Both the position numbers and the translations under genes were made by a program. The notes under the pieces were generated by a model that did not search any database, was not told the origin of the DNA, and was given only the letters and a program-made list of their open reading frames with translations. From assembly GCF_002799155.1 (NCBI RefSeq), contig NZ_NERD01000002.1, positions 3,472,001-3,536,000 of the forward strand: a stretch of DNA of 64,000 nt, written 5' to 3'. Numbering within the stretch: the stretch's first letter is position 1; each line of letters begins with the position of its first letter. This DNA comes from Stenotrophomonas maltophilia. Its GTDB lineage: Bacteria; Pseudomonadota; Gammaproteobacteria; Xanthomonadales; Xanthomonadaceae. This document shows positions 1 through 64,000 of the stretch, in pieces.

Positions 1-98
1 CTGACGGTCACATTCATCGACGCGGCGGCGCGCGAGAGGTTGCCCAGCCGGGCGGCGGCCACGAAGCCCTGCAGGGCATGGAGCGGAGGGCGGGACAT
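1..98 (-). CDS. LysR-family transcriptional regulator, N-terminal fragment
   Basis: The reverse strand from the ATG at 98-96 encodes 32 residues before the window ends, so only the N-terminus is present. It reads MSRPPLHALQGFVAAARLG and continues NLSRAAASMNVTV, the first helices of a LysR-type winged helix-turn-helix (a start close to LHALQxFVAAARxGNLSRAA is typical of GcvA-like members). The small gene at 197 diverges from it, so the 98-nt gap probably holds both promoters. The regulated target cannot be told from this fragment. Confidence 0.8.
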   Translation of the reverse strand, partial: MSRPPLHALQGFVAAARLGNLSRAAASMNVTV

Positions 99-196
99 CA
101 GGCTTGAATTCCTCTCAAGGCATGCTTGCGGAAATGTCGCTTTTTGCCTACCCATGCTGCCCGTATCGTGCAATCCACTCAAGTGGAGGCACGCTC

Positions 197-340
197 ATGA
201 ACATCTACAGCAGCCTGTTGTTCCTGCACGGCCACGTAGCCAACGCCGAGCTGGCACGGCAGCTGGCCAGCCCGTCTGCACCTGCCCCGCAGTGCGCGCG
301 GCAACCGGCCGCGCCGGTTCAGCCGCCGCGAACCCGTTGA
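197..340 (+). CDS. small hypothetical protein, 47 aa, divergent from the LysR gene
   Basis: Short open frame beginning MNIYSSLLFLHGHVANAELA, with a good Shine-Dalgarno (GGAGG) about 8 nt before the ATG at 197. Almost all third codon positions are G or C, as in the neighbouring real genes. The N-terminal part looks ordered and the last 20 residues are proline- and alanine-rich. It is convergent with the GIY-YIG gene, the two stops being 7 nt apart. I do not recognise a domain. The divergent position beside a LysR gene suggests, by inference only, that the regulator controls it. Confidence 0.5.
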   Translation: MNIYSSLLFLHGHVANAELARQLASPSAPAPQCARQPAAPVQPPRTR

Positions 341-347
341 ACGCTCC

Positions 348-914
348 TCAACCTGCATACCAGCGTTGGACGTGTTCAGGCAGCCACGGGATCGGATCGA
401 TATCCAATGCCCGGCAACCGTCGAGGGTGTCACGCAGCGCGCCCTCGCCGGGGCCACCGGGCATCCGCAGGCCTTCCTCTTCTGGAAGCTGCACCGCGGC
501 CCAGTCGTGCAACCGGTCCATGCGCAGGCGCATCGCCGCCCGCAGCCACGCCTTCAGTGGATAACAGCGATAGCCTTGTTCGCCCAACGCGGCAATCGCA
601 CGCGACAACGCCGGGTTGGCACCACGTACCCATTCGGTACGACCTCCAGCCTTGTCCTGGACCGTCATCGGCGCCGGTGCGCGGTGCGCCTTGAACGGCG
701 AACGCAGCTGCAGCTCAAGATCCCGCGCATCACGCTCGCTTTCCGCTTCCACCAGTGCACCGGCGTCGAGGTCGAAGAACTCGAACCAACGCCGGTGCAA
801 TGCGCCGATGCGTCTGAGCGGATCACGTGAAAAGCCGATCTTGGCGTAGTCCTCCCAGGCACAGGGGAAGACGTAGGCGAAGACACGACCGTCGATGCGG
901 ATATCCGATTGCAT
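348..914 (-). CDS. GIY-YIG (T5orf172/Mug113-like) nuclease-family protein
   Basis: A 188-residue protein. The segment at about residues 9-45 (YVFPCAWEDYAKIGFSRDP followed by an LRRIGALHRRW-like helix) resembles the KIGFSRDPxxR core of the T5orf172/Mug113 branch of the GIY-YIG superfamily, found in phage-derived and stand-alone proteins. Known members may nick or bind DNA; the function of this one is unknown. The ATG at 914 was chosen over a TTG 21 nt upstream because the domain starts directly after it and a GAGG lies 12 nt before it. There is no signal peptide. It ends just before the convergent small gene, and the alkaline phosphatase gene upstream is co-oriented. Confidence 0.65.
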   Translation of the reverse strand: MQSDIRIDGRVFAYVFPCAWEDYAKIGFSRDPLRRIGALHRRWFEFFDLDAGALVEAESERDARDLELQLRSPFKAHRAPAPMTVQDKAGGRTEWVRGANPALSRAIAALGEQGYRCYPLKAWLRAAMRLRMDRLHDWAAVQLPEEEGLRMPGGPGEGALRDTLDGCRALDIDPIPWLPEHVQRWYAG

Positions 915-956
915 GTGCGCAGGCTGCCTCGACAACAGCCCGGGTGCAACCGGGCG

Positions 957-2510
957 TTACCGTGGACGCTGCAGCGCCTCCTGCACCGCCGCAGCCACGT
1001 CGGTGTTGTCGATGTAGCTGCCGTCGTTCCAGCGCACATGCTGGCGGTAACCGGCATCGACACCCCGCACGCGCTTTGCAAGCAGCTCCGCGCCAGCGCC
1101 CTTTGCCCACAGCGGCACCAGCGCATTGGAATGGTTGCCGGTGGGGCGGAAGCTCATCCCCGGCATGCGCCCACGACCCTTGTTGCGTACCGGCTCGAAG
1201 GCAACGTTCTGTGCATCCGGGCCCATCGGCATGCTGTTGTCGTGGTCGGTGGTGACGATCAGCAGGTTGCGCTCCCAACCACCGTTGCGCTCGATCCATT
1301 CAACCACTGCCGCCACTGCGTCATTGAACTCCACGGTTTCCTCGATCAGGCGGCCGTATTGCGGCTGGTCGCTGCATTGGCCGTAGTGCCATTCGGTACC
1401 GCAGGCGCTGGTATGCGCGGCCCAGTCGGTGGCCCCGCCTTCCACCATCAGGAACAGGCCCTTGGCCGAACGCTGCTGCAGGAACTGCAGCGCGCCACGC
1501 GTCATGGTCGCAAGATCGGGCACGCTGTCGATCTTCCTCACGCCGGAAGGCGTGGCCGCATCCTTGCCCAGCACCTGCAGCTGGCGCGCCTGCTGCAGCG
1601 TATTGGCCACGCGCGGCACGCCAATCAGCGGCCGGTCGGCCGGCAGCGTTCCCTGCGCCAGCGCAGCGAACGCTTCCTTGCTGCGGATAAGGCGCCACGG
1701 CCCCGCCGGGTTGCCGGCAATGGTGCTGCCCGCTTCCAGCTGCTGCCAATCCTGCTGCGACACCCATTCCCACGGGTTCGCGCAGCCCTCGGCCTTCGTC
1801 GCACCGGCACCCTCGTCGCAGGCGCGACCATCGACGCTGTAGCCGGGGCCGCCGGTGCCCATCACCAGGTCCATGTGGCCCTGCGCCAGCATCTGGTGCG
1901 CAATGGCGTGATAGTTGTTGCGCGATGCGTTCTGCGCCGCGAACGCCGCCGGCGTGGCGTGCGCGAACGGTACCGAGGTCACCACGCCGGTGGCCATGCC
2001 CAGGCGCTTGGCGCGCAGCGTGTTGAACTCGACCGCGTTGCCATCGTTGTTGTAATTGATGGCGTTGTTGTAGGTCTTGATCCCCGAGGACAACGCCGTA
2101 CCCGCCGCCGCACTGTCGGTCGCGACCGCCGCCAGGTACTGGTAGCCGGCGAACGGCAGGTCCTGCGCCGGCACTGGGGTTTCGTCCCACGCCCTGGCTG
2201 CGTCGTAGCCGAGGGCCTGTGCGTGATCGCGGGTCGGCTGGCTGCTGGCGTTCAGCGGGAAAGTGGTCACCGCCAGGCGCTGTGGGAAATCGGCATAGGG
2301 TGCGCCTTCGCGGCTGCCGTATTGCCAGTAGGCGGCCGCGTCCCAGGTACCCCAACCGGCACCGTCATTGATCATCACGATCACGTTGTGCGGGCGGGCT
2401 TCGGCGGAGGAAACGGCCTCGGCGCGCAGGTTGGGCTGGCAGCCGCCAAGCGCGGCCAGCGCGAGCAGCAGCCAAGAATGAAGCCGGCGGCGAGGAACAG
2501 GTGCAGTCAT
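957..2510 (-). CDS. phoA: PhoA-type alkaline phosphatase, predicted lipoprotein
   Basis: 517 residues. The N-terminus has a basic start, a hydrophobic stretch and an LGGC lipobox at about residues 20-23, so the enzyme is probably a periplasm-facing lipoprotein and not soluble as in E. coli PhoA. Alkaline phosphatase superfamily metal and active-site motifs are present: NVIVMINDGAGWG (metal-binding Asp), ATDSAAAGTA (nucleophile Ser), VEGGATDWAAH, TTDHDNSMPM and a late NHSNALVPLWAKG histidine. These fit phosphomonoester hydrolysis for phosphate supply. The ATG at 2510 was preferred to one 12 nt upstream because it gives the compact lipoprotein signal. The gene diverges from the carboxypeptidase gene at 2629. 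I see no obvious Pho box. A phosphodiesterase or phytase-like specificity cannot be excluded. Confidence 0.85.
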   Translation of the reverse strand: MTAPVPRRRLHSWLLLALAALGGCQPNLRAEAVSSAEARPHNVIVMINDGAGWGTWDAAAYWQYGSREGAPYADFPQRLAVTTFPLNASSQPTRDHAQALGYDAARAWDETPVPAQDLPFAGYQYLAAVATDSAAAGTALSSGIKTYNNAINYNNDGNAVEFNTLRAKRLGMATGVVTSVPFAHATPAAFAAQNASRNNYHAIAHQMLAQGHMDLVMGTGGPGYSVDGRACDEGAGATKAEGCANPWEWVSQQDWQQLEAGSTIAGNPAGPWRLIRSKEAFAALAQGTLPADRPLIGVPRVANTLQQARQLQVLGKDAATPSGVRKIDSVPDLATMTRGALQFLQQRSAKGLFLMVEGGATDWAAHTSACGTEWHYGQCSDQPQYGRLIEETVEFNDAVAAVVEWIERNGGWERNLLIVTTDHDNSMPMGPDAQNVAFEPVRNKGRGRMPGMSFRPTGNHSNALVPLWAKGAGAELLAKRVRGVDAGYRQHVRWNDGSYIDNTDVAAAVQEALQRPR

Positions 2511-2545
2511 CGGATATCCCATCGGGCCATCGGCGGCCCACAATG

Positions 2546-2562
2546 ACGATACGTTATATCGT
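2546..2562. promoter_or_regulatory. inverted repeat in the phoA / carboxypeptidase divergent gap
   Basis: Six-base arms ACGATA and TATCGT are separated by five bases in an AT-rich patch that stands out from the surrounding GC-rich DNA. It lies 36 nt upstream of the phosphatase start and 67 nt upstream of the carboxypeptidase start, so it could be an operator shared by both. No cognate regulator is recognisable. Confidence 0.3.
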
Positions 2563-2628
2563 TTCAATATTGCAGTTTGATGCAGCCGCCACGGGCTATC
2601 CTGCAGGCCCTCCTCCATCGCCCTCTCC

Positions 2629-3423
2629 ATGCCGTCTCCTGCTCCTGCGCGCGCGCCGCTGTCCTCGATCACCCTCGATGCGGCAACCTTCGCGGTGATC
2701 CACCAGCACCACGCGGACGTCGCGCGGCAACCGGCCTCGCTGACCAAGCTGATGACGGCCTACGCCGCTTACGAATGTGTCGAAGAGAACGGAAGGGCGT
2801 GGGACGAAGCGGTCATCATCGCCGCCGAGGATGTGCATGCGGTGGCCGACGATGAAACGCGCATGGGCCTGGTGCCCGGCGAATCGGTCAGCCTGGCACG
2901 CCTGCTGGAAGGGCTGATGATCGTCTCCGGCAATGATGCGGCGCTGGCCATCGCGCGCCATCTGGACGGATCACAGCCTGCGTTCCTTGACCGCATGAAC
3001 CGGCACGCACGCCAGCTTGGCCTGCGCGACACCTGGTTCGCCAGCGTCTCCGGCATCACCACGCCGCACCATGCGTCCAGCGCGCGCGACATGGCAGTGC
3101 TGGCCGCCTGCCTGCTGAATGACCATCCGCAGATACTGGCCATCACCGCGCAGCGCGCATTCGCGCATGGCAGCTTCAGCCGCAGCAACCAGAACGCACT
3201 GCTTGGCGAAGACGGCGTGGATGGATTGAAGACCGGCTACACCCAGGCCGCAGGCTTCTGCCTGGCCGCCACCGCGTGCCGGCCGGTGCCCGGGCACGAC
3301 CCACCGGCCCGCCTGATCACCGTGGTACTGGGTTCTGAAAGCCGCGACGCGCGCGACGCTCTGGTGCGCGAACGGCTGGCCGCCGGGTTCGCGGCACTGG
3401 CCGGCAACACCGCCAACGCCTGA
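2629..3423 (+). CDS. D-alanyl-D-alanine carboxypeptidase (S11 family) lacking a signal peptide
   Basis: 264 residues with all three penicillin-binding active-site motifs: SLTK with Ser37 and Lys40, SGN at residues 100-102, and KTG at 201-203. S11 enzymes trim the terminal D-Ala from peptidoglycan stem peptides in the periplasm. Unusually, the frame starts about where a mature, processed DacA would start (roughly 35 residues before SxxK). The upstream in-frame DNA is open only back to 2581 and holds neither a start codon nor a hydrophobic stretch. The C-terminal PBP5 beta domain and amphipathic anchor are also missing. No Shine-Dalgarno precedes the ATG. It may be a cytoplasmic or decayed paralogue, or export may use an unrecognised start. 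Confidence 0.8.
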   Translation: MPSPAPARAPLSSITLDAATFAVIHQHHADVARQPASLTKLMTAYAAYECVEENGRAWDEAVIIAAEDVHAVADDETRMGLVPGESVSLARLLEGLMIVSGNDAALAIARHLDGSQPAFLDRMNRHARQLGLRDTWFASVSGITTPHHASSARDMAVLAACLLNDHPQILAITAQRAFAHGSFSRSNQNALLGEDGVDGLKTGYTQAAGFCLAATACRPVPGHDPPARLITVVLGSESRDARDALVRERLAAGFAALAGNTANA

Positions 3424-3428
3424 GCGGC

Positions 3429-4022
3429 TCAGCGCCGCTTGACCGTCGCTACGATCAAGCGCTGCAGCTCGGCTTCGGCAGCGGCCTTGTCCAGCGCGCC
3501 GGAAGCCACGGCTTCGGACAAGGCTTCGGCCGCACCGAGAATCGCCCAGCGTCCCGCCAGCGGCACCGTGCCATCGGCAGCGAACGGGCCCAGCCAGGTG
3601 TCGCAGTTGTCGATGAAATCCTGCTGGTAGCGCCGCCGCACCTCGTGCAGTTCCGGTGCGCCGACCAGTGCGGCAAGGATGCCCTGCACTTCACTGCCCT
3701 GGCTGAGGATGCAGTCGATGTATCCGGAGGCGATGGCCGCCGCGCGATCGGCCAGCTGCGCCCTGGCGCGGCCGATGCGCTCGTTGAAGACCCGCGTCTG
3801 GCGGCCGTCGTAGTCATCGTAGAGCGCCGCCAGCAACCCATTGCGGGTGACGAAATGGTCGTAGGCCACCGGCTTGGTCACGCCGGCTGCCTCGGCCAGC
3901 CGCCCGAGCGTCAACGCGTCGGTGCCTTCGCCGCCCACCAGTGCCCAGGCCACGTCCAGCAACTGGCGGGCGCGTTGCTCGCGGGTCAATCGGCGGCGCG
4001 TGGGTGCGGCATTGGCAGGCAT
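3429..4022 (-). CDS. TetR/AcrR-family transcriptional repressor
   Basis: 197 residues. The N-terminal helix-turn-helix lies at about residues 35-70 (LTLGRLAEAAGVTKPVAYDHF, then a helix with NGLLAALYDDYD). The C-terminal ligand domain is divergent, as is usual in the family. It is the second gene of a two-gene operon, 16 nt behind the quinone reductase gene, and the palindrome at 4654-4673 lies just before the first gene. That arrangement fits a repressor autoregulating an operon induced by a quinone or electrophile. The inducer is inferred from the neighbour only. It converges with the carboxypeptidase gene, leaving five bases between them. Confidence 0.88.
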   Translation of the reverse strand: MPANAAPTRRRLTREQRARQLLDVAWALVGGEGTDALTLGRLAEAAGVTKPVAYDHFVTRNGLLAALYDDYDGRQTRVFNERIGRARAQLADRAAAIASGYIDCILSQGSEVQGILAALVGAPELHEVRRRYQQDFIDNCDTWLGPFAADGTVPLAGRWAILGAAEALSEAVASGALDKAAAEAELQRLIVATVKRR

Positions 4023-4038
4023 CGGCAGGGCACGGCGG

Positions 4039-4635
4039 TCAGCGCATCGGAGTACCGATTTTACGGCCGATCGCCAGCGCGGTCTGCAGATGCGCTTCGG
4101 CCGTACCGGAATCGGCGTCCAGCAGCAGATCGGATGACAGCACGCGCGCGCCGCAGTAGTCGAAGATGCCCATGTCGATCTGGGCCTTCATCGCGGCACC
4201 GTAGCCGCGCCGTTCGATCATGTCCGCGCCGGCTCCGCCGATGCCGACCAGGTGCACATGCAACCACTGCAGCTTTTTCCGTACCTTGCCATCGGCACCG
4301 TCCTGGTAGGCCCAGCCCTGGGTGAACACGCGATCGATCCACCCCTTCAGCAGCGCAGGGAACGACCACCAGTACAACGGGTAGACCAGTACCAGCGTGT
4401 CGGCAGCCTCCAGCCGCGCCTGCTCGGCGGCGACGTCGGCGGGAGCTGCGCCGGTGCCACGGAACAGCGCCTGGTCCTGTCGGGTGAAGCGTGGATCGAA
4501 GCCTTCGGCCATCAGATCGGCGTGGGTCACGCTGTTGGCGGTATCCGACGCGGTGATCGCGTCGCCGATACGCCTGGCGACGGCCTGGGTCAACGCGCCG
4601 GATTCAGGATGGGCGGTAACGATGAGGGTGTGCAT
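4039..4635 (-). CDS. NAD(P)H dehydrogenase (quinone), flavodoxin-like fold
   Basis: 198 residues starting MHTLIVTAHPESGALTQAV, the flavin-phosphate loop of the NQO1/MdaB/YwrO-type oxidoreductases. Further family signatures are LVLVYPLYWWSFPALLKGW (the WWSxPA loop) and DRVFTQGWAY. Members reduce quinones by two electrons with FMN or FAD and protect against redox-cycling compounds; cytoplasmic. First gene of an operon with the downstream tetR-like gene. Start chosen at the ATG directly before the beta-strand, 21 nt downstream of the operator palindrome. Confidence 0.85.
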   Translation of the reverse strand: MHTLIVTAHPESGALTQAVARRIGDAITASDTANSVTHADLMAEGFDPRFTRQDQALFRGTGAAPADVAAEQARLEAADTLVLVYPLYWWSFPALLKGWIDRVFTQGWAYQDGADGKVRKKLQWLHVHLVGIGGAGADMIERRGYGAAMKAQIDMGIFDYCGARVLSSDLLLDADSGTAEAHLQTALAIGRKIGTPMR

Positions 4636-4653
4636 GGGGGATGTCCGGAATTC

Positions 4654-4673
4654 ACTAACTACCAATAGTAAGT
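4654..4673. promoter_or_regulatory. TetR-type operator palindrome
   Basis: A 20-bp imperfect palindrome of form ACTnACTAnnnnTAGTnAGT, with 14 of 20 positions symmetric, located 19-38 nt upstream of the quinone reductase start. Size, symmetry and position next to a TetR gene make it the probable autoregulatory operator for the operon at 3429-4635. The regulator-site pairing is inference. Confidence 0.6.
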
Positions 4674-4761
4674 AGCGACGCCCGGGATACCAGCACCATG
4701 GGTGGGACGCTGTTTCCGCATCCACCGTATAGTGCGGCGGTTGCCGCCGAGATACCCGACG

Positions 4762-5295
4762 ATGCACCGATACCTGCTTGCCCTTCTGCTGGCCCTGCCG
4801 ATGGCAATGGCCGTTGCGCCAGCGCTGGCCGGTGAACTCAGTCCGGAAGACTCGGTCGCATTGCGCAAGGAGGTGCAGGCGATGATGGACGCCTTCGCCC
4901 GGGGCGATACCGAGCTGATCATCGCGCGCACCCATCCCAGCCTGAAACAGCTGGCCGGCGGCGACGAGGCCTATGCGCGGGCGACCCGCGACACGGTGAA
5001 GGCGCTGCGCAAGGCCGGCGTCACCATCATCAGCGACGAAGCGGGCGTGCCGGGCCGCACCTATGCGGCCGGTGACGAGGACGTCTGCTTCGTACTGCGC
5101 CATTCACTGCTGCGCGTGCGCGAGGCGCCGATGCGCAGCACGTCATTCATGGTCGCTGTACGCCGTGTCGGCACGAGCCAATGGAATTTCATTGACGGTT
5201 CCACGCTGCTGGACAACCCCGCGCTGCTGCGTCAACTGCTGCCGGCTCTGGAGCCTGGCGTGACGCTGCCCAAGAGTGGGATGGAAGCGCTGTAA
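4762..5295 (+). CDS. exported protein of unknown function, 177 aa
   Basis: Sec signal peptide at residues 1-23 (MHRYLLALLLALPMAMAV, then APALA before the likely cut ahead of GELS). The remainder is a compact alpha/beta protein: a helix VALRKEVQAMMDAFARGD, then TELIIARTHPSLKQLAGG, and a C-terminal strand run SFMVAVRRVGTSQWNFIDG. The pattern recalls NTF2-like/SnoaL or DUF4440-style folds, but I cannot assign a family with confidence. Start chosen because it heads the signal peptide. The gene stands alone, divergent from the quinone reductase operon. Confidence 0.7.
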   Translation: MHRYLLALLLALPMAMAVAPALAGELSPEDSVALRKEVQAMMDAFARGDTELIIARTHPSLKQLAGGDEAYARATRDTVKALRKAGVTIISDEAGVPGRTYAAGDEDVCFVLRHSLLRVREAPMRSTSFMVAVRRVGTSQWNFIDGSTLLDNPALLRQLLPALEPGVTLPKSGMEAL

Positions 5296-5371
5296 TCGCA
5301 GGCACATCCATCCAGGCATGGCGTGGAGCTTCTGCCCGTCTGCTGGCCTGGGGCCCGCGCCGAGGCTGCCG

Positions 5372-6199
5372 TCAGCGAAACAGCGCGTTCAACGCAGCCC
5401 CGGAAGCCGCCTGCTGCAGGCCATCGAAGCGGCCGTCCTGCACGATCGGCTGGGTCGCCTGCATCAGCCCACCCCATGCCGCGCGCGCCAGCGCACCGCC
5501 CAGGCTGACCCGGCGCACGCCGAGTGCAGCGATGTCCTGCAGGCTCAGCGGTGTCGGTCCACCGACCAGCAGGTTCACCGGCTTCGATCCCGCAGCGGCA
5601 ACCACCGCACTGATCTGCTCGCGCGTGCTGATGCCCGGCGCGTACAGCACATCGGCACCGGCCTCGGCATACGCACGCAGGCGCCGCAGGGTGTCCTGCA
5701 GGTCCGGTACGCCAACGAAGAAATTCTCGGCTCGCCCGACCAGCAGCACGTCGCCGCCCGCGCGATCGATGGCTGCACGGGCAGCGCGCAGGCGCTCGAC
5801 CGCCTGGTCGATCGGGCGCAGCGGTGCATCGGCCACGCCGCTGGCATCCTCGATCGACAGCGCCGCGATGCCGGTGCCGATCGCTGCCGCCACCGCCTCC
5901 CCCACGGCCTGAGGCGTGGCGCCGAAGCCATCACCGAAATCGGCGTTCAACGGCAGCGGTGTCGCTGCCGCCATCAGCCGCAGATGTTCCAGCGTGGCCT
6001 GCAGCGAAACCGCCCCATCCGGCCGCCCTTCACTCCAGGCGCAACCGGCACTGGTGGTGGCCAGTGCCTGGAAGCCCTGGCGCTGCAGGTAGCGGGCGCT
6101 GCCCACGTCCCACGGATTGGGCAGCACGAAACAACCGTGTGCATGCAGTTGGCGGAAAGCCACGCGCTTGCGTTGGGTGTCGGCATCAGGCGAGGTCAT
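5372..6199 (-). CDS. isocitrate lyase / PEP phosphonomutase-family protein
   Basis: 275 residues forming an ICL/PEPM-type TIM barrel. Recognisable pieces are FVLPNPWDVGSARYLQRQGF (N-terminal), PLNADFGDGFG (the DxxxGxG metal loop), ALSIEDASG and GRAENFF. These proteins act on C-C or C-P bonds of 2-oxo acids such as 2-methylisocitrate, oxaloacetate or phosphonopyruvate. The PNPWDxGSA start is typical of the large uncharacterised branch annotated PEP phosphonomutase, for which substrates are generally unknown. Cytoplasmic. It is monocistronic, with no phosphonate or propionate genes nearby. Confidence 0.85.
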   Translation of the reverse strand: MTSPDADTQRKRVAFRQLHAHGCFVLPNPWDVGSARYLQRQGFQALATTSAGCAWSEGRPDGAVSLQATLEHLRLMAAATPLPLNADFGDGFGATPQAVGEAVAAAIGTGIAALSIEDASGVADAPLRPIDQAVERLRAARAAIDRAGGDVLLVGRAENFFVGVPDLQDTLRRLRAYAEAGADVLYAPGISTREQISAVVAAAGSKPVNLLVGGPTPLSLQDIAALGVRRVSLGGALARAAWGGLMQATQPIVQDGRFDGLQQAASGAALNALFR

Positions 6200-6365
6200 G
6201 GCGGGCTCCGGGGCGGCAGACCTGCACCCTAGCCCGCCGCCCGGCCGCGCTCAATGGCGATGAAGGCGGCCGTGCATGAAGTGATACCGGCTGCTTATTG
6301 GACACCACCGTGCGCGCTGCCCGAGCGTGCTTGCCTACCCACACAGTGCCACCACGGAGCCTTCC

Positions 6366-7094
6366 ATGCAGCCGGACCCGCAGCCCCCCGTCGACGCCGG
6401 CGACGATGACGCCCACTGGGCCGACCTGCTCTCGCCCGCACGACGTCGCCTGATCGCATCAGCCGGACTGGCTGCCGGCGGCCTGGCCAGCGCGTCGACC
6501 GCCACCGCCGCCGCGCGCAGCGACAGCGCGGTGAACACTACCGAGCCCGGACGCCCCGGCTTCCGCGCCATCGTCCCGCCGACGCCCGAAGGCCGCAGCC
6601 CCTGGGGCCTGGCTACGGCAAGCGAGCCCACCCCGCGCCCGACCAGCGTGCGCCCTGGCGAGGCCACCCTGCCCGCCCGGCCACGCGCCTACACCGACAT
6701 CAAGAGCTATCACGCGCATATCTACTTCGATGAGGACAGCTTCGAGAAGGCCGCGCTGCTGCGGCGCTGGGCGGCCGAGCGCTTCCCGGTGGAACTGGGC
6801 AACTGGAACCTTGAGCCGCGCGGCCCGCACGTCACCCCGTCGTTCTACTTCGGCTTCACCAACGACCTGCTGCCGGTGCTGGTGCCCTGGCTGCAGCTCA
6901 ACAGCCTGGGCCTGACCATCCTGATCCACCCCAACACCGGTGATGGCCGTGCCGACCATCTGTATTACGCGTTATGGGTGAACCGCGCGCAGCCGGTGAA
7001 TGCCTACAACTGGCCAGCGCCGAAGCCCGGGGAACGGGAACCGCTGGAGGAGGTGTTCCCGAACGTGGTGCCGACGGTGCCGCTGGAGACCTGA
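6366..7094 (+). CDS. Tat-exported DOPA 4,5-dioxygenase-family protein
   Basis: 242 residues. The C-terminal ~125 residues match the DOPA 4,5-dioxygenase family (PF08883-type): KSYHAHIYFDEDS, RFPVELGNWNLEPRGPHVTP, SFYFGFT and LTILIHPNTGDGRADH, with the conserved histidines of HAH, PHV and IHP. Bacterial members are usually single-domain cytoplasmic proteins of about 110-120 residues. Here an extra ~100-residue N-terminus carries a twin-arginine-like signal (ARRRLIASAGLAAGGLASAS) and a proline-rich linker, which points to export as a folded, probably metal-loaded protein. ATG 6366 is preceded by GGAG at about 7 nt; an in-frame start 39 nt earlier has no such site. Substrate unknown. Confidence 0.8.
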   Translation: MQPDPQPPVDAGDDDAHWADLLSPARRRLIASAGLAAGGLASASTATAAARSDSAVNTTEPGRPGFRAIVPPTPEGRSPWGLATASEPTPRPTSVRPGEATLPARPRAYTDIKSYHAHIYFDEDSFEKAALLRRWAAERFPVELGNWNLEPRGPHVTPSFYFGFTNDLLPVLVPWLQLNSLGLTILIHPNTGDGRADHLYYALWVNRAQPVNAYNWPAPKPGEREPLEEVFPNVVPTVPLET

Positions 7095-7108
7095 GCAATC
7101 GAGCATCC

Positions 7109-7131
7109 ATCCACGCATGGCGTGGATCTAC
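7109..7131. repeat. SMAG-type REP hairpin
   Basis: Perfect 8-bp arms ATCCACGC and GCGTGGAT around ATG, followed by CTAC. Read on the minus strand it starts with the GTAG head of S. maltophilia REP elements. It lies 15 nt after the dioxygenase stop. A more degenerate relative sits at about 5306-5330. Confidence 0.75.
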
Positions 7132-7367
7132 GGCGTCACGGGCCATTGCAGCATCCGTCATCGTCCGGCCTTGCCGTCATCGTCGGCCTACGTGCCTGCA
7201 TCCCCGGCCAGCACGCCATTCAGCGCGCCTTGATCCAGCGCCCGCCGTACGGCCACAAGCGCTTCGGCGAATTTCAAACAATCGATTGAAACGCTGCAAA
7301 CTTCGCCGAACTGGACAGTATCCGCCGGTTCCGCCAGACTGCCGCCCTTTCCCGTCTTCCGGATCCC

Positions 7368-7817
7368 ATGGCGAAGCTGCTGGTCCTGCACGGCCCCAAC
7401 CTCAACCTGCTCGGCACCCGCGAGCCGGAGGTCTACGGCCACACCACGCTGGCCGACATCGACCAGGCCCTGGCCGCCCAGGCATCGGCTGCCGGGCACA
7501 CCGTGGAGAGCCTGCAGTCCAACGCCGAGCATGTGCTGGTGGACCGCGTGCAGGCCGCACGCAACGACGGAACCGCGTTCATCCTGATCAACCCCGCCGC
7601 CTTCACCCACACCTCGGTTGCCCTGCGCGATGCGCTGGCGGCGGTGGCGGTGCCGTTCATCGAGATCCACCTGTCCAACCCGCACACCCGCGAGCCGTTC
7701 CGCCAGCACAGCTACTTCAGTGACAAGGCCGTGGGCGTGGTCTGTGGCTTCGGTGCCGACAGCTATCGCTACGCGATGGACGCGGCGCTGCTGCGCGTGC
7801 AGGCGGCCCGCGCGTGA
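7368..7817 (+). CDS. aroQ: 3-dehydroquinate dehydratase, type II
   Basis: 149 residues, the usual length for the dodecameric type II enzyme, which converts 3-dehydroquinate to 3-dehydroshikimate in the shikimate pathway. Key elements are [21 protein letters not shown] (the active-site lid with Arg and Tyr), [16 protein letters not shown], and [20 protein letters not shown] with the catalytic His. It heads the aroQ-accB-accC cluster common in gamma-proteobacteria; here one extra small gene is inserted before accB. Confidence 0.96.
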
Positions 7818-8239
7818 TGATGCTCCCAAGAGTGGTTGCCGGCATCGTGCTGTGGGCCGGCGTGTGCAGCGCCAGCGTCGCCGCCGAGCGCGCGGCCGCA
7901 GGCATTGACTGCGCGCAGGCCACCGGTGGCTACGAGCGCGACATGTGCGATTCCGATCGCCTGGATGATGCCGACAGCGCATTGAACGCCGTCTACATCC
8001 AGGCGCGCGGCGAACTGAAGGCACAGGCCGCCGATGGCAGCTGCAGCCGCTGCGCGGCGGCCGAACAGCACCTGGTGAAGGCCCAGCGCATCTGGATAAC
8101 CCTGCGCGATGCAGACTGCGAGGCGGTCTACGCCTTCAATGCAGACGGCACCTCGCGCAACCCTGCGAAGATGCAGTGCCTGATCACCCAGACGCGCGAC
8201 CGTACGCGGCAGCTGCGCGAGTTCTACGAACTGCTTTGA
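7817..8239 (+). CDS. exported DUF1311/LprI-like small protein
   Basis: 140 residues with an N-terminal signal peptide ending near VCSASVAAE. The mature part has the LprI/DUF1311 character: C-x-G-YERDMCDSDRLDDADSALNAVY, several cysteines (CSRCAAAEQ, DADCEAV, KMQCL) likely to be disulfide-bonded, and a C-terminal helix TRDRTRQLREFYELL. Family members are periplasmic; some have been proposed as lysozyme inhibitors, but this role is not established here. The ATG at 7817 overlaps the aroQ stop by one base (a GTG sits 3 nt before), so it is translationally coupled to aroQ. Confidence 0.75.
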   Translation: MMLPRVVAGIVLWAGVCSASVAAERAAAGIDCAQATGGYERDMCDSDRLDDADSALNAVYIQARGELKAQAADGSCSRCAAAEQHLVKAQRIWITLRDADCEAVYAFNADGTSRNPAKMQCLITQTRDRTRQLREFYELL

Positions 8240-8293
8240 CCCGAGTGCAACCGCACTCCCCACCACACTGACATCACGAGCAAAGAGGCCACC

Positions 8294-8773
8294 ATGGATC
8301 TCCGCAAAATCAAGAAGCTGATCGACCTGCTGGAAGAGTCGAACCTGGCTGAAATCGAAATCAAGGAAGGCGAAGAGTCGGTGCGCCTGTCGCGCGCCCC
8401 GGTGGCCGGCTATGCCGCCCCGATTGCAGCCCCGGTGTACGCCGCTCCGGCCGCTCCGGCGCCGCAGGCGATGCCGATGCAGTCGCCGACCGAAGCCTCC
8501 ACCGGCGGCACCGCCAAGCCGGGCCCGGCGCTGCCGGAAGGCCACGTGCTGCGCTCGCCGATGGTCGGCACCTTCTACGCCTCGTCCGCCCCGGACAAGC
8601 CGGCCTTCGTCACCGTTGGCCAGCAGGTCAAGGAAGGCGAAACCCTGGCCATCATCGAAGCGATGAAGATGTTCAACCCGATCGAGGCCGACACGTCCGG
8701 CACCATCGTCGCCATCCTCGGCGAGAACGGCCAGCCGGTGGAATTCGACCAGCCGCTGTTCGTGATCGGCTGA
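8294..8773 (+). CDS. accB: acetyl-CoA carboxylase biotin carboxyl carrier protein
   Basis: 159 residues. The N-terminal helix is [20 protein letters not shown], followed by an Ala/Pro-rich flexible linker (about residues 45-80). The C-terminal biotinyl domain contains EAMKM, with the biotinylated Lys at residue 125, and the adjacent thumb region. BCCP carries CO2 between the biotin carboxylase and carboxyltransferase in the first step of fatty acid synthesis. accC follows 10 nt later in the same operon. Confidence 0.97.
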
Positions 8774-8783
8774 GGGGCACGCC

Positions 8784-10151
8784 ATGCTCGACAAAGTCGT
8801 CATCGCCAACCGAGGGGAGATCGCGCTGCGCATCCTGCGTGCGTGCCACACCCTCGGCATCCGCACGGTGGCCGTGCACTCCACGGTCGATCGCAACCTC
8901 AAGCACGTGGCCATGGCCGACGAGTCGGTCTGCATCGGCCCCGCGCCGTCGCCGCAGAGCTACCTCAACATCCCGGCACTGATCGCTGCCGCGGAAGTCA
9001 CCGACGCCCAGGCCATCCACCCGGGCTATGGCTTCCTGTCGGAGAACGCCGACTTCGCCGAACGCGTGGAAGAGTCCGGCTTCATCTTCATCGGTCCCAA
9101 GGCCGACACCATCCGCATGATGGGTGACAAGGTCGAAGCCATCCGCGCGATGAAGGCCGCCGGCGTGCCGTGCGTGCCCGGCTCGGGCGGCCCGCTGGGC
9201 GAGGACATCGTCGCCAACACCAAGATCGCCCGTGAGATCGGTTACCCGGTCATCATCAAGGCGGCTGGCGGCGGCGGTGGCCGCGGCATGCGCGTGGTGC
9301 ACGCCGAAGCCTCACTGAAGACCTCGATCGAAACCACCAAGAGCGAGGCCAAGGCCGCGTTCGGCAATGGCGAGGTCTACATGGAGAAGTTCCTGGAGAA
9401 TCCGCGCCACGTGGAAATCCAGGTGCTGGCCGACGGCCAGGGCAACGCCATCCACCTGGGCGAGCGCGACTGCTCGATGCAACGCCGCCACCAGAAGGTG
9501 GTGGAAGAAGCACCGGCACCGGGCATCAGCGCCGAGCAGCGCGAGCAGATCGGCAAGGTGTGCGTGGAAGCCTGCATCCGCATCGGCTATCGCGGCGCTG
9601 GCACGTTCGAATTCCTCTACGAGGACGGCCGCTTCTACTTCATCGAAATGAACACCCGCATCCAGGTGGAGCATCCGGTTACCGAAATGGTCACCGGCAT
9701 CGACCTGGTGGCCGAGCAGCTGAAGATCGCCGCCGGCCAGAAGCTGTCGATCAAGCAGAGCGACGTGGTGCTGACCGGCCATGCCATCGAATGCCGCATC
9801 AATGCCGAAGACGCCGAGACCTTCGTGCCGAGCCCGGGCACCATCACCGGCTTCCATCCGCCCGGTGGCCCCGGCGTGCGCGTGGATACCCACATCTACA
9901 GTGGCTACCGCGTGCCGTCGAACTACGACTCGATGATCGGCAAGCTGATCGTGCACGGCCCGGACCGCGAAACCGCCATCGCCCGCATGCGCGTGGCACT
10001 GAGCGAAATGGTGGTCGATGGCATCAAGACCAACGTCGCCCTGCAGCAGCGGATCATGCGCGACAAGGGCTTCCAGGCCGGTGGCCAGAACATCCACTAC
10101 CTGGAAAAGCGCCTCGCCGAGCGCAAGAACAAGCCGATCGCACTGACCTGA
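8784..10151 (+). CDS. accC: acetyl-CoA carboxylase biotin carboxylase subunit
   Basis: 455 residues of the ATP-grasp biotin carboxylase type. The N-terminus is [20 protein letters not shown], followed by the preATP-grasp motif [15 protein letters not shown], the glycine-rich ATP lid [15 protein letters not shown], the [17 protein letters not shown] segment, and the catalytic [13 protein letters not shown]. It carboxylates the biotin of AccB using ATP and bicarbonate. A strong terminator follows 23 nt after the stop, closing the aroQ-accC operon. Confidence 0.97.
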
Positions 10152-10174
10152 TCGGCGGCAGGTGCTGGACATGG

Positions 10175-10207
10175 AAAGGGCGGGGATCTCCCCGCCCTTT
10201 TCTGTTT
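10175..10207 (+). terminator. Rho-independent terminator after accC
   Basis: Perfect 11-bp GC-rich stem (AAAGGGCGGGG paired with CCCCGCCCTTT) with an ATCT loop, followed by TTTTCTGTTT. Confidence 0.9.
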
Positions 10208-10215
10208 CCCTTCCT

Positions 10216-10242
10216 GTAGCGCCGGGCATGGCCCGGCTCTAC
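10216..10242. repeat. SMAG-type REP hairpin
   Basis: GTAG head, 7-bp arms GCCGGGC/GCCCGGC around ATG, and a CTAC tail. It lies between the accC terminator and the convergent small gene at 10253. Confidence 0.75.
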
Positions 10243-10252
10243 ACTGGCCGGC

Positions 10253-10627
10253 TCAGCGCGCGTCCGCCGCCGTCGCCGGGATCTGCGAATTGGCCAGCGG
10301 CCGCACGCCATTGGGCGAGGTCGGATCGACGATCACCATGGTTTCGGTGGAACCATCGGGCCACACCACCTGGAAGGTGCTGCCGGCTGGCAGTGAAGTG
10401 AACGGCATGCCACTCTGCGCGCGATAGACCGCAGCGACCTGGCTGGCACCGGCGCGACGCACGTCTTCCTGCGCCTTCACCGTGGTCAGTTCGACCTTCG
10501 ACAGATGCCGGTAGCGATCCTCGTAGGTATCGATCATCAACAGGCCAACCGCGCCGGCCGAGTAGGCCACGAACAGCGCCACCCAGAACCAGAACTTGGC
10601 CCCGTGCAGGAATCGGCGGTAGTTCAT
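10253..10627 (-). CDS. single-pass membrane protein of unknown function, 124 aa
   Basis: One N-terminal transmembrane segment at about residues 10-32 (FWFWVALFVAYSAGAVGLLM), then about 90 extracytoplasmic residues including QSGMPFTSLPAGSTFQVVW and PDGSTETMVIVDPTSPNG. I recognise no family. The ATG at 10627 was chosen because it precedes the membrane segment; it overlaps the stop of the upstream gene (ATGA), so the two are translationally coupled and probably act together at the membrane. Confidence 0.7.
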   Translation of the reverse strand: MNYRRFLHGAKFWFWVALFVAYSAGAVGLLMIDTYEDRYRHLSKVELTTVKAQEDVRRAGASQVAAVYRAQSGMPFTSLPAGSTFQVVWPDGSTETMVIVDPTSPNGVRPLANSQIPATAADAR

Positions 10628-11595
10628 TGCTCGTTCCTCTTTCCAACCAATCGCTTGATCCATTCCTTCATTTTCCCAGCACCTTGCCGCGATACCGCAG
10701 CGTCATACACGAAATCCCGGAAATCCTGCGCCCCATCCTGCGAACAGATCCCTCCGTTCGCACAAAAATTGTTGACCAGCACGCTGTCCGCTCCACAAGC
10801 TAGACCGAGTTCACAGGCCGCAAGCCGCCATGCAAGTTCACTGAGCTGCTCGCCGGCCACCAGCCCGTCAAGCGCGCGGTCACCGGCAGCACGCACGCCC
10901 ATGCCCGGCGCGATGGCCATGTAGGCCTCCGGGTCGCGCGAGGTGCGCACGCGCTCGACCAGGTCGCGGCGGTACTCGGCACTGTCGTGCAGCGGCTCAC
11001 CTTCGGCGAACAGCGCTGCTTCCGCAGCCAGGTTGCCCTGCGCGGCCGCTTTGCGGCGTTCGGACAGCACCAGCGCCGCGCCCAGCTTGTCGCCCGGCAC
11101 GAATCCGCCGCAGCGCTGCGCCACGCGCTCGCGCGCCTCGACCATCGCCGGCGCCGCAGTCAGGCCCAACCCACTCAGTACGTTGTTGTCCAGGCGGTAG
11201 CCGCCCGGATCGAGTGCGTACTGCGCGCAATAGTCATAGACGCGGCTGAGCATCCAGCGCGCCTCGTGATTACCGTTGTCGGCCTGTGTGCGCAGGCGCT
11301 GGGCGTAGGCATACAGGTCGCTGGCGTCTTCGATGTCGGCGCGCAGGTCCAGCGGCAGGCCCGACGGCAGCGTGTTGCCCCGCTCGAAGGCCGCCAGCCG
11401 TCGCGCCAGTGCTTCGGGCACCACCGGCAGCGGCGCTCCGCTGTCACGGCTGGCCACCGCCAGTGGCAGGTCCGGCGACGCCGACGGCGATGCCCCGCCC
11501 GCTGCGTGGCCGCTGGCCCGATACCCGGCCACGCCCAGCACGGCCACCGCCGGCAGCACGAGCAACCAGGTTTTCAGGGTCGGAGCGAAGGCCAT
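10624..11595 (-). CDS. membrane-anchored protein of unknown function, 323 aa
   Basis: The N-terminal anchor ([20 protein letters not shown]) is followed by an extracytoplasmic, mostly helical domain. Sel1-like character appears in [21 protein letters not shown] and [19 protein letters not shown]. Cysteines occur in [15 protein letters not shown] and [14 protein letters not shown] and may form disulfides. No confident family. I chose the ATG at 11595 at the head of the anchor; a GTG 27 nt upstream is possible. The upstream neighbour prmA is divergent, 164 nt away, and the downstream gene overlaps by 4 nt. Confidence 0.65.
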
Positions 11596-11759
11596 CGGCG
11601 GCGGTGAGCGTTCACGGCGCACAGGAAAGCACCGAGTTTAGCAAGGCCCGGCAGGCCTGTCTGAACTGCGCCCGTTCATCTCAAGGCGGCATCTCAGGCG
11701 ATACGGAGACGCCCCGATGGTCTAGCATGGCCCCCTTTCCCGCGATTGCCCCCACCGCC

Positions 11760-12680
11760 ATGCCGTTCCTGGAACTGACCCTGCGCTGCACCGAAGCCAC
11801 CCAGCCCCGCTATGAAAATGCGCTGGAGGACGTCGGCGCACTGGCCGTCACCCTGCTCGATGCCGAAGCCGACACCAGCAACGAACAGGCCATCCTCGAA
11901 CCGGGCGTGGGTGAAACGCCGCTGTGGGACACCCTGGTGCTGAGCGCGCTGTTCCCCGCCGACAGCAACGCGCTGTTGCTGCTGGCCGCACTGGAATCCT
12001 TCGACCCGGAACTGGACTGGAGCAATGGCAGCTTCCGCGCGGTCGAAGACGAAGACTGGGAACGCGCCTGGCTGGACCAGTTCCAGCCGATGGATTTCGG
12101 CAGCCGCACCTGGATCGTGCCGTGGAACCATGAACTGCCGGACGCTGCACAGGCCGCCGATGCCGCCGTGGTGCGGCTGGACCCGGGCCTGGCGTTCGGC
12201 TCGGGCACCCACCCGACCACCGCCCTGTGCCTGCGCTGGCTGGACCAGCTGGCCGTGGACGGCCAGCTGCAGGGCCAGCGCGTGCTCGACTTCGGCTGCG
12301 GCTCGGGCATCCTCGCACTGGCCGCGCTGAAGCTGGGCGCTGCCGAAGCGATCGGCGTGGACAACGATCCGCAGGCGCTGGTCGCCACCGCCGACAATGC
12401 CGAGCGCAATGGCGAGCAGGCCCGCATGCATGTGTACCTGCCGCAGGACGAACCGGTCGCCACCTACCCGGTCGTGGTCGCCAACATCCTTGCTTCGGCG
12501 CTGGATGCACTGGCCGAGCTGCTGGCCGCACGCGTCGCCGCTGGCGGTCGCATTGCCCTGTCGGGCATCCTGCATGGCCAGGAAGGCGAACTGCTGCAGC
12601 GCTATGCCGCGTGGTTCGACGATCTGCAGGCCACCCAGGATGGCGACTGGATGCGCATCACCGGCGTGCGCCGCGCCTGA
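11760..12680 (+). CDS. prmA: ribosomal protein L11 methyltransferase
   Basis: 306 residues, close to the usual length. The N-terminal L11-binding domain ([20 protein letters not shown]) leads to a linker with [14 protein letters not shown], the family motif [18 protein letters not shown], the SAM site [20 protein letters not shown] and the catalytic-site strand [10 protein letters not shown]. It trimethylates ribosomal protein L11 at several amino groups. First gene of a prmA-DUF3426-fis group. Confidence 0.96.
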
Positions 12681-12722
12681 TCATGATTGAATGACCGCTG
12701 GATCCGAGCCCGCGCCCTGAAC

Positions 12723-13881
<1,159 letters not shown>

Positions 13882-13891
13882 GCGCGCGTGG

Positions 13892-13943
13892 GTAGTGCCG
13901 GCCGCTGGCCGGCACTACCGGTAGATCCACGCCATGCGTGGAT
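13892..13943. repeat. SMAG-type REP dimer
   Basis: Two consecutive GTAG-headed hairpins. Unit 1 (13892-13918) has GTAGTGCCGGCC/GGCCGGCACTAC arms; unit 2 (13921-13943) has ATCCACGC/GCGTGGAT arms around CAT. They sit between the convergent ends of fis and the lipid operon and may act as an mRNA 3-prime barrier. Confidence 0.85.
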
Positions 13944-13958
13944 GCCGCCCCGGCAGAA

Positions 13959-14954
13959 TCAGCCGCCTCCGCCTGCCTTCCAGTAATACCGCACCACGTG
14001 GAAGAACACCGGGGCGGCGAAGCACACCGAGTCCAGCCGGTCGAGCATGCCACCATGGCCCTCGATCATGTGGCCCCAGTCCTTGATGCCGCGGTCGCGC
14101 TTGATCGCCGACATCACCAGGCCGCCCCAGAATCCCATCAGGTTGATCAGCAGCGACAGGCCGAACGCCTGCAGCGGCGTGAACGGGGTGATCCACCACA
14201 GCGCCGCGCCCAGCGCACTGGCACTCAGCACGCCGCCCACGAAGCCCTCCACGGTCTTCGACGGCGACAGCTTCGGCGCAATCAGGTGCCTGCCCAGCAA
14301 CTTGCCCCAGATGTACTGCAGCACGTCCGAGGACTGCACCACGATCACCAGGAAGGCGAACAGCAGCACGTTGCGCGACGGGTCATGGCCGGGCACGTGC
14401 AGGTTCAGCAGCAGCGGCACGTGCGAGATGCAGAACACGCAGATCATCAGCCCCCACTGCACCTTCGCCGTGCGCTCCAGGTAGTGCGTGGTGTCGCCAC
14501 CGATGGTCGACAGGATCGGCAGGAACAGGAACGCGTACACCGGGATCAGAAGCGTGTACATGCCGTACCAGTCGATCCACACCAGGTAGTACTGCCAGGG
14601 CAGCACGATGTAGAACGCGGCCAGCAACGCGTAGTAGTCCCCTGAGCGTGTCGGTGCCAGGGTGATGAACTCGCGCAGCGCGAACAGCGAGATGATCGCG
14701 AACAGCACGATCACGCCGGCACGGCCGAAGAACAGCGCCAGCCCGACCACGATCGCCATCACCCACCAGGCACGGATGCGTGAAACCAGGTTGGCGATCA
14801 CCGCACTGGGCCGACCGCGCTGGCGCCAGCGCAGGGTCTCGGCCACCAGCGTGGCCAGCACCAGCACCGCACCGACACCGGCAAACAGCAGGCCGGTCTG
14901 CTGGCCTACGCTCTGCGTTGCCAGATCGCCAGATACATCCAACACGAAACTCAT
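13959..14954 (-). CDS. CDP-diacylglycerol synthase-like (YnbB-type) cytidylyltransferase
   Basis: 331 residues with about eight membrane helices. The CdsA signature is complete near the C-terminus: SAIKRDRGIKDWG, then GHGGMLDRLDS with the metal-binding aspartates. CdsA enzymes condense CTP with phosphatidate to give CDP-diacylglycerol. This gene is last in a six-gene minus-strand operon containing an acyltransferase, a PAP2/dual-specificity phosphatase fusion, a hydrolase/methyltransferase fusion and a CDP-alcohol transferase, so it looks like a dedicated paralogue and not the housekeeping cdsA. The ATG at 14954 overlaps the upstream acyltransferase stop (ATGA). E. coli YnbB is the closest parallel I know. 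Confidence 0.88.
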   Translation of the reverse strand: MSFVLDVSGDLATQSVGQQTGLLFAGVGAVLVLATLVAETLRWRQRGRPSAVIANLVSRIRAWWVMAIVVGLALFFGRAGVIVLFAIISLFALREFITLAPTRSGDYYALLAAFYIVLPWQYYLVWIDWYGMYTLLIPVYAFLFLPILSTIGGDTTHYLERTAKVQWGLMICVFCISHVPLLLNLHVPGHDPSRNVLLFAFLVIVVQSSDVLQYIWGKLLGRHLIAPKLSPSKTVEGFVGGVLSASALGAALWWITPFTPLQAFGLSLLINLMGFWGGLVMSAIKRDRGIKDWGHMIEGHGGMLDRLDSVCFAAPVFFHVVRYYWKAGGGG

Positions 14955-15580
14955 GCACGCCCCCCGTTCGGCGCCAGGTCCAGCAGCGCCTGCCGGCTGC
15001 GGGCCAGGAAGGCCGCCTTGTCCTCGTCGGCCTGCAGCCGCAGCGGCGTCCCGAACGTGGCCGTGCACAGCAGCGGCAGCGGCAGGAACCGCCCCTTGGG
15101 CATCACCCGCTTCAGGTTGTCGATCCACACCGGCACGAACTCCAGCTCCGGCCGTTGCCGCGCCAGATGGTAGATGCCGCTCTTGAACGGCAACAGCGGC
15201 TCATCGCCCACATTGCGGGTACCTTCCGGAAACAGGATCAGCGAGCAGTCTTCGTCCACCGCGTCACGCAGCACCTGCAGCGGGTCCTGCCGGCGCTGGC
15301 CGGCCTCGCGTTCAACCAGCACGCCGTTGAACACCGCGTCGATCAGGTAGCGGCGCAGGCCATCGCGCTGCCAGTATTCGGCCGCAGCCACCGGGCGCAC
15401 CTGGCGCCGCAGTGCTGGTGGCATCGACGACCAGATCAGCACGAAGTCACCATGGCTGGCATGGTTGCCGTAATACACGCGTCGTTCGCTGGACGGCGCG
15501 CAGCCGATCCACAGCGCGCGGGCGCCGGTCACCACATGGATCGCGCCACTGCAGGCGCTGGCAATCAGCTCGGCGAACAT
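14951..15580 (-). CDS. 1-acyl-glycerophosphate acyltransferase-like (PlsC family)
   Basis: 209 residues with the acyltransferase motif I NHASHGD (NHx4D) at about residues 39-45 and motif III FPEGTR at about 119-124, followed by FVPVWIDNL. Enzymes of this class acylate lysophosphatidate or other lyso-lipids at the inner membrane. A strong GGGAGG ribosome site precedes the ATG. It is 13 nt behind the small membrane protein gene and overlaps the cytidylyltransferase gene. By position it would make the phosphatidate or modified lipid used by its operon partners. Confidence 0.88.
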   Translation of the reverse strand: MFAELIASACSGAIHVVTGARALWIGCAPSSERRVYYGNHASHGDFVLIWSSMPPALRRQVRPVAAAEYWQRDGLRRYLIDAVFNGVLVEREAGQRRQDPLQVLRDAVDEDCSLILFPEGTRNVGDEPLLPFKSGIYHLARQRPELEFVPVWIDNLKRVMPKGRFLPLPLLCTATFGTPLRLQADEDKAAFLARSRQALLDLAPNGGRA

Positions 15581-15593
15581 TGGTCCCTCCCGT

Positions 15594-16031
15594 TCACGTC
15601 TGCGGCCACAACACGGCCAGCACCAGCAGTGCGAACTGCACTGTGGTCAGCAGGTATTGGCGCAGCAGCAGGCGGCGCATGCCGGCCCAGCGCGCGTCCC
15701 AGCCGCGCAGCGGCGCATCGGGCGCCGCGCGACGCAGGCCACTGTCGTGCAGCAGCTGATCGGTGCGGCGCGCAGCGGCTTCGCCGTCCAGGCCCTCATC
15801 GCGCAGCAGCTGCAGCAGGCTGGCATCCAGCCCGACCCGCCATGCCTGGCAGGCCTGTGCGATACCCACGGCAACACTGATCAGCAACAGGCCGGCAGCG
15901 ATCATCGCCAGGCCCGGCTCGATGCCGAGCAGCAGCAACGCCACCAGCAACAGGCCCAGCGACAGCAGCGCCGGCCAACGCCCCTGCCGCAACAGCAACT
16001 GCATGGTCGCCAGATCGGGGGCCATGCTCAT
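15594..16031 (-). CDS. small membrane protein in the lipid operon, 145 aa
   Basis: Two adjacent hydrophobic segments at about residues 20-55 (WPALLSLGLLLVALLLLG and AMIAAGLLLISVAVGIAQ), a charged helical middle (LLQLLRDEGLDGEAAARRTDQ) and a C-terminal hydrophobic stretch (YLLTTVQFALLVLAVLW). No family recognised. The ATG at 16031 overlaps the phosphatase gene stop (ATGA), which shows coupling to the operon. Possibly a scaffold or transport partner, but this is inference. Confidence 0.65.
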   Translation of the reverse strand: MSMAPDLATMQLLLRQGRWPALLSLGLLLVALLLLGIEPGLAMIAAGLLLISVAVGIAQACQAWRVGLDASLLQLLRDEGLDGEAAARRTDQLLHDSGLRRAAPDAPLRGWDARWAGMRRLLLRQYLLTTVQFALLVLAVLWPQT

Positions 16032-17353
16032 GCGCGCGCTCCTGCAGCAGTGATGGCCTTCAGGTGCGCTGCGCCCAACACGATGCCGGGGCGTGCACCA
16101 CGCACGATCGCCACCGCCGCGTCCGCGTCGGCCACACGACCACTGCGCAGCAGCCAGGTCGCCACACTGGCGGCGCTGCGCGAATAGCCCAGCGCGCAAC
16201 AGACCAACAGTGGCCCCTGCATGCGCAGGCGCTCGATGGCCTCGGCCGCCGCGCGCAGCTGTTCCGGCGTGGGCACCACCAGGTCCAGCATCGGCACGCT
16301 GGCATACGCCGCGCCCGATGCACGACAGGACAGTTCAGCACAGGTATCGACCACGCCGACCAAGGGTGTTGGCAACGCAGCACAGGGAATGCGCCCCAGC
16401 CACACGCCATCCATCACCGGCACCGGCTGCGGCGCACGTCGCGTCCACAGCCGCGAATTGATCCAGGCCGCGCCCAGGTACGGCGCCAGCAACCAGCGCG
16501 CCGCCATGGTCAGCCGCCCATCGGCGCGCTTCTGGAACACCGCCGTGCCCAGCCCGGCATAGGCCAGCGCCACCAGCAGCAGCGACACCACCGGCCACAG
16601 CAGCCACAACGCCACACTCCGCAGCAGGATCACCGGCACCATCAGCACAGCGGCCCCCAGCAGGTACAACCCCGCCAGGCGCCAGCGCCCGGCATCACGT
16701 GTCGTGCGCCATGCACGCAGCGGTGGCGTGCCCTGCTCCGGCCACAGCCAGACGCACAGCCAGCCGGCCAGCAGGCCGGTCGGGATATCGATGAAGTGAT
16801 GCTGGAACGTGGTCAGTACCGAAACGCCGATCAGCAGCGCCCACCCATGCAGCACCCAGCGCCACGCACCGTGCAGGTATTGCGCGAACTTCACCCACAG
16901 CACGATCAGCAGCACGATGTGCAGCGACGGCGCCTGGTTGAACGGCTTGTCGAAGCCCAGCAGCACGTCGAACAGCCAGCCAAACACACCGCCAATCTCC
17001 GGCCGCTGGAAGCTGAAGCGCAGCGGCCACAGCAGGAAACAACTCACGGCGATCAGCTGTGCACTGAACAGCCGCAGCGCGTGCCGGTCCAGTTCGAGGC
17101 GCTGCCGGCACAGGAAGAACGAGACCGCGTAGAACAGGTCGATCGACCAGTACGGCACGATCGTCCACGGCACGAACGGGATATGCGCCTCCCACGCGAA
17201 CGCCATCACCGGCAGCGTAGCGTGGCGGCCGGCCATCCAGTTGGCGAAGCCATAGCTGGCGAAGAAGAACGGGCCCAGCAGGGCCAGCCACAACAGGGCG
17301 CGCCGCCAGGGGCGCCCCTCTGCGGCCAGCGGGGATGCGGCGAGCGTCGCCAT
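16028..17353 (-). CDS. PAP2-superfamily / dual-specificity phosphatase fusion (YnbD-like)
   Basis: About 441 residues. The N-terminal half is an integral membrane PAP2 domain with five or six helices; FNQAPSLHIVLLIVLW and HHFIDIPTGLLAGW supply the conserved histidines of phosphatase motifs 2 and 3, in the PAP2_3/Aur1-like style. The C-terminal ~140 residues form a cytoplasmic protein-tyrosine/dual-specificity phosphatase with VCCALGYSRSA (Cx5R). E. coli YnbD has the same fusion. It could dephosphorylate a phosphoglycerol- or phosphoinositol-type lipid head group, but the substrate is not known. Start is the ATG overlapping the upstream TGA by one base (a GTG lies 3 nt before). Confidence 0.82.
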   Translation of the reverse strand: MATLAASPLAAEGRPWRRALLWLALLGPFFFASYGFANWMAGRHATLPVMAFAWEAHIPFVPWTIVPYWSIDLFYAVSFFLCRQRLELDRHALRLFSAQLIAVSCFLLWPLRFSFQRPEIGGVFGWLFDVLLGFDKPFNQAPSLHIVLLIVLWVKFAQYLHGAWRWVLHGWALLIGVSVLTTFQHHFIDIPTGLLAGWLCVWLWPEQGTPPLRAWRTTRDAGRWRLAGLYLLGAAVLMVPVILLRSVALWLLWPVVSLLLVALAYAGLGTAVFQKRADGRLTMAARWLLAPYLGAAWINSRLWTRRAPQPVPVMDGVWLGRIPCAALPTPLVGVVDTCAELSCRASGAAYASVPMLDLVVPTPEQLRAAAEAIERLRMQGPLLVCCALGYSRSAASVATWLLRSGRVADADAAVAIVRGARPGIVLGAAHLKAITAAGARA

Positions 17354-19104
17354 CACGCGATCCGGCGCGCCAGCGACACCGTGAAGATGCCGAAGTCGTC
17401 GATACGCTGCGCCACCTTCTCGAACCCGGCCAGGCGCACCAGCTCATCCATTTCCTGTTGGGTACGGCGGCGCATCACCCACGCGGCGCCACCCCGATGG
17501 CTGGTCAGCGCGCGGGCGATGAATTCCAGCTGCGGGTGCCAGGGCTGGCCGGTATAGGCCAGGTAGCCGCCCGCCGGCACCGTCGCGGCAATGCCCTGCA
17601 GCGAGCGCAGCACCGCATCGTTGTCGGGGAACAGCTCGTACAGGCCCGATACCACCGCCAACGTCGGTGCCGGGTCGACCTTCGCCAGCTGCACCGGGTC
17701 GAACGCATCGCCCTGTTCGAAGCGGGCGATGTCGGCCGCCCCCAGGCGCTCTATCAAGGCCTGGCCCTGGGTGACGTTCAGATCGCTGAAGTCACGCAGC
17801 ACGATGCGCTCGGCGCGTTGTTCGCCCTGGCCCAGTGCTTCCAGCACATAGCGGCCATGGCCAGCGGCCACGTCCAGCACGCGCACCGGCGTGCCCTGCC
17901 CGCGCAGGCGCTGGGCAGCATCGCGCAGCAGTTCCTGCAGGTGCTGGCCACGCACGCGGATGCCGCGCCAGCCGATCGCGTCCAGATAATTACGGTCGAC
18001 CATGCGACCCAATGGGCCCTTGCCGCGCGCCTCATCGCGGTAGATGTAGTCGAGCGTGCTGCCCGAATCGAAACCGGTCTGCAGTCCCAGCGCGATACCT
18101 TCGGACAACGTTCCGCCGAAACGCAGGCCGCCACGTACCACCCGCCAGCGCAGGTCGGCCAGGCTGTTGCGCTCCGGTGGCCAGGCCAGGATCTCCGATT
18201 CCTCGAAGGTCGGCCCATGGCGGTGCGCATCGCGCCGTGACAGCTCACGCAGCGGTTCGGCGAAACGCGCCTGGATGAAGCTGCGGATGCGCGCCAGTGC
18301 CGGCGCCCGATCACGTTCGCCCAGCGTGTCGTGGAAGAAGCCCGGCAGGTGCACGCGCTCCTTGACCGGGCTGGACAGGCGCTCGTAGAAGCGGTCCTGC
18401 GGGCCACGATGCACGACGAAGTCCGAGCCGGACACCAGCAGCTGCACCGGCACACTGATCGCCTGCGCATCGGCGACGATGCGGTCGGCGGCCTCGTACA
18501 GGCCCAGCAGTACGCGCACCGAGATCGGCCGGGTGATCAGCGGATCGGTGCGGTAGCTTTCCACCCGCGCCGGGTCATGGGTCAGCCACTGCGGCTTGAC
18601 GTAGCTGTTGACGAAGAAGTTGCCACGCAGCTTCTGCATCAAGGCCAGGCCCGGGCGTGCGAACGGCACGTACAGCTTCACCTTGAACGCCGGCGAAGCC
18701 ATCACCAGTGCGCGCAGGCGCGGTGCGTAATCGTGCACCCAGGTGGCGGCAACCACCGCTCCCACGCTTTGCGCGATCACCACGATGTCCTGCACCGCGA
18801 TGCCATGCTCGGCGCCGATATGGGCAATGAAGCTGTCCAGATCGCGCACCAGCGCCGGGAAGCCCGGTGCATCGCCACGTGCGCCCGGCGAACGGCCATT
18901 GCCACGCGCGTCCCAGGCGAAGAAGGCGGTGTCGGGCAGGTCCAGCTCATCGACCAGGTGGGTGACACGCCCGGAGTGCTCGTGGCCACGATGCAACAGC
19001 ACGATGGCCTTGGTGGCCGGGGTGGCGGTGGTGCCCGCCCAGTACCGGTAGAACAGCGGTACCTGGTCGAAGCTGTGGAATTCCCGTTCCTGCGCCTGGC
19101 GCAT
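17353..19104 (-). CDS. alpha/beta hydrolase / SAM-methyltransferase fusion (YnbC-like)
   Basis: 583 residues, essentially the length of E. coli YnbC. Residues ~1-290 form an alpha/beta hydrolase: FAWDARGNGRSPG, nucleophile elbow VVIAQSVGAV (unusual Q-S-V-G), and a late acid/His pair near SGSDFVVHRGPQ and GFFHDTLGE. Residues ~350-583 form a class I methyltransferase with RVLDVAAGHGRYVLEAL (motif I). Both catalytic activities are plausible on a lipid: deacylation or transacylation plus head-group methylation. Second gene of the operon, 31 nt behind the CDP-alcohol transferase gene. Start chosen at the ATG directly preceding the hydrolase domain. Confidence 0.82.
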   Translation of the reverse strand: MRQAQEREFHSFDQVPLFYRYWAGTTATPATKAIVLLHRGHEHSGRVTHLVDELDLPDTAFFAWDARGNGRSPGARGDAPGFPALVRDLDSFIAHIGAEHGIAVQDIVVIAQSVGAVVAATWVHDYAPRLRALVMASPAFKVKLYVPFARPGLALMQKLRGNFFVNSYVKPQWLTHDPARVESYRTDPLITRPISVRVLLGLYEAADRIVADAQAISVPVQLLVSGSDFVVHRGPQDRFYERLSSPVKERVHLPGFFHDTLGERDRAPALARIRSFIQARFAEPLRELSRRDAHRHGPTFEESEILAWPPERNSLADLRWRVVRGGLRFGGTLSEGIALGLQTGFDSGSTLDYIYRDEARGKGPLGRMVDRNYLDAIGWRGIRVRGQHLQELLRDAAQRLRGQGTPVRVLDVAAGHGRYVLEALGQGEQRAERIVLRDFSDLNVTQGQALIERLGAADIARFEQGDAFDPVQLAKVDPAPTLAVVSGLYELFPDNDAVLRSLQGIAATVPAGGYLAYTGQPWHPQLEFIARALTSHRGGAAWVMRRRTQQEMDELVRLAGFEKVAQRIDDFGIFTVSLARRIA

Positions 19105-19135
19105 GCAATCTCCTGATTGTCTTTTTGTATCTTGA

Positions 19136-19753
19136 TTAATTCGGCGAAACCGCCGCTTCCCGCAGTCCACGACGGACGCGGTTGATCATCGTCAGCACGC
19201 ACAGCACCGCCATGGCCGCGGCCACGCCAGTGACCGTCATCGCGCCACCCCACTCAAACGCCAGCAGCAGGCCCAGCGCACCGATCACGAAGGCGCGATC
19301 GCTCTTGCCCATCGGGCCGTCATAGCGGCGGCTGGCGCCGACCATCAGCCCCAGCACCCCGGCGTACTCGCTCAGCGCAGCGGTCCAGGCCAGCAGCCAC
19401 AGCGCCTCCGGGCGCACGCCCGGCACGCTGAGCAGGCTCAGGTACAGCGCGGCGTCGGCGATCACATCGCACAGCTCGTTCAGATAGGCGCCCAGCCGCG
19501 ACTGCTGGCCGAACTCGCGGGCCAGCATGCCGTCCACGGCGTTGAGCGCCATGCGCAGCAGCATCCACAGCGGCAGCAGCAGGTACAACAGCGGCTGGGC
19601 CGGCGCGCAGCACCACACGGCGGCGGCCACCAGCAGCGAGACCCCGGCAGCGGCCACGGTCACCGTATTGGCGGTGATCCCCATGCGGTACAGGCCGCGT
19701 ACGGCCGGACGCAACAGGTCCTGGAAACGTCCTTTCAATGCATAGATCGACAT
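19136..19753 (-). CDS. CDP-alcohol phosphatidyltransferase (YnbA-like)
   Basis: 205 residues with about five membrane helices. The family motif DGx2ARx8Gx3Dx3D appears as DGMLAR, then GAYLNELCD: the third Asp is replaced by Asn, while the first, second and fourth acidic positions are retained. These enzymes transfer a phosphatidyl group from CDP-diacylglycerol to a small alcohol such as glycerol phosphate, serine or inositol phosphate. It opens the operon, in an arrangement resembling E. coli ynbABCD. The alcohol acceptor cannot be read from the sequence. It diverges from purH, leaving a 208-nt shared gap. Confidence 0.85.
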   Translation of the reverse strand: MSIYALKGRFQDLLRPAVRGLYRMGITANTVTVAAAGVSLLVAAAVWCCAPAQPLLYLLLPLWMLLRMALNAVDGMLAREFGQQSRLGAYLNELCDVIADAALYLSLLSVPGVRPEALWLLAWTAALSEYAGVLGLMVGASRRYDGPMGKSDRAFVIGALGLLLAFEWGGAMTVTGVAAAMAVLCVLTMINRVRRGLREAAVSPN

Positions 19754-19924
19754 GATCCGTACCCGCTGATCCTTGGCAGTGCGGGCACAGCCTACCCGAT
19801 TGGGGCAGCCGGCCCCATCCTGTTGCCTGCGGGCCACTCCGGCCCGGCTGTGCTGAAGGCGGCCGCAGGGCCACCGGCGCGGGCCGATTTTCCCCACCGG
19901 CGCCCGCCACCGGCCCCCACCGCC

Positions 19925-19930
19925 TACAAT
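19925..19930 (+). promoter_or_regulatory. possible -10 element of the purH promoter
   Basis: TACAAT in an otherwise very GC-rich gap, 32 nt before the purH start. No good -35 hexamer is visible at 16-18 nt upstream. Confidence 0.3.
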
Positions 19931-19961
19931 ATCGGCCCCGCTCCGCTGCCGATTCTGTCCC

Positions 19962-21545
19962 ATGACTGCTGATCTGTTGCCCGTCCGCCGGGCCCTCCTC
20001 TCCGTTTCCGACAAGACCGGCCTGGTCGAGCTGGCCACTGCGCTGGCGGCACGCGGCGTGGAGCTGCTGTCCACCGGCGGCACCGCCAAGGCGATCCGCG
20101 ATGCGGGCCTGGCCGTGAAGGACGTGGCCGACGTCACCGGCTTCCCGGAAATGATGGACGGCCGGGTCAAGACCCTCCACCCGATGGTGCACGGCGGCCT
20201 GCTGGGCCGCTCCGGCCTGGATGACGCAGTGATGGCCGAGCACGGCATCGGCGCCATCGACCTGCTGGTGCTGAACCTGTATCCGTTCGAATCGGTCACC
20301 GCCAAGGCCGATTGCACCCTGGCCGACGCGGTCGAAAACATCGACATCGGCGGCCCGGCCATGCTGCGCTCGGCGGCCAAGAACTTCGCCCGCGTGGCGG
20401 TGGCGACCGATCCGTCGCAGTACGCCGAACTGCTGGCTTCGCTGGACGCCAACGACGGCCAGCTGTCGGCCACCACCCGCTTCGCGTTCTCGGTGGCCGC
20501 GTTCAACCGCGTCGCCCAGTACGATGCGGCGATCAGCAACTACCTGTCGGCCGTCACCGCCACCGACGCCGCGGTACCGGCGCGTGCCGAGTACCCGGCA
20601 CAGATGAACTCCACCTTCGTGAAGGTGATGGACCTGCGCTACGGCGAGAACCCGCACCAGAGCGGCGCGTTCTACCGCGATCTCTACCCGGTGCCGGGCA
20701 CGCTGGCCACCTTCCAGCAGCTGCAGGGCAAGGAACTGAGCTACAACAACCTGGCCGATGCCGATGCAGCGTGGGAATGCGTGCGCCAGTTCGACGCGCC
20801 GGCCTGCGTCATCGTCAAGCACGCCAACCCGTGCGGCGTGGCCGTCGGTGCCGGCAACGGCGATGCCTACGAGCTGGCCTACGCCACCGACCCGACCAGC
20901 GCCTTCGGCGGCATCATCGCTTTCAACAAACCGCTGGACGCGGCCACCGCCAAGGTGATCCTGGACCGCCAGTTCGTCGAAGTCCTGATTGCCCCGGACT
21001 ACGAACCTGCCGCGCTGGAATACGCGCAGAAGAAGGCCAACGTACGCGTGCTGCGCATCCCGCACGGCGATGGCCTGAACAACTTCGACAGCAAGCGCGT
21101 CGGCTCGGGCCTGCTGCTGCAGTCCTCGGACAACCGCGGCATGACCCGCGATGAACTGAAGGTGGTCAGCAAGCTGGCGCCGACCGACAAGCAGTTCACC
21201 GACCTGCTGTTCGCCTGGAAGGTCGCCAAGTTCGTGAAGTCCAACGCGATCGTCTACGCCAAGGACAACCGCACGATTGGCGTGGGCGCCGGCCAGATGA
21301 GCCGCGTGTACTCGGCCCGCATCGCCGGCATCAAGGCCGCCGACGCGAACCTGGTGGTCGAGGGCTCGGTGATGGCCTCCGACGCGTTCTTCCCGTTCCG
21401 CGACGGCATCGACGCCGCCGCTGCCGCCGGCATCAAGGCGGTCATCCAGCCGGGCGGTTCGATGCGCGATGCCGAAGTGATCGCCGCTGCCGACGAACAT
21501 GGCCTGGCCATGGTGTTCACCGGCGTGCGCCACTTCCGCCATTGA
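19962..21545 (+). CDS. purH: bifunctional AICAR transformylase / IMP cyclohydrolase
   Basis: 527 residues, normal length for the bifunctional enzyme that catalyses the last two steps of IMP synthesis. The N-terminal cyclohydrolase domain shows [24 protein letters not shown] and [13 protein letters not shown]. The transformylase domain has [28 protein letters not shown] (the Lys-His catalytic pair) and [11 protein letters not shown]. Followed by a terminator and then purD. Confidence 0.97.
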
Positions 21546-21556
21546 TCCGCATTACG

Positions 21557-21584
21557 AAGCCGGGCCCTGCCCGGCTTTTCTTTT
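21557..21584 (+). terminator. Rho-independent terminator after purH
   Basis: 8-bp stem AAGCCGGG/CCCGGCTT with a 5-nt loop, then TTTTCTTTT. It lies only 23 nt before purD, so purD expression probably depends on read-through or its own promoter overlapping this region. Confidence 0.8.
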
Positions 21585-21606
21585 CCGCACCCGAGAACCC
21601 TGTCCC

Positions 21607-22890
21607 ATGAAGATCCTCGTCATCGGCTCCGGCGGCCGCGAACACGCCCTGGCATGGAAGCTGGCCCAGTCCTCCCGTGTCACTGAAGTGATCGTGGCGC
21701 CCGGCAACGCCGGCACCGCCAGTGAAGGCAAGTGCCGCAACGTGGCGGTGAAAGTCACTGACATCGACGGCCTGCTGGCGCTGGCCCAGGCCGAGGGCGT
21801 CGCGCTGACCGTGGTCGGCCCGGAAGTACCGCTGGTGGCCGGCGTGGTCGACCGCTTCCGCGCCGCTGGCCTGCGCATCTTCGGGCCGACCGCCGCTGCC
21901 GCGCAGCTGGAAGGCAGCAAGGCTTACGCCAAGGATTTCCTGGCCCGCCACAACATCCCCACCGCGTTCTACGCCGTGCACAGCGACGTGGACGCTGCGT
22001 TGGCGTACGTGCGCGAGAAGGGCGCACCGATCGTGGTCAAGGCCGATGGCCTCGCCGCCGGCAAGGGCGTGATCGTCGCGATGAGCTTGACCGAGGCCGA
22101 AGACGCGGTGCGTGACATGCTCTCCGGCAACGCGTTCGGCGATGCCGGCGCCCGCGTGGTGATCGAAGAGTTCCTCGACGGCGAGGAAGCCAGCTTCATT
22201 TCGATGGTGGACGGCGTGCATGCGCTGCCGATGGCCACCTCGCAGGACCACAAGCGCGTCGGCGACGGCGACACCGGCCCCAACACCGGCGGCATGGGTG
22301 CGTACTCGCCGGCCCCGGTGGTCACGCCGGAGGTGCACGCGCGGGTGATGCGCGAAGTGGTGAACCCGACCGTGCAGGGCATGATTGCCGACGGTATCCC
22401 GTTCACCGGCTTCCTCTACGCCGGCCTGATGATCGACGCCAGTGGCGCGCCGAAGGTGATCGAATTCAACGTGCGCTTCGGCGACCCGGAAACCCAGCCG
22501 GTGATGCTGCGCCTGCAGTCGGATCTGGTGGAGCTGGTGGAAGCGGCCATCGATGGCCGCCTGGACCAGGTGGAAGCACACTGGGATGCGCGCCCGTCGC
22601 TGGGCGTGGTGATGGCCGCCAGGCCGTACCCGGAATCGCCGATCACCGGTGACGTGATTTCCGGCCTGGACGAGGTGCCTGCCAGTGCCAAGGTGTTCCA
22701 TGCCGGTACGGCATTGGATGCGCAGGGCCAGGTGCTGAGCGCCGGCGGCCGCGTGCTGTGCGTGGCTGCGCTGGGCGACAGCGTGCGCGACGCGCAGGCC
22801 AACGCCTATGCCGGCGTGGCCAAGGTCAGCTGGGCCAACGAATTCCACCGCAACGACATCGGCTGGCGCGCGATCGCACGCGAGGGGTGA
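21607..22890 (+). CDS. purD: phosphoribosylamine-glycine ligase
   Basis: 427 residues. The N-terminus is [19 protein letters not shown]; the ATP-grasp core includes [26 protein letters not shown], and [20 protein letters not shown], with [13 protein letters not shown] near the C-terminal part. It catalyses the second step of purine synthesis, ligating glycine to phosphoribosylamine. The purH-purD order is conserved in many proteobacteria. Confidence 0.97.
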
Positions 22891-22910
22891 GGCAGGCGCG
22901 GCGTCAGGAC

Positions 22911-22972
22911 ATCCACGCATCGCGTGGATCTACTGGTTCTGCAGCAGGGGGAGATGCACGCCATGCGTGGAT
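22911..22972. repeat. pair of SMAG-type REP hairpins after purD
   Basis: Unit 1 (22911-22933) has arms ATCCACGC/GCGTGGAT and ends in CTAC; unit 2 (22954-22972) is a slightly imperfect copy in the opposite orientation. Confidence 0.7.
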
Positions 22973-22987
22973 TGAACACCCGAAAAG

Positions 22988-23016
22988 AAAGGCCCGGCAG
23001 TGCCGGGCCTTTTCAT
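22988..23016. terminator. bidirectional terminator between purD and rpoH
   Basis: 12-bp arms AAAGGCCCGGCA/TGCCGGGCCTTT with a minimal loop. The plus side continues with T residues (CCTTTTC), and the minus side reads CCTTTCTTTTC. It serves both convergent genes. Confidence 0.85.
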
Positions 23017-23036
23017 TGCTTCAACGCCGTCCCGCC

Positions 23037-23912
<876 letters not shown>

Positions 23913-23923
23913 AGGCACCCATC

Positions 23924-23950
23924 TTAGCAGTCCGGGATTTGGACTGCTAA
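23924..23950 (-). promoter_or_regulatory. CIRCE-like palindrome in the rpoH leader
   Basis: Arms TTAGCAGTC and GACTGCTAA separated by exactly nine bases (perfect 9-bp arms, extendable to 10). The CIRCE operator of the HrcA repressor is TTAGCACTC-N9-GAGTGCTAA; this site has the same arm length, spacing and outer bases and differs at one symmetric position. It is just upstream of the start codon, as CIRCE usually is. As RNA it would also form a hairpin next to the ribosome site. HrcA control is inferred, not shown. Confidence 0.55.
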
Positions 23951-24270
23951 AGGAGGAAAAAGTTCCAGCATCCTATTGATGCAACACTGGTCCCAAACAG
24001 AGCCCTACCGTAGCGCGATTTGATGACAGTGGCGAGCACGCTTTTCGGGATTCACAATCCCTTGGAATTCAATCAATTACCTGCCGGAAACCGGCGATTT
24101 CCGGTCAAGCGGAGCTGAACGAGCCGGCCTGGAGGTCCATTCAGGCCTGGAGACGTTGCCGGGTGTTCAGGCCCGAAGGCCGAGGGTCGCCCCCTTTACT
24201 ACTAAGAAACCCGTTGACAGCCATCCGGCGACATGCTCCGATGCATCAACTAATTCATACGTAGAAGCAC
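23951..24270. other. rpoH-blaI divergent intergenic region
   Basis: About 320 nt with no open frame that looks coding. It must hold the divergent promoters of rpoH and the blaI-like gene. TTGACA at 24214-24219 is the best -35 candidate for blaI, but the spaced -10 position (TCCGAT) is poor. A relatively AT-rich stretch at 24196-24210 and again at 24243-24262 (CTAATT and CATACGTAG) may hold BlaI operators; no clean dyad is visible. Confidence 0.4.
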
Positions 24271-24663
24271 ATGGCCCGTCCTGTCTCGCAGACTCCCACC
24301 CCCGCCGAGCAGGCCATCCTGGACATCCTCTGGGACAAGGGCGAAGCGTCCGTGCGCGAAGTGGCGGATGTGCTCGGCGAACACAAGCCGGTCGCGTACA
24401 CCACGGTGCTGACTATGTTCAACGTGCTGGCGAAGAAAGGCTTCGTCAGTCATCGCCAGGAAGGTCGCGCCTACATCTACCACGCCACGCTCAGCCGCGA
24501 GCAGGCCCGCCGGCAGGCGCTCGACCATCTGCTGCATCAGTTCTTCGACGGCTCACCGAACGTGTTGGCACAGCACCTGGTGGACGAACGCGAAATCGAC
24601 CGCAACGAACTGCAGGCACTGCAGCAGCGCATCAGCGATGCCAGGGCCGGGAGGAAGGAATGA
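24271..24663 (+). CDS. BlaI/MecI/CopY-family transcriptional repressor
   Basis: 130 residues. The winged-helix N-terminus has TPAEQAILDILWDKGEASVREVADVLG and VAYTTVLTMFNVLAKKGFV, the recognition-helix pattern of BlaI-type repressors; a wing GRAYIYHATLSREQARRQAL follows, then a dimerisation tail. In the classic system the repressor is cleaved after the partner BlaR1 senses a beta-lactam. Here its stop overlaps the start of a BlaR1-like M56 peptidase gene by 4 nt, so the pair is translationally coupled. Likely targets are its own promoter and perhaps the serine hydrolase gene downstream. Confidence 0.9.
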   Translation: MARPVSQTPTPAEQAILDILWDKGEASVREVADVLGEHKPVAYTTVLTMFNVLAKKGFVSHRQEGRAYIYHATLSREQARRQALDHLLHQFFDGSPNVLAQHLVDEREIDRNELQALQQRISDARAGRKE

Positions 24664-26189
24664 ACCTCATCGACATGGCGATGGCACTGGGCCTTCGGCA
24701 GTTGCTGTTGTCCGCAGTTGTGCTGCTGCCAGCGCTGTGGCTGGCACGGCGGCGGGCCCTCAGTGCCGAACAACGCTCCTGGCTGCTGACCGCAGCGATG
24801 GCAGTGGCCCTGCTGTTGCCGCTCAGCGCCTTCCTCCCGGGCTGGTCGACCACCCTGCCCGCACCGGCACCGCCCGCGGCCGCGTTCCACCCCATGCCCG
24901 GCGAAGGGGCAACGACGGAAGAGGCCATCTTCGAAGCCGGACGGCAGCCCGACATCTATTACGTCGAACTGCCAAAGACCCTGCCGACGGTGCTTGCACT
25001 GCTTTGGCTGCTGGGCACCCTGTGGCTGGGCATGCGCCTGCTGGACGCGATGCTGCACGCGCGCCGGCTGCGGCGGCTGGCGCAACCGGCGTCCGCCGGA
25101 TTGCGCGCGGTCCTGGCCGACATCGTGCCCGCCCGCGTGACGATCGCCACCTGCGCCGTCGACGGGCCGATGGTCGTCGGCCTGTGGCGCCCGCAGATCC
25201 TCCTGCCCCGCCCCTTGCTGGCACGGCTGGACAACAACGTGCTGCGCGACATCGTCCGCCACGAGGTTGCACACCTGGATCGACGCGACCTGTGGACAAG
25301 CACGCTGCTGCGGGCGGGAACAGCACTGTTCTGGTGGAATCCACTCCTGCACCTTGCCCAGGCACGCCTGGCGGTACTGCGCGAAATGGCCTGTGATGCA
25401 CGCGCTGCGATGCAGGCACGCGAACCGCTGGACTATGCAGGTTCGCTGCTGGCCAGCATCGAACAGCTGCAGGCCCTGCGCGAAGAGGCACCGACGCTTG
25501 CACTGGGCATGTTCAGTGCACGCAGCCAGCTGGCGCAGCGCATCGATCAGCTGCTGGACGCCGCGTCGCAGTCCCCCCGGCGCCGCAGCCTGTTGGTGCT
25601 GGGCCTGCTGCTTCTGCTGGCCTGCACCGGCACTGCGGTGGCTGTCTCACCACGACTCGCCTCACCACCGGTTGCCAGCTCCTCCGATACGCGCGTCAAC
25701 ACGCTGCTCCAGGCCGCCAGCACGCATGACGTCGCGCAGGTCCACGCGTTGGCGGCGGCCGGTGTCGATCTTGATGCGCGCGTGCTCGGCGACGGCACGG
25801 CGCTGATCCAGGCCATCCGCGCACGCGATCCGGCGATGGTCGACGCCCTGCTGCAACTGGGCGCCGACCCCGATCGTGCCGCGCTGGGCGAAGGCAATCC
25901 ATTGATCGTCGCCTCCGCGCTGGGCCTGCAACCCATCGTCGAGCAGCTGGTGCAGGCCGGTGCAGACGTCAACCGGGTCGTGACCTATGACGAGACACCG
26001 CTGATCAATGCCTCGCGCGAAGGGCATCTGGCCACCGTGCAGTACCTGCTCGCGCACGGCGCCGACATCAACCTGGGCGTGGAGGCCGACGGCTGGCTGG
26101 GGCGCTGGCGGACACCGCTGAACCAGGCTGGCAACGCGGCCGTGCGCGATTACCTGCTGGCGCAGGGCGCCCGCCGCGAACGACGCTGA
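24660..26189 (+). CDS. BlaR1-like M56 metallopeptidase with C-terminal ankyrin repeats
   Basis: 509 residues. The membrane part has helices at about 8-30, 42-60 and 105-125. The M56 zinc site HEVAH is at residues 201-205 on the cytoplasmic side, with downstream REMACDARA supplying the third ligand region. A further membrane helix follows at about 309-331 (RRSLLVLGLLLLLACTG). In BlaR1 the next part is a penicillin-binding sensor; here it is replaced by about four ankyrin repeats (residues ~345-505: AAAGVDLDARV, QLGADPDRAAL, QAGADVNRVVT, AHGADINLGV). By BlaR1 topology these would be periplasmic. It probably relays an unknown, likely protein-based, signal to the BlaI partner. Confidence 0.85.
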   Translation: MNLIDMAMALGLRQLLLSAVVLLPALWLARRRALSAEQRSWLLTAAMAVALLLPLSAFLPGWSTTLPAPAPPAAAFHPMPGEGATTEEAIFEAGRQPDIYYVELPKTLPTVLALLWLLGTLWLGMRLLDAMLHARRLRRLAQPASAGLRAVLADIVPARVTIATCAVDGPMVVGLWRPQILLPRPLLARLDNNVLRDIVRHEVAHLDRRDLWTSTLLRAGTALFWWNPLLHLAQARLAVLREMACDARAAMQAREPLDYAGSLLASIEQLQALREEAPTLALGMFSARSQLAQRIDQLLDAASQSPRRRSLLVLGLLLLLACTGTAVAVSPRLASPPVASSSDTRVNTLLQAASTHDVAQVHALAAAGVDLDARVLGDGTALIQAIRARDPAMVDALLQLGADPDRAALGEGNPLIVASALGLQPIVEQLVQAGADVNRVVTYDETPLINASREGHLATVQYLLAHGADINLGVEADGWLGRWRTPLNQAGNAAVRDYLLAQGARRERR

Positions 26190-26316
26190 CGCCGCCGCCG
26201 CATCGCCTCCCGCGCTGCGGCGATAACCCGTTCCACCCGCAACGACCGGACGCGGCAGGCGTGCGTGGCAACGCCTGCGCCGATCCCAACCCTCTTCCAC
26301 TCCCGCAAGGATGTCG

Positions 26317-27855
26317 ATGATGAACCGCCTGTTGCTGTGTTCGCTACTGGTCTCCCTGACCCCGTTCCACGTGATGGCCACTGACGCCAGTGCTGAAGAC
26401 CCTGCGCGCTTTGCCCAGGCAATGGCCCATGGCCTGCGCCCCAGCACGGCCCCGCTGGGCGCCGCACTGCCGCAGTGGTCGATCGAGGAACGCCTCGCCC
26501 ACTACAAGATACCGGGCGCTGCCGTTGCGGTGATCCGGAATGGCCAGGTGGTATACGCCGCTGGATTCGGCCTGCGCCAGGCGGGCACGCGCGATGCGGT
26601 GGATGCCGATACCGTGTTCTCGGTCGGCTCGGTCAGCAAGATGGGCGCTGCAGCAACCACCCTGAAGCTGGTTGCCGCCGGCACAGTCTCGCTGGAAGAG
26701 AACATCGACCTTCGGCTGCGTCGCTGGCATGTGCCTGCCGATGCGCAGGGACTGCACCCGCCGATCAACCTGCGCATGCTGCTCTCGCACACCGCCGGCT
26801 TCAACGTGCATGGCTTCCAGGACTACCAGCCCGGCGAACGCCTGCCGACCTTGCTGCAGACACTGGATGGACTGGCGCCTGCGAAGAATGAACCGATACG
26901 CCTGGTCCACGCGCCCGGCCGGCAGGTCGACTACTCCGGTGGCGGCTACATGGTGGTGCAGCTGGCGATCGAAGATCTGACCGGCAGAGCATTCGCTGAG
27001 GTCGCACAACGCGAGGTGTTCGCGCCATTGGGCATGTCCCGCAGCACGTACCAGAATCCCTTGCCGGCCAGCTACGGCAACATTGCCCACGCGCACGACA
27101 ACAGGGGCCAGCCGGAGGCCCTGCCACGCGGCTGGCAGAGCTTTCCAGAACAGGCGGCGTCCGGGCTGTGGACCAGCGCCAACGACATGGGCCTGTTCGT
27201 CGCAGCCCTGCTGCGCAGCATCCGCACCAAGGATGGATGGCTGCCGCAGCCATTGGCCCTGCAGATGGTCAGCGAAGTGGCGCCGGCCGGTCGTGGCCTG
27301 GGTCCGGAGCTGGCCGGCACCGGCGCCAGTCGCCGTTTCTTCCACAACGGCAGCAATGACAGCTATCACGCCGGCATTGAAGGCTACCCGGAGAGCGGCG
27401 ATGGATTCGTCATCCTGACCAATGGCGACAACGGCCCCGCACTGCGCGGGGAAATCCGCAATGCCCTTTCCGATGCACTCGGCCACAATGCCAAACCAGT
27501 CATCCGCACGCTTGACCCGGCGCTTCTGCGCGACAGCTACCCAGGTTTCAGCGGTCACTTCGTGCTCGATGGCGCGCTGCCGATGGACGTCCGCGGCGGT
27601 CTCGCTGACTGGTTCGAAGCCACGACGTTGGATCTACAGGTAGGCCAAGCGGGACTGGAACTGCACCTTCCAGGACGGGACAAGGCCGTCGTGCTCCAAG
27701 CGCTGACCCCTGTTCGCTTCCTCGCCGGCAGCGTGGGCGCAGAGCTGCTGTTCCACCGTGGCGGCGACGGCACGGTCCAGGCCCTCAGCGTGATCGCCGA
27801 AGGCGCGCGTGCCTACTATCGGCGGGCGGATATCGCGCCAGCAGCGGGCCATTGA
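26317..27855 (+). CDS. class C beta-lactamase-like serine hydrolase, exported
   Basis: About 512 residues with a signal peptide (LLLCSLLVSLTPFHVMA). The beta-lactamase/transpeptidase fold is recognisable by SVSK with Ser105 and Lys108, YSG at 206-208 in place of YAN, and a late FHNGSND in place of KTG. A C-terminal ~120-residue extra domain follows (SGHFVLDGALPMDVRG onward). Proteins of this type act as D-amino-peptide hydrolases, esterases or, rarely, beta-lactamases. AAGG lies 6 nt before the ATG at 26317; an ATG at 26311 is also open. It is 127 nt downstream of the M56-ankyrin gene on the same strand and is the natural candidate effector of that sensor pair. Confidence 0.85.
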   Translation: MMNRLLLCSLLVSLTPFHVMATDASAEDPARFAQAMAHGLRPSTAPLGAALPQWSIEERLAHYKIPGAAVAVIRNGQVVYAAGFGLRQAGTRDAVDADTVFSVGSVSKMGAAATTLKLVAAGTVSLEENIDLRLRRWHVPADAQGLHPPINLRMLLSHTAGFNVHGFQDYQPGERLPTLLQTLDGLAPAKNEPIRLVHAPGRQVDYSGGGYMVVQLAIEDLTGRAFAEVAQREVFAPLGMSRSTYQNPLPASYGNIAHAHDNRGQPEALPRGWQSFPEQAASGLWTSANDMGLFVAALLRSIRTKDGWLPQPLALQMVSEVAPAGRGLGPELAGTGASRRFFHNGSNDSYHAGIEGYPESGDGFVILTNGDNGPALRGEIRNALSDALGHNAKPVIRTLDPALLRDSYPGFSGHFVLDGALPMDVRGGLADWFEATTLDLQVGQAGLELHLPGRDKAVVLQALTPVRFLAGSVGAELLFHRGGDGTVQALSVIAEGARAYYRRADIAPAAGH

Positions 27856-27892
27856 TCCATCGCTGGCGGCGCCGGGCTACTGCCCGGCCCGC

Positions 27893-28606
27893 TCAGAGTG
27901 CCGAACGCGGCGGCAGCGACCAGTCGATCGGGGCCTGCCCGCGACGCTGCAGGTACTCGTTGGCCATCGAGAAATGGCGGCAGCCGAGGAAGCCGCGATG
28001 GGCCGACAGCGGCGACGGATGCGGCGACTTCAGCACGCGATGGCGGCGGGTGTCGATGACCTTGCCCTTCTGCTGCGCGTAGGCGCCCCACAGCATGAAC
28101 ACCAGCCCTTCGCGCTCGCGGTTGAGCACGTCCACCACGTGGTCGGTGAAGCCTTCCCAGCCACGGCCCTGGTGCGCACCGGCCTTGCCCTCCTCCACCG
28201 TCAGCACCGCATTGAGCAGCAGTACGCCACGCTGCGCCCACGGAATCAGGCAGCCGTGGTCCGGGCGCGGAATGCCGAGATCGCTCTCGATCTCCTTGTA
28301 GATGTTCAGCAGCGACGGCGGCACCGGCACGCCCGGCGGCACCGAGAAACTCAGGCCATGTGCCTGACCGCGGCCGTGGTATGGATCCTGGCCGAGGATG
28401 ACCACCTTCACCTGCTCGAACGGCGTGGCGTCGAACGCGGCGAAGATCTGCGGGCCGGGCGGGAACACCGCCGCGCCACCGGCCTTGCGCTGGCGCAGGA
28501 AGGCGGACAGCTCGCGCATCTGCGGCTGCAGCAGGTAATCGCCGACATGCTGCTTCCAGCTCGGTTCCAGCTGGATCGTCGGGGTGTCGGCTACTTCATC
28601 CATCAT
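27893..28606 (-). CDS. ung: uracil-DNA glycosylase
   Basis: 237 residues of family 1. Motifs are [20 protein letters not shown] (catalytic Asp and the water-activating loop), [19 protein letters not shown], and [19 protein letters not shown] (the minor-groove His loop). It removes uracil from DNA as the first step of base-excision repair. It overlaps the upstream response-regulator gene by 4 nt, an unusual pairing that implies joint transcription. Confidence 0.96.
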
Positions 28607-29445
28607 CGCAACAGAGGTCCATCGTTCAATCGGGCCAGCCGTAGCTGGAACAGCACCTTGGTAACCAGCAACCGTTCTTCGATCGGCTTGAGCACCAGGT
28701 CGTTGGCACCGGACTGCAGCAGCCCGGTCTGGTTGTGCGGATTGCCATCGCCGGTCATCACCAGCACCGGCAGGCGGCGCTTGCCGTAGCCGAAGTCCAC
28801 GCGCACGCGCTGCACCACGTCGCGGCCGCTCAGTTCGCCCTTCAGGGTGACGTCGGTCAGCACCAGGTCGATGCGGTGGCGGCTGCGGCCCAGCGACTCG
28901 GCGGTCAGCAGGGTGAACGCTTCTTCGGCGCTGACCACGTGCAGCACGTTCAGTTGCTGGCGTTCCAGCATGCGCTTGGTCGCCTCGGCCACCACGCGGC
29001 TGTCCTCGATATAGAGGATGGTGGCGCCGGGAATGGTCTGCGGCTGCACGTAGCCGCGGATGAAGGTCGCCAGTGCCTCGTGGCCCAGCGCCTTGTCGAA
29101 ATAGTCGGTGACGTACTCGGTGAAGCGACGCTGCTCCAGGTGCTGCTGGGCATCGCCAGAGACCACGATCACCGGCACATAGGCCTGGCCGGCCGCTTCG
29201 CGCACCATCCGCGCCAGCGCCAGGCCGTCACCATCGCGCAGGGTCAGCGAGGTCGTCACCAGGTCCACCGGGCCCTGCGCCAGCGCCTGCTGCGCATCCT
29301 CGATGCTGTCGCAGCCGATCACCTCCACGCCCGGCAGGTCGCGCTGCAGGACGTCGGCGATCAGCTTGCGGACCAGCTTCGAACCATCGACCACCATCAC
29401 CCGCGTCGCGGGCCCTTCAAGGTGCTTCAGCGCTTGCGGTTGCAT
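28603..29445 (-). CDS. double-receiver response regulator (first receiver degenerate)
   Basis: 280 residues made of two CheY-like domains and no output domain. Receiver 1 (about 12-130) begins [14 protein letters not shown], with DG in place of the usual acidic pair. At the phosphoacceptor position it reads [14 protein letters not shown], a Ser where Asp is expected, so it is probably a pseudo-receiver. Receiver 2 (about 145-275) is intact: [25 protein letters not shown] with the acceptor Asp, VMTGDGNP and LKPIEERLL with the conserved Lys. It likely signals by protein contact, with phosphorylation only on the second domain. Overlaps ung by 4 nt and lies 7 nt behind ftsX. Confidence 0.85.
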
Positions 29446-29452
29446 GCCGGTC

Positions 29453-30400
29453 TCAGGTGTCGGTCGGGCGGGTCTGGCGGAGGAAGTGGCCGGTGACCAG
29501 CCAGGCGCCCAGCCAACCCAGCAGCAGCGTGCCGAGCAGGACCAGGCCGCCGTGCAGCAGGTCCAGGCCGTGCAGCACGAACGGGCTGCCGTAGCTGCGC
29601 GAAAGTTCGGCCAGCGGCACGCGCAGCGCGGCACCGGCGGCGGCGATCAGGGCCAGCGCCACCGCACCGGCGCCCAGGCCGTACCACGCGCCCAGGTACA
29701 GGAACGGGCGGCGGATGAAGCCATCGCTGGCGCCCAGCAGCTGCAGCACGCCGATCTCTTCGCGGCGGGCCTGGATGTCCAGGCGCACCGTGTTGCCGAC
29801 CACCAGCGCGGCACCCACGCCAAGCAGCACCGACAGCACCTGCACCAGCCGCGCACCGAAGGCCAGCCAGGCATCCAGGCGTTGGCGCCACAGCGCATCG
29901 TGCTGCACCAGGTCCGCCTCGGGCAGGCCTTCCAGCGCGCGCGCCAGGCGCGCGTCATCCTTGCCCTGGCCGGGGGTGATCACCAGCAACGAAGGCAGTG
30001 GATTGTCGTTGAGTGCGTCGATCGCCTCGCCGAGGCCGGCATCGCGCAGTTCCTGCAGGCCCTGCTCGGGCGTGCGCACGTTCACTTCGGCCACGTCATC
30101 GCGGCCGCGCAGCTGGCCGGCCAGGCGCAGCGCGCCGGGGCCATCGACGTTGCCCTTCAGGAACACGTTGATGTCGCGCGACTGCTGCACGCTGCCGGCG
30201 AACTGCTTGAGGTTGTCCAGGGCGATCGACAGCCCCAGCGGCAACGCCAGCGCCAATGCCATGACCATCACCGTCAGCAGGGTCGCCCACGGCTTGCGGC
30301 AGGCGCGGCCCAGGCTGAACACCACGCTGTGCACGTGGTGCTGGAACCAGACACCCACACGCGAGGGGGCGGCGGCTTCGCTGTTTTCGTTCTTCGCCAT
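29453..30400 (-). CDS. ftsX: cell division ABC transporter permease FtsX
   Basis: 315 residues. A cytoplasmic N-terminus precedes TM1 (LLTVMVMALALALPLGLSIA), the periplasmic domain (FAGSVQQSRDINVFLKGNVD onward), and three C-terminal membrane helices with a conserved cytoplasmic loop RREEIGVLQLLGASDGFIRR. Paired with FtsE it regulates periplasmic amidase activation at the septum. It follows ftsE by 3 nt. Confidence 0.95.
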   Translation of the reverse strand: MAKNENSEAAAPSRVGVWFQHHVHSVVFSLGRACRKPWATLLTVMVMALALALPLGLSIALDNLKQFAGSVQQSRDINVFLKGNVDGPGALRLAGQLRGRDDVAEVNVRTPEQGLQELRDAGLGEAIDALNDNPLPSLLVITPGQGKDDARLARALEGLPEADLVQHDALWRQRLDAWLAFGARLVQVLSVLLGVGAALVVGNTVRLDIQARREEIGVLQLLGASDGFIRRPFLYLGAWYGLGAGAVALALIAAAGAALRVPLAELSRSYGSPFVLHGLDLLHGGLVLLGTLLLGWLGAWLVTGHFLRQTRPTDT

Positions 30401-30403
30401 CGG

Positions 30404-31090
30404 TTACTCCGCCAGGTCCTGCGGCGAGATGTCATCCACCAGCCGGCCGTGGTCGAGGATCAGCACGCGCTTGCGCATGCGGCGCAGCAGCGGCAGGTCG
30501 TGGCTGACCACCAGCACGCTGGTGCCGCGCGAAGGCAGCTCGGCGAACAGGGCCATGATCTCCGCCGCCAGGGTCGGGTCGAGGTTGCCGGTCGGCTCAT
30601 CGGCCACCAGCAGCTTGGGCTCGCCGACGATGGCGCGGGCGATGCCCACGCGCTGCTGCTCGCCGGCCGACAGCTGCGAGGGCAGCGCCTTCTCGCGATG
30701 GCCCAGGCCCATCCGCTCGAGCACCGAGCGCACGCGCTTGCTGATGTCGCCACGGCGGGTGCCACGCAGGATCAGCGGCAGCGCCACGTTCTCGGCGATC
30801 GAGCGGTCCATCAGCAGCCGATGGTCCTGGTAGACCGCCCCCACCGCGCGTCGGTGGCGGGGCACGTCGCCGCCGCGCACCTTCAGCAGGTTGCGCTCGT
30901 CGAACACCACCGCGCCGCGGCTGGGCCGCTCGTCCAGGTGGATCAACTTGAGCAGGGTGCTTTTGCCCGCACCGGAATGGCCGGTTACGAACAGCATCTC
31001 GCCCGGCGCGACCTCGAAGCTGACATCGATCAGCGCCTCGTGGCCACCGGCGTACTGTTTGCTGACATTGTCGAAGCGCAGGACACTCAT
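30404..31090 (-). CDS. ftsE: cell division ATP-binding protein FtsE
   Basis: 228 residues, a minimal ABC ATPase: Walker A GHSGAGKSTLLKLI, signature LSAGEQQRVGIARAI, Walker B LLVADEPTGNLDP, and a switch His in SHDLPLL. The N-terminus SVLRFDNVSKQYAGGHEAL is typical of FtsE. Forms the FtsEX complex with the permease encoded directly downstream. Confidence 0.96.
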   Translation of the reverse strand: MSVLRFDNVSKQYAGGHEALIDVSFEVAPGEMLFVTGHSGAGKSTLLKLIHLDERPSRGAVVFDERNLLKVRGGDVPRHRRAVGAVYQDHRLLMDRSIAENVALPLILRGTRRGDISKRVRSVLERMGLGHREKALPSQLSAGEQQRVGIARAIVGEPKLLVADEPTGNLDPTLAAEIMALFAELPSRGTSVLVVSHDLPLLRRMRKRVLILDHGRLVDDISPQDLAE

Positions 31091-31122
31091 GCCCCGATTA
31101 TGCAGGACCGGCGCGACGGATC

Positions 31123-31193
31123 GGTAGCGCCGGGCCCGGCCCGGCGGAATCTTCGATCCGCGGCTGCGCCCGCCGGGCCTCGCCGGGCGCTAG
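31123..31193. repeat. REP-like inverted pair after the methyltransferase gene
   Basis: A GTAGCGCCGGGC unit at 31123 and its inverted counterpart CGCCGGGCGCTA ending at 31192 flank about 40 nt. Each unit contains its own GC hairpin. It lies between the methyltransferase stop and ftsE. Confidence 0.6.
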
Positions 31194-31933
31194 CCCTCCC
31201 TGCGGGCGTGCAGGACCACCAACGCGTTGTTGTCGCGGTATTCATCCCAGAAGCCGGCAGGCCGGCCCTGGCACTCCGCCGCCGTCGGCGCCGGCACCTG
31301 CCACTGCAGCCCGGGCAGCCCCGCGCGGGCGGCCGCCTGCTCATGCTGGTCCGCGCGCCATTGATGGTCGGTGACGCGGGCCTCGGCAGCATCGGCGAAC
31401 GCGACCTCCACCAGGTGATGATCGTCCAGCGCCTGCTGCCGGACGATGCGTGCGCCGTAGCGCGAGAAGTCGCCCCGGGCCAAGCGGAAGGCCGGATGGG
31501 TGACGATGCCCAGCAGCCGTCCGCCCGGTCTGAGGACGTGGGCCGCCGCCCGGTACATGCGCTCCAGTTCCTGCAGCGTATCGGCGTGGTTGAACAGCCA
31601 GACCGCCACGGCAATATCGAAGCGGGCCGGCAGGTCCAGCCGGGTCGCGTCGCCGTGCAGGAACTGCATGGTGTCTCCGCCTTGCCGGGAAAGCCGGCGC
31701 GCCTGTTCGATCATCGCGGCGGACAGATCGACACCAAGGGCACTACGTGCTCCGTGCAGCAGAAGGTGGCGGCCAAAATCGCCGGAGCCGCAGGCCAGAT
31801 CGATGACATCCCGCCCCTGCAGTGGACCGGCCAGCTCCAGCAGCGTCCGGCGTTCCAGCGGACGGGATGCAGAGGCCGCCACGTGCTGCGCGTAATGCAG
31901 ATCGAATGCGTCGTAACAGGGTACGGATGCCAT
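31190..31933 (-). CDS. class I SAM-dependent methyltransferase
   Basis: 247 residues. Motif I is VIDLACGSGDFGRHLLLHGA, followed by the acidic loop ALGVDLSAAMIEQARRLS, then LHGDATRLDLPARFDIAVAV and YRAAAHVLRPGGRLLGIVTH, a standard small-molecule methyltransferase (Methyltransf_25 style). The substrate is not recognisable. The ATG at 31933 was chosen over one 18 nt upstream because GGAGG lies 9 nt before it and overlaps the codon following the upstream ATG. Monocistronic between REP elements. Confidence 0.82.
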   Translation of the reverse strand: MASVPCYDAFDLHYAQHVAASASRPLERRTLLELAGPLQGRDVIDLACGSGDFGRHLLLHGARSALGVDLSAAMIEQARRLSRQGGDTMQFLHGDATRLDLPARFDIAVAVWLFNHADTLQELERMYRAAAHVLRPGGRLLGIVTHPAFRLARGDFSRYGARIVRQQALDDHHLVEVAFADAAEARVTDHQWRADQHEQAAARAGLPGLQWQVPAPTAAECQGRPAGFWDEYRDNNALVVLHARREG

Positions 31934-32037
31934 CGCGTGAGTCCTCCGCATGCGTGAGGAGCCAGCTTGGCTGGAGGCCGGCAGGCGCAGCCAGAGTCAG
32001 ATGCGACAACGTTGCGTGGCAGGCGGCTGCGCGGCAT

Positions 32038-32170
32038 GCCGGCCATCGGCCGGCACTACCCTTCAAAGCCACCCGACCAATGGTCGGGTGCTGCCGGTCC
32101 GGCGTGGTGGGTGCCGACCGTTGGTCGGCACACCCTGGATGTCGCCCGACCAACGGTCGGGCGCTGCCGG
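32038..32170. repeat. cluster of four REP-like hairpins at the rhlB 3-prime end
   Basis: Four hairpins in 133 nt: GCCGGCC/GGCCGGC with CTAC tail (32038-32059); ACCCGACC/GGTCGGGT (32071-32090); GTGCCGACC/GGTCGGCAC (32111-32131); and CGCCCGACC/GGTCGGGCG (32143-32163). The last ends eight bases before the rhlB stop codon. The middle units share the core CGACCnnnGGTCG but have different outer arms that stay complementary. Confidence 0.75.
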
Positions 32171-32171
32171 C

Positions 32172-33875
32172 TCAATTGCCCGACAGCATCCGGCGGATCT
32201 TGCGGCCGATGCGGGTCAGGAACGAATCGCCGGAGTCGGCCGCCGTGCGCACCGGCTTGGCCACCACCTGCACCGGGGTCACCGGGCTGGCACCGTTGCC
32301 GGCGTTGGCCTGCATGCCCTCGCCACCCTCGACCGGACGGCCGTGGCGACGACGACGGCGCTTGCGCGGCTTGCGCTCGCCATCCACGGCACCTTCCGGC
32401 GCACCCTCGGCACGCGGCGGACGCGGGGCCTGGGCGACGGCACCTTCGGCCGGGACAGCTGCGGACTGCTCGCCTTCCACGCGCGGCTTGCGCGGGCCAC
32501 GCGAACGGCGCTCGCCGCTGCGCTCACCGTCGCGACGCTCGCCACGGCCACCGCCGGAGCGGCCACCACTGCGACCACCACCACGACGCTCTTCTTCGGC
32601 GGCACGTGCTTCGCGCGCTTCACGGAAGATCTGGCCGACGCTCTCGTTCTCCTCACCTTCCTCGCCAGCGGCCGGGGCCGGGCGTTCCGGGCGCGGCAGC
32701 GGGGTCAGCAGTTCCTTGGTGACCGGCTCGGACGGGATCTTCTGCTCGATGTAGGCCTCGATGTCCGGCAGGCCCATGGCGTAGCGTTCGCAGGCGAAGC
32801 TGATCGCATCACCCTCTTCGCCCAGGCGCGCGGTACGACCGATGCGGTGCACGTAGTCTTCGGCGTCGAACGGCAGGTCGTAGTTGTAGACGTACTTGAT
32901 GCCGTCGATATGCAGGCCGCGCGCGGCCACGTCGGTGGCCACCAGGATCTCCAGCTGGCCCTTCTGGAAGCGGTTGAGCAGGCTCTCGCGCTTCTTCTGC
33001 GGCACGTCACCGGACAGCACGCCGACACGGTAGCCGGCCTTTTCCAGCGAACGGGCGACGCGCTCGACGAACACCTTGGTATTGACGAACACCATGGTGC
33101 GCGCGCCTTCGCTGCGCGACAGCAGGCCCAGCAGCAGCGGGATCTTCTCGTCGTCGGCCGGGAAGTAGATGCGCTGGCGCACGCGCGCGGCGGTGATGGT
33201 CTCGGCTTCGACCACCAGCTTCTGCGGCTCGTTCATGTGCTCGTAGGCCAGCTCCAGCACGCGATGGCTGAGGGTGGCGCTGAACAGCAGGGTCTGGCGG
33301 ATGGTGCGTTCCGGCATGCGGCGCAGCAGGAAGCGGATGTCCTTGATGAAGCCCAGGTCGAACATGCGGTCGGCTTCGTCCAGCACGCAGATCTCGCAGG
33401 CGTGCAGCGAAACCACCTTGTGCTGCTTGACGTAGTCGATCAGTCGGCCGGGGGTGGCGATGATCACGTCCACGCCCTGCTGCAGCAGCTCGCGCTGCTT
33501 GTCGTAATCCACGCCGCCGTAGACCAGGGCGAAACGCAGGCCCAGGTCGGAACCGAACTTCACCGCATCCTTGTGGATCTGGATGGCCAGCTCGCGGGTC
33601 GGGGCGAGGATCAGCGCGCGCGGATCTTCCGGCTTGCGATCGGCCAGGGCCGGACGCGTCAGCAGGCGGTTCACGACAGCCACCAGGAAGGCCAGGGTCT
33701 TGCCGGTGCCGGTCTGGGCCTGGCCGGCGACATCACCACCGGGCAGCGCGACCGGCAGGGTCAGCGCCTGGATCGGGGTGCAACGGGTGAATCCGGCTCC
33801 TTCAAGGCCAGCCTGCAGGGCCGGGTGCAGCTCGAAGGAGGAGAAGGTCAAATCGGTCAGCGGTTTGTCGCTCAT
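32172..33875 (-). CDS. rhlB: ATP-dependent DEAD-box RNA helicase RhlB
   Basis: 567 residues. Helicase motifs in order: Q-motif region [38 protein letters not shown] within [16 protein letters not shown], then [13 protein letters not shown] and HRIGRTAR. RhlB unwinds mRNA within the degradosome. After about residue 395 comes a long, low-complexity tail rich in Arg, Gly, Glu and Pro ([25 protein letters not shown]), longer than the E. coli tail; a final basic helix [11 protein letters not shown] closes the protein. Divergent from trxA-rho. Confidence 0.93.
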
Positions 33876-34384
33876 GAGTCCGTCTTGGTATGGCCGCCGG
33901 CCCGTGGGGCGGCTGGCACTTCATCGTCTAGGGGCACCGTCGCAAACTGCGGCCCCTGCGGCGGGTTGGCAGGCTGGGACCACCTGGTCCGCGCGCCGCA
34001 CAATGGCCCAGTTTAACGCACTCGGGCAGGCAAACCGGAATGCGGCGTCTCACCGAACATGGAGACGCCACCTTCACCCAGCCACACCGGACTTGAACGG
34101 CCTGCCCAGGGCCGTTGGTGTCGCCCACTGCCAGCCCCATGTACAGGAAGACAGTGAAATCCGGCACATACCGGGCATCGAAGCGATCACGATACGCTGG
34201 GTTCCAGCCGGCGCCTGTCCCGGCCCTGCGATAGGGGTACACTGCCGGCCGTGAGCGTCCAGGCATCCCGCCGAACGCACCGCGGCAGTGCGCCGCGAGG
34301 CAACGACGAGGGTCGCGCCACCGGGCATGGCCCAGTTCACCCACCTCCGGCATGGCCGGGTGCAATCCAAGACGAGAAACCAAG
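33876..34384. other. rhlB-trxA divergent intergenic region
   Basis: 509 nt with no convincing gene. It must contain the rhlB and trxA promoters. The best -10 candidate for trxA is TACACT at 34238-34243, with no clear -35. Open frames in several phases cross it, but none has a ribosome site or a recognisable product, so I call it non-coding leader and promoter DNA. Confidence 0.4.
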
Positions 34385-34714
34385 ATGAGCGACAAGGTTG
34401 TACATGTCGGCGACGCCGACTTCGATAGCGCAGTGCTGAATTCCAAGGAACCGGTGCTGGTCGATTTCTGGGCCGAGTGGTGTGGCCCCTGCAAGATGAT
34501 CGCCCCGGCGCTGGACGAACTGGCCGATGCCTACCAGGGCCGCGCCAAGATCGCCAAGGTCAACGTCGACCACAACCGCGCGCTGGCCGCCAAGTACCAC
34601 GTGCGTTCGATTCCGTACCTGGTCGTGTTCAAGGACGGCGAGAAGGTCGGCGAGCAGATCGGTGCGGTGGGCAAGGCCCAGCTGGCCGGCCTGCTGGACA
34701 AGGCCCTGGCCTGA
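34385..34714 (+). CDS. trxA: thioredoxin 1
   Basis: 109 residues with the redox-active WCGPCK at about 33-38, in the context [18 protein letters not shown], and the cis-Pro loop [11 protein letters not shown]. General protein disulfide reductase. The ATG at 34385 follows GAGAAACCAAG. The rhlB-trxA-rho neighbourhood is conserved in gamma-proteobacteria. Confidence 0.97.
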
Positions 34715-34725
34715 TCCTGCTGTTC

Positions 34726-34752
34726 CCGGCAGCCGCCGCCCGCGGCTGCCGG
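34726..34752 (+). other. strong hairpin in the trxA-rho gap
   Basis: Perfect 11-bp arms (CCGGCAGCCGC and its complement) with a 5-nt loop, 12 nt after the trxA stop. It lacks a T-tract, so it is not a classical terminator. It may stabilise the trxA mRNA end or belong to the rho leader, where autoregulation is known in other bacteria. A possible rho promoter (TTGCAT at 34795, GATAGT at 34817, 16-nt spacer) follows. Confidence 0.5.
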
Positions 34753-34941
34753 CGGGCGCCCAGCGTCCATGATGAATGCTGTTCCTGGCGACCCTTGCAT
34801 GGCGCCGCAGGCCGATGATAGTGTCGGCATATCCGGCCGCGTTCGCGTGCCGCACCCTCTGGACGCAGTTTCTTCCAGACCCATTCCCAACGTTCGCCGC
34901 CCCAGCCGGGCGCTCGCACCTTCAAGCGAGGAATAACGCTC

Positions 34942-36687
34942 TTGTCCGATAACACTTCCGAAACCGGCAGCGCCGATGCGCCCGCCGAAAAGCGCGTGCG
35001 CAAGCCCCGCGTGAGCAAGGCCGCCGCTCCGGCAGCCGCCGAAACCAGCGCCGCTCCGGCGCAACCGACCCTGCCGCTGGCAGCCGCGCCCGAAGCGCCG
35101 GCACCGGCGGCAGCCGCCCCCGCGCCGAGCGCGCCTGCCGCTGAAGCCCCCGCCTCCGGCGGCGGTGAGGGTGGCGAAGGTCGCGAATCCGGACAGCGCC
35201 AGCAGAACCACCAGGGCGGTGGCCAGAACCAGGGCCAGGGTCAGAACAACAATCCCTACAACCAGAACGGCCAGCAGGGCCAGGGCAATCGCCGCGACCG
35301 TTTCCGCAACCGTCGCGACCGTGACCGCAACCGCGGTGGCCGTGATGACGGCATGCCGCAGGACGGCGGCGAGCAGCAGCCGTTCGTGCCGCGCCCGCAC
35401 GCCAACGTGCCCGAGGGCTTCCCGGTCTACTCGCTGAGCGACCTCAAGCGCATGCCGGCGCAGAAGCTGCTGGAAATCGCCGAGCAGCTGCAGATCTCCG
35501 AAGGCGTTGCCCGTGCCCGCAAGCAGGATGTGATCTTCGCCCTGCTGAAGGTGCTGACCCGCCACGGCGACGGCGTCGCCGCCGACGGCGTGCTGGAAAT
35601 CCTGCCGGACGGCTTCGGCTTCCTGCGCGCGGCTGAAGCCAGCTACCTGGCCGGCCCGGACGACACCTACATCTCGCCCAGCCAGATCCGCCGCTTCAAC
35701 CTGCGCACCGGCGACCACATCTCCGGCCGCATCCGCTTCCCGAAGGACGGCGAGCGCTACTTCGCGCTGAACATCGTCGACACCATCAACGGCGAGCCGA
35801 TCGAAGCGTCGAAGAACAAGGTGCTGTTCGAGAACCTGACCGCGCTGTTCCCGCGCCGCCGCTTCACCCTGGAGCGTGGCAACGGTTCGTCGGAAGACAT
35901 CACCGGCCGCATCCTCGACCTGATGGCACCGCAGGGCAAGGGCCAGCGCTCGCTCATCGTGTCCCAGCCGAAGGCGGGCAAGACGATGATGATGCAGCAG
36001 GTCGCCACCGCCATCACCACCAACCACCCGGACGTGCACCTGATCGTGCTGCTGATCGACGAGCGCCCGGAAGAAGTGACCGAAATGCAGCGCACCGTGC
36101 GCGGCGAGGTCATCAGCTCGACCTTCGACGAGCCGGCCGCGCGCCACGTGCAGGTGGCCGAAATGGTCATCGAGCGCGCCAAGCGCCTGGTCGAGCACAA
36201 GAAGGACGTGGTGATCCTGCTGGACTCCATCACCCGCCTGGCCCGCGCCTACAACAACGTGGTACCGAGCTCGGGCAAGGTGCTGACCGGTGGTGTGGAC
36301 GCCAACGCCCTGCACCGCCCGAAGCGCTTCTTCGGTGCCGCGCGCAACGTGGAAGAAGGCGGCAGCCTGACCATCATCGCCACCGCGCTGGTCGATACCG
36401 GCTCGAAGATGGACGAGGTGATCTACGAAGAGTTCAAGGGCACCGGCAACAGCGAAGTGCACCTGAGCCGTCGTATCGCTGAAAAGCGCGTGTTCCCGGC
36501 CATCGACATCAACCGTTCCGGCACCCGCCGCGAAGACCTGCTGATCGAGCCGGAGCTGCTGCAGAAGATCTGGATCCTGCGCAAGCTGCTGCATCCGATG
36601 GATGAAATGGCCGCGATGGAGTTCCTGCTGGACAAGATGAAGAACACCAAGTCCAATGACGAGTTCTTCGGTTCGATGAAGCGCTGA
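34942..36687 (+). CDS. rho: transcription termination factor Rho with extended N-terminus
   Basis: 581 residues versus 419 in E. coli. Residues ~160-581 are canonical Rho: [20 protein letters not shown], the RNA-binding [18 protein letters not shown] region, Walker [30 protein letters not shown], and the Q/R-loop [18 protein letters not shown]. Residues 1-158 are disordered: Ala/Pro-rich first, then Gly/Gln/Asn repeats, then an Arg/Asp/Asn-rich stretch ([17 protein letters not shown]). It terminates transcription by RNA-dependent translocation. Start is TTG 34942, with GAGGA 9 nt upstream; no ATG gives the complete frame. Confidence 0.95.
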
Positions 36688-36710
36688 TCCACGGCGTTGC
36701 ATCGAAAAGA

Positions 36711-36741
36711 ACCTGCCGCTCGCTGCGGCAGGTTTTTTTTT
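36711..36741 (+). terminator. Rho-independent terminator after rho
   Basis: 9-bp stem ACCTGCCGC/GCGGCAGGT with a 5-nt loop and nine T residues; a textbook intrinsic terminator 24 nt after the rho stop. Confidence 0.95.
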
Positions 36742-36896
36742 GCCTGCAGGGCGACCCACTTCACTTTGCCGCCGACCGCTTTTGGCGATAATCCGCCCAC
36801 CACCCTGCCCGGCCCTGCGGGCGTGGGCACCGATTCCCGCTGTCGCCCCTTCCGGAGAACCGGTCGGGTCCAGCCTCCTGCCGGATCCGTCGACGC

Positions 36897-38471
36897 ATGC
36901 CAACGCTGTCTCCCCGCCTCAACCTGGGCAAGTTGATCCTCGCCCTGGCCCTGCTCAGCGCCATCATCGCCCTGGCCAATACCCTGCTGACCAGCTACCG
37001 CGTGCAGCGCGACCAGCTGGTCGGCACTACCCTGGAAGCCAACCGCGTCTATGCCACCAAGCTGGCCGAGACCACCCAGAACTTCCTGCTGGCCGCGCAG
37101 CAGGAGCTGGCCTACGCCGCCACCCGGCTCGGCCAGAGCGACCTGGATCCGAAGCAGGCCCAGGATGAAGCCAGCCGCCTGCAGCTGCAGACCAACAGCT
37201 TCAACTCCTCGCTGGTGGTGGACGCCGACGGCCTGGTGATCGCCACCTCGCCGCAGACCCTGCAGCTGCAGGGCGAGATCCTGCACAGCGTCGGCAACAA
37301 CGCCGCACTGGCCGCGCGCCAGCCGATGATCAGCGACCCGTACCAGTCGGCCACGGGCAAGCTGCTGGTCTCGCTGTCGCACCCGATCTTCGATCGCCAG
37401 GGCCGCTACCGCGGCTACGTCAGCGGCACCCTGTACCTGCGCCAGCGCAGCGCGCTGCACACGCTGCTGGGCAAGCACTACTATCGAGATGGCTCCTACC
37501 TGTACGTGGTCGACCGCCATGGCCGCCTGCTGTACCACGCCGACGGCAAGCGGGTCGGCGACTACGTGGTCGGCAACCCGGCGGTGAAGGCGGTGGTGCG
37601 CGGTGAACGCGGCGCGCAGCAGGTACGCAACAACCTCGGCGTGTCGATGCTGGCTGGTTATGCGCCGGTACCGGCCACCGGCTGGGGCATCATCGCCCAG
37701 CGGCCGACCGAGGCCACGTTGCAGCCGCTGTCGCGGTTGATGACCGCGGTGATCTGGAACGCGATTCCGCTCGGCCTGCTTTCGCTGCTGATCACCTGGT
37801 GGTTCGCCCGGCGCATCTCGATGCCGCTGTGGCAGCTGGCGCGCAATGTGCAGGGCGGCGAGGACACCGGCAATGCAATCAACCACGTCAGCGGCATCCG
37901 CGCGTGGTACTTCGAGGTTGCCCAGCTCAAGCAGGCGGTACTGCACAGCTTCAACGCCCTGCAGGAGCGGATCGGTACACTCAGCCGTGCCAACCGCACC
38001 GATCCGCTGACCGGCCTGCTCAATCGCCGGGGCCTGCAGCAAGCGCTGGATGCACTGCAGGTGCAGGGCATACCGTTCGCAATCCTGGCGCTGGATATCG
38101 ATCGCTTCAAATCGATCAACGACAGCCACGGCCATGACGTCGGCGACGCCGCCATCGTCCATATCGCTGACCAGATGCGCCGCTACTCGCGCGACAGCGA
38201 CATCCTCTGCCGCGCCGGTGGCGAGGAATTCCTGCTGCTGTTGCCGGGCATCAGTACCGACTCGGCACGCCAGGCCGGCGAGCGCCTGCGCCAGCACATC
38301 GCCGACCATCCGTTCGAGCCGGTGGGCACCATCACCGTGTCGCTGGGCGTCGCCCACTTCCCCAGCTTCCATGTCGATGCCGAACAGGCGCTGCGGCTGG
38401 CCGACAAGGCGCTGTACATGGCCAAGGAACGAGGCCGCAACCGGGTGGTGGTCTACCCATACGCGGACTGA
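36897..38471 (+). CDS. membrane diguanylate cyclase with periplasmic Cache-type sensor
   Basis: 524 residues. TM1 lies at about 12-32 (LILALALLSAIIALANTLL), followed by a ~250-residue periplasmic double-Cache-like sensor (SSLVVDADGLVIATSP, LLVSLSHPIFDRQGRYRGYV, LYVVDRHGRLLYHAD), TM2 at about 280-302 and a HAMP-like linker. The C-terminal GGDEF domain (about 360-524) has DPLTGLLNRRGL, LDIDRFKSINDSHGHDVGD and the active GGEEF loop. An inhibitory RxxD I-site (RDSD) lies five residues before it. It should make cyclic di-GMP in response to an unknown extracellular ligand. Monogenic. Confidence 0.93.
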   Translation: MPTLSPRLNLGKLILALALLSAIIALANTLLTSYRVQRDQLVGTTLEANRVYATKLAETTQNFLLAAQQELAYAATRLGQSDLDPKQAQDEASRLQLQTNSFNSSLVVDADGLVIATSPQTLQLQGEILHSVGNNAALAARQPMISDPYQSATGKLLVSLSHPIFDRQGRYRGYVSGTLYLRQRSALHTLLGKHYYRDGSYLYVVDRHGRLLYHADGKRVGDYVVGNPAVKAVVRGERGAQQVRNNLGVSMLAGYAPVPATGWGIIAQRPTEATLQPLSRLMTAVIWNAIPLGLLSLLITWWFARRISMPLWQLARNVQGGEDTGNAINHVSGIRAWYFEVAQLKQAVLHSFNALQERIGTLSRANRTDPLTGLLNRRGLQQALDALQVQGIPFAILALDIDRFKSINDSHGHDVGDAAIVHIADQMRRYSRDSDILCRAGGEEFLLLLPGISTDSARQAGERLRQHIADHPFEPVGTITVSLGVAHFPSFHVDAEQALRLADKALYMAKERGRNRVVVYPYAD

Positions 38472-38475
38472 GAAG

Positions 38476-38497
38476 CAGCCGGCCAGGCCGGCTGTTT
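38476..38497. terminator. possible terminator between convergent genes
   Basis: 9-bp arms CAGCCGGCC/GGCCGGCTG with a very short loop, followed by only TTT. Weak as an intrinsic terminator; it could also be a degenerate REP. Confidence 0.4.
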
Positions 38498-38510
38498 CAC
38501 CGCGCCGGAA

Positions 38511-39401
38511 TCAGCGCTGCGCCAGCGGCGTCAGCAGGCGCAGGCCGCGCTGGGTGCCATCGACCATGTACACGCCGCCGGCCGGCAGCAGATCACTGCC
38601 CGCCTGCCCGGCGGTATCCGGCGTGCGCCACGGTGCGGCCTGGCGCGGGCCGGGAATGAAGGCGCGCCAGCGCCCGTAACGTTCCGGCTGGGCGTTGCCA
38701 TTGTTGTTCAGTGCGAAGGTGACCGGCACGCGCACGGTCCAGGAGTCCCGCGTGCTGTCCTCGCCGGTGGTCGGCGGCACGAAGGTCCACTTGCGGGCCG
38801 CACTGATGCTGGCCTTGGCGAGGATGTCGCGCATCCTGGCCATGGTCCGTTCCGGTGCGACCACCGTCATGTTCACCTGTTCGGCAATGACATCGGCAAC
38901 GGTACCGTCGCGCGCCACCTGGACCAGCAGCAGTACGTCACCCTGCCCACCATTGCGGAAGGCCTCCTCGGGGTAGCGCGGTGGCGGCATGCGCTTCTGG
39001 GTGACCGAGTCAGTAGCCTTCGGATCATATTCACTGAAGTCGACACTGGTCATGCTGACCTGGTAGCCGCCATCGTCCTGCTCCTTGCCACGCAGGCGTA
39101 CCCGCAGCGGCGCGTGGATGGCCACCGGCCTGCCATCGCGCAGCGTCGGCTCGAACTGCCAGCCACGGATGGTGCCTTCCACGAATGATGCGATACCCGG
39201 TGCGAGCATCGCCTGCTGGTCCAGGACCAGCGTGCTGACCGAACCGTCGGCCGCCACGTCGATACTGCCCGACAGCGCCATGCTCATCTCGGCAGCTGCG
39301 CGCACCGCGCGCGCGTTCTGGGCAACGGCGTCTGCCGGCAGCAGGGGAGCACCGGCGGTGAACGCCAGGGCCAGCGCAAGGAACAGGGGAGAACGCATCA
39401 T
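38511..39401 (-). CDS. exported protein with TonB C-terminal-like domain
   Basis: About 296 residues with a signal peptide (LFLALALAFTAGAPLLPADAVA). A TonB-CTD-like segment lies in the middle: MPPPRYPEEAFRNGGQGDVL, LLVQVARDGTVADVIAEQV, and later ARKWTFVPP. There is no N-terminal membrane anchor with a Pro-rich spacer as in true TonB, and no exbB/exbD nearby, so it is probably a soluble periplasmic protein using the same fold. A tandem N-terminal copy may exist (GSIDVAADGSVSTLVLD, IRGWQFEP). Start set at the ATG-ATG pair preceded by GGAT; an ATG 12 nt upstream is possible. Confidence 0.7.
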   Translation of the reverse strand: MMRSPLFLALALAFTAGAPLLPADAVAQNARAVRAAAEMSMALSGSIDVAADGSVSTLVLDQQAMLAPGIASFVEGTIRGWQFEPTLRDGRPVAIHAPLRVRLRGKEQDDGGYQVSMTSVDFSEYDPKATDSVTQKRMPPPRYPEEAFRNGGQGDVLLLVQVARDGTVADVIAEQVNMTVVAPERTMARMRDILAKASISAARKWTFVPPTTGEDSTRDSWTVRVPVTFALNNNGNAQPERYGRWRAFIPGPRQAAPWRTPDTAGQAGSDLLPAGGVYMVDGTQRGLRLLTPLAQR

Positions 39402-39481
39402 TGCCGGATCCATGGTGATGAGGTGGTCCCCGAGCGTACCCCAGCCTGGACGGGACCGGCAGGCGGTTCACGCCAATCCGT

Positions 39482-41212
39482 TCAGGCCAGGCGATGAGCC
39501 ACCGCGTAGGGCGGCGTGTCCGGATAGTCACCTTGGGCGAAGCGTTCCTGCAGGCCCTGCCACCACGCTGGATCGAATAGGTGCCGGTAATGTTCGCGCA
39601 CTGCGGCCAGCTCGCCCGCCGGCAGGCCCATGAACGGGCCGAAGCGCTCGGGAAATACATCGCGTGGCCCGACATGGAACCAGGGCTCGTCGGCCATGGC
39701 CTCCTCCGGCGTACGCGGCTGCGGCCAGGCGCGGAACACGCAGTCGCTGACCAGGCACAGCTCGTCATAGTCGTAGAACACGGCCCGGCCATGCCGCGAT
39801 ACGCCGAAGTTCTTCGGCAGCATGTCGCCGGGGAAGATGTTGTTGCGTGCCATGTCGGTGATCGCCTGCGCGTAGTCGAGCACCGCAGCGCGCACCGCCT
39901 CCCGGGACTGCTCGCGCAGGTACAGGTTCAAGGGACGGAAACGACGCTGCACATAGCACAGTGCGATCTCGACCTCCTCGCCATCGATGCGTACGCTCTG
40001 CGCGCACTGCTGCAGCAGCTCTTCCAGCAAGGCCGGCGCGAAGCGCTCGCGCGGGAAGCGCAGATGACGATAGGGCTGTGCGTCAAGCAGGCGGCCGACA
40101 CGATCCAGGTTGAACACCAGCGCATACTTCTCTTCCACCTGCTGGCGCGACATCGACTTCGGCCAGGCGAAGCGGTCGCGGATCAGCTTGAATACCAGCG
40201 GATAGCTGGGCAGGGTGAACACCGCCATGACCATGCCCGGCGTGCCTTCGGCGTGCACCAGCCGCTCCTGCGGGTGCTCGTTGAAGTGCCGGAAGAAGGT
40301 GCGGTAGCGCTCGGTCTTGCCCTGCTTGGCTCGGCCCAGCACGGTGTAGATCTCGTCGATCGGCTTGCCCGGCAGCAGGCTGCGCAGGAACACCACGGCG
40401 TCGCCGACCGTGCCCAGGTCGGCCTGGAAGTAGCTGCGTGATACACCGAACAGGTGAGCGACATCACGGCGCCGGGTCAGCACTGCATCGGCACGCAGGC
40501 CGCGCTCGTCGTTGACCAGGGCGATCACGCACGGCGAGAAGCGGTGCTCGCCGAACACGCGGCCGACCAGGTAGGCACGGCGCTCGCGGTAGAACACGGT
40601 GTCGAGCAGTTCGATGCTGCGTACCGGCGTGTCACCCCAATGGGCGAGGTCATCCTGCAGCCGCACGGCGATGGCCGCCGCGCAGCGCAACTGGTGCGCA
40701 TAGGGCGTGTCGAAGCGGTAGTCGGCCAACACGCGTTGCAGCGCCTCCACCGGCCGCGTCGGCGAGACCGCATAGGTATGCCGCGCGACGGGGTGGGTGA
40801 TTGCATCGGACGGCTCGACGTCGAAAGCGATGAACTCCAGCGCCGGGTCCACGCCCCGGGTAGCGAACAGACGCCGCGACAGCGTGTTGTAGAAGGTCTT
40901 GTACAGTTCGGCATCGATCAGGCCCTGCAGCAGCGCGCTGTACCGCGCGTGCACCTGCAGCCACAGTGCGCGCTCGCCGATCGCCTCACCGGCGAGGCGA
41001 CGCAGCGCATCCATCTGCTCGGCGATGCACAGGTCATACAGGGCGATGCGTTCGACCGCATCCTGCCGCGCACCGGCCCAGTCGCGCTGCTCGAAGCGCT
41101 GCCGCGCCCGCGCGGTAATCGCCGCGAAACGGGCATGATACTGCTCGAAACCATCGCGGATGGCGCCGGCGATGCGCGGCGCCAGCTCGGCAGCGATGTC
41201 AGGCTCGGACAT
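39482..41212 (-). CDS. aceK: isocitrate dehydrogenase kinase/phosphatase
   Basis: 576 residues, normal for AceK. Recognisable parts are [28 protein letters not shown]-like [17 protein letters not shown], the nucleotide loop [41 protein letters not shown], and [18 protein letters not shown] with the catalytic Asp, then VFYDYDELC. AceK reversibly phosphorylates isocitrate dehydrogenase to divert isocitrate to the glyoxylate shunt. It is not in an aceBAK operon here. The only isocitrate dehydrogenase in this window is the monomeric type 3.7 kb away. Confidence 0.96.
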
Positions 41213-41401
41213 GCAGGGCTCACCCCGGGAGGACCGGCTTCACCATACGCTGGCGTGGGGTGGGTTGTGTAGAGCCGAGCATCGGTTTGGTCCCAGAGGG
41301 GCCAGCGCCACTGCGCGCCGCGACAAACGCAACGATTCCTACAGACCCCGCGCCCCCGTGCTGCCTACCCTGTCAGGCCCAACAACGGCACAAGGTGACG
41401 C

Positions 41402-42148
41402 ATGCAGCAAATGACCTTTATTCCGCGCGTGGAGGAAGGCAACGTAATCCCCCAGCGCGCCCGCGACGGCTACATCAGTGCCACCGCCCTGTGCCAGTCC
41501 GTCGGCAAGCGCTGGTCCGACTACCGGGCGCTGAAATCAACGGAGGAGTTCCTGCAGGAACTCATGGCGCAGACGAAGCTGGCCGAGAATGAACTGATCC
41601 ACGTGGTATCCGGTGGAAACCCGGCAATGCAGGGTACCTGGATCCACCCGTACCTCGCCATCAACCTCGGCCAGTGGTTGTCGCGCAAGTTCGCGGTGAA
41701 GGTCTCGCAGTGGGTGGTGGAATGGCAGCAGGGCCGCGCCAACGCGGTGATGCCCGTGCACATCGACCGCTACATGCAGAACCGTGCCAAGGTGCCGTAC
41801 ACCCATTTCTCGATGCTCAACGAGCTGACGTTGAACCTGATCGCACCGCTGGAGCAGGCGGGCTATACGCTCCCGCAGGCGCTGGTGCCGGACATCTCCG
41901 AAGGCCGCCTGTTCTGCAAATGGCTGAGGGATCATCGCGGCGTCAACACCGATGCACTGCCCACGTATGACCACGCCTACCCGGACGGCCGCACGGTGCA
42001 GGCCAAACTGTATCCCAACGAGTTCTACGAGGACTTCCGCCGCCACTTCAACGAAGTGTGGCTGCCCAATCATGCATCCAAGTACTTCGCCGCGCGCGAC
42101 AGCAAGGCTCTATCGTTCGTCTCTGCACTGCTGCTTCCAGCAGCTTGA
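41402..42148 (+). CDS. KilA-N domain DNA-binding protein, phage-type
   Basis: 248 residues. The N-terminal 115 residues form a KilA-N domain: DGYISATALCQSVGKRWSDY, NPAMQGTWIHPYLAINLGQW and KFAVKVSQWVVEWQQG. The C-terminal half (YTHFSMLNELTLNLIAPLEQ, RLFCKWLRDHRGVNTDALPTY, then DFRRHFNEVWLPNHASKYF) is a second, unassigned domain. KilA-N proteins are common in phages as anti-repressors or antitoxin-like regulators. No other phage gene is nearby, so this is an orphan, either a prophage remnant or domesticated. AAGGTG provides a ribosome site. Base composition resembles the neighbours. Confidence 0.8.
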   Translation: MQQMTFIPRVEEGNVIPQRARDGYISATALCQSVGKRWSDYRALKSTEEFLQELMAQTKLAENELIHVVSGGNPAMQGTWIHPYLAINLGQWLSRKFAVKVSQWVVEWQQGRANAVMPVHIDRYMQNRAKVPYTHFSMLNELTLNLIAPLEQAGYTLPQALVPDISEGRLFCKWLRDHRGVNTDALPTYDHAYPDGRTVQAKLYPNEFYEDFRRHFNEVWLPNHASKYFAARDSKALSFVSALLLPAA

Positions 42149-42224
42149 GATTCGCGTCGAGCCTGCCTGGCTGCCTCTGCCGCAGTCGCGCAGGCTCGAC
42201 GCTACGAAGGGCGGAGACCGCAGC

Positions 42225-42245
42225 AGCCGAGCATGGCTCGGCTAC
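42225..42245. repeat. SMAG-type REP hairpin
   Basis: Arms AGCCGAGC/GCTCGGCT around ATG with AC at the end; GTAG head when read on the minus strand. A longer imperfect inverted repeat with GTCGAGCCTG arms lies just upstream at about 42156-42201. Confidence 0.65.
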
Positions 42246-42258
42246 AGAAGCCGTTCGC

Positions 42259-42618
42259 TCAGATCGCCAGTTCGGTCTCCACGTCCTGCACCTTGCGCCG
42301 GGCCAATGCCAGGTTGGACTTGGTGCGGTCCAGCACGATGTAGAAGAACAGGCCCTTCTTCTTCGCCACCGGACGCATGATGTGGTACGCCTTGCCCAGC
42401 GAGATCAGGATGTCTTCAATGCTGTCGTTGAGGTTCAGCGACGCGGCGGTCTTCATCTTGGCGCGGATCACTTCAGTGTTGCCGGCGGCGGCCACTTCCA
42501 TGTCCATGCCGGCACCGGCTTCGCCCAGCAGCATGCCGCTTTCGTAGTCGACCAGCGCCACTGCCTGCGCGCCATCGATGCCCATCAGTGCATCCAACGA
42601 TTCAGTCAATCCAGCCAC
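42259..42618 (-). CDS. roadblock/LC7-domain protein (second copy)
   Basis: 119 residues of roadblock/LC7 fold: LTESLDALMGIDGAQAVALV, DYESGMLLGEAG, then a helix and a C-terminal strand GLFFYIVLDRTKSNLALAR. Such proteins dimerise and act as regulators or GAPs of small GTPases. The start is a GTG at 42618, because AAGGGG lies 7 nt before it and the domain begins immediately. Last gene of the four-gene operon that starts at 44587; 53 nt separate it from the preceding roadblock gene. Confidence 0.8.
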   Translation of the reverse strand: MAGLTESLDALMGIDGAQAVALVDYESGMLLGEAGAGMDMEVAAAGNTEVIRAKMKTAASLNLNDSIEDILISLGKAYHIMRPVAKKKGLFFYIVLDRTKSNLALARRKVQDVETELAI

Positions 42619-42671
42619 GTCGCACCCCTTGTCGATGTTGGTTCGAGCCCCTCGTTCCCCTGCGGCCGGGC

Positions 42672-43088
42672 TCACGATCCGCCGAGTTCGGCCAGGATTG
42701 CCTGGCCACATTCCCTGCTCTGCCACAGCACCTGGCCGATCACGCTGCGCTGGTCGCAGGCCGCCATCAGCAGCAGCGGTGCGCGCCCTTCGGCCTGGAT
42801 CGCCAGCATCAGCACCTTGCCGCCCATCGCTTCCAGCATCAGCGTCTGCAGATCGCCCAGCGCCAGTTCGCGCCCCACCGCTGCGGCCAGCGCCAGCATC
42901 GCGCTGGTCATCGCCGCCAGCCGTTCGCCGCGCCCTTCGGCGCCGGCGCTGACCAGCGCGAAGCCATCGACACTGGCCAGCACCACCGTGCGCACGCCTT
43001 CAACGCGCTGCTGCAGGTCCTGCAGCAGCGGCTGCAGGCGCTCACGCTGGCCGGCATCGGGCAGCACCGCCAGATGCCCGTCAGCCAT
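42672..43088 (-). CDS. roadblock/LC7-domain protein (first copy, MglB-like)
   Basis: 138 residues: LQPLLQDLQQRVEGVRTVVL, ASVDGFALVSAGAEGRGERL, AAMTSAMLALAAAVGREL and VLMLAIQAEGRAPLLLMAA, the typical roadblock alpha-beta-beta-alpha-beta pattern. Overlaps the upstream GTPase gene by 8 nt, so the two are co-translated. By analogy with MglA/MglB in Myxococcus or the conservon proteins of Streptomyces, it is a probable GTPase-activating or scaffolding partner. Confidence 0.82.
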   Translation of the reverse strand: MADGHLAVLPDAGQRERLQPLLQDLQQRVEGVRTVVLASVDGFALVSAGAEGRGERLAAMTSAMLALAAAVGRELALGDLQTLMLEAMGGKVLMLAIQAEGRAPLLLMAACDQRSVIGQVLWQSRECGQAILAELGGS

Positions 43089-43629
43089 GCGCCGCCACCA
43101 ATGCGTGCGCTTCCATTTCGCTCATCAGTACATCCATCAGCAACAGTCCCTGTTCGCGGTCGCGGGCATCCACGGCCAGCAGCGGCAGCGGCTGGCCGTC
43201 AAGGCAGGCACGGGCGGCGCAGCCATCCAGTGCGGCCTGTGGCGCCTGGTCCAGGTGGGTGACCGCCACCACCAGCGCCAGTGACGATGCGAAAGGCTGC
43301 AGCACCTGCAGGTAGTCCTCCAGTTCGGTCGCCAACCCGGCGCGGCGCGCATCCAGCAGCAGCACCGCGCCACGCGCGCCCTGCAGCAGGATCGGCCACA
43401 GGAAATCAAAGCGCTGCTGGCCGGGCGTTCCGTAGAGACGCAGGCGTTCGCCGTTGGGCAGGTCGATGTCTGCGTAGTCCAGCGCGACGGTGGTGGAAGC
43501 CTTGTCGGCGCCAAGGCGATCACTGTTGGCCACGTCGGTGTCGACCACCGCACCGGCCGCGATGCTGCGCACGAGTGTCGACTTGCCGCTGCCCATGCCA
43601 CCCAGCACCACCACCTTGTGCTCACGCAT
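43081..43629 (-). CDS. Ras-like GTPase (MglA / CvnD-type)
   Basis: 182 residues. P-loop GGMGSGKST at residues 10-18. Switch region TTVALDYADIDLPNGERLRLY leads to YGTPGQQRFDFLWP, where the usual DxxG is GTPGQ as in COG2229-type bacterial GTPases. The G4 motif is degenerate (VTHLDQ in place of NKxD). Such proteins act as nucleotide switches for polarity or signalling. Overlaps both neighbours by 8 nt. The ATG at 43629 places the P-loop at the expected distance. Confidence 0.85.
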   Translation of the reverse strand: MREHKVVVLGGMGSGKSTLVRSIAAGAVVDTDVANSDRLGADKASTTVALDYADIDLPNGERLRLYGTPGQQRFDFLWPILLQGARGAVLLLDARRAGLATELEDYLQVLQPFASSLALVVAVTHLDQAPQAALDGCAARACLDGQPLPLLAVDARDREQGLLLMDVLMSEMEAHALVAAHG

Positions 43630-44587
43630 TGCGCTCGCTCCCGCGCAGGTGCCGCCACAGGCGGGCAAGCAGGCCGTGGTCGGCGCCATTGCCGCGTAGT
43701 GCCGTCATCGGTGTCGCCGGGGCGCTCTGCAACTGCGCGTAACCGCAGAGATAGGCTGCATGGATGAAATCGCGCACCGCCGCAGCCGGCAACTCGAGCA
43801 GCATCGCGCATTCTTCAACCGTGCACGCGCGCTTGAGCAGCAGCGAGCACAGGCGGAAGCCATCGTGGTCGTGACCCAGTACGCGGAAATCCGGCCAGCG
43901 CAGCAGCTTTACCGAGGCGCCGCGCAGGCGTTCGTCCAGTGCCTGCCAATGGCGGCTGCGTTGCGCCCATTGCCATAACAGCGGCCGCAGCGGCTGGCGT
44001 GGTCGCTCACCACCCAGCGCCTGCAGGCGCGCCGGTGTCAGTGCATCCAGCTGCAGGCGTTCGAAGGCATCGGCCAGGCGCTCCACCAGCGCGCTCGCGG
44101 GCTCCTGCAACAGCACGGCCTGGTCATGCTCCAGGTCCATCAGCAGCAATGGCTCGCCTGCATCACTCAACAATGCCTGCCCTTGCCTCAACGGCAGCCG
44201 CTCGCGCAGCAGGCGGGTGATGGCGTGCGCGCCATCGGCCAGACGGATCGGTGCGGGTGCGTGCATGGCCATGAACTCCGGTGCCAACTGCATGCGGCGG
44301 AGCGCGCGGCCGATGGCACCATCGTCAAGCACATCCTGGAGCCCGTCGCCGTCACGCAGCTGGCCGCCGATATCCTCGATCCAGCACTGCAAGCGTGGGC
44401 GTTGCTGGCGCATGCGCTGGGCCGCGTTGCGCAGTGCCGGGGTATCTCGGATGACCAGCAGGTCGCAATCGTCCAGATCCTGGCTGCGGCGGACCTGGCC
44501 ATCCGGCAGTGCCGAGGCCAGGCGCAGCCGTTGCAGCAGGGCCTGCTCGCCCTGGATGTCGGTTCCCACTACCAGCACGCGTGCCAT
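43622..44587 (-). CDS. uncharacterised protein heading the GTPase/roadblock operon
   Basis: 321 residues. The N-terminal ~110 residues look like a Rossmann-like or pseudo-receiver domain (RVLVVGTDIQGEQALLQRLR, DDCDLLVIRDTPALRNAAQR). The middle region is helical. The C-terminus has a winged-helix feel (FRLCSLLLKRACTVEECAML, then AAVRDFIHAAYLCGYAQL). No trustworthy family. It overlaps the GTPase gene by 8 nt and is the first gene, so it may supply the input or output of the switch. Start chosen at the ATG before the first beta-strand; an ATG 21 nt upstream is possible. Confidence 0.7.
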   Translation of the reverse strand: MARVLVVGTDIQGEQALLQRLRLASALPDGQVRRSQDLDDCDLLVIRDTPALRNAAQRMRQQRPRLQCWIEDIGGQLRDGDGLQDVLDDGAIGRALRRMQLAPEFMAMHAPAPIRLADGAHAITRLLRERLPLRQGQALLSDAGEPLLLMDLEHDQAVLLQEPASALVERLADAFERLQLDALTPARLQALGGERPRQPLRPLLWQWAQRSRHWQALDERLRGASVKLLRWPDFRVLGHDHDGFRLCSLLLKRACTVEECAMLLELPAAAVRDFIHAAYLCGYAQLQSAPATPMTALRGNGADHGLLARLWRHLRGSERNA

Positions 44588-44791
44588 CCGTGTTCCCCGT
44601 GCGGCCACCTCCCCGGTGGCCTCGTGTCGCCAAGGCTAGGGCATTGCCGACGAGGGCCGTCGTGATCAACTGCTCAGATTGAGGGCGGCTGCAGGCCGTC
44701 TCCTATCGGTTCTGCGACGGCCATCGCGGGCAAGTTTCATACCCCTTTGACGGCATTCCGACAGCCGACGGATGTCGCAGTTTCATCGCCT
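44588..44791. other. leader of the GTPase operon
   Basis: About 200 nt without a convincing gene, upstream of the minus-strand GTPase operon. No clear promoter hexamers seen. Confidence 0.35.
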
Positions 44792-44832
44792 GGGGTCAGA
44801 TCCCTTTTGCATGGCAAAAGGGATCTGACCCC
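44792..44832. repeat. perfect 19-bp long hairpin
   Basis: Two perfectly complementary 19-base arms (GGGGTCAGATCCCTTTTGC and its complement) with an ATG loop. GGGGTCAGA-headed palindromes are a recurrent class of dispersed repeat in xanthomonad genomes, as I recall. It sits between the GTPase operon and the icd terminator. Confidence 0.8.
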
Positions 44833-44839
44833 CAGAGCC

Positions 44840-44870
44840 AAAAAAGAAACCCGCGCCGAAGCGCGGGTTC
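44840..44870 (-). terminator. Rho-independent terminator after icd
   Basis: On the minus strand, 9-bp arms AACCCGCGC/GCGCGGGTT close on a TTCG tetraloop and are followed by TTCTTTTTT. It lies 27 nt downstream of the icd stop. Confidence 0.92.
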
Positions 44871-44896
44871 CGGTGTCACGACCTGGCGGCAGTGGA

Positions 44897-47401
<2,505 letters not shown>

Positions 47402-47431
47402 AAAAAAGGACGCAGCCTCGCGGCTGCGTCC
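47402..47431 (-). terminator. Rho-independent terminator of the lipoprotein gene
   Basis: On the minus strand a 10-bp stem GGACGCAGCC/GGCTGCGTCC with a 4-nt loop is followed by TTTTTTATTG. It lies 35 nt after the lipoprotein stop. Confidence 0.9.
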
Positions 47432-47465
47432 ATCGTGAGCCCTGCCGGGAGAGAGTCGGCAGGAC

Positions 47466-47975
47466 TTACTTGACCTCGAACTCCTGCGGCGTTCCGGCCG
47501 CCTTGCCATCAACCATGACCTCGGCGCGGTACTTGCCGGCCGGCCAGCCCTTTGCATTCTTGAACGTGACGTTGGTGGTTTCCGCGCCACTGGTATTCAG
47601 GGTCGCGGTCTGTTCGCCGGCCACCTGGCCGTCCTGGAAGGTCAGCTTGGCAGCGACGCTCACGTTGTTGGCGGCGCCGTCGGTCTTGACCGAGACGATG
47701 ACATCATCCTTCGGCGCGAACAGTGCCGCCGGTGCAACCGACTTGTCGGCGGCGGCGGTCTTGCCCACGGTGACGTTGGAAACGTTGACCGCTGCAGCTT
47801 CCGCCATCGGCGGCGGCGCACCGGTCATCGGCGCCGGTGCCGGCTCGGCCGGAGCGGTTGCGGCAGGCGCGGCGTTGTTGTCGGTCGACTCTTCCTTCTT
47901 CTTGCAACCGACCAGGGCAACGCTGCCCAGCAGGGCGGCGATCAGGGCGGTCTGGAGCGGGGTGGTCTTGATCAT
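47466..47975 (-). CDS. small lipoprotein of unknown function, 169 aa
   Basis: Lipoprotein signal with lipobox VGC at residues 22-24 (ALLGSVALVGCKKKEEST), then an Ala/Pro-rich linker (about 35-60). A C-terminal immunoglobulin-like beta domain follows: DDVIVSVKTDGAANNVSVAA, TTNVTFKNAKGWPAGKYRAEV. The last part resembles periplasmic binding modules that begin KxWPxGxYRVE. I cannot assign a function. The gene is followed by its own terminator; the LysM gene upstream is co-oriented. Confidence 0.75.
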   Translation of the reverse strand: MIKTTPLQTALIAALLGSVALVGCKKKEESTDNNAAPAATAPAEPAPAPMTGAPPPMAEAAAVNVSNVTVGKTAAADKSVAPAALFAPKDDVIVSVKTDGAANNVSVAAKLTFQDGQVAGEQTATLNTSGAETTNVTFKNAKGWPAGKYRAEVMVDGKAAGTPQEFEVK

Positions 47976-48021
47976 TCGGGGTTCCTCCCAGGGCAATTGT
48001 CGGACGGCGTTCGGTCGCCGT

Positions 48022-48315
48022 TTACTTCGGCGGCAGTTTCAGGGTCTGGCCCGGGAAGATCTTGTCCGGGTCATCAAGCACATCGCGGTTGGCTTCGAAG
48101 ATCTTCTTCCACGCATTGGCATCGCCCAGATGCTGCTTGGCGATCTTCGACAGCGAGTCACCCTTCTGCACGGTGTAGGTACCACCGCTGACGACGTCTG
48201 CGGTGCTGTCCACCGAAGCGCTGACGCCAGAGAAGTCTGCCTTCGGCACCTGCTCGGCGGTACTGTCGACGCTGCCACTGACGCCGGAGAAATCGGCTTT
48301 CTTCTCGGTACTCAT
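48022..48315 (-). CDS. LysM-domain protein, 97 aa
   Basis: The C-terminal LysM domain occupies residues ~47-95: YTVQKGDSLSKIAKQHLGDA, NAWKKIFEANRDVLDDPDKI, FPGQTLKLP, the YgaU-like subtype without its BON partner. There is no signal peptide. The N-terminus is a 19-residue tandem duplication (KADFSGVSGSVDSTAEQVP then KADFSGVSASVDSTADVV). LysM modules bind peptidoglycan or chitin-like sugars; cytoplasmic YgaU-type proteins have other roles. Start chosen at MSTEKK; an ATG 6 nt earlier is possible. Confidence 0.82.
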   Translation of the reverse strand: MSTEKKADFSGVSGSVDSTAEQVPKADFSGVSASVDSTADVVSGGTYTVQKGDSLSKIAKQHLGDANAWKKIFEANRDVLDDPDKIFPGQTLKLPPK

Positions 48316-48437
48316 CCACAACTCCCGTCTGCATGACTACGTTGCATGCACGTTGCCATGGTGGTTGTTAAATGGGGATGGTGCAGATGTGAAGCCGCCC
48401 CGGGGGGCGGCTGAACAATCGGGAAGGCGGGTGCCCG

Positions 48438-48462
48438 GTAGTGCCGGCCCGGGACCGGCACC
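48438..48462. repeat. SMAG-type REP hairpin
   Basis: GTAG head, GTGCCGGCC arm and an imperfect complementary arm GGACCGGCAC; 22 nt downstream of the queF stop. Confidence 0.65.
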
Positions 48463-48483
48463 AGCCTTAACCGCCTGCGGCGG

Positions 48484-49302
48484 CTATTGGCGCAGCTCGC
48501 GGTAGGTCGCGGCCGGGGCGGCGATGCCGGGGCTGGCGCGCCAGGGGTTGATGTCCAGGCCGCCGCGGCGGGTGTAACGGGCTTCCACTTCCAGCCATTG
48601 TGGCTGGCAGCGCGCGGACACCTCGCTGAATATCCGTTCGACGCACTGCTCGTGGAACTCGGCGTGCTCGCGGTAGCTGACCAGGTAGCGCAGCAGCCCG
48701 GCGCGGTCGATCTTCGGCCCGCGGTAACGCAGGCTGACCGTGGCCCAATCCGGCTGGCCGGTGACCGGGCAGTTGGACTTCAGCAGTGCCGAGACCAGGA
48801 TCTCCTCCACCACCTCGCCCGCATCGGCGGCGAGGAATTCCGCCTGGGGTGGGCCATAGCAGTCGATGGCCACGTCCAGCCCGTCGATGGACTCGCCCAG
48901 TGGCGACTCACGCAGGTCCGGCAGGCCGAACTCAACCTGGACCGGCGCACCGGCGCAGGCTGACAAGTCAGCCACCAGGCGCTCACGCAGTGCCTCGGCG
49001 CTGTCGATGCGGGTGCTGTTGAGGGAGTTGAGGTACAGCTTGAACGACTTCGACTCGATCAGCCGCGGCGAGGTGCACGGCACCTGCACGGTCGCCACGG
49101 CGACCTGCGGCTTGCCACGCGGGTCGAGCCAGCTCAGCTCGAAGGCGTGCCAGCGGTCGTGGCCGACGAACGGCAGCGCGGCGTCATCCAGGCCGATCTC
49201 GGCACGGGCGCCGCTGCGCGGGATGGGAAACAGCAGGCCGGGATCGTACTGCGACGGGTAACTGACCTCGCGACCGAGGCTGGAATCCTGTGGGGTGTTC
49301 AT
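48484..49302 (-). CDS. queF: NADPH-dependent 7-cyano-7-deazaguanine reductase
   Basis: 272 residues, the bimodular (type II) QueF found in gamma-proteobacteria. The QueF box is [17 protein letters not shown], and the active-site Cys is in [19 protein letters not shown], followed by [16 protein letters not shown]. It reduces preQ0 to preQ1 in queuosine synthesis. Start at the ATG preceding NTPQDSSLG. No riboswitch-like structure seen upstream. Confidence 0.96.
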
Positions 49303-49410
49303 GGGGTCATTGTATCGCGCGGACGGCGGGCCTTCGGCCGGGCCGGCCAACGGCGGAGCCCCTCCGTAGTGGGGTGTTGGGTCGTCGAAAGCCTGGATTC
49401 CCGGGAGTGG

Positions 49411-49510
49411 GCCGGGCGGATGGGGCTGGCGGGGACGCCGTGAATCCGTCCCTGGAGGCTTAGCCGCGCCATCCATGGCGCGGATACCCCGCCAGCCCCA
49501 CCCGCCCGGC
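49411..49510. repeat. 100-nt composite hairpin repeat, copy 1
   Basis: Outer arms of 24 bp (49411-49434 with 49487-49510, one mismatch) enclose a ~52-nt core. The core contains a 9-bp inner hairpin CCGCGCCAT/ATGGCGCGG (49464-49483) and a conserved stretch ACGCCGTgAAtCCgTCC. The core recurs inverted at 49674-49775. Confidence 0.75.
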
Positions 49511-49608
49511 TCCCCGGACACATTTCTGCCGCCGATCCACCACGGAAAAGATCAGAAAATCAAAATCAGAATCAGAATCCGATCCTTCAGACGTTCATGA
49601 CGTCCGCC

Positions 49609-49629
49609 GTGCCGACCAACGGTCGGCAC
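49609..49629. repeat. REP-like hairpin
   Basis: Perfect arms GTGCCGACC/GGTCGGCAC around AAC, the same unit as in the rhlB-end cluster. It lies between the two composite hairpins, after an A-rich stretch with repeated AATCAGA (49557-49578). Confidence 0.7.
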
Positions 49630-49673
49630 CCACCAACAGCAGCGGGCACCAACAGCCGCGGGAAACTGTCGAA

Positions 49674-49775
49674 GGCGGGGTGGGTCCGGTTGAGGGGGTG
49701 TCCGCGGCATGGATGCCGCGGCCAAGCCCCCATGGACGGGTTTACGGCGTCCCCCGCAACCGGACGCACCCCGCC
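49674..49775. repeat. 102-nt composite hairpin repeat, copy 2 (inverted)
   Basis: Outer arms of 25 bp (49674-49698 with 49751-49775, two mismatches) surround an inner hairpin CCGCGGCAT/ATGCCGCGG (49702-49721) and the conserved stretch found in copy 1, in the opposite orientation. Arm sequences differ from copy 1 but remain self-complementary. The whole gap 49303-49848 holds no gene that I can support. Confidence 0.75.
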
Positions 49776-49848
49776 ATCCCACGGAATGCCCGTTTTTGAC
49801 GTTGACGTTGATCTAAGCGGGTGCAGGGCGCAGCCCTGCCGGAAACCC

Positions 49849-51168
49849 TCACCCTGCAGGAGTGCCGGCACCGTTCAAGTAATCCAGGCTCACCTGCAGC
49901 AGCGCGCGGAATCCCACATCCAGCGCCTTCTCATCCAGCAGGAACTTCGGCGAATGGTTGGCCGGCGCCGTCGCCGGATCGATACCCACGCTGGTGGAGC
50001 CGACGAAGAAGAACATGCCCGGCACCTCCTTCGCGTACAGCGAGAAATCCTCCGCGCCCATCTGCAGCGGCGGCTCGTACACGTTGTCCTTGCCCACCAC
50101 CGCCTGCAGGCTCGGCAGCATCTTCGCCGTCAGTGCCGGGTCGTTCACCGTGGCCGGGTTGCCTTCCGACTCGTAGATGTCGGTCACCGCCTTCGCGCCA
50201 TGCGCGGCGGCAGTGTGCTCGGCCACGTTGCGCAGGTCGGCGAAGATCTGCTGGCGCATGCCTTCGTCGAAGGTGCGGATGGTGCCGACCATCTCCACCT
50301 CATCGGGAATGATGTTGTAGCGGATGCCACCATTGATGGCACCGAAGGTCAGCACCGCCGGCTGCTTGGACAGGTTGGCGCGGCGGCTGACGATGGTCTG
50401 CGCGGTGCCGACCAGGTCAGCGGTGGCCACGATCGGGTCCACGCCGTTCCACGGCGCCGAGCCATGCGTCTGGCGGCCGATCACCTTGATGCCGAATCGA
50501 TCCGAAGCAGCCATCAGCGGCCCACCCCGCACCGCGATCTGTCCTGCCTGCACGCTGGAAAACACATGCAGGCCGAACACCGCTTCCGGCTTGAAGCCAG
50601 CGAACAGCCCTTCCTTCAGCATCAGGGCCGCACCACCCTCTTCCGGTGGCGGTGCCCCCTCTTCGGCCGGCTGGAAGATCAGCATCACCTGGCCCGGCAG
50701 GTCCTTCTTCATCGACACCAGCGCTTCGGCCACGCCGAGCAGGGTGGCGGTGTGTGCGTCGTGGCCACAGGCATGCATCACGCCCACGGTCTGCCCGCGG
50801 TACTGGTCGGTGGCCTTGGAGGCGAACGGCAGACCGGTCTGTTCGGTCACCGGCAGCGCGTCCATGTCCGCACGCAGGGCAATCTTCGGCCCGGGCTTGC
50901 CACCTTCGATGATCGCCACCACGCCATGGTGGGCGATGCCGGTCTTCGGCTTCAGGCCCATCGCGCGCAGGCGCTTGGCGACCTCGGCCGAGGTACGCAC
51001 CTCGCGGTTGGACAGTTCCGGGTGCTGGTGGAAGTCGCGGCGCCATTCGACCACCTTGGCCTGCAGCCGCTGGGCGGCGGCGGTCACTTCCGGGCGCTGC
51101 CCGTCCTGGGCATGGGCGAGGGCCGGCAAGGCCAGCAGCAGGGCGGACAGCAGCAACGAACGGCGCAT
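49849..51168 (-). CDS. exported M20-family amidohydrolase
   Basis: 439 residues with a signal peptide (SLLLSALLLALPALAHA). The M20D zinc-peptidase core is WRRDFHQHPELSNREVRT, IALRADMDALPV, MHACGHDAHTATLLGVA (metal ligands) and FQPAEEGAPPPEEGGAAL. Dimerisation is via AASDRFGIKVIGRQTHGS, with a late metal-site region MGAEDFSLYA. This class hydrolyses N-acyl amino acids, hippurate or indole-3-acetyl amino acids. Periplasmic location is inferred from the signal. Specificity unknown. Monogenic. Confidence 0.88.
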   Translation of the reverse strand: MRRSLLLSALLLALPALAHAQDGQRPEVTAAAQRLQAKVVEWRRDFHQHPELSNREVRTSAEVAKRLRAMGLKPKTGIAHHGVVAIIEGGKPGPKIALRADMDALPVTEQTGLPFASKATDQYRGQTVGVMHACGHDAHTATLLGVAEALVSMKKDLPGQVMLIFQPAEEGAPPPEEGGAALMLKEGLFAGFKPEAVFGLHVFSSVQAGQIAVRGGPLMAASDRFGIKVIGRQTHGSAPWNGVDPIVATADLVGTAQTIVSRRANLSKQPAVLTFGAINGGIRYNIIPDEVEMVGTIRTFDEGMRQQIFADLRNVAEHTAAAHGAKAVTDIYESEGNPATVNDPALTAKMLPSLQAVVGKDNVYEPPLQMGAEDFSLYAKEVPGMFFFVGSTSVGIDPATAPANHSPKFLLDEKALDVGFRALLQVSLDYLNGAGTPAG

Positions 51169-51355
51169 CACGATCTCCACGGCAGGGGGTTCCAGCTGAA
51201 TGTAGGGCAACACTGCCGTCACGGGAACCTCCGCGGCCGGATCCGGTCCTAGCGCCCGTCCCATCCGTCATGCAGGAAACGTGATGTGGCACAGGTATGC
51301 TTTGCGCATTGCCAACCGGGGCACCGCCCTGTCCAGCCCACTTGGAGTCCTCGTA

Positions 51356-52597
51356 ATGTCACGTGTTTGGAAGATCGTGCTGCTGGTCGTGGCGGTACTG
51401 GTGCTGGCCGTGGTCGGCCTGCGCGTCATGGGCGGAGGCAAGGACAAGCCTGGAAAACCCGCTGCGGGCGCGCGCCAGGGCGGCGAAGATCCGGATGCCG
51501 GCCCGGTGCCGGTGACCGTGGTGGATGCCACGCGCCAGGACGTGCCGGTGTATGCCAGCGCGCTGGGTACGGTGACCGCGATGAACACCGTGACCGTCAG
51601 CCCGCAGGTCGGCGGCCAGCTGATGAGCCTGAATTTCCGCGAAGGCCAGGAAGTGAAGCGGGGCGATGTGCTGGCGGTGATCGACCCGCGCACGGCCCAG
51701 GCCAGCTATGACCAGGCCGCCGCGGCCAAGCGCCAGAACGAAGCCCTGCTGGCCACCGCGCGCTCCAACTTCCAGCGTTCGAACGCGCCGGAGTATCGCC
51801 AATACGTCGCCAAGACCGACCTGGATACACAGCGAAACCAAGTGGCACAGTACGAAAGCGCGGTCGCAGCGAACGAGGCCAGCATGCGCTCGGCACAGGT
51901 GCAGCTGCAGTACACCAAAGTCACCGCACCGATCTCCGGCATCGCCGGCATCCGCGCGGTCGACGCTGGCAACGTGGTCAACGCCGGCACCGCACTGGTG
52001 ACGCTGACCCAGATCCATCCGATCCACGTGCTGTTCAACCTCCCCGAGCGCCAGCTCGGCGATGTGCGCCAGGCGCAGGCGGCCGGCACGGTGCCGGTGG
52101 CCGCGCTGGACCGTGCCGATTCGCACGTGTTGTCCGGCGACGGCAAGCTCGACGTGGTCGACAACCTGATCAGTGCCGACAGCGGCACGTTCAAGGCGCG
52201 CGCCCTGTTCGACAACACGGACAACGGCCTGTGGCCGGGCCAGTTCGTCAACGTGCGCATGCAGCTGCGCACGATTGCCGGCGGCGTGGTCATCCCCACC
52301 CAAGCGGTGCTGCGCGGCCCGGACGGCGAGTACGTCTATGTCGTGCAGGGGGACAACACGGTGAAGATGCAGACCGTGCGCAGCGGCGTGGAAGTGGGCG
52401 ACAGCCAGGTGCAGATCGCCGAAGGCCTGAAGGGCGGCGAGCGGGTAGTCAGTGAAGGCCAGTTCCGCCTGAAGCCAGGCAGCAAGGTCACCGCACTGAA
52501 GCCGGGCGAGACCCCTGCCGCACCGACCGAGGCCGAACTGAAGGCCGCCGAGCAGAAGAACGGCAGCGGTGGCCGTCGCGGTGGTGGCCCGCGCTGA
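51356..52597 (+). CDS. smeI: RND efflux periplasmic adaptor (SmeI-like)
   Basis: 413 residues. An N-terminal membrane anchor (KIVLLVVAVLVLAVVGLRVM) is followed by a barrel-sandwich and alpha-hairpin region (VTVSPQVGGQLMSLNFREGQ, DPRTAQASYDQAAAAKRQNE), lipoyl motif KVTAPISGIAGIRAVDAGN, a beta-barrel, and a Gly/Arg-rich tail GSGGRRGGG. This is the MdtA-type membrane fusion protein. It is first of three genes with two RND pumps and no outer membrane channel, the layout described for SmeIJK of S. maltophilia. GGAG precedes the ATG. Confidence 0.88.
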   Translation: MSRVWKIVLLVVAVLVLAVVGLRVMGGGKDKPGKPAAGARQGGEDPDAGPVPVTVVDATRQDVPVYASALGTVTAMNTVTVSPQVGGQLMSLNFREGQEVKRGDVLAVIDPRTAQASYDQAAAAKRQNEALLATARSNFQRSNAPEYRQYVAKTDLDTQRNQVAQYESAVAANEASMRSAQVQLQYTKVTAPISGIAGIRAVDAGNVVNAGTALVTLTQIHPIHVLFNLPERQLGDVRQAQAAGTVPVAALDRADSHVLSGDGKLDVVDNLISADSGTFKARALFDNTDNGLWPGQFVNVRMQLRTIAGGVVIPTQAVLRGPDGEYVYVVQGDNTVKMQTVRSGVEVGDSQVQIAEGLKGGERVVSEGQFRLKPGSKVTALKPGETPAAPTEAELKAAEQKNGSGGRRGGGPR

Positions 52598-52671
52598 GCG
52601 CAGGCCACTGACCTCCCTCGCGCCGGCGAACCTGCCGGCGCCGACATTGAAGTGCCAGCAAGGATCAGTCC

Positions 52672-55600
52672 GTGGGCTTTTCGACGATCTTCATCCGCCG
52701 CCCGATCGCCACCTCGCTGTTGATGGCGGGCCTGTTGCTGCTGGGCATTCTCGGTTACCGCAAGCTGCCGGTGTCGGCGCTGCCGGAAATCGATGCGCCC
52801 AGCCTGGTGGTCACCACCCAGTACCCCGGCGCCAACGCCACCACCATGGCCTCGCTGGTCACCACGCCGCTGGAGCGCCAGTTCGGGCAGATCTCCGGGC
52901 TGGAACTGATGACCTCCGACTCGTCGGCCGGGTTGTCCACGATCATCCTGCAGTTCTCGATGGACCGCGACATCGACATTGCCGCGCAGGACGTGCAGGC
53001 GGCGATCCGCCAGGCCACCCTGCCCTCGTCACTGCCCTACCAGCCGGTCTACAACCGGGTGAATCCGGCCGACGCGGCCATCGTCACCCTGAAACTGACG
53101 TCTGACACGCGCCCGCTGCGCGACGTCAACAATTACGCCGACTCCATCCTGGCCCAGCGCCTGTCGCAGGTGCAGGGCGTAGGCCTGGTTTCGATTGCAG
53201 GCAACGTGCGCCCGGCCGTGCGCATCCAGGTCAATCCGGCGCAGCTGTCGAACATGGGCCTGACCCTGGAACAGCTGCGCAGCGCGCTGACCCAGGCCAA
53301 CGTCAATGCGCCCAAGGGCTCGCTGAACGGCAAGACGCAGTCCTACAGCATCGGTACCAACGACCAGCTGGCCAGCGCCGCCGAGTACCGCGACACCATC
53401 ATCAGCTACAAGAACGGCCGCCCGGTACGGCTGTCGGACGTGGCCGAGGTGATCGATGGCGTGGAGAACGACCAGCTTGCCGCCTGGGCCGACGGCAAGC
53501 CGGCGGTGCTGCTGGAAGTGCGACGCCAGCCCGGTGCCAACATCGTGCAGACCGTCGAGCGCATCCGCGCGATCCTGCCGCAGCTGCAAGGCGTGCTGCC
53601 GGCCGACGTGCACCTGGAGATCTTCAACGACCGCACCGAGACCATCCGCGCCTCGGTGCATGAAGTGCAGTTCACCCTGATCCTCACCATCGGCCTGGTG
53701 GTGGCGGTGATCTTCGTGTTCCTGCGCCGGCTGTGGGCCACGATCATTCCGTCGGTGGCGGTACCGCTGTCACTGGCCGGCACCTTCGCGGTGATGGCCT
53801 TCGCCGGCATGTCGCTGGACAACCTGTCGCTGATGGCGCTGGTGGTGGCCACCGGCTTCGTGGTCGACGATGCGATCGTGATGATCGAGAACATCGTGCG
53901 TTACATCGAGCAGGGCAAGAGTGGCAAGGAAGCGGCCGAGATCGGCGCGCGCCAGATCGGCTTCACCGTGCTGTCGCTGACCGTCTCGCTGGTGGCGGTG
54001 TTCCTGCCGCTGCTGCTGATGCCCGGCGTCACCGGCCGCCTGTTCCACGAGTTCGCCTGGGTGCTGAGCATCGCGGTGGTGCTGTCGATGCTGATCTCGC
54101 TGACGCTGACCCCGATGATGTGCGCCTACCTGCTCAAGCCCGATGCCCTGCCCGAGGGCGAGGACGCGCATGAGCGCGCGGCAGCGGCCGGCAAGCAGAA
54201 CCTGTGGACGCGTACGGTGGGCCTGTACGAGCACAGCCTGGACTGGGTGCTGGGCCACCAGCGCCTGACCCTGGCCGTGGCCGGCGGCGCACTGGTGCTG
54301 ACCGTGCTGCTGTATGTGCTGATTCCCAAAGGCCTGCTGCCCGAACAGGACACCGGCCTGATCACCGGCGTGGTGCAGGCCGACCAGAACATCGCTTTTC
54401 CGCAGATGGAGCAGCGCACCAGGCAGGTGGCCGAAGCCCTGCGCCAGGACCCGGACGTGACCGGCGTGTCGGCCTTCATCGGCGCCGGCAGCATGAACCC
54501 CACGCTCAACCAGGGCCAGCTGTCGATCGTGCTGAAGGAGCGCGGCGAGCGTGACGGCCTGGATGAGATCCTGCCGCGCCTGCAGAAGGCCGTGGCCGGC
54601 ATTCCCGGCGTGGCGCTGTACCTGAAGCCGGTGCAGGACGTGACCCTGGATACCCGCGTGGCCGCCACCGAGTACCAGTACTCGCTGTCGGACGTGGATT
54701 CGGCAACGGTGGCGACCCAGGCCACGCGCCTGACCGAAGCACTGCGCAAGCGCCCGGAACTGGCCGACGTCGACAACAACCTGTCCAACCAGGGCCGTGC
54801 GCTTGAGCTGAACATCGACCGCGACAAGGCCAGCGTGCTGGGCGTGCCGATGCAGACCATCGACGACACGCTCTACGATGCGTTCGGCCAGCGCCAGATC
54901 TCGACCATCTTCACCGAGCTCAACCAGTACCGCGTGGTGCTGGAAGTGGCGCCGGAGTTCCGCACCAGCACCGCGCTGATGGAACAGCTGGCGGTGGCGT
55001 CCAACGGTGCCGGTGCACTGACCGGCACCAATGCCACCAGCTTCGGCCAGGTCACCTCGTCGAACTCGTCGACCGCTACAGGCATCGGCGCGCAGAACAC
55101 CGGCATCACCGTTGGTGCCGGCAACATCATCCCGCTGTCGGCGCTGGCCGAAGCCAAGGTCAGCAGTGCGCCGTTGCTGGTCAGCCACCAGCAGCAGCTG
55201 CCGGCGGTGACGGTCTCGTTCAACGTGGCGCCGGGCTATTCGCTGTCCGATGCCGTGCGGGCAATCCAGGAGACCAAGGACAGCCTGGACATGCCCACCC
55301 ACCTGCATGCCGAGTTCATCGGCAAGGCCGCCGAGTTCACCGGCAGCCAGACCGATGTGGTGTGGCTGCTGCTGGCGTCGCTGGTGGTGATCTACATCGT
55401 GCTGGGCGTGTTGTACGAGAGCTACATCCATCCGATCACGATCATCTCCACCCTGCCGCCTGCCGGTGTCGGCGCGCTGCTGGCGCTGATGCTGTGCGGG
55501 CTGAGCCTGTCGGTGGATGGCATCGTCGGCATCGTGCTGCTGATCGGCATCGTCAAGAAGAACGGCATCATGATGGTCGACTTCGCGATCGAGGCGCGCC

Positions 55601-55905
55601 GCGCCGGTGCCAACGCGCACGAAGCGATCCGCCGCGCCTGCCTGCTGCGCTTCCGCCCGATCATGATGACCACGGCCGCGGCCATGCTCGGCGCGCTGCC
55701 GCTGGCACTGGGCACCGGCATCGGTTCGGAACTGCGCCGCCCGCTGGGCATCGCCATCGTCGGCGGCCTGCTGCTGTCGCAGCTGGTGACCCTGTACACC
55801 ACACCCGTGATCTACCTGTACATGGAGCGCTTCTCCGAGTGGCTGGCGCGTCGCCGTGAGCAGCGCGCACTGCGCGACGGTTCGCTGCAGGAGCCGCAGG
55901 CATGA
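52672..55905 (+). CDS. smeJ: RND efflux inner membrane transporter (SmeJ-like, MdtB-type)
   Basis: 1077 residues with 12 predicted membrane helices and two large periplasmic loops. RND landmarks: FIRRPIATSLLMAGLLLLG, the proton-relay pair in TGFVVDDAIVMIENIV (TM4), GVTGRLFHEFAWVLSIAVVLS and IVKKNGIMMVDFAIEARRAG (TM10 Lys). It exports drugs by proton antiport, probably as a heteromultimer with the next gene product, as for MdtBC and MuxBC. A GTG start at 52672 is supported by AAGGA 8 nt upstream; no ATG lies before the first helix. Confidence 0.93.
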   Translation: MGFSTIFIRRPIATSLLMAGLLLLGILGYRKLPVSALPEIDAPSLVVTTQYPGANATTMASLVTTPLERQFGQISGLELMTSDSSAGLSTIILQFSMDRDIDIAAQDVQAAIRQATLPSSLPYQPVYNRVNPADAAIVTLKLTSDTRPLRDVNNYADSILAQRLSQVQGVGLVSIAGNVRPAVRIQVNPAQLSNMGLTLEQLRSALTQANVNAPKGSLNGKTQSYSIGTNDQLASAAEYRDTIISYKNGRPVRLSDVAEVIDGVENDQLAAWADGKPAVLLEVRRQPGANIVQTVERIRAILPQLQGVLPADVHLEIFNDRTETIRASVHEVQFTLILTIGLVVAVIFVFLRRLWATIIPSVAVPLSLAGTFAVMAFAGMSLDNLSLMALVVATGFVVDDAIVMIENIVRYIEQGKSGKEAAEIGARQIGFTVLSLTVSLVAVFLPLLLMPGVTGRLFHEFAWVLSIAVVLSMLISLTLTPMMCAYLLKPDALPEGEDAHERAAAAGKQNLWTRTVGLYEHSLDWVLGHQRLTLAVAGGALVLTVLLYVLIPKGLLPEQDTGLITGVVQADQNIAFPQMEQRTRQVAEALRQDPDVTGVSAFIGAGSMNPTLNQGQLSIVLKERGERDGLDEILPRLQKAVAGIPGVALYLKPVQDVTLDTRVAATEYQYSLSDVDSATVATQATRLTEALRKRPELADVDNNLSNQGRALELNIDRDKASVLGVPMQTIDDTLYDAFGQRQISTIFTELNQYRVVLEVAPEFRTSTALMEQLAVASNGAGALTGTNATSFGQVTSSNSSTATGIGAQNTGITVGAGNIIPLSALAEAKVSSAPLLVSHQQQLPAVTVSFNVAPGYSLSDAVRAIQETKDSLDMPTHLHAEFIGKAAEFTGSQTDVVWLLLASLVVIYIVLGVLYESYIHPITIISTLPPAGVGALLALMLCGLSLSVDGIVGIVLLIGIVKKNGIMMVDFAIEARRAGANAHEAIRRACLLRFRPIMMTTAAAMLGALPLALGTGIGSELRRPLGIAIVGGLLLSQLVTLYTTPVIYLYMERFSEWLARRREQRALRDGSLQEPQA

Positions 55906-55936
55906 ACCACTCCCCGGTGCCGTGGGGGGCCGCACG

Positions 55937-58900
55937 ATGAACCTGTCCGGCCCCTTCATCCGCCGTCCGATCGGCACCGCGCTGCTGGCCATCGGCCTGT
56001 TCATGGTCGGCCTGATCTGCTACCTGCGGCTGGGCGTGTCGGCGCTGCCGAACATCGAGATCCCGGTGATCTTCGTGCACGCCAGCCAATCGGGCGCGGA
56101 TGCGGCGACCATGGCCTCCACGGTCACTGCACCGCTGGAACGCCATCTCGGCCAGCTGCCGGGCATCGACCGCATGCGCTCGTCGAGCTCGGAAGGCAGC
56201 TCGCTGGTCTTCATGATCTTCCAGAGCGGCCACAACATCGATTCGGCGGCACTGGACGTACAGACCGCGATCAACTCGGCGCAGGCCGACCTGCCCACGG
56301 GCATGGGCTCGCCGATGTACCAGAAGGCGAACCCGAACGATGACCCGGTGATCGCCATCGCGCTGACCTCGCAGACGCAGTCGGCCGACGAACTGTACAA
56401 CGTCGCCGATTCGCTGCTGGCGCAGCGCATCCGCCAGATCAGCGGTGTTGCTTCGGTCGACATCGCCGGTGCGTCGACGCCAGCGGTACGCGTGGACGTG
56501 AACCTGCGCCTGATGAACGCGCTGGGCCTGACTGCCGATGACCTGCGCAACGCGGTGCGCGCGGCCAACGTGACCTCGCCCACCGGCTTCCTCAGCGATG
56601 GCAACACCACCACTGCGATCATCGCCAACGACTCGGTGGCGCGTGCGGCCGACTTCGCCGACCTGGTGGTGAAGACCCAGGGCGATGGCCGGGTGATCCG
56701 CCTGAAGGATATCGCCAATGTCTACGACGGCCAGCAGGATGCCTACCAGGCCGCGTGGTTTGACCACAAGCCGGCGGTGGTGATGTACGTGTTCACCCGT
56801 GCCGGCGCCAACATCGTCGAGACCGTTGACCGGGTCAAGGCGCAGATCCCGACCCTGCGCGACTACCTGCAGCCGGGCACCACGATGACGCCGTACTTCG
56901 ACCGCACGCCGACCATCCGCTCGTCGCTGCACGAAGTGCAGATCACCCTGCTGATCAGCCTGGCGATGGTGGTGCTGACCATGGCGCTGTTCCTGCGCCG
57001 GCTGGCACCGACGCTGATCGCCGCGGTGACCGTGCCACTGTCGCTGGCCGGTGCCGCGCTGGTGATGTACGTAATGGGCTTCACCCTGAACAACCTGAGC
57101 CTGCTGGCGCTGGTGATCGCGATCGGCTTCGTCGTGGACGATGCGATCGTGGTGATCGAGAACATCATGCGCCATCTCGACGAAGGCATGCCGCGCATGC
57201 AGGCGGCGTTGACCGGTGCCCGCGAGATCGGCTTCACCATTGTCTCGATCACCGCCTCGCTGGTGGCGGTGTTCATCCCGCTGCTGTTCGCCAGCGGCAT
57301 GATGGGCGCGTTCTTCCGCGAATTCACCGTCACCCTGGTTGCGGCCATCGTCGTCTCGATGATCGTTTCGCTGACGCTGACCCCGGCGCTGTGCAGCCGC
57401 TTCCTCAGCGCACACGACCACAAGGCAGCACCGTCGCGCTTCGGCCGCTGGCTGGATGCCGGCCACGAGCGCATGCTGCGCATCTACACCGTGTTCCTCG
57501 ACTTCTCGCTGCGCCACGCGTTGCTGCTGTCGCTCACCCCGCTGATCCTGATCGGCGTCACCATCTTCCTGTTCGGCGCGGTGAAGAAGGGCGCGTTCCC
57601 ACCGCAGGACACCGGCCTGATCTGGGGCCGCGCCAACTCCAGTGCCACCGTCTCCTTCGAGGACATGGTCGCCCGCCAACGCCGCATCACCGACATGCTG
57701 ATGGCCGACCCGGCGGTGAAGACCGTGGGTGTGCGCCTGGGCAGCGGCCGCCAGGGCTCCAGCGCACAGTTCAACATCGAGCTGAAATCGCGCAGCGACG
57801 GCCGCCGCGAAACCACAGCACACGCATTGGCGCGGCTCAGTGCCAAGGCCGACCGATACCCGGACCTGCAGCTGCGCCTGCGAGCGATCCAGGACCTGCC
57901 CAGCAACGATGGCGGCGGTTCCAGCCAGGGCGCGCAGTACCGCATATCCCTGCAGGGCAATGACCTGGCCGCACTGCAGGAATGGCTGCCCAAGCTGCAG
58001 GCGGAACTGAAGAAGAACCCGAAACTGCGCGACGTCGGTACCGACGTGGACAACGCCGGCCTGCGCCAGAACATCCAGATCGACCGCGCCAGGGCCGCGC
58101 GCCTGGGCATCACCGTGGGTGCCATCGATGGCGCGCTGTACGGTGCGTTCGGCCAGCGCCAGATCTCCACCATCTACTCGGACATCAACCAGTACAGCGT
58201 GGTGGTCAATGCGCTGCCCTCGCAGACCGCCACGCCGGCGGCGCTGGACGAGGTGCATGTGCGTGCAGGCAATGGCGACATGGTGCCGCTCACTGCGGTG
58301 GCCAAGCAGGTGCCGGGGCTGGCGCCTTCGCAGATCACCCATGAAAACCAGTACACGACGATGGACCTCAGCTACAACCTGGCACCGAACGTGAGCATGG
58401 GTGAGGCCAAGGCGATCATCGACGCGACCGTGGCCGGCATGCGCATGCCCGGCGACATCCGCCTGGCCGATGATGCGGGCTTCGGCTTCAACTCCGATCC
58501 CAGCGACATGCTGATCCTGGTGTTTGCCGCGATCCTGACCGTGTACCTGGTGCTGGGCATGCTCTACGAGAGCCTGATCCACCCGGTCACCATCCTGTCC
58601 ACGCTGCCGGCGGCGGGCGTCGGTGCACTGCTGGCGTTGTTCGGCACCAACACCGAGCTGTCGGTGATCTCGATGATCGCGCTGGTACTGCTGATCGGCA
58701 TCGTCAAGAAGAACGCGATCATGATGATCGACTTCGCGCTGGTCGCGCAGCGCGAGCATGGACTGGCACCGCGCGACGCCGCGCGAGAGGCCAGCATCGT
58801 ACGCTTCCGCCCGATCATGATGACCACCATGGTGGCGATCCTGGCAGCCGTACCGCTGGCGATCGGCCTGGGTGAAGGGTCCGAACTGCGCCGTCCGCTT

Positions 58901-59059
58901 GGCATCGCGATGATCGGCGGCCTGCTGTTCTCGCAGAGCCTGACCCTGCTCAGCACGCCGGCGCTGTATGTGATCTTCTCGTGCCTGGCCGAGCGTTGGC
59001 GCGCGCGTCGCGCACGCAAGCGCGAAGCGAAGCTGCTCAAGCGCGCGCAGCGGGCCTGA
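55937..59059 (+). CDS. smeK: RND efflux inner membrane transporter (SmeK-like, MdtC-type)
   Basis: 1040 residues, a second RND pump homologous to the preceding one: FIRRPIGTALLAIGLFMVGL, IGFVVDDAIVVIENIMRHLD (relay Asp pair), IVKKNAIMMIDFALVAQREH. Two RND genes behind one adaptor is the MdtBC/MuxBC/SmeJK arrangement, in which the two subunits assemble together. No TolC-type gene follows, so a channel encoded elsewhere must be used. A run of G residues serves as the ribosome site before ATG 55937. A basic tail follows the last helix (RWRARRARKREAKLL). Confidence 0.93.
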   Translation: MNLSGPFIRRPIGTALLAIGLFMVGLICYLRLGVSALPNIEIPVIFVHASQSGADAATMASTVTAPLERHLGQLPGIDRMRSSSSEGSSLVFMIFQSGHNIDSAALDVQTAINSAQADLPTGMGSPMYQKANPNDDPVIAIALTSQTQSADELYNVADSLLAQRIRQISGVASVDIAGASTPAVRVDVNLRLMNALGLTADDLRNAVRAANVTSPTGFLSDGNTTTAIIANDSVARAADFADLVVKTQGDGRVIRLKDIANVYDGQQDAYQAAWFDHKPAVVMYVFTRAGANIVETVDRVKAQIPTLRDYLQPGTTMTPYFDRTPTIRSSLHEVQITLLISLAMVVLTMALFLRRLAPTLIAAVTVPLSLAGAALVMYVMGFTLNNLSLLALVIAIGFVVDDAIVVIENIMRHLDEGMPRMQAALTGAREIGFTIVSITASLVAVFIPLLFASGMMGAFFREFTVTLVAAIVVSMIVSLTLTPALCSRFLSAHDHKAAPSRFGRWLDAGHERMLRIYTVFLDFSLRHALLLSLTPLILIGVTIFLFGAVKKGAFPPQDTGLIWGRANSSATVSFEDMVARQRRITDMLMADPAVKTVGVRLGSGRQGSSAQFNIELKSRSDGRRETTAHALARLSAKADRYPDLQLRLRAIQDLPSNDGGGSSQGAQYRISLQGNDLAALQEWLPKLQAELKKNPKLRDVGTDVDNAGLRQNIQIDRARAARLGITVGAIDGALYGAFGQRQISTIYSDINQYSVVVNALPSQTATPAALDEVHVRAGNGDMVPLTAVAKQVPGLAPSQITHENQYTTMDLSYNLAPNVSMGEAKAIIDATVAGMRMPGDIRLADDAGFGFNSDPSDMLILVFAAILTVYLVLGMLYESLIHPVTILSTLPAAGVGALLALFGTNTELSVISMIALVLLIGIVKKNAIMMIDFALVAQREHGLAPRDAAREASIVRFRPIMMTTMVAILAAVPLAIGLGEGSELRRPLGIAMIGGLLFSQSLTLLSTPALYVIFSCLAERWRARRARKREAKLLKRAQRA

Positions 59060-59066
59060 TCGGATC

Positions 59067-59128
59067 GCCGGCCAGCGGCCGGCGCTACCGTGGGTGCGGA
59101 TGGTGGGTGCGGACCGTTGGTCCGCACG
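59067..59128. repeat. two REP-like hairpins after smeK
   Basis: CGCCGGCC/GGCCGGCG ending in CTAC (59067-59089) and GTGCGGACC/GGTCCGCAC (59108-59128). The second unit recurs after the TonB-dependent receptor gene at 61412. Confidence 0.75.
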
Positions 59129-59137
59129 CCTCCGGGT

Positions 59138-59175
59138 TTGACGCGCCGTAACGAAAAGAGAACAATTCTCATCCA
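59138..59175 (+). promoter_or_regulatory. receptor promoter with Fur-box-like overlap
   Basis: TTGACG (59138-59143), a 17-nt spacer and AACAAT (59161-59166) form a reasonable sigma-70 promoter. AGAACAATTCTCATCC across the -10 resembles a Fur box half-site run, as expected for an iron-repressed receptor. By eye only. Confidence 0.45.
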
Positions 59176-59301
59176 GCCATGGTCCTGCGCCCCATCGCGG
59201 CGCCCCGCTGCCATCTCCGGCCAGCCTGCGTGATCCCAGCCACTCCCCTTCCCCCACCCGTGGGCGGATGGCCTGTGGCCGTCCGTCGAGGATCACCATC
59301 G

Positions 59302-61359
59302 ATGCTGACGTTCCGTTCTCCCCGCCTGGCCCTGCTGGCCGTAGCCTTGTCCGCCGCCTGCGCCGCCCACGCCGAAGCGCCAGCCGGCAGCCGTAGTGCC
59401 ACCGATCTGGATGCGGTGAAAGTCACCGCCGAGCGCACCCATACCGAAGCCGGCGCACTGGGCGACCGTGCGCTGCGCGATACCCCGTTCGCGATCACCG
59501 CGGTTGGCCGCGAGCAGATCGAGCAGCGCCAGGTGGTCTCGCTGGGTGAAGCCTTCCTGCTCGACCCCTCGGTCAGCACCCAGGTCAGCGCCTATGCCAG
59601 TGGCTGGAGCTCGCCGATCCGCAACCGCGGTCTGGAGCTGAACTACGACAGCTACCGGGTCAATGGCCTGCAGGTCTCGTCCTGGGGCACCGAATGGCCG
59701 CTGGAAGTCATGGAACAGGTCGATCTGCTGAAAGGCCCGGGCGGATTCCTGTATGGCTTCGGCACCCCCGGCGGCATCGTCAACTACATCACCAGGAAGC
59801 CGACCGACACGCCCACCCTCTCCGCCCAGCTGGGCTGGCGCGAACAGGGCGTCGTCAGCGGCGGCATCGACGTTGGCGGCCGCTTCGGCAACGAGCAGAT
59901 GTTCGGCTACCGCTTCAACGCCTTCCAGGAAAAGGGCGAGACCTTCAACGGCGGGCATGTCGATCGCAAGGTGGGCGCGCTGTCGCTGGACGCGCGCCTG
60001 AGTGATGCACTCACCTGGACCTTCGACGGTGTGTTCCAGTCGCGCGACCTGCGCGAGGAATCGCCGCAGTACTACTTCCGTGGCCTGACCTCGTTGCCGC
60101 GGCCGATCGCCGGAGATACCGACAACAGCGTACCCGGCACCTACTACGACACCCGATCCAGCCTGCTGTCGACCGGCTTGAACTGGCAGATCAACAGTGA
60201 CTGGAAGGCCAGCCTGAGTTATGGCGTCACCACCTCATGGAATGACGTCAACAAGATTTTCGCCTACATCGACGATCTCAACGGCGACTACGACGTCAAT
60301 GTCTATGAACTGGGTGGCAAGAGCGAGTGGAAGCTGGCCCAGGCCATGCTGCAGGGCAGTTTCCGCACCGGTCCGCTGCGGCATCAGGTGGTGGCGGGCA
60401 TCAGCCACCAGACCGGGCTGGGCTGGGACCGTCCCTACGAGTGGAACCTGATCGGCCGCGCCAACCTGTACCAGCGCCATGCCATCCGCCACGACGCCGT
60501 CGGTTCGCGGGTGATGACCCGCGGTGACGAGACGGTGCAGCAGGCGGTGTTCGCAAGCGATACGGTGAACCTCGGCAGCGGCTGGTCGGTGCTGGCGGGC
60601 TGGCGCTACAACGACTTCGAAACCAAGGGGCGATACCACACCTACCCGGTCACCCCGACCTACGCCGTGATGTTCAAGCCCAGCGAAGCGGTCACCCTGT
60701 ATGCCAGCTACATCGAATCGCTGGAAGCAGGCAGCCGCGTAGGCAACAGCTACATCAACGCCGGCGACGTGCTCGATCCCACCATCAGCAAGCAGTACGA
60801 GATCGGTGCGAAGGTCGAGGCGGCACGCTGGAATGCGAACGTGGCCGCGTTCCGGCTGGAACGTGGTGCCAACATCGATGCGCTCACGCCGGCCGGCAAG
60901 CGCCTGGTGCAGGACGGCATCACACTGTACGAAGGCATCGAAGCCAGTGCTGACCTGCACCTCAACGATGCACTGACGGTCGGCGGCGGCGTCACCTGGC
61001 TGGATCCGGCCTACGACAAGCTGTCCCCGGGCAGCGCCGCGCAGGAAGGCAACCGTACCGCCGGTGCTGCGCGCTGGAGCGGTGTCGTGCACGCCACCTA
61101 CCAGCTGCCGTGGATGGACGGCCTGGAAACGTATGCCGCAGTGCGCTACTACGGCGACGTCTGGTACGACGCCGACAACACCCTGAAGCTGCCCGACTAC
61201 ACGCTGGTCAATGCAGGCGTCGGCTATCGCCTGCTGGCGTCCGGTCACCCGCTGACCCTGCGTGCCGGCGTCGAGAACCTGGCCAACCGGAAGTACTGGT
61301 CCAACGCCGGTGCCGGGCTGCCGCGCACGTTCGCGCTGAGCGTGCGCTGGGAAATGTAA
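59302..61359 (+). CDS. TonB-dependent siderophore receptor
   Basis: 685 residues. Signal peptide RLALLAVALSAACAAHAEA, a TonB-box-like LDAVKVTAER and the plug domain (DTPFAITAVGREQIEQRQVV, NRGLELNYDSYRVNGLQ, LLKGPGGFLYGFGTPGGIVN) lead to the 22-strand barrel, ending NRKYWSNAGAGLPRTFALSV. No N-terminal signalling domain, so it is not of the FecA/FpvA transducing type. Fur-like promoter upstream; no siderophore synthesis genes are adjacent, so it may take up a foreign siderophore. Start at the ATG with GAGGA 10 nt before. Confidence 0.9.
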   Translation: MLTFRSPRLALLAVALSAACAAHAEAPAGSRSATDLDAVKVTAERTHTEAGALGDRALRDTPFAITAVGREQIEQRQVVSLGEAFLLDPSVSTQVSAYASGWSSPIRNRGLELNYDSYRVNGLQVSSWGTEWPLEVMEQVDLLKGPGGFLYGFGTPGGIVNYITRKPTDTPTLSAQLGWREQGVVSGGIDVGGRFGNEQMFGYRFNAFQEKGETFNGGHVDRKVGALSLDARLSDALTWTFDGVFQSRDLREESPQYYFRGLTSLPRPIAGDTDNSVPGTYYDTRSSLLSTGLNWQINSDWKASLSYGVTTSWNDVNKIFAYIDDLNGDYDVNVYELGGKSEWKLAQAMLQGSFRTGPLRHQVVAGISHQTGLGWDRPYEWNLIGRANLYQRHAIRHDAVGSRVMTRGDETVQQAVFASDTVNLGSGWSVLAGWRYNDFETKGRYHTYPVTPTYAVMFKPSEAVTLYASYIESLEAGSRVGNSYINAGDVLDPTISKQYEIGAKVEAARWNANVAAFRLERGANIDALTPAGKRLVQDGITLYEGIEASADLHLNDALTVGGGVTWLDPAYDKLSPGSAAQEGNRTAGAARWSGVVHATYQLPWMDGLETYAAVRYYGDVWYDADNTLKLPDYTLVNAGVGYRLLASGHPLTLRAGVENLANRKYWSNAGAGLPRTFALSVRWEM

Positions 61360-61380
61360 GGCACCGGTCCCCGCCGTCCA

Positions 61381-61432
61381 TGCGGACCACGGGCCCGCAC
61401 ATGGACGGTGGGTGCGGACCGTGGGTCCGCAC
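61381..61432. repeat. REP-like hairpins after the receptor gene
   Basis: An imperfect TGCGGACC/GGCCCGCA unit (61381-61400), then a near-perfect GTGCGGACC/GGTCCGCAC unit (61412-61432), the same sequence class as after smeK. Confidence 0.7.
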
Positions 61433-61488
61433 TCCATATTTCACCCCACACCCGCAATAATGGTGGAAGACCCTTCCACCGAGCCTGC

Positions 61489-63666
61489 ATGTCCGCCCGA
61501 CAATCCCGCCTCAGCCGCCTGTGGGCCCACGAGAAGGCCAGTTACGGCCTGCGGGTGTTCATCGCCCTGGCCGCGGCGCTGGCGGTGTGCTGGCAGCTGG
61601 ACGCGCTTACGGCCCTGCCCGGCGTGTTCCTTGGCATCATCGCCAGCGCCATCGCCGAAACCGACGACAACTGGTGGGGTCGTACCAAGGCCGTAGTGCT
61701 GTCGCTGCTGTGCTTCTGCATTGCCGCAGCCTCGGTGATCTGGCTGTTCCCGTGGCCGTGGATCTTCATTGGCGCGCTGGCACTGTCCACCTTCGGCCTG
61801 ACCCTGCTCGGCGCGCTCGGCGAGCGCTATGCGTCCATAGCCCAGGCCACGGTGACGCTGGCGATCTACACCATGATCGGCCTGGAACAGCATGGTGCCA
61901 GCGACCTGCACAGCGCGCTGGAAGCCGTCAGCCACCTGCTGGCCGGCGCGGTCTGGTATGGCCTGCTGTCGATCCTGTGGACCGCGCTGTTCGCCAATCG
62001 GCCGGTGCGTGAGCGCATAGCGCGGTTGTACCAGGAGCTGGGCCGCTACCTGCAGCTGAAGGCCGCGCTGTTCGAGCCGGTGCGCGAAGCCGACCTGCAA
62101 CGCCGCCAGCTGGATCTTGCCGAACAGAACCGCCGCGTGGTCGGCGCCCTGAACGAGGCCAAGACCGCGATCCTGGCCCGCTTCGGCCGCTCCGGCCGGC
62201 CCGGCGTGAATTCCGGCCTTTACCTGCGCCTGTATTACATGGCGCAGGATTTCCACGAGCGTGCCAGTTCCTCGCATTACCCGTACGGCGCGCTGGTGGA
62301 TGCGTTCTTCCACAGCGACGTGCTGTACCGCTGCCAGCGCCTGCTCGACCTGCAGGGCCAGGCCTGTGCCCGCCTGGGCGAAGCGATCCGCCTGCGCCGT
62401 CCGTTCGTATACGGTGAGAGCAACCAGCAGGCCGGGCGCGACCTGGCCGATGCGCTGGCCTACCTGCGCGGCCAGCAGCGCCCGCAATGGCAGCGCCTGC
62501 TGGGCTCGCTGGACCTGCTGGTGCACAACCTGCGCAGCATCGAACGGCGCCTGCTGGATGCCGAGCGTTCTGAAGCCAGCCTGGACAACGTCGATACCCG
62601 CCTGCGTGACAGCAATCCGCATACCCTGCGCGAGATGGGCGTGCGCATCCGCCAGCAGCTCACGCCCGGCTCGGTGCTGTTCCGTCATGGCCTGCGCATG
62701 GCGCTTGCGCTGATCGCCGGCTTTGCAGCGATCCGCCTGTTCAATGCGCAGAATGGTTCGTGGGTACTGCTGACCATCGTGTTCGTGTGCCGGCCCAACT
62801 TCGGCGCCACCCGCCAGCGGCTTGCGCAACGCATCGTCGGCACCCTTGCCGGCCTGGTGCTGACCTGGGCGTTGCTGCAGCTGTTCCCGCAGCTGCACGT
62901 GCAGCTGCTGATCGCCCTTTTGTCGGCGCTGCTGTTCTTCTTCACCCGCACCGACCGCTACCTGGTGGCCTCGGCGGCGATCACCGTGATGGCCCTGACC
63001 TGCTTCAACCTGATCGGCGATGGCTTCGTGCTGATCGTGCCGCGCATGGTCGACACCGTGCTGGGCTGCGCGATCGCAGCAGCGGCCGCGTTCCTGATCC
63101 TGCCCGACTGGCAGGGCCGCCAGCTGCATCTTGTACTGGCACGCGTGCTGGACACTGCGGCCCGCTACCTGGATTCGGTGCTGGGCCAGTACCGCAGTGG
63201 CATGCGCGACGACCTGGCCTACCGCATCGCACGGCGCGACATGCACAACGCCGACGCTGCACTGTCCACCGCGTTGTCGAACATGCTGCGCGAACCCGGC
63301 CATGTGCGCCGCAACCTGGATGCCGGTTTTCACTTTCTGGCGCTGTCCAACACGTTGCTCGGCCACCTGTCGGCACTGGGTGCGCATCGTGACCAGGTGG
63401 ACAGCTACGCCGGCGATCCGCTGGCATTGGCCGCCGGTGAGCGCGTGCGCAAGGCGCTGCAGCAGCTGGCCTCGGCCCTGACCGCACGACAACCGGTCGC
63501 GGAGGATGACAACGACGCCGACCGCGCCGTGGCCGCCGAGCTGGAGCAGATCGACGAGGCGATGCCGCCGAAACTGCAACTGATCCGTACGCAGATGGCG
63601 CTGGTACTGCGCCTGCTGCCGAAGGTTCGGGCGGCGGCCAATGGAGCGGTGACCGGCCTGACCTGA
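61489..63666 (+). CDS. FUSC/YccS-family inner membrane protein
   Basis: 725 residues. Two blocks of membrane helices (about 20-160 and 395-520) enclose and are followed by cytoplasmic regions. The first block has GLRVFIALAAALAVCWQLDAL, then GIIASAIAETDDNWWGRTKA; the second has FRHGLRMALALIAGFAAIRL, then NGSWVLLTIVFVCRPNFGAT, a strong FUSC signature. This is the YccS/YhfK type related to aromatic-acid exporters and aluminium-activated channels; the substrate is unknown. The ATG at 61489 is preferred because it precedes the first helix at the usual distance. Confidence 0.88.
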   Translation: MSARQSRLSRLWAHEKASYGLRVFIALAAALAVCWQLDALTALPGVFLGIIASAIAETDDNWWGRTKAVVLSLLCFCIAAASVIWLFPWPWIFIGALALSTFGLTLLGALGERYASIAQATVTLAIYTMIGLEQHGASDLHSALEAVSHLLAGAVWYGLLSILWTALFANRPVRERIARLYQELGRYLQLKAALFEPVREADLQRRQLDLAEQNRRVVGALNEAKTAILARFGRSGRPGVNSGLYLRLYYMAQDFHERASSSHYPYGALVDAFFHSDVLYRCQRLLDLQGQACARLGEAIRLRRPFVYGESNQQAGRDLADALAYLRGQQRPQWQRLLGSLDLLVHNLRSIERRLLDAERSEASLDNVDTRLRDSNPHTLREMGVRIRQQLTPGSVLFRHGLRMALALIAGFAAIRLFNAQNGSWVLLTIVFVCRPNFGATRQRLAQRIVGTLAGLVLTWALLQLFPQLHVQLLIALLSALLFFFTRTDRYLVASAAITVMALTCFNLIGDGFVLIVPRMVDTVLGCAIAAAAAFLILPDWQGRQLHLVLARVLDTAARYLDSVLGQYRSGMRDDLAYRIARRDMHNADAALSTALSNMLREPGHVRRNLDAGFHFLALSNTLLGHLSALGAHRDQVDSYAGDPLALAAGERVRKALQQLASALTARQPVAEDDNDADRAVAAELEQIDEAMPPKLQLIRTQMALVLRLLPKVRAAANGAVTGLT

Positions 63667-63786
63667 CATCGGTGGCGCCGGCATGGTCCGGTGCTGCCGG
63701 CGGCGCAACATCATGTTGCATCCAGTGATGCACCCCGATCACGTCCGCGCGCGGATACTGGGTTATCCCCTGCTCCGGATTCCCCC

Positions 63787-64000
63787 ATGAAGATCGAACT
63801 TGCCAACCGCACCGCGCTGGTCACCGCTTCCACCGCCGGCATCGGCCTGGCCATTGCCCAGGGCTTGGCCACTGCCGGGGCGCGGGTCATCCTCAATGGA
63901 CGCAGCACCGACAGCGTCGAGCGTGCGCGCCAGCATCTGCTGGGCGCCGTACCCGGGGCCGACGTGCTCGGTGTCGCCGCCGATCTTTCTGATGCAGCCG
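63787..64000 (+). CDS. SDR-family oxidoreductase, N-terminal fragment
   Basis: The first 71 residues before the window ends: a Rossmann start NRTALVTASTAGIGLAIAQG (TASTAGIG in place of the commoner TGGxxGIG), GARVILNGRSTDSVERAR with an Arg suited to NADP, and VLGVAADLSDA (the adenine-pocket Asp). Short-chain dehydrogenase/reductase of unknown substrate; the catalytic YxxxK lies outside. Preceded by 120 nt without other features. Confidence 0.88.
   Translation, partial: MKIELANRTALVTASTAGIGLAIAQGLATAGARVILNGRSTDSVERARQHLLGAVPGADVLGVAADLSDAA

What the first reader, a model, noticed from the sequence alone, without database searches (positions are those of the whole stretch)
13959..19753. Six-gene ynbABCD-like lipid operon with an added acyltransferase
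In the sequence, a CDP-alcohol transferase, an alpha/beta hydrolase-methyltransferase fusion, a PAP2-dual-specificity phosphatase fusion, a small membrane protein, a PlsC-type acyltransferase and a CdsA-like enzyme lie on one strand, most with 1-4 nt overlaps. From what I know, E. coli ynbA, ynbB, ynbC and ynbD encode the same four types (same fusions, near-identical lengths) and are functionally uncharacterised. The acyltransferase and small protein complete a route: acylate, activate with CTP, transfer to an alcohol phosphate, dephosphorylate, methylate or deacylate. I infer a dedicated pathway for a non-standard phospholipid, separate from housekeeping synthesis.
Basis: partly seen in the sequence, partly recalled or inferred. 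Interest (0 to 1): 0.78.

Follow-up and report, generated by a model that had tools for sequence, protein, structure and literature searches.

The report
Arc1-type lipid operon for interbacterial defence
Six neighbouring genes in a Stenotrophomonas genome look like a spare phospholipid-making pathway of a kind that Pseudomonas uses to survive attack by toxin-injecting neighbours; the kind is known, but the lipid it makes is not, and one enzyme has an unusual active site.

Summary
Six intact genes (13959-19753, minus strand) encode a CDP-alcohol-transferase-like enzyme (A), a hydrolase-methyltransferase (C), a PAP2-DSP phosphatase (D), a small protein (s), a PlsC-like acyltransferase (P) and a CdsA-like enzyme (B). 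Four match E. coli YnbA-D at 39-55% identity.

The reading needs correction. Six genes is the usual form: A-C-D-P-B stand in order in 77 of 80 loci, with s in 77 of 78. By published gene content this is arc1A-F (PA2541-PA2536) of P. aeruginosa, a Gac/Rsm-controlled cluster that resists type VI attack, with an auxiliary part in resisting lipase effectors. I could not obtain the P. aeruginosa sequence to confirm it. So the kind is not uncharacterised; its lipid product is.

New here: in 88 of 88 A-proteins two of four metal-binding aspartates are asparagine, and the acceptor-binding K/R is hydrophobic. A, B and C stand together in all six distant loci, D, s and P in some. Both points weaken, without refuting, the proposed 'alcohol phosphate, then dephosphorylate' route.

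Verdict: new member of a known kind, with unsolved, testable chemistry.

The parts
19136..19753 (-). A (ynbA/arc1A-like): protein of the CDP-alcohol phosphotransferase fold, 205 aa, first gene of the operon
   Evidence: Pfam CDP-OH_P_transf; YnbA 43%; AlphaFold model pLDDT 92.8; VIA-align Z 20.4 to PIP synthase 5d91, rmsd 3.1, 194 aligned
19466..19543 (-). variant signature motif N71-x2-D74-G-x2-A-R-x8-G-x3-N92-x3-D96 (usual Asp at positions 1 and 3 replaced by Asn), followed by V97 where PIP synthase has R94
   Evidence: strict pattern missed by none of 82 sequences, plus 6 further; the Asn align on Asp of solved PIP synthases
17353..19104 (-). C (ynbC-like): fusion of a monoacylglycerol-lipase-like hydrolase (about 18310-19017) and a Methyltransf_20 domain (about 17362-18288), 583 aa
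   Evidence: Pfam; YnbC 55%; best PDB sequence match monoacylglycerol lipase 6qe2 7.5e-18; S113, D228, H258 in 20 of 20 aligned sequences
16028..17353 (-). D (ynbD-like): PAP2-type domain (about 16742-17005) fused to a DSP/PTP phosphatase (about 16049-16324), 441 aa (GTG start at 17356 also possible)
   Evidence: at E up to 1: DSPc 20 of 20, PAP2 18 of 20, PAP2_3 13 of 20 aligned sequences; DSP part of the model resembles DSPs, among them PTPMT1 3rgq Z 15.5, rmsd 2.2, 133 aligned; C386 and R392 in 81 of 81 sequences with a letter there
15594..16031 (-). s: small protein, 145 aa, no known family; presumed membrane protein (not tested)
   Evidence: no Pfam/NCBIfam match; family member between D and P in 77 of 78 loci; one copy in own genome
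14951..15580 (-). P: PlsC-like acyltransferase, 209 aa, HX4D and FPEGTR motifs
   Evidence: Pfam Acyltransferase 1.7e-14; H40, D45 and F117-R122 at least 97% conserved in 79 sequences
13959..14954 (-). B (ynbB-like): CdsA-type cytidylyltransferase, 331 aa, last gene
   Evidence: Pfam CTP_transf_1 5e-69; YnbB 39%; SPSKT and KRD..KD..GHGG..DR.D residues at least 97% conserved in 80 sequences

Best explanation
This is the Stenotrophomonas form of arc1A-F, an auxiliary phospholipid pathway that helps a cell survive toxins injected by neighbouring bacteria, lipase effectors among them. Proposed route: P acylates a lysophospholipid (probably lysophosphatidate) made or left by damage; B activates the phosphatidate with CTP to CDP-diacylglycerol; A transfers the phosphatidyl group to a small anionic alcohol, giving a phospholipid that housekeeping enzymes do not make; C removes monoacyl by-products with its lipase half and methylates a pathway lipid with the other half; D trims a phosphate in most versions. 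The new or repaired lipid preserves the membrane under attack. Shown here: gene set, domain identities, conserved residues, conserved order. Shown by others in P. aeruginosa: Gac/Rsm control and the defence phenotype. Inferred: orthology to PA2541-36 beyond gene content, transfer of the phenotype to this host, every substrate and the order of reactions.
For: Gene content fits the published arc1: six genes, five lipid-related, four like PG-synthesis enzymes. In 49 of 49 Pseudomonas loci the A-protein has SIY at residues 3-5, and in 16 it starts MIS, the start implied by the published PA2541 deletion primers. arc1A loss sensitises P. aeruginosa to V. cholerae attack, less so without active TseL, and to A. 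baylyi carrying only Tle1 (passages). Conserved gene set. Other CTP_transf_1 and CDP-OH genes elsewhere in the genome. Patchy presence fits an accessory trait: full-length C in 27 of 149 genomes of the family. An Arc3A-family (DUF2339) protein is also present.
Against: The P. aeruginosa sequence was not obtained: the primer pattern hit 0 of 398 Pseudomonadaceae genomes; a degenerate form gave 1 hit against 5 for the backward-read control. Ting et al.: no single effector mutation rescued the arc1 mutant, only one arc1 gene passed the cut-off for Tle3 defence, and arc1 loss also modestly raised attacker survival. The 2025 paper: removing arc1A and aas besides arc3A added nothing against V. cholerae, so an auxiliary role. 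No lipid product in the passages I read. Leader test for RsmA sites inconclusive.
Confidence: 0.62

Rival explanations
1. Pathway for a non-standard structural lipid: phosphatidyl transfer to an alcohol phosphate, dephosphorylation by D, then methylation; defence would be a side effect. (The rivals overlap in part, so the odds need not add to one.)
For: Domain set fits; A is most like PIP synthase in fold and has R153 and R192 in 82 of 82 sequences, which I match to the phosphate-binding R155 and R195 of PIP synthase; the DSP part of D resembles the lipid phosphatase PTPMT1, though equally other DSPs.
Against: No K/R after the fourth Asp in 88 of 88, a residue critical in PIP synthase; D not beside A, B and C in three of six distant loci; no myo-inositol-phosphate synthase match in the genome; arc1 expression in P. 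aeruginosa is very low until Gac/Rsm is triggered.
Confidence: 0.25
2. Resynthesis of ordinary phosphatidylglycerol: the operon duplicates PlsC, CdsA, PgsA and a phosphatase to refill PG lost to lipases.
For: Ting et al. describe four products as PG-synthesis homologues; the DSP part resembles PTPMT1 among others.
Against: A aligns better to PIP synthase (Z 20.4) than to PG-phosphate synthase (Z 12.0, rmsd 4.7, 169 aligned), lacks the Lys that 23 of 25 control enzymes carry, and has two Asn in the metal site. YnbB could not replace CdsA for bulk phospholipid.
Confidence: 0.12
3. Backup for the glycolipid MPIase: B makes CDP-diacylglycerol and GlcNAc-PP-DAG, the rest matures or turns over that lipid.
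For: E. coli YnbB overproduction raises MPIase (passages).
Against: Deleting ynbB left MPIase not significantly changed; none of the six proteins matched a glycosyltransferase family; does not need A, C or P.
Confidence: 0.06
4. A is not an active transferase but a lipid-binding or regulatory relative; the working pathway is B, C, D and P.
For: Two of four metal ligands are neutral.
Against: A stands with full-length C in all 80 loci and all 6; D74, G75, A78, R79 and D96 are at least 97% conserved in 82 sequences, which argues for catalysis; Ting et al. deleted PA2541 and PA2536 as the most strongly hit genes of the operon.
Confidence: 0.1

Closest known systems
arc1A-F (PA2541-PA2536), antagonism resistance cluster 1, Pseudomonas aeruginosa (PMC8926400, PMC12663445)
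   Same: Six genes, five lipid-related, four like PG-synthesis enzymes; that PA2541 is the A-type and PA2536 the B-type gene is recalled from PAO1 annotation
   Different: Sequence not compared directly; regulation and phenotype unknown in Stenotrophomonas
E. coli ynbA-ynbB-ynbC-ynbD
   Same: A, B, C, D with the same two fusions, 39-55% identity; same N/N motif in YnbA
   Different: Order A-B-C-D; no P and no s; YnbB reported as auxiliary for MPIase
Bacteroides inositol-lipid cluster BT_1522-1526 (PMC9246714, passages)
   Same: CDP-alcohol transferase plus a lipid phosphatase in one cluster
   Different: Has MIP synthase and an AUR1-like protein; no CdsA, acyltransferase, hydrolase or methyltransferase among the five genes named in the passages read; this genome has no MIP synthase match
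Actinobacterial PIP synthase (6h53, 5d91)
   Same: Fold, Z about 20; R155 and R195 equivalents kept by my reading
   Different: Asp 1 and 3 of the motif are Asn and R94 is Val in A

Membership tests
arc1 (antagonism resistance cluster 1) | six co-directional genes, five lipid-related, four of PG-synthesis type | tested here: met
   against the description
arc1 (antagonism resistance cluster 1) | sequence orthology to PA2541-PA2536 | tested here: inconclusive
   PAO1 sequence not reached; primer-implied MIS start fits 16 of 49 Pseudomonas A-proteins exactly; one primer maps to C+884 in 10 of 49 Pseudomonas loci with up to 4 of 18 mismatches, reached by 8 of 300 shuffles
arc1 (antagonism resistance cluster 1) | Gac/Rsm control | tested here: inconclusive
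   ANGGA counts before A do not stand out from those before C
arc1 (antagonism resistance cluster 1) | defence phenotype against type VI attack | not testable with these tools
   published for P. aeruginosa
ynbABCD | A, B, C and D relatives with the C and D fusions | tested here: met
ynbABCD | four-gene order A-B-C-D | tested here: not met
   order here is A-C-D-s-P-B
CDP-alcohol phosphotransferase superfamily | fold | tested here: met
   Pfam; VIA-align
CDP-alcohol phosphotransferase superfamily | four-Asp signature DxxDGxxAR..GxxxDxxxD | tested here: not met
   Asn at positions 1 and 3 in 88 of 88 A-proteins
PIP synthase / archaetidylinositol-phosphate synthase | curated NCBIfam cut-off | tested here: not met
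   48.7 of 170 and 71.2 of 180 bits
PIP synthase / archaetidylinositol-phosphate synthase | K/R after the fourth Asp | tested here: not met
   V, I, A, M or L in 88 of 88
PAP2 phosphatase | PSGH and SRx5Hx3D motifs (recalled) | tested here: inconclusive
   H145, H185, D189 kept, but PSLH, and Val for the Arg of SR in 80 of 81 sequences with a letter; Pfam score below cut-off; PAP2 half not reached by the fold comparison
DSP/PTP phosphatase | Cx5R catalytic loop | tested here: met
   C386 and R392 in 81 of 81 sequences with a letter

The most novel reading that the evidence does not exclude
A/YnbA/Arc1A is a distinct class of CDP-alcohol transferase whose metal site has two Asp and two Asn and which does not hold its acceptor as inositol- or glycerol-phosphate enzymes do. 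With its fixed partners B and C it makes an undescribed, probably methylated phospholipid, which bacteria switch on to withstand phospholipase toxins of their rivals.
Probability: 0.35. Interest if true: 0.72.

Novelty: new member of a known kind. Interest (0 to 1): 0.45.

Why it matters
Two P. aeruginosa screens, by different methods and against different attackers, put arc1 among the genes that resist type VI toxins, yet its chemistry was not given in what I read. The A+B+C core, the altered metal site and an E. coli K-12 counterpart give a simple place to find the lipid and to ask how a membrane is defended rather than how a single toxin is neutralised.

Tried and rejected
Inositol lipid from the cell's own inositol phosphate: no PF07994 match in the genome. 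Viral carriage: a viral-contig scan with C gave 17 pattern matches, none a relative. Anti-phage system: PADLOC gave two matches in C, mad2 1.4e-6 and MTase_II 0.0068, both in its methyltransferase half, and none for the other five proteins.

RsmA/CsrA sites in the leader: mean ANGGA counts before A (0.88 in loci L008-L032, 0.98 in L033-L087) do not stand out from those before C (0.60 and 1.18). Gain or loss of P: the C tree (18 sequences) is unrooted, with 6 open forks and two long branches meeting. The one small-protein miss, L061, has P upstream of D, so the script searched no interval there. In 7 of 32 control loci the regular expression found no motif; they are left out of the 25 counted. 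L022 first seemed to break the motif because a loose pattern matched elsewhere; the strict one fits it.

Paper searches on the point: PA2541 with phosphatidyltransferase, 0 papers; Methyltransf_20/PF12147, 0 papers; Asn variant, 38 papers of which 20 were listed, no listed title on YnbA or Arc1A, one opened (PMC6506517). The ynb searches listed 13 and 4 papers; of these I opened only PMC6362211 and PMC7018664, so an ynbA mention in PMC12871917, for one, is unread.
Full report
What is there. The window lies in a 4.42-Mb genome; its C protein is 98% identical to that of records named Stenotrophomonas maltophilia and near relatives. Six intact genes run on the minus strand from 19753 to 13959: A (CDP-alcohol-transferase-like), C (hydrolase-methyltransferase), D (PAP2-DSP), s (small protein), P (PlsC-like), B (CdsA-like). 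Three of five junctions overlap by 1-4 nt; the others have gaps of 31 and 13 nt.

Comparison with E. coli. ynbABCD was fetched from MG1655. A, B, C and D are 43, 39, 55 and 43% identical to YnbA, YnbB, YnbC and YnbD; P and s have no counterpart there. YnbB is not uncharacterised: its overproduction raises the glycolipid MPIase, its deletion leaves MPIase not significantly changed, and it cannot replace CdsA (PMC6362211, passages; PMC7018664, passages).

Distribution. In 77 of these 80, A-C-D-P-B stand in this order, with s detected directly in 16 of the 77; of the other three, two (L039, L066) end at a contig edge and one (L061, an Acidobacteria MAG) reads P-B-A-C-D. A profile search found s between D and P in 77 of 78 loci; the one miss, L061, could not be searched that way. 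The 80 are not an even sample: 49 are Pseudomonas. In even draws the full-length C fusion is patchy: 27 of 149 genomes of the host's family (my count of matches above 800 bits; 46 of 149 have any match, the other 19 partial), 5 of 274 of its class by PF12147 above 300 bits (8 of 274 at the default threshold), and 3 of 149 in the phylum of the Acidobacteria MAG (my count above 600 bits; 36 of 149 have any match). At least one genome of the same genus has no match (G568) and another only a partial one (G819).

Variants. Six distant loci give the orders A-C-D-s-B-P (L098, L112), A-B-C-D (L101), A-C-P-B (L100), A-B-P-C (L113), and C-B with A on the other strand (L099). A, B and C are in all six; D is not found in the fetched 16-19 kb of L099, L100 and L113. 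The rest of those genomes was not searched. I read A+B+C as the core. In Xanthomonas and some Lysobacter loci about 2 kb stands between s and P: in L016 a TIGR04222 membrane protein and a second CDP-OH enzyme, with such an enzyme also in L023.

Published function. Searching the P. aeruginosa locus tags that I recalled for such genes (PA2541 to PA2536) led to PMC8926400. I read its abstract, sections 5 and 6, and passages. PA2541-36 is arc1A-F. It is Gac/Rsm-controlled and was hit in transposon screens for survival under Burkholderia thailandensis type VI attack; arc1-3 mutants survive heat, peroxide, salt and detergent like wild type. Five of six products are described as lipid-related and four as like PG-synthesis enzymes. 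No single effector mutation rescued the arc1 mutant; only one arc1 gene passed the cut-off for Tle3 defence; arc1 loss also modestly raised attacker survival. PMC12663445 (passages) found arc1A in a CRISPRi screen and reports it needed for full resistance to the V. cholerae and A. baylyi lipases; a mutant also lacking arc3A and aas was no worse against V. cholerae than one lacking arc3A, so its authors suggest an auxiliary role. The lipid product is not given in what I read. Direct sequence comparison failed: the primer pattern hit none of 398 Pseudomonadaceae genomes, and its degenerate form hit one, against five for the backward-read control. Indirect support is the MIS start and one primer site; the PAO1 gene annotations are from recall.

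The unusual transferase. The superfamily motif is DxxDGxxAR-x8-GxxxDxxxD. Of 82 A-proteins (80 loci, E. coli, window) none misses the pattern NxxDGxxAR-x8-GxxxNxxxD, and six distant ones agree. As a control, 25 of 32 other CDP-OH loci, three of them from this genome, show the motif to the regular expression; all 25 have Asp at both places, and 23 of the 25 have Lys after the last Asp, the two others Val and Leu. In A that residue is V, I, A, M or L in 88 of 88. So the missing Lys alone is not unique to A, whereas the two Asn are not seen in the 25 controls. In the M. tuberculosis PIP synthase, Mg-1 is held by D68, D71 and D89 and Mg-2 by D89 and D93; R94 is critical for the phosphorylated acceptor; R155 and R195 bind its phosphate (PMC6506517, passages). 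A therefore has Asn for D68 and D89 and Val for R94, but keeps R153 and R192 in 82 of 82, which I match to R155 and R195 from the alignment; the first match is offset by one residue there. An anionic acceptor is likely; inositol- or glycerol-phosphate binding of the usual kind is less so. The model of A (pLDDT 92.8) aligns best to PIP synthase (5d91, Z 20.4, rmsd 3.1, 194 aligned), then to AF2299 (4o6m, Z 18.1, rmsd 2.7, 182) and cholinephosphotransferase (8ero, Z 15.6, rmsd 3.7, 198), and less well to phosphatidylserine synthase (7pow, Z 13.6, rmsd 3.2, 147) and PG-phosphate synthase (7drj, Z 12.0, rmsd 4.7, 169).

The other enzymes. C has a monoacylglycerol-lipase-like half (6qe2, 7.5e-18) with S113, D228 and H258 in 20 of 20 sequences. 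D keeps the DSP Cx5R loop in 81 of 81 sequences with a letter and the PAP2 His/His/Asp, but the Arg of the SR motif is Val in 80 of 81; 13 of 20 members match PAP2_3 at E up to 1, best 7.2e-6. That I recall as the AUR1-like branch, so D may move a head group rather than remove it; not tested.

Mechanism. I favour an inducible membrane-repair or membrane-replacement pathway: P makes phosphatidate from lyso-lipid, B makes CDP-diacylglycerol, A forms an unusual phospholipid, C clears monoacyl lipids and methylates, D adjusts phosphate where present. Every substrate is inferred. The defence role in Stenotrophomonas is inferred from P. aeruginosa.

Verdict. Real, intact and widespread; a new member of the arc1 kind, not a new kind. 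The open point worth following is the chemistry of A with its partners B and C.

Noticed in passing
L016 about 12529-14660; gaps of similar size before P in L013, L015, L017, L020, L021, L022, L023, L024, L027: An insertion of about 2 kb inside the operon in Xanthomonas and some Lysobacter. In L016 it holds a TIGR04222 membrane protein (3.2e-33) and a second CDP-OH enzyme, which L023 also has. Read by eye (L013, L016, L020, L023, L027), Asp positions 1 and 3 of the second enzymes are N or S, and N, S or H.
   Followed up: partly
L099 11025-11621 (-) and L101 11260-11898 (-): A presumably secreted protein (SnoaL-like by Pfam in L099, no Pfam match in L101) lies beside the cluster in two distant genomes; that the two are related is my reading by eye.
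   Followed up: partly
own genome C1:2997173-2999404 (L088): A DUF2339 protein, the Arc3A family that prevents lysophospholipid build-up in P. aeruginosa, is present outside the window.
   Followed up: no
G754 contig 97:1125-2804: A second copy of the C fusion is matched in two pieces, each listed with an open frame of 584 aa, besides a full-length match on contig 229.
   Followed up: no
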